Positions 1 to 33,070 of a DNA stretch of 33,070 nt are shown piece by piece (position 1 is the stretch's first letter; every line of letters begins with the position of its first letter). Origin of the DNA: Pyrinomonadaceae bacterium (GTDB lineage Bacteria > Acidobacteriota > Blastocatellia > Pyrinomonadales > Pyrinomonadaceae); assembly GCA_013696465.1 (NCBI GenBank), contig JACCYN010000294.1, forward strand, positions 1 through 33,070. Direction: 5' to 3'. The notes under the pieces are model-generated. The model searched no databases. It had not been told where the DNA came from and saw only the letters and a program-made list of their open reading frames with translations. The position numbers and the translations under genes were made by a program.

Positions 1-10
1 AAGGATTTTT

Positions 11-265
11 ATGGAAGTTACTAAAGCGTTGGCGGCGTTGCAGCCGCTTTATGGACAAGACAACGTGGAGATCGTAATTGAGGACGGCAGCCGCGTGCGC
101 GGCATCGTGCGCAGCATGAAGATGACACAGGCGTTGACGAAACCGAGCGTTAAGATTGAACGCGCCGACGGAGAGATCATCAAAGTTCCGTTCGACACTA
201 TCGCCGAGATTATCGATCACAATTCAGTTTCAAACGAAGAGGCAAACGCCGCCGGAGAAAGTTAA
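11..265 (+). CDS. Small conserved-looking protein, 84 aa; possible Sm-like/small beta-barrel fold
   Basis: Complete ORF with ATG; alternating beta-type pattern VEIVIEDGSRVRGIVRSMKMTQALTKPSVKIERADGEIIKVPFDTIAEI. Function not recognised. Confidence 0.6.
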   Translation: MEVTKALAALQPLYGQDNVEIVIEDGSRVRGIVRSMKMTQALTKPSVKIERADGEIIKVPFDTIAEIIDHNSVSNEEANAAGES

Positions 266-301
266 CGGCGGCGCGCTCATCAATTTTCCTTTCAAAGTTC
301 T

Positions 302-628
302 ATGCTCGATTTTTCATCTGTCGAATGGCGCGAAACTCGCCACACGGGTATTTTCATTCACTACCTGCGGCGTGATGCGGAGACGGGCAGTGCGACCGTT
401 CTCATCCGTATGCAGCCCGGCTGCGCTTACCCGGCGCACCGGCATAACGGCATTGAAGAAATCTTCGTTTTGCAGGGCGGCTACCGGGACGCGCAGGGTG
501 AACACCGTGCAGGCAAGTACGTCCTCAACGAAGCCGATTCAGATCATCGCCCCATCGCCCTCGACGGAGAAGACTGCATTATGTTCGCCGTCGCCCATGA
601 AGGCATCGAGTTGCTTGATCGGCACTGA
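302..628 (+). CDS. Cupin-domain protein (ChrR-like single cupin), 108 aa
   Basis: Motif PGCAYPAHRHNGIEEIFVLQGGYRDAQGEHRAGKYVLNEADSDHRP is typical of a cupin metal-binding barrel. Confidence 0.8.
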   Translation: MLDFSSVEWRETRHTGIFIHYLRRDAETGSATVLIRMQPGCAYPAHRHNGIEEIFVLQGGYRDAQGEHRAGKYVLNEADSDHRPIALDGEDCIMFAVAHEGIELLDRH

Positions 629-773
629 CTCGTTCACCCGCGAGAGCGTAGAACATCTTGCGCAAGTGACATTCGCGCGCCGCACAATCAAGCGGTCGTT
701 TACTCTTTCCCCATCGTTCAGGTTATATTATGTGTGTGATTGAGACGAGAACTTTGTCTCAGTTGTTTAACGC

Positions 774-1415
774 ATGGAGAAGCCTTTGAACATACGCATC
801 GAAGATTTTGGAAGCCGGGTGGCGAACGTCTGGGAAAACCTGCGCCCCGCCACGCGCAATCTTTTTGAACAAGCTCTCGCGTCAATCGCGCCATCAACTC
901 TTTCGGCGCGCCCCGCCGCGAACATTCCCTACGACCGCCGCGCCGAATGGGAGTTGAGCCGCCTGCTCACCGCGCTCGACGAGCGCGCCGCCGACGATTC
1001 GCTCGCGCTCTCTGCCGAACAAAAAGACGAACTGCTCCGCATGATCGAAACTTGCGCGACCGTTCTGCAAACAACGGCGCAATCGGCCGAAGTCTTCGCG
1101 CAGCTCTTGGAGCGCGCGCTTCGCTCAAGCGATTATCGCAAAGTGGATCAACTCTCAGACGCTTTCTCCACGCAACTCACTACAACAGAAATCTGCGAAC
1201 TCGCCCGCCACCCGAATCCCGCGATCCGCGCCATCGCGCAAGACGCGCTCGCCCAAAGCCCGACCTCCGTGCTCGTCGAACTCTTGGGCGACCCCGTAGA
1301 TGCGGAGATCGTGCGCGACGCGCTGCTGCGTCAGGCGGACGAATACGAAATCGAAGAAGCGCGCTGGATCATCGCTGCACTCGAAGAGGGCGATCCGCTC
1401 GATGATGAAATGTAA
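774..1415 (+). CDS. Hypothetical alpha-helical repeat (HEAT-like) protein, 213 aa
   Basis: Complete ORF with good codon bias; helical, Ala/Leu-rich with HEAT-like segment ICELARHPNPAIRAIAQDALAQSP. Confidence 0.65.
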   Translation: MEKPLNIRIEDFGSRVANVWENLRPATRNLFEQALASIAPSTLSARPAANIPYDRRAEWELSRLLTALDERAADDSLALSAEQKDELLRMIETCATVLQTTAQSAEVFAQLLERALRSSDYRKVDQLSDAFSTQLTTTEICELARHPNPAIRAIAQDALAQSPTSVLVELLGDPVDAEIVRDALLRQADEYEIEEARWIIAALEEGDPLDDEM

Positions 1416-1447
1416 AGCGACTGTCAAGTGACATCGAAGATAAGAAA

Positions 1448-1494
1448 ACGCCGCTTTCAGTGTTCATCGTTGAACTGACCACTGAAAGCGGCGT
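1448..1494. terminator. Bidirectional intrinsic terminator-like hairpin
   Basis: Perfect 15-bp inverted repeat acgccgctttcagtg (1448-1462) / cactgaaagcggcgt (1480-1494), A-rich upstream and T-rich downstream, between convergent genes. Confidence 0.75.
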
Positions 1495-1511
1495 ATCTGT
1501 TTTCGATTCGC

Positions 1512-2378
1512 TTAAACGCTTGCGCCCGCCTCTTGCAATTTCCCGATCTCGCGCAGACGCTCCACCACCTGCTCGATCAGCCAATTAGGCGTTGACGCTC
1601 CGGCCGTGACGCCGACGCACCCGACACCCGCAAGATCAGCTTCCTCAATCTCATCCTGCGTCTCGATCAGAAAGCTGCGCTCGCATTGCTCCTTGCACAC
1701 GGCGAGGAGTTTCACGCTGTTTGACGAATGACGGCTGCCGATCACGTAGAAGGCGTCAACTTCTCCGGCGAGGGCGCGCGCCGCGTCCTGTCGGTCGCGC
1801 GTCGCCGAGCAGATCGTGTTGACGATCTCAGGTTCTGCGTCCGCCTTCGCGCGCACGGCTTCGGCCGTCTCAAGAAAAGTTTTCAACTTCAGTGTCGTCT
1901 GCGACACAACGAGCGGCGCGTGGAGCGCGGGCAAAGCTTCCACTTCGCTTGCGTCGCGCACGACGAAAGCGTGCTCCGGCGCGTAGCCACGAACACCGAT
2001 CATCTCCGGGTGATCTGGATTACCGACGACGACGACGTGGCGACCTTGCGCCGCCGCGCGCGAAGCGAGTCGCTGCACGCGCGTCACAAACGGGCACGTC
2101 GCGTCAATTACTTCGGCCGCGCGCTCCGTAAGTTCGCGCTGTACGTCGGGCGTGACGCCGTGCGCGCGGATTACGGCCGTCACCGATTTGTCGGTCTCGT
2201 CCGGCGTTTCAACGGCCGTTACGCCCTCGCGCGTGAGGCGATAAATCTCTTGCGTGTTGTGAATCAACGGCCCCAGCGTGCGCACCGTCGCGCCCTGCTG
2301 CAAAGCCTTCTCCGTCATCTCGACGGCGCGCTCGACACCAAAACAGAATCCGTATTCGTTCGCCAATAGAACTTGCAT
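1512..2378 (-). CDS. ispH: 4-hydroxy-3-methylbut-2-enyl diphosphate reductase
   Basis: MQVLLANEYGFCFGVERAVEMTEKAL, LGPLIHNTQEIYRL, RAHGV, DATCPFVTRVQRLA, TICSATRDRQDAARALA, VTAGASTPNWLIEQV are IspH signatures. Confidence 0.96.
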   Translation of the reverse strand: MQVLLANEYGFCFGVERAVEMTEKALQQGATVRTLGPLIHNTQEIYRLTREGVTAVETPDETDKSVTAVIRAHGVTPDVQRELTERAAEVIDATCPFVTRVQRLASRAAAQGRHVVVVGNPDHPEMIGVRGYAPEHAFVVRDASEVEALPALHAPLVVSQTTLKLKTFLETAEAVRAKADAEPEIVNTICSATRDRQDAARALAGEVDAFYVIGSRHSSNSVKLLAVCKEQCERSFLIETQDEIEEADLAGVGCVGVTAGASTPNWLIEQVVERLREIGKLQEAGASV

Positions 2379-2650
2379 AATCCGCCCTTATCTTCGCTTC
2401 ATCTACCGATCAGAACCCGATGTAAATTCCGCGCAACATGCGCATCAAGATATTAACACACCGTCACTGCCGCACCGTAAAGGCGATAAGCTATTTTGGT
2501 ATTATGTGACGTTACTTAACCTAAGTTGCTGGTTGTGATTTGATCGATCTTTGCGCTCAATCCAGTGGAAAAGCCGCGCCCCATAAACTACCTGCCTGTT
2601 ATCTTCGCTGATAACTCGAAACTTAAAGTTTCATTGTTAATTCAGACTCA

Positions 2651-5461
2651 TTAAATTTTGTCGAAGCGTAGCGGTTCGCGTAGCACGACCCGCGCGGCGA
2701 GTTGCGCGGCGCGCGCAGTCTCCGGGTGCGCATCGCGCAGTGCGGCGATCTGTAGCAACGATTCGCCTGTGCGCGAAAGTAAACGGAAAAGATCGCCCTC
2801 CTCTGCTCTCGTCTCGCGCACTAAATCTTCCCACTTCGCGCCCGCCGCCCAACTCGCTGCCGCCGCCGCCGCAGAAAAATTCATCTCCGTTACCGGATCA
2901 ACGTCGTGTCGCCATTCGACGCTTGCGATCTCATAAGCCACTTCCTCGAAGCGCGCAAGCGCGGTGACGAGTTTATCGTCAAGCGGGAGTTCGCCGAAGT
3001 CACGATCCGGATCAGCCGCCAACGCCGCAACCAAAGCAGCGATGCGCGGCGCGTCTAATGCAGCGAACAAACCGCGCTCAATCGCTTCGCCGACAACTAA
3101 CGGCTGGTCAAGCCGCAAATCCGCCAGCCACCGCCCGCGCTCCGTCACACGCTGCTTCCCGCGATCAAGATAACCGAAATGCTCAAGCACCCCTGCCCGC
3201 TGCTCAAACGCGCTCCAAGCGTCATCGCGCAACGCTTCGATGCTACGCCCCGCCCGCTCCAAGTTTTCGGCTTCACCAACAACAGCCCACAAAGCTTCGC
3301 GGCAAATCTCTTCCGCGACCGCGCGCAGAGTGATCTTTTCAATACAATCATTGATCAGCCCGACCGCCTCCTCGCCCGGCTCGCGCGCATCAATGAGCCG
3401 CGGTTCGTCGAGCGCAATCGCGCCGCCCTCCCGCACTTCCTCAAACGCCTGCTCGCGCTCATCTTCTGCGGGCGAAAACTTTTCTGCATAAACTCTGCCC
3501 ACGCGCTCCAAGTTGAAACTCGCCCGGCTTCCATCTTCGCGCACGCCGGTGACGTTTACGCCGCGCCTATCAGTCACCAAAACAAAACGCTGTCCGCGAC
3601 CTCCGAGGCGCACGATGCGACCGGGCACAACTTCCCTGTCTAGCCAAGCGATCAAAGCTTCGCGCCGCGTCTCCGGCGCGCCGCCGAGCAAATGCGACTG
3701 CGCGCTCGCAAGTCGCTCTAGCCCCTGCGCCGCTTCGACGGGCGCGCCGCAGCCCGCTTCGTCCAGCTTTCTCCGTATGCGCCCGCGCGTCTCAACTTGC
3801 TCCGCCTCAAGTTGACGTATGTTTTTTGATAGCTCGCGGTGGGCGAAACTGCGCTCGATGATATCGCGCACGTGCGCGAAGTTTCCGTAAGCGTCCAAGA
3901 GATTAAGGAGCGTCGTGTAAGTGGCGCGGAATTGACTCTCAAGCGGATCGGGCGGGGCGGTCGTTAACTGCGCGAGGCGTTGCGGGTTTTGGTGCTGGCC
4001 GGGCGCGGCGACGATGAAGCCGACGCGGTCTTTGCCGCGCCGCCCGGCGCGTCCAGTCATCTGCTGAAATTCTGAAGCGTTAAGCGCGCGCCAGCCGCGC
4101 CCCGTGCGCACGTCGGCGTTTGTGAGCACAACCGTGCGCGCCGGAAAATCAACGCCCGCCGCGACTGTCGCCGTCGCAAAGATCGCGTCGAGAAGCCCTC
4201 GACTCATCAACCGCTCAATGAGGAGTTTCCACGCGGGCAAATGTCCGGCGTGATGCGCGGCGACTCCGCCCTTAGCCGTCCCCGTCCAATGACGATGACG
4301 GCGCACCTCCGGGTGTTCGTCGGCGAACTCGCGCATCGCATGACGGCGCGCTTCGCGTCGTTCTTCCGTCTCCGTTCTAATTTTTCCGCCGCCGCGCGCA
4401 AGTGCGGCTTCAGCCGCCGCTTCGTCGCAACGCCTGCGCGTCGGCAAGAAGATGATCGCCGGAAGAAGATTGTAGAAGCCGAGCCACTGGAGCAGCATCG
4501 GCGGCGGCATCTCCGGCATGTTGAGCCTTGTCGAATTTCTTGATTCGTAATCTCGATGTCGGAATCGCCCGTCGCCCTCTTGCAGCAGACGCGCGATCTC
4601 GGAATTAAAACTTCCACGCTCATCCGTGAGCGGCGCGAGCGTGCCCTCCGGGTGGAGAAACGCCGCGCGAAGCGGCACGGGGCGCGCGCCTCCTCCCTCG
4701 CTTCGCTTCACGACGCCGCACTTTGTGCCGCGCACCTCCGCGATCCAGTGCGCAAACTCGGCGGCGTTGCCAACCGTCGCCGACAGCAGGAGAAGGCGCA
4801 CGCGCGGGTGCGACAAGATGATCGCTTCTTCCCAGACGTGCCCGCGCTCTTCGTCGGCGAGGTAATGCGCTTCGTCGAGGATCACGAGATCGGCCGTCGT
4901 TTCGCGTTCCCGCTCAGGATTGCGTAGAGCATCAAAAAGTTGATTGCGGTAAATCTCGGTGGTGCCGACGATGAGGGGCGCGCCCGCGTTCTCCTTGCGG
5001 TCGCCCGTTAAAATCCCGACCCGCTCCGCGCCGAACGCTTCTCTGAACTCCGCGTACTTAGAATTCGTTAATGCTTTAAGCGGGCTGGTGTACCACGCGC
5101 GCTTGCCCTGCTCCAACAGACGGCGAATCTCCTCGCGCGCGATCCATGTTTTTCCCGCGCCCGTCGGGGCAGTCACGAGCACATCTTCGTGTTCGATGCG
5201 GGCGAGCGCTTCGAGTTGAAACGGATCGGGGGTGAACACTGCGGGCGCGGGCGGCACGCCGATGCCTTCGAGCAGACGGCGCAACTGCGGCGAGCGCGCA
5301 AGTCGTTTCTCTAAACTAACGGACGGGCGGATTGTTTCCCCATCCCCGCGTTGCGCCCCGTCGCTCGCCCGGTGCTTGTTCGAGGCGGAATGTTTGTCCG
5401 TCCCTCTTCCGCCGCTCTTGCGTTTCGGGAAATGATTTTTCGGTGAACGTGAACGCGCCAT
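2651..5461 (-). CDS. Ski2/Mtr4-like DEAH-box superfamily 2 helicase, 936 aa
   Basis: Walker A APTGAGKTWIA, LDEAHYLADEERGHVWEE, LLLLSATVGNAAEFAHWI, FATATVAAGVDFPARTVV, FQQMTGRAGRRGKDRVGFIV. Confidence 0.92.
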   Translation of the reverse strand: MARSRSPKNHFPKRKSGGRGTDKHSASNKHRASDGAQRGDGETIRPSVSLEKRLARSPQLRRLLEGIGVPPAPAVFTPDPFQLEALARIEHEDVLVTAPTGAGKTWIAREEIRRLLEQGKRAWYTSPLKALTNSKYAEFREAFGAERVGILTGDRKENAGAPLIVGTTEIYRNQLFDALRNPERERETTADLVILDEAHYLADEERGHVWEEAIILSHPRVRLLLLSATVGNAAEFAHWIAEVRGTKCGVVKRSEGGGARPVPLRAAFLHPEGTLAPLTDERGSFNSEIARLLQEGDGRFRHRDYESRNSTRLNMPEMPPPMLLQWLGFYNLLPAIIFLPTRRRCDEAAAEAALARGGGKIRTETEERREARRHAMREFADEHPEVRRHRHWTGTAKGGVAAHHAGHLPAWKLLIERLMSRGLLDAIFATATVAAGVDFPARTVVLTNADVRTGRGWRALNASEFQQMTGRAGRRGKDRVGFIVAAPGQHQNPQRLAQLTTAPPDPLESQFRATYTTLLNLLDAYGNFAHVRDIIERSFAHRELSKNIRQLEAEQVETRGRIRRKLDEAGCGAPVEAAQGLERLASAQSHLLGGAPETRREALIAWLDREVVPGRIVRLGGRGQRFVLVTDRRGVNVTGVREDGSRASFNLERVGRVYAEKFSPAEDEREQAFEEVREGGAIALDEPRLIDAREPGEEAVGLINDCIEKITLRAVAEEICREALWAVVGEAENLERAGRSIEALRDDAWSAFEQRAGVLEHFGYLDRGKQRVTERGRWLADLRLDQPLVVGEAIERGLFAALDAPRIAALVAALAADPDRDFGELPLDDKLVTALARFEEVAYEIASVEWRHDVDPVTEMNFSAAAAAASWAAGAKWEDLVRETRAEEGDLFRLLSRTGESLLQIAALRDAHPETARAAQLAARVVLREPLRFDKI

Positions 5462-5565
5462 GAGGATTATTCTAACTCATCCGTTCTTGGGAAAACGGAT
5501 GCGTAGTGTTAACTTTTATGTGCGCTCTCGCAACCGGACGGAGCGCAGCAGCGTCTAATTAACCC

Positions 5566-6642
5566 ATGCGTCGAAATGAACGCGGGGCGCGCGAATGGCG
5601 GAGGCGAGAATTGGCAGAACTCTTTCAAACGATTAATCTGAAAAACAACTCGCGGCGCGGCGGAAGGCTAATGCGCGCCGTTGCGGGTTCGTTCCTGCTA
5701 CACCTTTTCGTTGTCGCGCTCATTCTCCTCGTGCCGGATGTGCGTAGCGTCCTTCGTCTGTCGAGCATGTTCTCCGGTGTCGAATATGGAGACGAAGCTT
5801 ACACGAAGACAAAGATCACGGAGCGCGCCGAGATCATCAACATCGCCGACATGGAAGGCGGTTTTCAGTATCCGGCCGGTTATTTCTCGAAGAACGCGCC
5901 GCCGCCTGAACCGGCCGTCGAGCGCCTTGAAGTCGTCGAAGCGCGTCCGATGCCGACTCCGCGCCCGACTCCTGTGCCGACGCCTTCTCCCACGCCGCGA
6001 CCGTCGCCCACTCCGCAAGCTTCGCCCGAAGTGGCGAACACCGGAGCGAACGCAAACACGAATTCATCTGCCGCTTCTTCCGAAGCAGAAACGGAGCGCG
6101 AGCTTGATCGTCAGGCGGCGGCGGTCGGTGTAAAACGTCCGCCGAAGATCAACGCCCGTCCGTTCAAAGATTTGCTCGCGCAAGCCAAAGCGATGCGCGA
6201 CAACGGCGAGATTGATTTAAGCCAAACGATTGAGATCACGATTGAAGCCGACCGCAATGAAGACGGCACGCTGCGCAATGTGGATGCGAGGTATGCGGGC
6301 AATCCGAAGATGAAGCAACTCGCCCTGAATTTTGCCGCCGCCTTGAGCGACAGCCGTGCCCTTTCCTTTCTCGAAGGAGTGAAACATCTGCGCATGACGA
6401 TCCGACTTGATCAGCAAAGCTTGAACGCGCGCATCATCTCGAATATGGACTCGGCGGAGCAGGCGACGGAGCTTGCGCGCGGCTACGGCATAGTGCTCGT
6501 CGGCGCGCGCATCGCCCGCAGCGGCAAAGACGAAGGCGAGATTTGGAACAACACGAAAATCTCATCGAACGGCAAACAAGTGATCTTGCAGTTCAACATG
6601 CCGCGCGAGGCGGCCGGAAGGTTGATCGCCAAGCAGTTATAA
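5566..6642 (+). CDS. TonB-like single-pass membrane protein with Pro/Thr-rich periplasmic linker
   Basis: N-terminal TM helix (AVAGSFLLHLFVVALILLVP), then PTPRPTPVPTPSPTPRPSPTP linker and an uncharacterised C-terminal domain. Confidence 0.75.
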   Translation: MRRNERGAREWRRRELAELFQTINLKNNSRRGGRLMRAVAGSFLLHLFVVALILLVPDVRSVLRLSSMFSGVEYGDEAYTKTKITERAEIINIADMEGGFQYPAGYFSKNAPPPEPAVERLEVVEARPMPTPRPTPVPTPSPTPRPSPTPQASPEVANTGANANTNSSAASSEAETERELDRQAAAVGVKRPPKINARPFKDLLAQAKAMRDNGEIDLSQTIEITIEADRNEDGTLRNVDARYAGNPKMKQLALNFAAALSDSRALSFLEGVKHLRMTIRLDQQSLNARIISNMDSAEQATELARGYGIVLVGARIARSGKDEGEIWNNTKISSNGKQVILQFNMPREAAGRLIAKQL

Positions 6643-6695
6643 GTTTTCACACGAATAAAAGTTGGGCACCTTTGTGTAATCGAAGGGTTAACAAA

Positions 6696-7394
6696 ATGAG
6701 GAAGCGAACCAAATTTGGCATCTTAACTGCCACACTCATATTTGGAATAATCGCTTATGCCGTATTAGCTCAATCTCCGGTATGGCTTTCTATCTCATCC
6801 CCAAACAAAACTTATACAGTTGAACTAACGGGTAATAAAGCTCGTCCGCGTTCGCCTTTTATTGAGCATGAAACCCGATTTAACCTTCTTAAAAATGGTC
6901 AAGTCATAATCAGAAATGCGTATGTAGATTCTTATGATTGGTTTGATTCAGGATTTGAGGATTCATATCCAGAACACACTTGGGTAAATGAGTCGGCATT
7001 AAGATTCGGGCTGAATGTCGCTGAATCCGAGAGAGGCCATGATTCTTTAGCTATCTCGAATAATACAGGCAAAACCATCAAGTATTTGAAAATCACCGCT
7101 CGTGATATGGTTTTCGTATTTGATATACCACCGAACACAAATTTTAAGTTGTCTGTGCCTCATCAGCGTTGGCTTAGTTGGATAGCTTGCGAGGGCGAGT
7201 TTGTGGACGGGCAGCCTATTCTGTGGAATGGAGTGAATTTCTTTCATGGGAATACAATTCGAGAGCCTTTACGGTATTGCGTTTCAATCAATGATAAGGC
7301 TTTGAAAATTGAGAGTCCGCAAATGGATGGATTTGACGGCAGCGGCACTGGTGATAATCCGAACATACCTAGAGCTGTAAATTGCAATCCGTAA
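6696..7394 (+). CDS. Hypothetical secreted/membrane-anchored protein, about 232 aa
   Basis: Internal ATG at 6696 (MRKRTKFGILTATLIFGIIAYAVLAQ signal sequence) is preferable to the ORF-track start at 6543, which overlaps the upstream gene. AT-rich relative to neighbours. Confidence 0.65.
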   Translation: MRKRTKFGILTATLIFGIIAYAVLAQSPVWLSISSPNKTYTVELTGNKARPRSPFIEHETRFNLLKNGQVIIRNAYVDSYDWFDSGFEDSYPEHTWVNESALRFGLNVAESERGHDSLAISNNTGKTIKYLKITARDMVFVFDIPPNTNFKLSVPHQRWLSWIACEGEFVDGQPILWNGVNFFHGNTIREPLRYCVSINDKALKIESPQMDGFDGSGTGDNPNIPRAVNCNP

Positions 7395-7611
7395 GTTAAA
7401 TGTTCTATGTCCAAGCGGTGTCCAACAACTTATTCGAGATAACGCCCCGATAGAATGCTTCTCAAGGCGCTTCCTCCAATGCAGATTGAATGCCCTTCGT
7501 GGAGCGCACCTCAATTCCGTCGCTCGTCCGTGAAGTCTTCGCCTTTGTTTTTCGCCGACTGATTTATGTTAGTGCAACGCCCGCCCTGTTAACGTGAATC
7601 TAAACCCACGC

Positions 7612-7641
7612 TTGCGTGCACGCTTATCGGTATCTTAGAAT
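7612..7641 (+). promoter_or_regulatory. Putative sigma70-type promoter for secA
   Basis: TTGCGT (7612-7617), 18-nt spacer, TAGAAT (7636-7641), about 85 bp upstream of the secA start. Confidence 0.4.
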
Positions 7642-7725
7642 TGCGGGTTCGGGTCGCCAGCAGACGAAGCGTCTAACGTCTCGTCTGCAAAAGTTTTCTA
7701 TTTATCACATCTGGATTGAACAGCA

Positions 7726-10503
7726 ATGATTGACAAATTCCTAACTAAAGTTTTCGGCAGCAGCAACCAACGGTATCTCAAAACGCTTCGCCCCGTCGTC
7801 GAGCAAGTCAACGCGCTTGAAGCTGAGATGAAAAAGCTTTCGGACGACGAATTGCGTGCGCGCACCGCCGAATTCAAAGAGCGCGTCGCCCGCCAAATCG
7901 CCGAAGCGGGCGACGACAAGGAAGATCGCAAACGCCGCACACGAACCGCGCTCGACGAGATTCTGCCCGAAGCCTTTGCGGCCGTGCGCGAAGCCTCTGT
8001 GCGCGCAACTGGAATGCGCCACTTCGATGTGCAATTGATCGGCGGCGCGGTGCTCCACTCCGGGCGCATCGCCGAGATGCGAACCGGCGAAGGCAAAACC
8101 CTCGTCGCCACGCTGCCCGCGTACCTCAACGCCCTCACGGGTCGCGGCGTCCACGTCATCACCGTTAACGACTATCTCGCCCTGCGCGATGCCGAATGGA
8201 TGGGGCAGATTTACAAATTCTTAGGCCTCACTGTCGGCTGCATCCAGAACGACATGGACGACTGGGAACGCAAGGACGCTTACGCCGCAGATATTACTTA
8301 CGGCACGAACAACGAGTTCGGCTTCGATTACCTGCGCGACAACATGAAGTTTGATTTGGCCACGTGCGTGCAGCGTGCACACTACTTCGCCGTCGTTGAC
8401 GAAGTTGACTCGATCCTTATTGACGAAGCGCGAACACCGCTCATCATCTCCGGTGCGTCCGATGAAGCGACCGACAAGTATTACCGCGCCGACGCCGTGA
8501 TTCCGCAACTCAAGCGCGGCGAGGAAGACAAAGAGAACAAGACGAAGACGGGCGACTACGTTGTTGACGAAAAGCAGCACACCGCAGTTTTGACGGAAGA
8601 GGGCGTGATGAAAGCCGAAAGAGTTCTCGGCGTCGGCAACCTCTACGATCCGTCGAACATGGAGATGCTCCACTGCGTCGAGCAAGCTTTGAAAGCCCAC
8701 ACGCTTTATCGCCTTGATCACCACTACGTTGTGCAGAACGATGAAGTAATTATCGTTGACGAGTTCACCGGACGCTTGATGAAGGGTCGTCGTTGGTCGG
8801 ACGGATTGCACCAAGCCGTCGAAGCGAAGGAAGGCGTGAAGATCGAGCGCGAGAATCAGACGCTGGCGACGATCACTTTGCAAAACTACTTCCGCCTCTA
8901 CGAAAAACTTTCCGGCATGACGGGCACGGCCGAGACGGAGGCATCAGAATTTCATGCGACCTACAAGTTGGATGTGACGGTCGTCCCGACGCACCGCCCG
9001 ATGGTCAGAACCGATTACTCGGACGTTATTTACCGCACGCTGCCTGAGAAATGGCACGCCGTCTCGGACGAGATCAAAGAGCGGCACGAGAAGGGTCAGC
9101 CCGTCCTCGTCGGCACCGTGTCGGTCGAAAACTCGGAACTCATCGCGCGCCGCCTGCAAAAGTTACGCGTGCCGCATAACGTCTTGAACGCGAAGTATCA
9201 CGAACGCGAAGCCGAGATCGTCGCGCAAGCCGGACGCAAAGGCGCAGTGACGATTGCGACCAACATGGCGGGGCGCGGCACGGACATTCTTCTCGGCGGC
9301 AACCCCGAATTCATGGCGCGCGAACTTCTCAAGCGCGAAGAGATCAACCCGGACGAAGCGACCGAAGAAGAAATGGAAGCGGCGCTCAATAACTCGAAAC
9401 CAATCGTCGAAGCGGAACACAAGGAGGTCGTCGCGCTCGGCGGATTGCACATCCTTGGCACGGAACGCCACGAGGCGCGCCGCATTGACAATCAGCTTCG
9501 CGGTCGCGCCGGACGCCAAGGCGATCCCGGCTCAAGCCGTTTCTTCCTTTCATTGGAAGACGATCTGATGCGCATATTTGCGGGCGACAAGGTGAAAGCT
9601 TTGATGCAGCGTCTGGGCATGGACGAGGGCACGGCGATTGAATCGAAAATGGTTTCAAAGCGCATCGAGTCAGCGCAGAAGTCGGTCGAAGCTCGCAACT
9701 TCGAGACGCGCAAACACCTTGTGCAGTACGACGACGTGATGAACCGTCAGAGGGAAACGATCTACGGTCTGCGGCGCCAACTGATGGAGCAGCCCGATCA
9801 GCGCGAATACCTCTTGGGCGAACGAGGCGTGGCGCGCGATCTTCTCGCCGATCTCGTCAAGCAGTACGCGGGGACGGAAGCTTCAGCCGCAGATTGGGAC
9901 GTTGAGAATCTCAAAGTCCAACTGCAATCCGTCTACGATTTTGACGCGGACGCCGAAGGAATTGATTTCACCGAAGCCAACTCCGAAGAGATCGAAGAAA
10001 CAATTTGGGGAAAACTAAAAGAGAAATACGAAACGAAAGAGCAGCAAGTCGGCGTCGAAGCGATGCGCACCTACGAGCGCATCATCATGCTCAACATCAT
10101 TGACGCGCAGTGGAAAGACCACCTGCTCGCGCTCGACCACCTCAAGCAAGGTATCGGACTCGTCGGCTACGGGCAGAAAGACCCGCTCGTGGAATATAAA
10201 AAAGAGAGCTTCGATCTTTTCCAAGCGATGCTCGACCGCATTGACACTTTCACTATTCGCTCGCTCTTCAACCTTCAGGTCGTCACCGAGCAAGCGCCCG
10301 ACGCCCTTGAGCAACAGCAACAACGCCGCCGCTCACGCCGCCCGTCCGCTTTGACGTTTACAGGGCCAAATCAAACGGCTGCGGCCGCCGGAGAAGAAGC
10401 CATCCGCGTCAAACCCGTCACGCGCGACGCGCCGAAAGTCGGTCGCAACGACACATGCCCGTGCGGATCAGGCAAGAAATACAAAAAATGCTGCGGCGCG
10501 TAA
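7726..10503 (+). CDS. secA: Protein translocase subunit SecA
   Basis: [97 protein letters not shown]-terminal SEC-C zinc motif [18 protein letters not shown]. Confidence 0.98.
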
Positions 10504-10540
10504 AATAAATGTAGCAATTCACGCGGCAGATTCTTACAAT

Positions 10541-10579
10541 CAAAGGGCGACTCAACAACAAATGTTGAGTCGCCCTTTG
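10541..10579 (+). terminator. Strong terminator-like hairpin downstream of secA
   Basis: Perfect 17-bp arms caaagggcgactcaaca (10541-10557) / tgttgagtcgccctttg (10563-10579), 5-nt loop. Confidence 0.75.
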
Positions 10580-10618
10580 GTAATTGCTCGCCGCAAATCT
10601 TCGCAGAGAAAATAACAA

Positions 10619-11698
10619 ATGCTTAAACCGCATCTTCTCATCATTTCTATCCTCAACATTATACTAATCGTTTGTATGTGCTTTCCGCTTTCCAGCAGCT
10701 ACCTACTCACGCACGCGCAAAAAGCATCTGTGGCTGAGTCAAACGTGACGGCGAGCGGCGTCAAACTTTACCAACAAGGAAACTTTAATCAAGCCGTTGA
10801 AGTTTTACGCCGCGCTGTTAAGCAGCGCAAAGATGATGCCGAAGCATGGCTCTATTTGGGTCTTGTGCTCAACCGAAAGGAAAACGCGAAGGAAGCGCGT
10901 AAAGCTTTTGAGCGCGCTGTCAAGTTGCGCCCTGATTCCACCATTGCGCACATAGGTTTGGCTTACACGTTGCTATTATTGAACAAAAATTTAGAAGCAA
11001 ATCGCAGCGCCGAACAAGTATTACAACTAGATGCGCGTAACTATGAAGCTCATTACATTGCTGGCGTCGTGCGCTTACGCAACGGTCAGTACGAGGAAGC
11101 ATTGAAGCGCGCTGAATCAGCGATAAAACTCAATGATAAGTATGCGCTCGCATACCTGCTCAAAAGTCAGGCGTTAATCGGCATCGCCGCTTCACCGCTT
11201 AACACTGCTATGATGCGGCAGGGGGTTTCATCAGATGAGCTACGACAAGTAAATTCCGCCGCGTATGAGAATTATAAGCAAGCAGCCGAGAGCCTTGAAA
11301 ACTATCTACGCTTGTCTCCGAATGTGAACAACGCCGACGAAGTGCGCGAGCAGCTTGAAAACATTCGCATATATGGACGCTCCGGCGAAACCGTTCAACC
11401 GGAACGAACATTATTTCGCTCCACTGAAGTGACAACCAAAGCGGTAGTTATAAGTAAACCGGAGCCGCCTTACACAGAGGCGGCGCGACAAGCGTGTGTG
11501 AGCGGCATCGTCAGATTGCGTGCTGTTTTGTCTTCGGACAGCACAGTTAAGCATATTCTCGTTATAAAACCACTCAGTCATGGACTAACGGAGCAAGCTA
11601 TACGCGCCGCGCGCCGCGTCAAGTTTACCCCTGCGTCGAAAGATGGGCGTCCGGTCTCGCAGTACGTTGTGCTTGAGTATAGTTTCAGATGCGGTTAA
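10619..11698 (+). CDS. TPR-repeat protein with C-terminal TonB-like domain, secreted
   Basis: N-terminal signal-like segment; TPR repeats ([34 protein letters not shown]); C-terminal [59 protein letters not shown] matches the TonB C-terminal pattern. Confidence 0.8.
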
Positions 11699-11769
11699 AC
11701 CTTGACGACGCAAAACAACACCCAGAAGAATCGTAGTAGTAATTGCTGTGGCTATGATTCATTACACTT

Positions 11770-12981
11770 ATGAGCGCAAACGTCACGTCCACAAACCCAC
11801 TCGTTCAAGCGATCATCTCCGGCACGGCTCCGCAGGCGGCGCGGATGGCGGCGGCGCGCGGGATGTTGCCGCTTGCGCAAGGTGAGTTGCTCGAAATCTT
11901 GGTCGTGTTGCAGGGGAGCGACGACGAAGCGGTTAAGCAGGCGGCGGCGGAGACGCTCAACGCGCAGGAGGCGGAGACGTTGCGCGATGTCGCGGCGGCG
12001 GACGAAACCTCTCCGGCCGTGCTCGGCTACCTTGCCGCCCGCGCCGACGCAGGGCGCGAAGCGCACGAAGCCGTAACGCTTAATGATAAAACGCCCGACG
12101 AAGCCATCGCATTGCTGGCGGTCGCAACCGCGAACGGCGCGTTGCTTGAGTTGATTTCGATCAATCAACAACGACTGATTCGCGCGCCCGCGATCATTGA
12201 CGCCGTGCTTACGAATGCGGCGCGCACGCTGGAAGCCGAGCGGCGCGTGCGCGAAGTCAGGCGCGAGTTTTTCGAGAAGGAGCGTGGCGCGCAGCAGATC
12301 GCCGAAGAGTTGCGCGCGCGCGGCGAAGTGGCCGCCGCCGAATTTATCGAAGCATCCGAGTCAATCGGCACGGAAGCTTTCGCCGTTGATGATGCGTGGC
12401 TCATCGCCTCGCACGTCGAAGTGTCCGACGACGACATTGACGATTCGTGGCTTCCGCACGAACTACTCGAAGAACTTTACGACGAGTCGTTCGAGCAGCG
12501 CGCCGCAAACGCCGAGCGCGTCGTCAACGAAACAATTTCCGAGGCGGGAGAAGCCGTGGTGCCGGAGCGCGTCTCGCTGATCCGCCGTCTGATGATGATG
12601 AACGTCAAGGATCGCGTGAAGATGGGAATGAAGGGCGACCGCGAGACGCGCTCGATCCTGATCCGCGACGCAAACCGCATCGTCTCGGCCGCCGTGATTC
12701 ACAACCCGCGCATTATGGATCAAGAGATTGAGGCGATTTCGGCGATGCGCACAGTCTCTGAGGAAGTGCTGCGTTTGATCGCGCTCAATCGCCAGTGGGC
12801 GCGCTCCTATCCGATCATTCACAACCTTGTGCGCAACCCGCGCACGCCGATTGGCACCGTAATGCAAATTCTGCCGCGCATTCAAGCGAAAGATTTGCAA
12901 ACGCTTTCGCAAAATCGCAACGTCTCAGAAACCGTCCGCCGTCAGGCTCAACGGCTCACGCAGGTTCGCGCCGGACACTAA
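11770..12981 (+). CDS. Conserved uncharacterised helical-repeat protein, 403 aa
   Basis: Complete ORF; C-terminal KMGMKGDRETRSILIRDANRIVSAAVIHNPRIMDQEIEAISAMRTVSEEVLRLIALNRQWARSYPIIHNLVRNPRTP resembles a recurrent uncharacterised helical-repeat family. Confidence 0.7.
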   Translation: MSANVTSTNPLVQAIISGTAPQAARMAAARGMLPLAQGELLEILVVLQGSDDEAVKQAAAETLNAQEAETLRDVAAADETSPAVLGYLAARADAGREAHEAVTLNDKTPDEAIALLAVATANGALLELISINQQRLIRAPAIIDAVLTNAARTLEAERRVREVRREFFEKERGAQQIAEELRARGEVAAAEFIEASESIGTEAFAVDDAWLIASHVEVSDDDIDDSWLPHELLEELYDESFEQRAANAERVVNETISEAGEAVVPERVSLIRRLMMMNVKDRVKMGMKGDRETRSILIRDANRIVSAAVIHNPRIMDQEIEAISAMRTVSEEVLRLIALNRQWARSYPIIHNLVRNPRTPIGTVMQILPRIQAKDLQTLSQNRNVSETVRRQAQRLTQVRAGH

Positions 12982-13122
12982 AGCAAAATGAATGGTAAAC
13001 AGTAAACCGTGAATAGACGAAATAAGGGTACTACAAAAACCGTGAAGGTCGTGAGAGGGTGCGTCGGTTGAGAATGCATCGAGCAATAAACATGCTTGAG
13101 CGCGCACGCGGTTAAGATCTTG

Positions 13123-13650
13123 TTAGAAAATATCCGTGCTCTTGCGTAGCATTGACCACGCAACATCCGCGATTGTGTGCATCGCCGCGCCCCACCACAC
13201 GCCGACAAAAAGGGCGAGCGCGATTTTCTTTCCGTCGTAATGCGTGAACGCCGCTTTCGTCATCTCCCACGCCCGCGCGATCTCATTAAAGTCAAACGGC
13301 GTCTTCGCAATCAACGTAGCGCGCAGGTAGACGCCGAGCGCGACGAGCGACGCGATGACAAACGCGAAGTAAAGAATGCGGATCAGCGTGCCGAACAGCA
13401 AGCCGTGCGACCAGCGCGAGCGGTGTTTGAAGAAAACGCGATAGGGATACCACAAAAAGCGAAACACGCCCCAGCGCTTATATTGCACGGAATCGGTGTC
13501 GAGGTCGGGGCCAAACATCAAACCGCCGAACAGCATCGCGCTCACCACCAAGCACGCCATCCACAAACTTCCGGTCGCCAACCATCCAACCACCAAAGTT
13601 GGCAGGGCGAGCAGGATTGTTACCCTATCGTGAGTTTTCCCCGAAGGCAT
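13123..13650 (-). CDS. DUF2227-type membrane protein (YdjM-like/metal-binding hydrolase-like)
   Basis: MPSGKTHDRVT N-terminus, GPDLDTDSVQYKRWG, HRSRWSHGLLFGTLIR motifs and several TM segments. Confidence 0.8.
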   Translation of the reverse strand: MPSGKTHDRVTILLALPTLVVGWLATGSLWMACLVVSAMLFGGLMFGPDLDTDSVQYKRWGVFRFLWYPYRVFFKHRSRWSHGLLFGTLIRILYFAFVIASLVALGVYLRATLIAKTPFDFNEIARAWEMTKAAFTHYDGKKIALALFVGVWWGAAMHTIADVAWSMLRKSTDIF

Positions 13651-13919
13651 AAATTTCTCACCGAAAGTCAGACGGGATTATACCAGCTTTACCTTCGCTA
13701 AAACTGTCCGTCGCTCATCTCGTAAGACAACTCCAACCCCATTCACGCCAAAAATGAGGCACGAAAATCGCTTGCCAAGTGCCCTTTTGACGAAGCTTGA
13801 ATAAAATTAACGATTAGGCCCTCTTACTTAATGTGATTGCTTAAGTGTTTATTTTCAGCAACTTAGCTCTAAACGAGAAAATCTGTCACAAAACTATGAA
13901 AATTATTTGCATTTTATCG

Positions 13920-14205
13920 TTGACATGCCTTAAACATTTCGTGTAGTTTCACACACATTGAAGGCGGAAATTTTTATCCATCCCCCGTTTATTATTTGAA
14001 AATGTCGCGCACGAAAGCGAGTGACGCGAAAATTGATAACTGCGGTAAAGCTCTTTGTTATTTTATCAATTCTGCTGGTTGCCTATCGCTTACCGGATCG
14101 CTCATAAATAACGATCTCCAGTCGCAAAAAGCATTACGCCGCCTGAACCTCCGAGCCTGCCCAAAGTTTAGCCCCGTCGGTTGTAAAAACCTGACGGGGC
14201 TTTCC
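13920..14205 (+). ncRNA. Candidate structured non-coding RNA transcription unit (class unknown)
   Basis: TTGACA (13920-13925) with downstream TAGTTT (13944-13949); hairpin arms around 14005-14027; 9-bp stem aattgataa (14031-14039)/ttatcaatt (14063-14071); terminator-like hairpin 14170-14201. No good overlapping CDS. Confidence 0.35.
14170..14205 (+). terminator. Intrinsic terminator-like hairpin
   Basis: agccccgtc (14170-14178) / gacggggct (14193-14201), extended inward by ggtt/aacc, followed by a T-rich tail. Confidence 0.6.
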
Positions 14206-14311
14206 TCCGTTTGCGAACTGTGAGCGTTCAGCATTTTCGTAATCGCGGGACTTTAAGCAACAATTCCGCTCAAACCGGAGTGTATCGATTTCTCGGCTGA
14301 TAGCTTTACTC

Positions 14312-15073
14312 CTACATCGCCATCCCGCCATCAACCTGCACGATCTGTCCGGTAATGTAACGCGCATCGTCGGAGAGCAGGAAACACACGATGCGCGCCA
14401 CCTCTTGCGGTTCGGCGAAACGCCCCAAAGGTATTTGCTCCAACAATTTGGCGCGATACGTTTCGTCAAGCGCACCGCTCATATCGGTGGCGACGAGTCC
14501 AAGCGCGAGCGCGTTGACCGTCACTTTGCGACTGGCGACTTCGCGCGCGAGAGCTTTCGTTAAACCGAAAAGCCCGGCCTTCGAGGCTGAATAGTTTGAC
14601 TGCCCGGCCATGCCTGCGACGCCGCTAATCGAAGAGATGTTCAAGATTGATCCGCCTCCGTCTTGCCGCAGCATAAAGCGCAGGGCGGCGCGCGAAAAGT
14701 TCCATGCGCCTTTGAGATTTGTGTCCAGAACCGCATCCCAATCCTCTTCCTTCATGCGCAGCACGAGTCCGTCGCGCGTGATCCCGGCGTTGTTGACGAG
14801 AAAATCCACGCGCCCGAATCGGTCTTTCACATTTTTAACCATCTGGACGGCCGCCTCCGTCTGCGCCACGTCGCACTGCGCGGACAAGGCTTGGGCACCC
14901 AAGGCTTCGATTTCAGAGACGAGACTGTTGGCAGCTTCGGCGCTGCGCGCGTAATTAAACGCGATGTTTGCGCCGCACCGCGCGAGTTCTAAGGCGATAG
15001 CGCGACCGATGCCGCGCGTTGCGCCCGTGACGATGGCAGCGCGCCCGGTGAATGTCTGCGATTCGTCCGTCAA
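14312..15073 (-). CDS. fabG: 3-oxoacyl-[ACP] reductase, SDR family (TTG start)
   Basis: VTGATRGIGRAIALELA, NNAGITRDGLVLRMKEEDWDAVLDTNLKGAWN, SSISGVAGMAGQSNYSASKAGL, C-terminal ITGQIVQVDGGMAM. Confidence 0.93.
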   Translation of the reverse strand: MTDESQTFTGRAAIVTGATRGIGRAIALELARCGANIAFNYARSAEAANSLVSEIEALGAQALSAQCDVAQTEAAVQMVKNVKDRFGRVDFLVNNAGITRDGLVLRMKEEDWDAVLDTNLKGAWNFSRAALRFMLRQDGGGSILNISSISGVAGMAGQSNYSASKAGLFGLTKALAREVASRKVTVNALALGLVATDMSGALDETYRAKLLEQIPLGRFAEPQEVARIVCFLLSDDARYITGQIVQVDGGMAM

Positions 15074-15107
15074 TTATTACCTCCCGCGCGTGAGAAGCGC
15101 GATTCGC

Positions 15108-15983
15108 TTACCGATTTAATTTCAGAGAACGAAGGTACTCCATAAACCCCGGCGCGAGATCGGGTCGCTTCAAAGCAAATTCGACCGTGGCGATGAGGAA
15201 GCCGAGTTTGTCGCCCGCGTCGTGGCGCGCGCCTTCGATTCGCACGGCGTAAAAGGGTCGTTTCTGTAACAGGTTGCGCATCGCGTCGGTGATCTGAATC
15301 TCGCCGCCCGCGCCCGGCTTCGTGCGCTCGATCTCGGTGAAGATGTCCGGCGTTAAAATGTAGCGACCGATGATCGCAAGGTCTGACGGCGCGTCTTCAA
15401 ACTTCGGCTTCTCCACCATGTCGCGGATGCGATACACGCCCGGCTCAACCTCTTCCGCATCAATGGCGCCGAAGCGCGAAATGGCTTCGCCCTCGACCCG
15501 CATCGTGCCGAGCACGGGCGCGTCATACTTTTCATAAACGTCAATCATCTGCCGCAGCGCAGGCTTTTCAGCGTCAACGATGTCATCGGCGAGCAGCACC
15601 GCGAACGGCTCACTTTCGACGAAATCGCGCCCTTGATAAATCGCGTGCCCAAGCCCTAAAGCTTCGCGCTGCCGCGTGTAGCTGATGCGCGCAATTTCAG
15701 AGACTGAGCGCGCTTCTCTTAACAGTTCGTTCTTGCCGCGCTCGCGCAAAAGCTGTTCGAGTTCAAACGAGATGTCGAAGTGATCTTCCATCGCCGCTTT
15801 GCCGCGCCCCGTGACGATAAGAAGCGATTCAACGCCGCTTGCGACCGCCTCTTCGACAACGTATTGAATGAGCGGCTTGTCAACGAGCGGCAGCATCTCT
15901 TTCGGCATCGCTTTCGTCGCCGGAAGAAAGCGCGTCCCCAATCCGGCCGCCGGAAAAACGGCTTTGCGAATTTTCTGTGGCAT
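15108..15983 (-). CDS. galU: UTP--glucose-1-phosphate uridylyltransferase
   Basis: RKAVFPAAGLGTRFLPATKAMPKEMLPLVDKPLIQYVVEEAVASGVE and VEKPKFEDAPSDLAIIGRYILTPDIF are GalU signatures. Confidence 0.96.
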   Translation of the reverse strand: MPQKIRKAVFPAAGLGTRFLPATKAMPKEMLPLVDKPLIQYVVEEAVASGVESLLIVTGRGKAAMEDHFDISFELEQLLRERGKNELLREARSVSEIARISYTRQREALGLGHAIYQGRDFVESEPFAVLLADDIVDAEKPALRQMIDVYEKYDAPVLGTMRVEGEAISRFGAIDAEEVEPGVYRIRDMVEKPKFEDAPSDLAIIGRYILTPDIFTEIERTKPGAGGEIQITDAMRNLLQKRPFYAVRIEGARHDAGDKLGFLIATVEFALKRPDLAPGFMEYLRSLKLNR

Positions 15984-16175
15984 ATCCTTGAATGAAAACT
16001 TGGAGTTTCAGAATTCGAGATCGTAAATTAACACGCAACTCGCAAACAAAAAACGGATCGCGGAGAGAAACCGGCAACTTGACAGCCCTGCGCAGACTCG
16101 TCTAGCGTGACCGTTTTGATTCTGCTCGTTCTGTGAAAAGCATTTTTTCTATCACACTCCGAAGGTTTACAGCAA

Positions 16176-17465
16176 ATGCTTGATCTCCATTACGTCCGCG
16201 AAAATTTAGACGCGGTGCGCGCCGCGCTCGAAGCGCGCCGCTCCCCCACGACTGCGCTCGAAGATTTTGCGCGCATTGACGGCGAACGTCGCCGCGTCAT
16301 CGCCGAATCAGACAACTTAAACGGCGGGCGCAATACGGCGAGCCGCGAAATAGGCCAGTTGATGAAGGATGGCAAGCGCGACGAAGCTGAAAAGCGGCGC
16401 GGCGAAGTCGGACAACTGAAGGAGAGAATCGCGGAGCTTGACCGCAAGCGCGACGAAGCTGAAAGGAACATGAATGAGATTCTCTCCACGCTTCCGAACG
16501 TACCGCACGAGAGCGTGCCCGTCGGCACGGGCGAATCCGAAAACGTGGAGATGCGGCGCTGGGGCACAATCCCCGAATTTGATTTCACGACGAAAGATCA
16601 TGTTGACTTAGGACTGTCGCTCGGCGTCCTTGATTTGGAACGGGCGACTAAGATCGCCGGGGCGCGTTTTTCGATTCTGCGCGGCGCGGGCGCGCGCCTC
16701 AATCGCGCGCTTATTGATTTCATGCTCGAACTGCACACGCGCGAACACGGCTACACGGAGATCGTGCCGCCCTTTATCGCCAACGGCGATACGCTGTTCG
16801 GCACGGGTCATCTTCCGAAATTCGAGGGAGACCTTTTCAAACTTACGGACGAGCGCGGTTTTTATTTAATTCCGACGGCCGAAGTGCCGCTCACGAGTCT
16901 TTACCGCAACGAGACGATTGATTTTTCGGCGTTGCCGATGAAGCTCACGGCTTACTCGCCCTGCTTCCGCTCCGAAGCCGGTTCTTACGGGCGCGACACG
17001 CGCGGGATTTACCGGCAGCATCAATTCGAGAAAGTTGAACTTGTCAAATTTGCCCTGCCCGAAAATTCCAACGATGAACTGGAGACGATGACGCGCGACG
17101 CAGAAAAGGTTTTGCAACTGCTGGGATTGCCCTATCGCGTCGTCGAACACGTCACGGGCGATCTCGGATTCTCGGCCGCAAAGTCTTACGACATCGAAGT
17201 GTGGCTTCCGTCCTACAACGAGTTTCGTGAAATCTCTTCGTGCTCGAACTACGAAGCGTTTGCGGCGCGCCGCGCAAGCATTCGTTTCAAACGCGCGGGC
17301 GGCGCGAAACCCGAATACGTCCACACGCTTAACGGTTCTGGACTCGCCATCGGGCGCACGTGGATCGCCATTCTGGAGAATTATCAACAGGCGGACGGCT
17401 CGATAGTTATCCCTGAAGCGTTGCGCCCGTACATGAACGGATTAGAAAAGATCATCGCGCCGTAA
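16176..17465 (+). CDS. serS: Seryl-tRNA synthetase
   Basis: [144 protein letters not shown]. Confidence 0.98.
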
Positions 17466-17476
17466 AGACGAAAGAG

Positions 17477-17514
17477 AAAGCGGAGAAGAATGCGATTCGC
17501 CTCTTCTCCGCTTT
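17477..17514. terminator. Terminator-like hairpin between convergent serS and SLT gene
   Basis: 13-bp perfect arms aaagcggagaaga (17477-17489) / tcttctccgcttt (17502-17514). Confidence 0.7.
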
Positions 17515-17539
17515 GAATAAAATTCAGTTTATATTCGTT

Positions 17540-18361
17540 TCACTTCGCGCTTGACGCGGAGAGCGGTTCGCCTCCGAGTCCGAAGGCTTGCGGGTTCTCG
17601 CCGATGATCGCGGCGGCGTAAAACGTCAGCACATACTTGCTGCCTTCCTGCACGATTGACTCATTCAACTTCGCCCCGCGCGGGTTCGTCATCAACGCCC
17701 AGAAATCTCCTTCTTCCCGTCCCGCGTTCAAGCGCGGCAAAACTTCCGCCTTCACTTTCCCTTCGCCTTGATTATAACTTAAGACAGCAAGCGATAAGCC
17801 CGTGCCCGAAGAATTAAAATCGCGCAGAAGTTTCGCGTGATAGCGCGCGGCTACTTCGGCTGAAATTTTCAGCTCGCAGAGTTGCGCCGGATCGCCTCCG
17901 AATCGCTGCATCGTCTTCGGCATAATCTGGAAAACCCCTTTCGCGCCGTAAGGACTCGTCGCGCACTCCTTGTATTCGCTCTCGATGAACGCCGTGTAGA
18001 GGCCAAGGAGCGGCGAAAGGTTTTCGTTGCGGTAAGCCGTGATGACAACGTCCGCGCCAGATCGTGCGCGCGTCATCACCGCGCCTAACTCTTCGCGTCT
18101 CGTTTGCGTTCCAACGCGCGCCGCATACATTTCAACGAACGGCTTGACGCTGCGGGCGGCTTCCGCGCCGAACACTAAGGGACGCGCGCCGTTCGTCATC
18201 TCCCCAGAGAGGCGCGCGCCCTGCTGTTGGATAAAGACGATTCGTTCGGCGTCCGTCATGTCTCCATATTTTTTTGTTTGCGCTTCCGTCTGCTGCGCGC
18301 CGCCGACGACGATCAGCAACAAACAGAACACAGGTGAAAAGCAGAAGTTAATTTTTCGCAT
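17540..18361 (-). CDS. Secreted lytic-transglycosylase-like (SLT/goose-lysozyme-like) protein, 273 aa
   Basis: N-terminal signal peptide; SLT-type motif IESEYKECATSPYGAKGVFQIMPKTMQRFGGD and AVLSYNQGEGKV. Confidence 0.82.
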   Translation of the reverse strand: MRKINFCFSPVFCLLLIVVGGAQQTEAQTKKYGDMTDAERIVFIQQQGARLSGEMTNGARPLVFGAEAARSVKPFVEMYAARVGTQTRREELGAVMTRARSGADVVITAYRNENLSPLLGLYTAFIESEYKECATSPYGAKGVFQIMPKTMQRFGGDPAQLCELKISAEVAARYHAKLLRDFNSSGTGLSLAVLSYNQGEGKVKAEVLPRLNAGREEGDFWALMTNPRGAKLNESIVQEGSKYVLTFYAAAIIGENPQAFGLGGEPLSASSAK

Positions 18362-18392
18362 GTAGTTTTATCTCCGTTAAGTTATAGATTAC

Positions 18393-18473
18393 AACTTGCA
18401 GCGACCTTCGAGCATGGCGGCGGGTCGAACGATTTGTCAACACGCGGCGGTCGCGCGAAAATCGCTGCAAGTT
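18393..18473. repeat. Perfect 12-bp inverted repeat in divergent intergenic region
   Basis: aacttgcagcga (18393-18404) / tcgctgcaagtt (18462-18473), 57-nt spacer. Confidence 0.8.
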
Positions 18474-18480
18474 TCTTTTG

Positions 18481-18510
18481 TTGCCACAACAAGCAGATCG
18501 GTTTTACAAT
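18481..18510 (+). promoter_or_regulatory. Putative sigma70-type promoter for ECF sigma/kinase genes
   Basis: TTGCCA (18481-18486), 18-nt spacer, TACAAT (18505-18510), just downstream of the right arm of the inverted repeat. Confidence 0.45.
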
Positions 18511-18615
18511 CTCCTTGCCGGTGCCAACTTCCATTAAGCGATCAGCGAAGCCGCTCATGCCGCAAAACATTCCGACTCGCTTCGTCGCCCTCACTTAAGT
18601 AACGCGAGAATTACG

Positions 18616-19248
18616 TTGGAAAATCGTCATCCAACCGCGCTGAAATATCGCCCATCAAACAACTGGAACGAGGAAATTCCTGTGGAGCACGAAGTAACCG
18701 GACTTTTGCAGAGATGGAGCGACGGCGATAAAGAAGCTCTTGACCGACTCGTGCCGCTCGTCTACGACGAGTTAAGGCGCGCGGCGCGTCGTTACATGCG
18801 AGATGAAAACAATAATCACACTTTGCAGACGACCGCGCTTGTCAACGAAGTTTATCTGCGCTTGGTTGACCAGAAGCAGACGCGCTGGCAAAACCGCGCG
18901 CACTTTTTCGGCATCGCTGCCGGGATGATGCGCCGCATTCTCGTTGACCACGCGCGCCGCCGCAAATATCAGAAGCGCGGCGGCGACGCGGCATTTGTTC
19001 AACTTTCACTACGCGAGGCGGAAGCGTTTGCCCGCGAAGAAGATTTGGATTTATTGAAGCTGGACGAAGCTTTGACCGAATTGGCGAAACTTGATCCGCG
19101 CCGCAGTCGTGTCGTCGAGTTGCGCTTTTTCGCCGGACTAGATATGAAAGAGACGGCGGAAGCTTTGCACGTCTCAATCGCCACCGTCCTGCGCGACTGG
19201 AACATGGCGAAGGCTTGGCTGTATCGTTACATGAAAGATGAACGATAA
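18616..19248 (+). CDS. ECF-subfamily RNA polymerase sigma factor (TIGR02999-like); TTG start 18616 or GTG start 18682
   Basis: EVTGLLQRWSDGDKEALDRLVPLVYDELRRAARRYMRDENNNHTLQTTALVNEVYLRLVDQKQTRWQNRAHFFGIAAGMMRRILVDHARRR and region 4 VVELRFFAGLDMKETAEALHVSIATVLRDWNMAKAWLYRYM. Confidence 0.93.
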   Translation: MENRHPTALKYRPSNNWNEEIPVEHEVTGLLQRWSDGDKEALDRLVPLVYDELRRAARRYMRDENNNHTLQTTALVNEVYLRLVDQKQTRWQNRAHFFGIAAGMMRRILVDHARRRKYQKRGGDAAFVQLSLREAEAFAREEDLDLLKLDEALTELAKLDPRRSRVVELRFFAGLDMKETAEALHVSIATVLRDWNMAKAWLYRYMKDER

Positions 19249-19317
19249 GACGAGAAGCGCGCCGGACGCTTGACGACGGATGAACGTGACACGCAAATTT
19301 ATGAGTGACGGTTATTG

Positions 19318-21474
19318 ATGAACGGCATACGCTGGCAACAACTAAGTTTGATTTTCCACGATGCGCTTAGACGCGACGGACGGGCGCGCGGAAGGTTTGT
19401 ACGCGCGGCGTGCGGCGCGGACGAATCGTTGCGGCGTCAAGTTGAATCCTTGCTCGGCTCATATGAGCAGGCGGCCGGCGTCTTTGATGAACCGGCGTTT
19501 GAACGCGCGGCGCGCGAGTTGGCGCAAGAGGAAAGCGCAGCTCTCATCGGGCACACGATTGGTCAATACCGCATCCGGCGATTGCTGGGTGCGGGTGGCA
19601 TGGGCGAGGTTTATCTCGCTGACGACGGACGGCTCAACCGTCAAGTCGCCGTTAAACTGCTGCCCCTTCACTTCGCCGCCGACATCGAACAAGTGAGACG
19701 CTTTCAACTCGAAGCGCGCGCCGCTTCAGCCTTGAATCATCCGAACATCCTCACGATTCATGAAACGGGAGAACACGAAAATCGTCATTACATCGTGATG
19801 GAATACGTCGCAGGCGCGACGCTGCGCGAGATGATGGCGTCAACGGCGGACGCTCTTTCGCTCGCCGATGTATTGGACGCCTGCGTGCAAGTCTGCGACG
19901 CGCTCTCCGCCGCGCACGAAGCGGGAATTGTCCACCGCGACATCAAACCGGAAAACATCATGCTGCGCCCCGACGGTTATGTGAAAGTGTTGGACTTCGG
20001 TTTAGCAAAACTCGCCGTCACCACAAACGCGCTCACCGAAGCGAACGACGAGGACAAGACGAGGAATGTGGAGACGGCCGCCGGAGTGCTGTTAGGCACA
20101 ATCAGGTATATGTCGCCGGAGCAAGTGCGCGGGCTGACGGTTGACGAACGGGCGGACGTGTGGAGTTTGGGCGTTGTGCTTTACGAAATGATCGAAAATC
20201 GCGCGCCGTTCGTCGGCGCAACCACCGCCGACACGATTGTTTCCATTCTCGAACGCGAACCCGCCCCGTTCACGATGAAGATTCCTTCGTCACTCCAAAA
20301 GTGTGCGCTCAAAGCTCTCGACAAAAATCGCAACGGGCGTTTTCAAACAACGCGCGAGTTTGCCGACGAACTGAAAAGGATCAAGCGCGAATTGGGAAGC
20401 GCGGATGCTTTCGCGCCGCGAAGGAGTTTCAAAGCTAATCTAAGCGATACAGATCAATTTGCGCGCGAACAAACAGCCGCTCCGGGCGAACTGAAAACCG
20501 CGATGCTCGCAAACGCTTCCACGCACAAAACGAAAAACGCTCTTCAATTCAAAAGTTGGTCGGCGCAATACTGGAAGCGACTCGTCTTCGGGGCGGTGTG
20601 CGCGGCAACGCTCGTCTTCGCCTTCGTCAAAGTCAACGACGTGAGCAAACCTGAAACTCCGCGCCCCACCGCTTCAGCTTCAAGCTTGTCGCCCGATTCT
20701 GCCCAAGCGAGCGCGCGGCTTTATCGGAACATGAACAGCGCGGAACGACTGGCTTTCGTCAGTGAACAAGCTTTGCGCGTGTCGCAAGCTTTAGGCGACG
20801 GCGCGACGACGCTTCCCGGCTCGGCCGCGCAAGTCGTTAAACAACACGTTGACGCTTACGACCGCCGCCGCGACGACGCTTCACCGGAAGCGTTCAAAGA
20901 AACCTTGAACGAAATTTACAAGCGCGCCGCGCTCTACGCGCCGTTGCTCTCGTTTCATTTCAAACGGCAGAACGTGCCCGCCCTCGTCGGAATTTACATC
21001 CCGATGATCGAATCGGAATACCACGATTGCCTGACGAGTCCGCACGGCGCGCAAGGTAAATTTCAATTCATGGAACAGACGGCGCGCAATTATGGTGTGC
21101 GCCCCGAAGATCGCTGCAACGTGGATGTGATCGCGCCCGTCGCCGCGCGCTACATCAAAGATCGCGCGGGTGAGTTTGGCACTGACGCCGCGAGCATGAC
21201 GCTCGTGATCGCAAGCTTTAATCGCGGAAACCGTCTCGTCAAAGACGATCTGCAAAAGTTAAATCGCTTCCTCGTCGCGGACAGCAGCAACGCCAAACCT
21301 GATTTCTGGTTTCTGCTCGCCCACGCCGACGAATTAGACGATCAGTTTCGCGTAGAGAACCGGCATTACGTGCCGAGGTTTTTCGCCGCCGCGATCATCG
21401 GCGAAAACCCACAAGCCTTCGGACTGCCAACGCGGCCGCTCTCATCACTCGACGCGGGCAACGAGGCGCGCTAA
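19318..21474 (+). CDS. Transmembrane Ser/Thr protein kinase fused to an extracytoplasmic SLT-like domain
   Basis: Kinase: YRIRRLLGAGGMGEVYLADD, VAVKLLP, VHRDIKPENIMLRPDGYVKVLDFGLAKLA, GTIRYMSPEQVRGL, ADVWSLGVVLYEM. TM LVFGAVCAATLVFAFVKV (about 20581-20634). SLT-like IESEYHDCLTSPHGAQGKFQFMEQTARNYG and AAAIIGENPQAFGL. Confidence 0.92.
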   Translation: MNGIRWQQLSLIFHDALRRDGRARGRFVRAACGADESLRRQVESLLGSYEQAAGVFDEPAFERAARELAQEESAALIGHTIGQYRIRRLLGAGGMGEVYLADDGRLNRQVAVKLLPLHFAADIEQVRRFQLEARAASALNHPNILTIHETGEHENRHYIVMEYVAGATLREMMASTADALSLADVLDACVQVCDALSAAHEAGIVHRDIKPENIMLRPDGYVKVLDFGLAKLAVTTNALTEANDEDKTRNVETAAGVLLGTIRYMSPEQVRGLTVDERADVWSLGVVLYEMIENRAPFVGATTADTIVSILEREPAPFTMKIPSSLQKCALKALDKNRNGRFQTTREFADELKRIKRELGSADAFAPRRSFKANLSDTDQFAREQTAAPGELKTAMLANASTHKTKNALQFKSWSAQYWKRLVFGAVCAATLVFAFVKVNDVSKPETPRPTASASSLSPDSAQASARLYRNMNSAERLAFVSEQALRVSQALGDGATTLPGSAAQVVKQHVDAYDRRRDDASPEAFKETLNEIYKRAALYAPLLSFHFKRQNVPALVGIYIPMIESEYHDCLTSPHGAQGKFQFMEQTARNYGVRPEDRCNVDVIAPVAARYIKDRAGEFGTDAASMTLVIASFNRGNRLVKDDLQKLNRFLVADSSNAKPDFWFLLAHADELDDQFRVENRHYVPRFFAAAIIGENPQAFGLPTRPLSSLDAGNEAR

Positions 21475-21482
21475 CCTTTCGC

Positions 21483-23294
21483 TCACTCGATTCTCAACTC
21501 AAAAGGCATCATCGCCATCACTTCGCCGCGCTTCATGCGATCCATCACGGCGGCGTAGCGAAGGGCGCGGCGCACGTCTTCGGGCAGAGCCTCGAACGCG
21601 GCGCGTTGCTGCTGCCGCGCCCTGAGTTGGGCGTAGGTTTCTTCGTCTTCGCCGCCGCCGAATATGCGTTGCAAGAAAGTTCGCGGGTAGGGAAGGACGA
21701 CGCGGCGCACCGACTTATCAGCCGGAATCTTCGCCAACTCTTTTGCGACTTCAATCGCGCGCTCCATGCCGCCAAACTCGTCAACGAGTCCGCGTTCGCG
21801 CCCTTGCGTGCCCGTCCACACGCGTCCCTGCGCGATTGAGTCAACGTATTCGGTTGTGCGACCGCGCCCCTGAGCCACTTTGGGGAGAAAAGCGTTGTAA
21901 TAGAAATCGCCGATCATGCTCTCAAACTTCGCGCGCTCTTCGGGCGTAAACGGCTCGGTCTCCCGATACATTCCGGCGTTCTTGCCGCGCAAAGTGTATT
22001 CGCTCGAAACGCCGATCCAATCGTAAAAACCTTTCATCACGGGCTTGCCCGCGTAGATGCCGATTGACCCCGTGATCGTCGAAGGATGGGCGACGATGCG
22101 GTTCGCGTTGGTCGCAATGTAGTAACCGCCCGACGCCGCCACATCGCTCATCGAGACGACAACGGGTTTTTTCTTTTTCGCTTCTTCCACGGCCTGCCAA
22201 ACGAGATCGGAGGCGTAAGCTGATCCTCCGGGGCTGTCAACGCGCAGGACGATGGCGCGAATCGTTTTGTCGTCGCGGGCATCGTTCAGGGCTTTCACCA
22301 TTGTATCCGAGCCGACGGATTGATCGCCGAAGGGGCCGCCGCCGTCCGAACTGCCGGAGTTGATGCCGCCCGAAGCGTAAATGACGGCGATGCGCTCGCC
22401 CGTGTTGAGCTTCAAGGATTCGGGGCGCACGCGGCGGTAATCAGCGGCACTGACGGTGCGCAATTCGTCGTCGTCTTTATAACCGAGTCGCTTTTTTAAT
22501 TCGCGTTCGACTTGTTCGCGGTAGAGCGTGCCGTCAATGAGTCCGGCTTGTAAGGCTTGCGGCGCGCGGTGCGGCGCGGTGTCAATCAGTGTGCGCACTT
22601 CGTCAGGAGTTTTACGCCGGGACGAAGCGATGGTGTTAATGATGCGATTGTAAATGTCGTCGAGAATGGCGTTGGTGACTTCCCGTTGCGCATCGCTCAT
22701 CTCGCGGCGCGTGTATTGGTCGGGGGCGTTTTTATATTTACCGATCTGCGCGAAGTCGGGGTAGATGCCGAGTTTGTCGAGCGAGCCGCGAAAGAACATC
22801 GCTTCAGACGATAAGCCGTCAATGAAGAGATCGCCTGCAGGCGGGACGAAGATTTTATCGCAGGCGGTAGCGATGTAGTATTCCTTATCCGCGCCAATTT
22901 CGATGTAGGCGTAGATGGGTTTGCCGGATTGACGAAAATCTGTGATCGCGTCGCGCAACTCGTCAGCCTTCGCCCAGCCCGCCGCCGAGAAATCAACTTC
23001 CAACAAAATCCCGCCGATGCGCTTGTCAACTTTCGCTTTCTTTATTTGCGACAAAATGCTTGCGAGCGACGAAGTGTCGGCGCCGAATAAGCGCTCAACG
23101 AACGGGTCTTCCGGCACGTAGTCCGGCATCGCCCCTCGCACGCGCAGGACGAGCACGCTGTTGTCGCGCACCGTCGGCGAATCATCGCTGAAAGATGAAA
23201 AGAGCAGGGCGAGAAAGATAACACCGAGGATCAGAAGCGCGAGCGTGATCCCCGAAAGAACGAGAACGATTTTTCGTGTGCGTGACATTGCCAT
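21483..23294 (-). CDS. sppA: Signal peptide peptidase SppA, long (67K) type
   Basis: N-terminal TM helix; tandem ClpP/crotonase-like halves; VLRVDSPGGSAYASDLVWQAVEEAKKKKPVVVSMSDVAASGGYYIATNANRIVAHPSTITGSIGIYAGKP. Confidence 0.94.
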   Translation of the reverse strand: MAMSRTRKIVLVLSGITLALLILGVIFLALLFSSFSDDSPTVRDNSVLVLRVRGAMPDYVPEDPFVERLFGADTSSLASILSQIKKAKVDKRIGGILLEVDFSAAGWAKADELRDAITDFRQSGKPIYAYIEIGADKEYYIATACDKIFVPPAGDLFIDGLSSEAMFFRGSLDKLGIYPDFAQIGKYKNAPDQYTRREMSDAQREVTNAILDDIYNRIINTIASSRRKTPDEVRTLIDTAPHRAPQALQAGLIDGTLYREQVERELKKRLGYKDDDELRTVSAADYRRVRPESLKLNTGERIAVIYASGGINSGSSDGGGPFGDQSVGSDTMVKALNDARDDKTIRAIVLRVDSPGGSAYASDLVWQAVEEAKKKKPVVVSMSDVAASGGYYIATNANRIVAHPSTITGSIGIYAGKPVMKGFYDWIGVSSEYTLRGKNAGMYRETEPFTPEERAKFESMIGDFYYNAFLPKVAQGRGRTTEYVDSIAQGRVWTGTQGRERGLVDEFGGMERAIEVAKELAKIPADKSVRRVVLPYPRTFLQRIFGGGEDEETYAQLRARQQQRAAFEALPEDVRRALRYAAVMDRMKRGEVMAMMPFELRIE

Positions 23295-23439
23295 AATGAT
23301 TTACAACGTGAACGTCAAATGATTGTTCGGTTTACGAATTCAGATGCCGAAGACGAAAACACCCGTTTGTTTTTACGTGCCGGAGGAATGAAATGTTTAG
23401 AGTGAAAGCGAAACAACGAGTGAGACGTGAAATGCAAGA

Positions 23440-23478
23440 AACGGGAAGGCGAACCGCGAGGTTTTTCGTCTTCCCGTT
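23440..23478 (-). terminator. Terminator-like hairpin downstream of mnmA
   Basis: aacgggaag (23440-23448) / cttcccgtt (23470-23478), extendable inward to about 14 bp with one G-U pair. Confidence 0.5.
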
Positions 23479-23487
23479 GACGATTCT

Positions 23488-24600
23488 TTATTTAACGATC
23501 CAGCCGCCACCCAAAACCTCATCGCCGCGATAAAAGACGGTCGCCTGTCCGGGCGTGATCGCGCGTTGTGGTTCGTCGAACGTGACGCGCACGCGCCCCG
23601 CGCTGACACTTTCAATCGTTGCGTGCGCGGCCGTGTGACGGTAGCGCACGCGCACGTCGGCGCGCACCGCGCCTTGTGGAGAATCGAAGGCGATCCAGTT
23701 GACTCCGGCGGCGGTGAAAGCGTCGCGCAACAACTCGTCTTCATCACCAACCACAATACGATTGCTTCCGGCGTCGAGTTGCACGACGTAAAGAGCACGC
23801 CCTCGTCCTAACGCGCCGAGGCCGCGCCGCTGCCCGACGGTGTAGCGATGAACGCCGTCGTGCTGCCCAAGCGTCTCTCCGCGCGTGTTGACGATCTCGC
23901 CCGCGTTCGGAGCGCGCTCCCCCTCGCCTTCGGCTTCCAAGTAGCGATCAATGAAGCCCGCGTAATCGCCATCGGGGACAAAACAAATCTCTTGCGATTC
24001 CGCTTTCTCCGCAATCGTTTTGAGATCGTGCTTTCTGGCTAACTCGCGCGCTTCTGGCTTCGACATATTTCCGAGCGGAAACAGGGCGCGCGCGAGTTGG
24101 GCTTGCGTCAACTCCCACAGAAAGTAGGATTGATCTTTCTGGAAGTCGCACCCGCGCAGCAGACGGTGGCGGTTCGCCTCTTCGTCAAATTCAACGCGCG
24201 CGTAATGCCCGGTCGCCACCTTTTCGCAGCCCAAACTTTGCGCGAGGCGGTCGAGCGAAGCGAACTTCAGACGGCTGTTGCACGCCACGCACGGAATCGG
24301 CGTTTCGCCCGCAAGGTAGCTCGCCACAAACGGCTTTACAACGCCCTCTTCAAATTCATTTTCGAGATTAAGAACATAAAACGGAAAACCCAACTCCTCC
24401 GCCACGCGCCGCGCATCGTAAATGTCATCGAGCGAACAGCAACGGCTCGGCAACGGATCGCCGTTTTCGTCCACGTTCAAACCCCGCCGCTGATTCCACA
24501 ACTGCATCGAAAAGCCGATGAGTTCGTGTCCCTCAGACCTCAACAGGGCGGCCGCCGCGCTCGAATCCACGCCGCCACTCATTGCTACCGCGATCTTCAT
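23488..24600 (-). CDS. mnmA: tRNA-specific 2-thiouridylase MnmA
   Basis: [108 protein letters not shown]. Confidence 0.97.
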
Positions 24601-24902
24601 AAAAGGATTTTTGAATTTCGATTTGCGATTTTGATTTAATCGCTCTGCCCCTTTGAACTTGCAACTTCAAATCTGAAATTCGAGATCGTGAAATGACAAA
24701 TCGAAAATCAGCAATCGCAAATCCGACTCGTTTGCCGCCCGTTTGCGGCGGGTGTTAAGATGTCTCTACAGTTGCAAAATTACCTTTGTAGAAAGCATTT
24801 AAGAATACCTTAATTTGCCGGTGAGTGTCAGCCCGCTGCGAGCGAGGCCAGCGAGGGCGATGGAGTGTCGGGAAAGCACCGATACTCTTCACAAATGTCA
24901 TC

Positions 24903-25709
24903 ATGTCCGAACGAGCCATCGAAGAATACAGAATCGCGGAAGAGCCTTTTTACATTGCGGTCGCGGGCGAGGTCGAACTGTTTGAGGCGGCGCACGCGGC
25001 GCGTCTGCCCGTGATGCTGAAGGGGCCGACGGGGTGCGGTAAAACCCGTTTCGTCGAACACATGGCGTGGCGTCTCCGCCGTCCTTTGATCACCGTCGCC
25101 TGCCACGAAGATTTATCCGCGACAGACTTAGTGGGGCGCTTTCTGCTTGAAGGCGAAGAAACCGTGTGGCACGACGGGCCGTTGACGGCCGCTGTTCGTC
25201 ACGGCGCGATCTGCTACTTGGATGAAGTCGTTGAAGCGCGCAAAGACACGATTGTGATTATCCATCCGTTGACGGACGACCGTCGCCGCCTGCCCGTCGA
25301 AAAACGCGGTACGATCTTAGACGCGCCGCCTGATTTCCTGCTTGTCGTCTCCTACAATCCCGGCTATCAATCCGTCTTGAAAGATTTGAAACAATCAACG
25401 CGCCAACGCTTCGTTGCCATCGAATTCGATTACCCGCCGCCGGAGATGGAGGCGGAGATCGTCAGGCGCGAAGGCGGCGTAGACGCTGGGACGGCGCGCG
25501 ACCTCGTGCAGATCGGCGCGAAGATCAGAAACTTGCGCGGGCACGGTTTAGAGGAAGGCGTCTCGACAAGGCTTTTGATTTATGCCGCGCAACTCATCGC
25601 GGGGGGCATTCCGCCCACACGCGCCGCCGAAGTCGCGCTCTGCTCGCCCATCACGGACGACCGCGAACTACAGCGCAGCATCCGCGAGATTGTGACAACT
25701 GTTATTTAA
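24903..25709 (+). CDS. CbbQ/NirQ/NorQ-type MoxR-family AAA+ ATPase
   Basis: [21 protein letters not shown] (Walker A), [39 protein letters not shown] (Walker B), [34 protein letters not shown] at 24903 preferred over the track start at 24825. Confidence 0.92.
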
Positions 25710-25769
25710 TTCTCAACTTGAAACCTTGAACAACCGTTACGATTATTCGATCCGCGCCTTTATGCTCTC

Positions 25770-25868
25770 ATGGATTTCTCCGCCGCCGTGACGCAAACCG
25801 ATGCGGTCGCGCCGCCGAAGGGCAAACAAAGCTTCAAAGCTTTTTTCTACGAAACGGCGAAGAACTGA
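25770..25868 (+). CDS. Candidate small ORF, 32 aa, between AAA+ and VWA genes
   Basis: ATG...TGA encodes MDFSAAVTQTDAVAPPKGKQSFKAFFYETAKN; GC-rich third positions like genuine genes here; no strong Shine-Dalgarno seen. Confidence 0.25.
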   Translation: MDFSAAVTQTDAVAPPKGKQSFKAFFYETAKN

Positions 25869-25916
25869 CAACATGCTCATCGTCAACAAGCGTCTTCTAC
25901 AGTTAATTCCAAAGGG

Positions 25917-28900
25917 ATGAACACAGAGAATCGCGGGCATATGTTTGACCACGAAGCGACGGAAACGGAAGCCGCGTCTTCTCTTCCGGCGCAACCGTTA
26001 GAGCGCGTAATGCGCGCGACGTTGCGCGGCGTGAAGGATGGACGAGAGCGACGCACAATCACGGGGTTGATGCGCGAACTTCGCAAACTTCCGGCGGATG
26101 TCGCGCGCGCAATCGTTGAGACGAGCGCAGCACTGGCGGGCGTGAACTTGCGCGCCGGTGTCGAGTTTCTGCGCGTCGCTCCGCAAGCGGCGCAGGTGTT
26201 AGACGCGAATAATCTACGACAATGGGGAGAGCTAGGGCGGCGTCTGGCGGGAGGGGACGCGGAAAGAGCGGCAGCATTTTTCGCAGACGGAGCGGAGAAT
26301 CTAAATTCGCTGCCCGCGCAATCGCGTTCTTTGTTGTTGGAAGTCTGTTTGCGACAAGCGGGGCTTTCAATTGTCATCGCGCTCGACACATTTAAGCGCA
26401 CGCCGCTTCTACTCGCGCAAAACTTTCGTGACGAGCAATCGCTCCACCGTCTCCTCCTCATCACAAACGAGATCGCACGCCGCTCGGCGCGCCACAGCGC
26501 GGATTTTATCAACGCTTCCGCGTCGGTCGCCGCGCGCCTCGAAGATTTTAACGACGATAAGTCGCTTGTTGGCGAAGCCGCGTTGAAAGTGGCGGAAGCT
26601 TTCGCTTTGAGCGCGGGCGGCATGGCAGCGGATTTATGGGCGCGACTCCCCGCCGCGCTGCGTGATCTGAACACAAAAGACGCGCTAAAACTTTTTCGCT
26701 TAACCGAGAAATTCTTAGAACGTGGCGGCGCGGCGGCGCTGGGCGTTTTAGAAGCGGGCGGCGAAGTTTTGCGTTTGCTGCCCGCAGCCTTTGACGAGTG
26801 GACGCGGTTGCTAGAGACGATTGCGGCGGAAGGCAATCCGGTGTTGAGCAGTTTGACGCGCACGACCCCTGCGACGCTACACGGACTTGCAACGCACGGT
26901 GAGCGGGCGCACAGGAGTGAGACCGCGCGTCGCGTGATCGCCGCCACCGTCGAGGTTGCGCGCGTGGATGCGGAAGCCGCGCTGCTCTGCTTTCGTTCCG
27001 CGCCCGTTGCCTTGAAACGAGCCACAAACGTCGAAAGCTTTGAACGCTGGGCGCGCGAGGGACTTGGCTTGAGCGGGGCAGGCGCGCGCGCGCGGCGAAG
27101 TTATTTTGCGCTTGAAACGCGGCGAAGCCACGAGCGACTCGGAGACGAAAGCGGCGGACTCCGACTTGAAGATGTCGCACACACGCTGCGCCTCTACGTC
27201 GAGGCTTTAACGAATCGCACGGTTGATGTCGCGCCGCTCGCACACTTTAACGCGGAGGCGAGCATCAACGACGGGCGCACGATTCATTTGCCGTCGGTCG
27301 TCCACGAGTTTGAACGTGAGGAATTAAATTTTCGTCTTTACAAAACGCTCGCCGCGCACGCCGCCGGGCAAATCGAATTCAACACGCACGAGAGCGGAAG
27401 CGACGATCTGAGAGACGCCTACCACGCGCTCGGCGAACTCTACGCGCCGGAGAACGCGGACGCGCGCGATGCTTTTGCCTTAGACGGCTACATCAACGAA
27501 ATCTCCGCCGGAGAAAAAGCCCTCGCGCCGGAAGAGGAAAACCGACGGCTAGAACAAACGCGCCGCCGTCTGCCTTCCGGCGGAGATTACCACGCCGTGC
27601 TCACGCTCTTCCCGCAAGCCTCGCTCGCCGCGCGCATCTTCGGCACGCTTGAGAACGGCCGTATTGATCGTCGTCTGCGCCACACCTATCGCGGCTTGCG
27701 GCGCGACCTCGATTTCGTCAGTCTTCACCTGCGGCAGAATCGCCCCGCAATCACGCGCCTTTCCCCAGCGCTCGTTCCCTTCGAGTTGCTTTTCCAGATC
27801 GCGCTCTGCGGCGGCGCGCTCGACGACGCGCGGCAGTTCTACTCGCAGATCGTCTCCGAACTCGAATCAATCGTCGCCGATTATCTTTCTTCTTCCACCG
27901 CGACGGTCGCAGACACGCTGATGGCGACGAGCCGCGTCTATTCGCTTTTTCAATCCGTTGTGCCGGACGAGTCGCAACAATCGCAGCAACCCGAAGCCGC
28001 CATCGAAGGGGCGGACGCCGAGCAGCAGGGAGAGAATTCGTTGCAGAACGAAATCAAAGATTCAACCAAACAGAAAAAGAAGCAGCAACAGAAAAGGAAG
28101 CAACCTGACGCGCAAGAGCTTTTCAACGCTTGGGCGCGCGCGGAGAATCTCGCAAGCGATTCCGACCCGCTCGACGGCAACTACGCTTACAACGCGGGAA
28201 GAGAAACGCCCGAACAAGATTTGGAACCCGGCGATACGGCTTACGCTTACGACGAGTGGGACAGAGAGTTATCGGATCACCGCGTGAATTGGTGTCGCGT
28301 GATCGAAAAGAGCGTGCGACGTGGCGACCGTTCATTCGTCGAACTCGCTCGCTCGCGTTATCGCGGATTGATTTCTTCGATCCGTCATCAGTTTCAACTC
28401 ATGCGTCCCGAAGGCTTGCGGCGCGTGCAGAATGAGTTGGACGGCGACGACTATAATCTTGACGCTGTGATTGGCTACGTCGCCGACCGCCGCGCCGCCG
28501 TGCAAACAGGAATTGATCATCATTCCGAACGCCTCTACACGAAACGTCTGCGCCGCGAGCGCGATGTGGCGGTCGCTTTCCTCCTCGATCAATCTTCTTC
28601 GACGGCGCGCACCATCGGGCGTCACCCGCTCCAACCTTACACGCATCCGGGCAAGCGCATCATCGAAGTAGAAAAGGAAGGTTTGGTTTTGATGAGCGAA
28701 GCGCTCGAAGCTGTCGGCGACCGATACGCCATTTACGGCTTCACTTCGGAAGGGCGACGCAACGTGCGCTTCTACGTCGTCAAGGATTTTGACGAGCGAT
28801 ACGACGCCGAGATCGAGCGGCGCATCGGCGGCATCAATTATCAAAACAACACGCGACTCGGCGCGGCCGTTCGCCACGCTGCGGCGAAACTCGCCCGCCA

Positions 28901-29168
28901 AGACGCGCGCACGCGCTTGCTCATCATCCTCTCCGACGGACGCCCCTACGATCACGATTACGGCGATTCGGCTTACGCCCGCGAAGACACGCGCGCTGCG
29001 TTGCGCGCGGCCAGACTCGATAACGTCACGCCCTTCTGCATCACGATTGACCGCGACTCGGAAGCGGAACTGCGCGAGCTTTACGGCGAAGTCGGCTACA
29101 CGATTATTGACGATGTGTTAAGTTTGCCGGAGCGGATGCCTGCCATCTATCGCCGCCTGACCGCGTAA
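25917..29168 (+). CDS. NorD/CbbO-like VWA-domain protein with long helical N-terminal region, 1083 aa
   Basis: C-terminal [19 protein letters not shown] (MIDAS-like DxSxS), [41 protein letters not shown]; preceded by the AAA+ partner gene. Confidence 0.88.
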
Positions 29169-29184
29169 ACAAACGGACAAAATT

Positions 29185-30120
29185 ATGAGCGAACAAATTT
29201 ATGATTGCATAGTGGTCGGCGCGGGCCCCGCCGGACTCTCCGCCTCGCTCTTTCTCGCGCGCTACCGTCGCCGCGTGCTCACCTTTCATCACAACAGCCC
29301 GCGTAACATCTATTCGCACGGTGTCCACGGCTTTCTCGGTCATCATGGCATTCTGCCGACGGAGCTTTTAGAGCGCGGTCGCAAGGAAGTCACCGAGCAC
29401 GGCGGACTCGTCATTGAAGGCTGCGTTACGAAAGTTGAACGCCTCACGGATGATCTCTTTCGCGTCTCAACCGGCAACGAAAAGATCGTCGGGCAATCTT
29501 TCGATGCGCGCCGCTTGATTCTCGCCACAGGCTTGCGCGATCTCACGCCGGACTGTCCGGGCTTTACTGATTTCTACGGGCTCACCGTGCATCACTGCCC
29601 CGATTGCGACGGCTTTGAAATCACCAACAAGCGCGTCGTCGTGCTCGGACACGGCAAAAAGGCCGTCGGCTTCACGCTCAACATGCTGACGTGGACGGAT
29701 CAGTTGACGCTCATCACCAACGGCGATCCGGGTGACATTGAAGAAGAGCATTACGCGAAACTCAAAGAATTCAATATCGCGGTCACTGATCAACGGGTCG
29801 TCAAACTTGAGGGCGACGTGGAAGCGAAGCAACTTCAGCGCGTGCGTTTTGAAGACGGCGATGCGCTCGAATGCGACTCGCTCTTTTTCAACTTCGGCGT
29901 CAAACCCGCGTCCGACCTGCACACGCAACTCGGCTGCCGTCTCGACGAAGAATGCGGCATCGTCTGGGTTGACGACCTGCAACAGACGAGCGTAAGAAAC
30001 GTCTACGCCGCCGGAGACTTAACGCCCAACTCGCAACTCGCCGTCGTCGCCGCCGCTGAAGGCGCAATGGCCGCGATTCACGTTCACAAATCGCTGATAC
30101 CGGAAGAGCAGCGCGTTTGA
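29185..30120 (+). CDS. Thioredoxin-reductase-like NAD(P)/FAD-dependent oxidoreductase
   Basis: DCIVVGAGPAGLSASLFLARYRR; LTVHHCPDCDGFEITNKRVVVLGHGKKAVGF (CxxC active-site-like and second nucleotide-binding motif); VRNVYAAGDLTPNSQLAVVAAAEGAMAA. Confidence 0.9.
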   Translation: MSEQIYDCIVVGAGPAGLSASLFLARYRRRVLTFHHNSPRNIYSHGVHGFLGHHGILPTELLERGRKEVTEHGGLVIEGCVTKVERLTDDLFRVSTGNEKIVGQSFDARRLILATGLRDLTPDCPGFTDFYGLTVHHCPDCDGFEITNKRVVVLGHGKKAVGFTLNMLTWTDQLTLITNGDPGDIEEEHYAKLKEFNIAVTDQRVVKLEGDVEAKQLQRVRFEDGDALECDSLFFNFGVKPASDLHTQLGCRLDEECGIVWVDDLQQTSVRNVYAAGDLTPNSQLAVVAAAEGAMAAIHVHKSLIPEEQRV

Positions 30121-30134
30121 GTAAAGTGAAAGTT

Positions 30135-31244
30135 ATGATTTCGCAAAACGAAGAATTCACAATTGGCGTTGAAGAGGAATATCAGATCGTTCATCCGCAA
30201 ACGCGCGAGTTGCGTCCGCGCGCCGAGCGCATCTTGGCGCAGGAGGCGGTCGGCGACAATGTGACGCCGGAGCTTTACCTTTCGCAGATCGAGATCGGAA
30301 CGCCGATCTGCCACACCCTTGCAGACGTGCGCGGCGAACTCACGCGCTTGCGCCGCGAAGTCGTCCGTGCCGCCCTGCGCGACGGCTCGCGCATCGCCGC
30401 CGCCGGAACGCATCCCTTTTCGCACTGGGAAGATCAGCTGATCACGCCGAAGGCGCGCTACGTCGGCATCTGGCAGGATTATCAACAACTCGCCCGCGAA
30501 CATTTGATATTCGGCTGCCACGTTCACGTCGGAGTCAAAGACCGCGAACTTGCGATCCAAGTTATCAACCGTGTGCGCCCGCACCTCCACACGCTGCTCG
30601 CGCTCGCCGCCAACTCTCCCTTCTGGCTTGGCAACGACACGGGCTATGCGAGTTTCCGCACCGAAGTCTGGCGACGCTGGCCGATGTCCGGCACGCCACA
30701 GGTTCTCGCGTCGCGCGCCGATTATGATTCTTTAGTTGAGGAGTTGGTCGCAACTGAGAGCGTTACCGATGCCTCGAAGATTTACTGGGACGTGCGCCCG
30801 GCGTTGCGCTTCGAGACGGTAGAGTTTCGCGTGACGGACGTATGTCTGACGATTGACGAAGCGGTGATGGTGGCGGGATTGACGCGCGCCCTCGCCCGCA
30901 CGTGCTTCGAGCACGCGCGGCGTGATGCGCCGTTTGATCACGCGCGCCCCGAACTGCTGCGGGCGGCGAAATGGAGAGCCGCGCGTTACGGGTTGGACGC
31001 CGATTTGATTGACGTTGAAGCGAAGGCGTCAGCGCCCGCCGCCGAAGTGATTGAAAACTTTCTCGGCTTCTTACGCCCGTCGCTCGAAGCTCATGGCGAG
31101 TGGGACGAGATTTCGGCGCTCGTGCGCGAAACAGTCGGGCGCGGCAACGGCGCGAGTCGGCAGCGCGCGGCTTACGCGCAAGCAAACAGCCTCGAAGATG
31201 TTGTTGATTTTATCGCCGCTGAGACGGCAAAAGGTGTAGCATAA
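30135..31244 (+). CDS. GCS2-family carboxylate-amine ligase (YbdK/glutamate-cysteine ligase 2-like)
   Basis: FTIGVEEEYQIVHPQTRELRP, AAAGTHPFSHWEDQLITPKARY, GCHVHVGVKDRELAIQVINRVRPHLHTLLALAANSPFWLGNDTGYASFRTEVWRRWPMSGTP. Start could be ATG 30135 or TTG 30117 overlapping the upstream stop. Confidence 0.92.
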   Translation: MISQNEEFTIGVEEEYQIVHPQTRELRPRAERILAQEAVGDNVTPELYLSQIEIGTPICHTLADVRGELTRLRREVVRAALRDGSRIAAAGTHPFSHWEDQLITPKARYVGIWQDYQQLAREHLIFGCHVHVGVKDRELAIQVINRVRPHLHTLLALAANSPFWLGNDTGYASFRTEVWRRWPMSGTPQVLASRADYDSLVEELVATESVTDASKIYWDVRPALRFETVEFRVTDVCLTIDEAVMVAGLTRALARTCFEHARRDAPFDHARPELLRAAKWRAARYGLDADLIDVEAKASAPAAEVIENFLGFLRPSLEAHGEWDEISALVRETVGRGNGASRQRAAYAQANSLEDVVDFIAAETAKGVA

Positions 31245-31388
31245 AAGCTCGTCGCTCTTCCGTCCGAACGTCATGTTCGACTGAGATACTGTGCTGTAGG
31301 GAATGCTCGTGCATCCCGGCGACGAAGCTTATCTTGCATCGCGCAAGAGTGATTACGCTTTGGCGCGTTCGTATCAGGGATTTTGCTT

Positions 31389-32774
31389 ATGGCTGATGAA
31401 TCAACACAAGCCGCCGTTCAATGGTTGAACGAGCGACTCTCCGACGCTCCCGAACTGACGCCCGAACTGTTCGACGAATTGCGCGCCCGTCAACGCGAGC
31501 AGGGACTCCTGCACGGCGACCGCCCGATCTGCTCGTACCTTCGCCCGTTCCTCTTGCCGCGTGCGCGTTACCGCGAGATCACGGAAGCGGCCGAAACAAT
31601 TGCGCAGGCGATGGAACGCCTTGTGGCGCGCGCGCTCGAAGACGACGCGGTGATGAGCGAATTGGGTTTAACCGAAAAGGAGATCGCCTTCGCGGGCATT
31701 GATCCCGGCTACAGTCCTCTCTGCGTCAACAGCCGTCTCGACGCTTTTCTCACCGAAACAGATTTCAAGTTTCTCGAATACAACGCGGAGAGTCCAGCCG
31801 GATTAACCGACGGCGTGCTGTCGGAGAATGTCTTCTACGATCTGCCCCACATGAAAGAGTTTTTGCAACGCTTTCCACATTGGCGACCGCAGCCGCACCG
31901 TCAAATCCTGCCCGCATTGCTCGGCGCGTACCGCGAATGGAGCAGCAAGCGCGGCGAAACGAAAGAGCGGCCGAACATTGCGATTGTTGATTGGAAGGGC
32001 GTTGCGACCGAGAACGAGTTTCACGTTCTGAAAAGAATCTTTGAGGCGGAAGGCTATCAGACTGTGATCGCCGATCCGCATGATCTGCGTTACGAAAATG
32101 GTCGGCTCGCAGTTGGTGATTTCGAGATTGACATTCTCTACAAGCGCGTGATCATTCACGAATTTTTGGCGAAGTTTGATGAGACGCACCCCGTCGCGCG
32201 CGCCTATGCGGAAGGAAAAGTTTGCATCGCCAATTCGTTTCGCACCAAGGTGGCACACAAGAAAGCCAGCTTCAGCGTTTTAAGCGACGAACGCTTTTCT
32301 CATCTTTTCACGCGCGAGCAACTCGACTGCATCAGCCGATGCATTCCTTGGACGCGCAACGTGAGGAGAAGGAGAACGATCTTTGAGAACGCGGAACATG
32401 ATTTAATTGATCTGATTAAACGCAAACGCGAAGAGATGGTCTTAAAGCCGAACGACGACTACGGTGGACACGGTGTTGTGCTCGGCGCGGAAGTGACCGA
32501 CGCCGAATGGGACGCGCACATCGCGCGTGCGCTCGAAGAATCGTTCGTCGTGCAACAGCGCGTAGCTGTGCGCAAAGAGTTGATGCCTGAGTTCACAGAC
32601 GTACTCCGGTGGGAAGAACTGCTCGTTGACTTTGATCCGTTTCTTTTTCTCAACAAAGCTCACGGCGGCATCGTGCGCCTGTCGTCGTCATCGCTCTGCA
32701 ATGTTTCGTCGGGCGGCGGCGTGACGGCTCTCTTGATTTTAGAAGACGAAGCGACGGACGCGCAGCCCGATTAA
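31389..32774 (+). CDS. ATP-grasp-like ligase (possibly circularly permuted/glutathionylspermidine-synthase-like)
   Basis: KFLEYNAESPAG, KRVIIHEFLAKF, FRTKVAHKKASFSVLSDE, MVLKPNDDYGGHGVVLG, SGGGVTALL. ATG 31389 preferred over TTG 31383. Confidence 0.75.
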   Translation: MADESTQAAVQWLNERLSDAPELTPELFDELRARQREQGLLHGDRPICSYLRPFLLPRARYREITEAAETIAQAMERLVARALEDDAVMSELGLTEKEIAFAGIDPGYSPLCVNSRLDAFLTETDFKFLEYNAESPAGLTDGVLSENVFYDLPHMKEFLQRFPHWRPQPHRQILPALLGAYREWSSKRGETKERPNIAIVDWKGVATENEFHVLKRIFEAEGYQTVIADPHDLRYENGRLAVGDFEIDILYKRVIIHEFLAKFDETHPVARAYAEGKVCIANSFRTKVAHKKASFSVLSDERFSHLFTREQLDCISRCIPWTRNVRRRRTIFENAEHDLIDLIKRKREEMVLKPNDDYGGHGVVLGAEVTDAEWDAHIARALEESFVVQQRVAVRKELMPEFTDVLRWEELLVDFDPFLFLNKAHGGIVRLSSSSLCNVSSGGGVTALLILEDEATDAQPD

Positions 32775-32881
32775 AGTCAGGCGCGGCGGTCGCACTAAAA
32801 GATCACACCACGAAATCTTCACGTCAATCGTAGTTGAGAGGAGCGAAGCGCGTGCGGTATATTGTCGGCGAACCTTTTTGT

Positions 32882-32964
32882 GGAGGCTTAGGCTAATTGG
32901 TAAGTCAGCAGTCTTGAAAACTGCCGCGCGAAAGCGCTTGGGGGTTCGAGTCCCTCAGCCTCCG
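32882..32964 (+). tRNA. tRNA-Ser(UGA)
   Basis: Acceptor GGAGGCT/AGCCTCC, anticodon stem GCAGT-CTTGAAA-ACTGC (anticodon TGA), long variable arm GCGC-GAAA-GCGC, T-arm GGGGG-TTCGAGT-CCCTC. CCA not encoded. Confidence 0.95.
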
Positions 32965-33070
32965 TTCCAATCTCTCAAAATAGCTAACCACCAAAAAGCC
33001 ACAACATACGGCGGCGCGACATCGAGCGGGAGCGCGAAGGAGACTGAAGCCGGAGGTTGCGATGACCAAC

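Follow-up and report, generated by a model that had tools for sequence, protein, structure and literature searches.

A GCS2-type ligase and a circularly permuted ATP-grasp ligase as candidate partners in a small-metabolite pathway of Pyrinomonadaceae

The window, meaning the whole 33,070-nt stretch analysed here (contig C197 of a Pyrinomonadaceae genome assembled to 3.29 Mb in 392 contigs), carries a GCS2-type ligase followed by a circularly permuted ATP-grasp ligase, and we modestly favour a reading in which the two act one after the other in a pathway for a small metabolite. Upstream lie genes for a CbbQ-type ATPase, a VWA-domain protein and a thioredoxin-reductase-like (TrxR-like) flavoprotein (Table 1). 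The gene order seems to comprise two modules side by side, CbbQ-VWA-TrxR and GCS2-ATP-grasp; the TrxR-like gene would belong to the former and adjoin the ligases through a lineage-specific juxtaposition.

Gene content and integrity of the locus

The TrxR-like, GCS2 and ATP-grasp ORFs were all found on the forward strand at the positions given by the original prediction. Codon comparison with the sister species gave dN/dS ratios of 0.09–0.10 for the TrxR-like gene, 0.10 for GCS2 and 0.13 for the ATP-grasp gene (over its first 252 codons, the part available). Ratios in this range indicate working genes, far from chance ORFs; all three genes are genuine, their frames are unbroken and purifying selection acts on them. 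In the sister species (G144) the TrxR frame is interrupted once, directly after the CPDC codons, which may be a sequencing error in a fragmented assembly.

Translation of GCS2 most likely starts at ATG 30135, which fits the homologue alignment, and the in-frame TTG at 30117 was set aside. The gene therefore begins 14 nt past the TrxR-like stop, and the genes are probably cotranscribed here. The original prediction had the two genes overlapping or nearly abutting, with a possible start at that TTG; the homologue alignments uphold the near abutment, but neither the overlap nor the TTG start. For the ATP-grasp gene, ATG 31389, preceded by AGGGA and in agreement with homologues, is the most likely start, and TTG 31383, from which the ORF would count 463 aa, was likewise set aside.

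All five genes run in a single direction with short gaps, in an order kept in the sister species, and may constitute one operon in the source genus. Promoter and terminator scans across the region returned matches at chance level only. PADLOC gave no defence match for the TrxR-like, GCS2 and ATP-grasp proteins, and weak AAA matches only for CbbQ; with this empty result for the three genes, a phage-defence reading was dropped.

Table 1. Coordinates of genes and ligase motifs in the window
Feature	Position	Strand	Basis and remarks
CbbQ/NirQ/NorQ-type AAA+ ATPase	24825..25709	+	CbbQ_C 112 bits; order with VWA conserved; first gene of upstream module
VWA-domain protein, 1083 aa	25917..29168	+	VWA 37 bits; CbbQ partner; TrxR-like gene directly 3' in three genera
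TrxR-like two-cysteine flavoprotein, 311 aa	29185..30120	+	Pyr_redox_2 120 bits; CPDC at residues 138-141
GCS2/YbdK-subfamily carboxylate-amine ligase, 369 aa from ATG 30135	30135..31244	+	PF04107, TIGR02050; YbdK fold; in-frame TTG at 30117
Circularly permuted ATP-grasp ligase, 461 aa from ATG 31389	31389..32774	+	Glutathione synthetase/glutathionylspermidine synthetase fold; in-frame TTG at 31383
Catalytic motif R118-x-D120 ... E132-x-N134 of ATP-grasp (numbered from 31383)	31734..31784	+	Invariant in 20/20 homologues
KPNDDYGG nucleotide-binding loop of ATP-grasp	32445..32468	+	K355, P356, D358, Y360, G361, G362 invariant

Families, folds and active-site residues

The predicted GCS2 family membership was confirmed by PF04107 (191 bits, cut-off 21) and the YbdK model TIGR02050 (298 vs 176.4 bits). 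The protein also passes NF010039, 'carboxylate-amine ligase' (400 vs 371 bits), and NF010041 (395 vs 332 bits), a broad subfamily model whose name, glutamate--cysteine ligase, is not evidence of substrate. It falls far under the cut-offs for EgtA (18.5 vs 371 bits), cyanobacterial GshA (gshA_cyano; 37 vs 249 bits) and plant GCL (20.6 vs 463 bits). A search of the source genome for EgtA also stayed below cut-off, and on these scores an ergothioneine reading was rejected.

YbdK and its Salmonella homologue were the sole solved sequence relatives found. The predicted GCS2 structure, of moderate confidence (pLDDT 73.7), matches YbdK first (1r8g, TM 0.77–0.82) and then plant GCL (2gwc), with a distant likeness to PafA/Dop. 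Positions kept without change across 15 homologues include E19–E21 of the opening GxExE, E59, H135, H137, R227, E236 and R238 (counted from 30117), and YbdK has them too in most of the segments that align. The protein thus shares sequence family, fold and the GxExE, HVH, WDxRP and ExR segments with YbdK, but differs from the E. coli enzyme in its sequence (∼27% identity in the fold match) and in being paired with a permuted ATP-grasp. YbdK-type ligases occur in many bacteria, and what they act on in the cell is generally considered unidentified; here the search for a substrate is eased by a conserved partner whose fold is known, as both enzymes can be assayed together.

The ATP-grasp protein scores under the Pfam cut-offs (CP_ATPgrasp_2, 24.7 vs 32 bits; CP_ATPgrasp_1, 20.9 vs 23.1 bits), and a PDB search with the single sequence returned no match. 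Among 20 homologues, 17 matched PF14403 (at E 0.01), 14 PF04174 and six GSP_synth, and a profile search of the PDB reached the putative glutathionylspermidine synthase 3n6x (E 5e-12). Foldseek aligned the AlphaFold model (pLDDT 92.3, pTM 0.92) with 2hgs, 3kal, 3n6x, 2io7, 7uk8 and 9cjn, all at 10–16% identity; human glutathione synthetase (TM 0.69), soybean homoglutathione synthetase, GspS, YgiC/YjfC and Cp1B are represented among the matches. The eukaryotic-type glutathione and homoglutathione synthetases (2hgs, 3kal) are among the best (TM 0.62–0.69, 13–16% identity). These fold matches and the PF14403 matches of its homologues bear out the predicted ATP-grasp-like ligase. Its permuted topology is common to PF14403, PF04174 and glutathionylspermidine synthetase PF03738, to which the family as a whole shows weak profile matches, but unlike their members it lies below every curated cut-off and forms a subfamily of its own, without an NCBIfam model.

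The permuted fold of the model, the R-x-D...E-x-N motif and the K-loop place the protein in the glutathione synthetase/GspS-type superfamily. Loss of ligase active-site residues, which the original prediction had named as evidence against itself, was not seen; the motifs are intact. In Cp1B, the E-64 ATP-grasp ligase (9cjn), replacement of R139, D141, E163 or N165 by alanine abolished or strongly reduced activity (PMC12568646), and the window protein's R-x-D...E-x-N matches these essential residues by motif pattern, not by residue-level structural alignment. Cp1B shares this fold and motif but is fungal, 16% identical to the window protein, and ligates epoxysuccinate to hydrophobic amino acids (PMC12568646). 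As Cp1B joins a dicarboxylic acid to a hydrophobic amino acid, the ATP-grasp fold does not imply a thiol.

Distribution of the ligase pair and of the TrxR-like gene

The source genome holds a second ligase set on contig C11, with an ATP-grasp gene at 17272-18537 and a GCS2 gene at 19148-20236. A third ligase lies on the same contig at 11569-12516, on the strand opposite to the pair; the window has none. This third protein is a non-permuted, RimK/Ddl-like ATP-grasp with weak matches to RimK, Ddl and carbamoyl-phosphate synthetase (profile match to Ddl 3r23, E 9e-6), and it is kept upstream of the GCS2 and permuted ATP-grasp pair in many lineages. Across 147 genomes of the class, the permuted ATP-grasp family was present in 140, GCS2 in 131 and the third ligase in 130. 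All three types are absent from one family (f7, 6/6 sampled genomes), and another (f8) keeps both ATP-grasps without GCS2, so that GCS2 is not always needed.

A tree of 95 ATP-grasps separated 42 window-type rows from 53 C11-type rows, both clades with 100% SH-aLRT. Within 3 kb, C11-type loci carried GCS2 in 25 of 53 cases (17 of these ≤170 nt away), the third ligase in 24 and both in 19, always on the same strand; the sampled loci are related, so these counts are not independent events. By our own arithmetic, which assumes one or two GCS2 genes per ∼4 Mb genome and takes no account of shared ancestry among loci, GCS2 would fall within 3 kb by chance at far fewer than 1% of loci. Pairs span Blastocatellia, Obscuribacterales (L170, L179) and Gemmatimonadota (L185), in a sampling drawn mainly from one class, with neighbours counted by a simple ORF caller and profile matches.

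Window-type ATP-grasps have GCS2 within 3 kb in 2 of 42 cases, and adjoin a window-type GCS2 in two genera, the source genus and that of G133 (gap 68 nt). The window-type GCS2 occurs in some five genera of the family; its eight rows branch apart from the rest, on a long stem that makes their placement uncertain. For GCS2, this position gives no support to the idea that the window pair arose by simply duplicating the C11 pair, and the ligases seem to have been paired on more than one occasion. Because two different GCS2 types are coupled to this one ATP-grasp family, a functional link gains support.

The flavoprotein follows another pattern. Its prediction as a CPDC-bearing TrxR-like enzyme was correct: the protein is an FAD/NAD(P) oxidoreductase (Pyr_redox_2) with the motif in place. 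It misses the TrxB model TIGR01292 (141 vs 343 bits), and the source genome encodes a canonical TrxB on contig C124 (407 bits); judged by these scores, the CPDC-bearing protein is not the canonical TrxB. The nearest solved chains are 4ntd, 4fk1, 5nii, 3fbs and DepH, so that HlmI-like, DepH and GliT flavoproteins/TrxR (4ntd, 4nte, 4ntc) are its closest solved relatives; in its CPDCD an Asp follows the second Cys, whereas 4ntd and DepH have His at that place. The gene was found in 18 of the 147 genomes (E 1e-30). It lies directly 3' of VWA in the source genome, G144, G087 and G143, and elsewhere in others. Since the former represent three genera, it seems to go with CbbQ-VWA. The three-gene order that the original prediction expected to be conserved occurs only in the source genus (two species); what recurs in many lineages is the ligase pair, without TrxR. 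The disulfide reductase had been taken to belong with the ligases, which neither pattern supports.

Candidate reactions and alternative explanations

Enzymes of the ATP-grasp and GCL families react via acyl phosphates. Each ligase would accordingly phosphorylate a carboxylate with ATP-Mg, and an amine would attack the acyl phosphate; two consecutive amidations, the most economical reading, would create two amide bonds and yield a short peptide-like or peptide-amine compound. From gene content, predicted folds, conserved residues, recurrent pairing and selection we infer this product and that the ligases act in sequence on small-molecule substrates. The original claim of two sequential amide-forming ligases agrees with their families and predicted folds, which make this activity probable for both. 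Linked ATP-grasp and COOH-NH2 ligases have been described as often carrying out successive ligations (PMC4431377), and operon-linked ATP-grasp and COOH-NH2 (GCS2-type) ligases, comparable to the window pair, were predicted to make peptide metabolites (Iyer et al. 2009, as cited in PMC4431377). Linked ligases of this logic have been published, and the window pair looks like a further case, from an old and so far uncharacterised group of putative peptide-forming ligases.

The original prediction went further and suggested a possible low-molecular-weight thiol pathway. In such a pathway GCS2 would make gamma-glutamylcysteine or a related dipeptide, the ATP-grasp ligase would extend it by a third residue, and recycling of the disulfide would fall to the TrxR-like enzyme. 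The distant likeness of the GCS2 model to plant GCL, that of the ATP-grasp model to human and plant glutathione synthetases, the NF010041 score and the gene order kept in a second species are consistent with this. However, GCS2 fails the EgtA, GshA and plant GCL models by wide margins, and the TrxR-like gene is both infrequent and unlinked to the ligases outside the source genus. Acidobacteria are predicted bacillithiol makers (PMC6282198), and, besides its canonical TrxB, the source genome has BshC (360 bits, cut-off 266) and, ∼1.3 kb from it, a YpdA-like gene (258 bits, below the cut-off of 340). A thiol product is therefore not supported and we regard it as improbable; tentatively, no evidence calls for a second thiol besides the predicted bacillithiol. 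The locus shows that a neighbouring TrxR-like gene is not proof of a thiol pathway.

Joint action of all five genes, for instance with CbbQ-VWA remodelling a target protein that the ligases modify, appears similarly improbable. The common direction, short gaps and order kept in the sister species accord with it, as do the distant likeness of the GCS2 model to PafA/Dop and the occurrence of a window-type GCS2 downstream of CbbQ-VWA in a further genus (g19); there, however, other ORFs lie in the 0.8–3.2 kb that separate GCS2 from VWA. In G133, G103 and G097, all on contigs <10 kb, no VWA turned up next to GCS2, and the ATP-grasp gene was not found adjoining VWA outside the source genus. Peptide-polyamine products deserve more serious consideration, given the closeness in fold of YgiC/YjfC and GspS and the position of window-type relatives near PspA; even so we consider them unlikely. 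The ATP-grasp enzyme would here join a peptide carboxylate to a polyamine, as in YgiC/YjfC or glutathionylspermidine synthetase, and serve a PspA-type membrane (envelope-stress) response. YgiC, YjfC and GspS are among its best fold matches, and peptide-spermidine ligase activity is reported for the first two (cited in PMC12568646). Window-type ATP-grasps occur near PspA/IM30 in ∼16 related loci, and a PspA-linked ATP-grasp related to glutathionylspermidine synthetase has been described (PMC11237479). Yet neither PspA nor a recognised polyamine gene lies beside the window copy, and the PspA-linked ATP-grasps fall in another subclade than the window's and have no adjacent GCS2.

A widespread three-ligase pathway (RimK/Ddl-like ATP-grasp, permuted ATP-grasp and YbdK-like GCS2) that yields a novel peptide-like metabolite or cofactor and occurs in almost all Blastocatellia as well as in Obscuribacterales and Gemmatimonadota, with the window as a second, separately assembled two-ligase version, is a possibility that we hold only tentatively and think rather doubtful. 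Such a metabolite, if found, would probably be a product of almost every member of Blastocatellia, which are a major group in soil. In some lineages the ligase pair has an esterase-like hydrolase and an M29-like peptidase as neighbours; the Pfam text for PF14403 reportedly predicts small-peptide synthesis together with GCS2 and hydrolases.

Neighbourhood of the TrxR-like gene

The CbbQ/NorQ-type ATPase and VWA genes upstream of the TrxR-like gene form a MoxR-VWA style pair, and gene-neighbourhood comparison showed that this pair and a divergent mnmA constitute an arrangement conserved across several genera, with the VWA gene followed by a TrxR-like gene in three genera. At locus L140, from a second species of the same genus, the TrxR reading frame shifts immediately past the CPDC codons (near 4795), reflecting either an assembly error or recent inactivation. 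Elsewhere in the window, a single protein fuses Ser/Thr kinase and SLT lytic transglycosylase domains.

Features of the window and of contig C333 of the same genome
Feature	Location	Strand
Ser/Thr protein kinase-SLT lytic transglycosylase fusion, 719 aa	window 19315-21474	+
CbbQ/NorQ-type AAA+ ATPase, then VWA protein, 1083 aa	window 24825-29168	+
tRNA-Ser (UGA)	window 32881-32965	+
BshC	C333 9095-10216	-
YpdA-like reductase	C333 11523-12425	+

Neighbours of window-type ATP-grasps

Homologues from the clade of the window's permuted ATP-grasp are encoded in other genera next to PspA/IM30 and a conserved protein of 283 aa (loci including L046, L048, L050, L126, L127, L129, L133, L134, L139, and L143), and at some of these loci the RimK/Ddl-like third ligase lies ∼2 kb away. 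At L151, L154, and L176 (Sorangium), the window-type ATP-grasp has a conserved opposite-strand neighbour, for which a Pfam search returned no match; at L176, an upstream overlapping ORF matches the GCS2 profile only weakly. A tRNA-Ser gene sits shortly downstream of the window's ATP-grasp gene.

Bacillithiol genes

BshC and a YpdA-like reductase are encoded ∼1.3 kb apart on C333, suggesting bacillithiol production in this genome's host cell.
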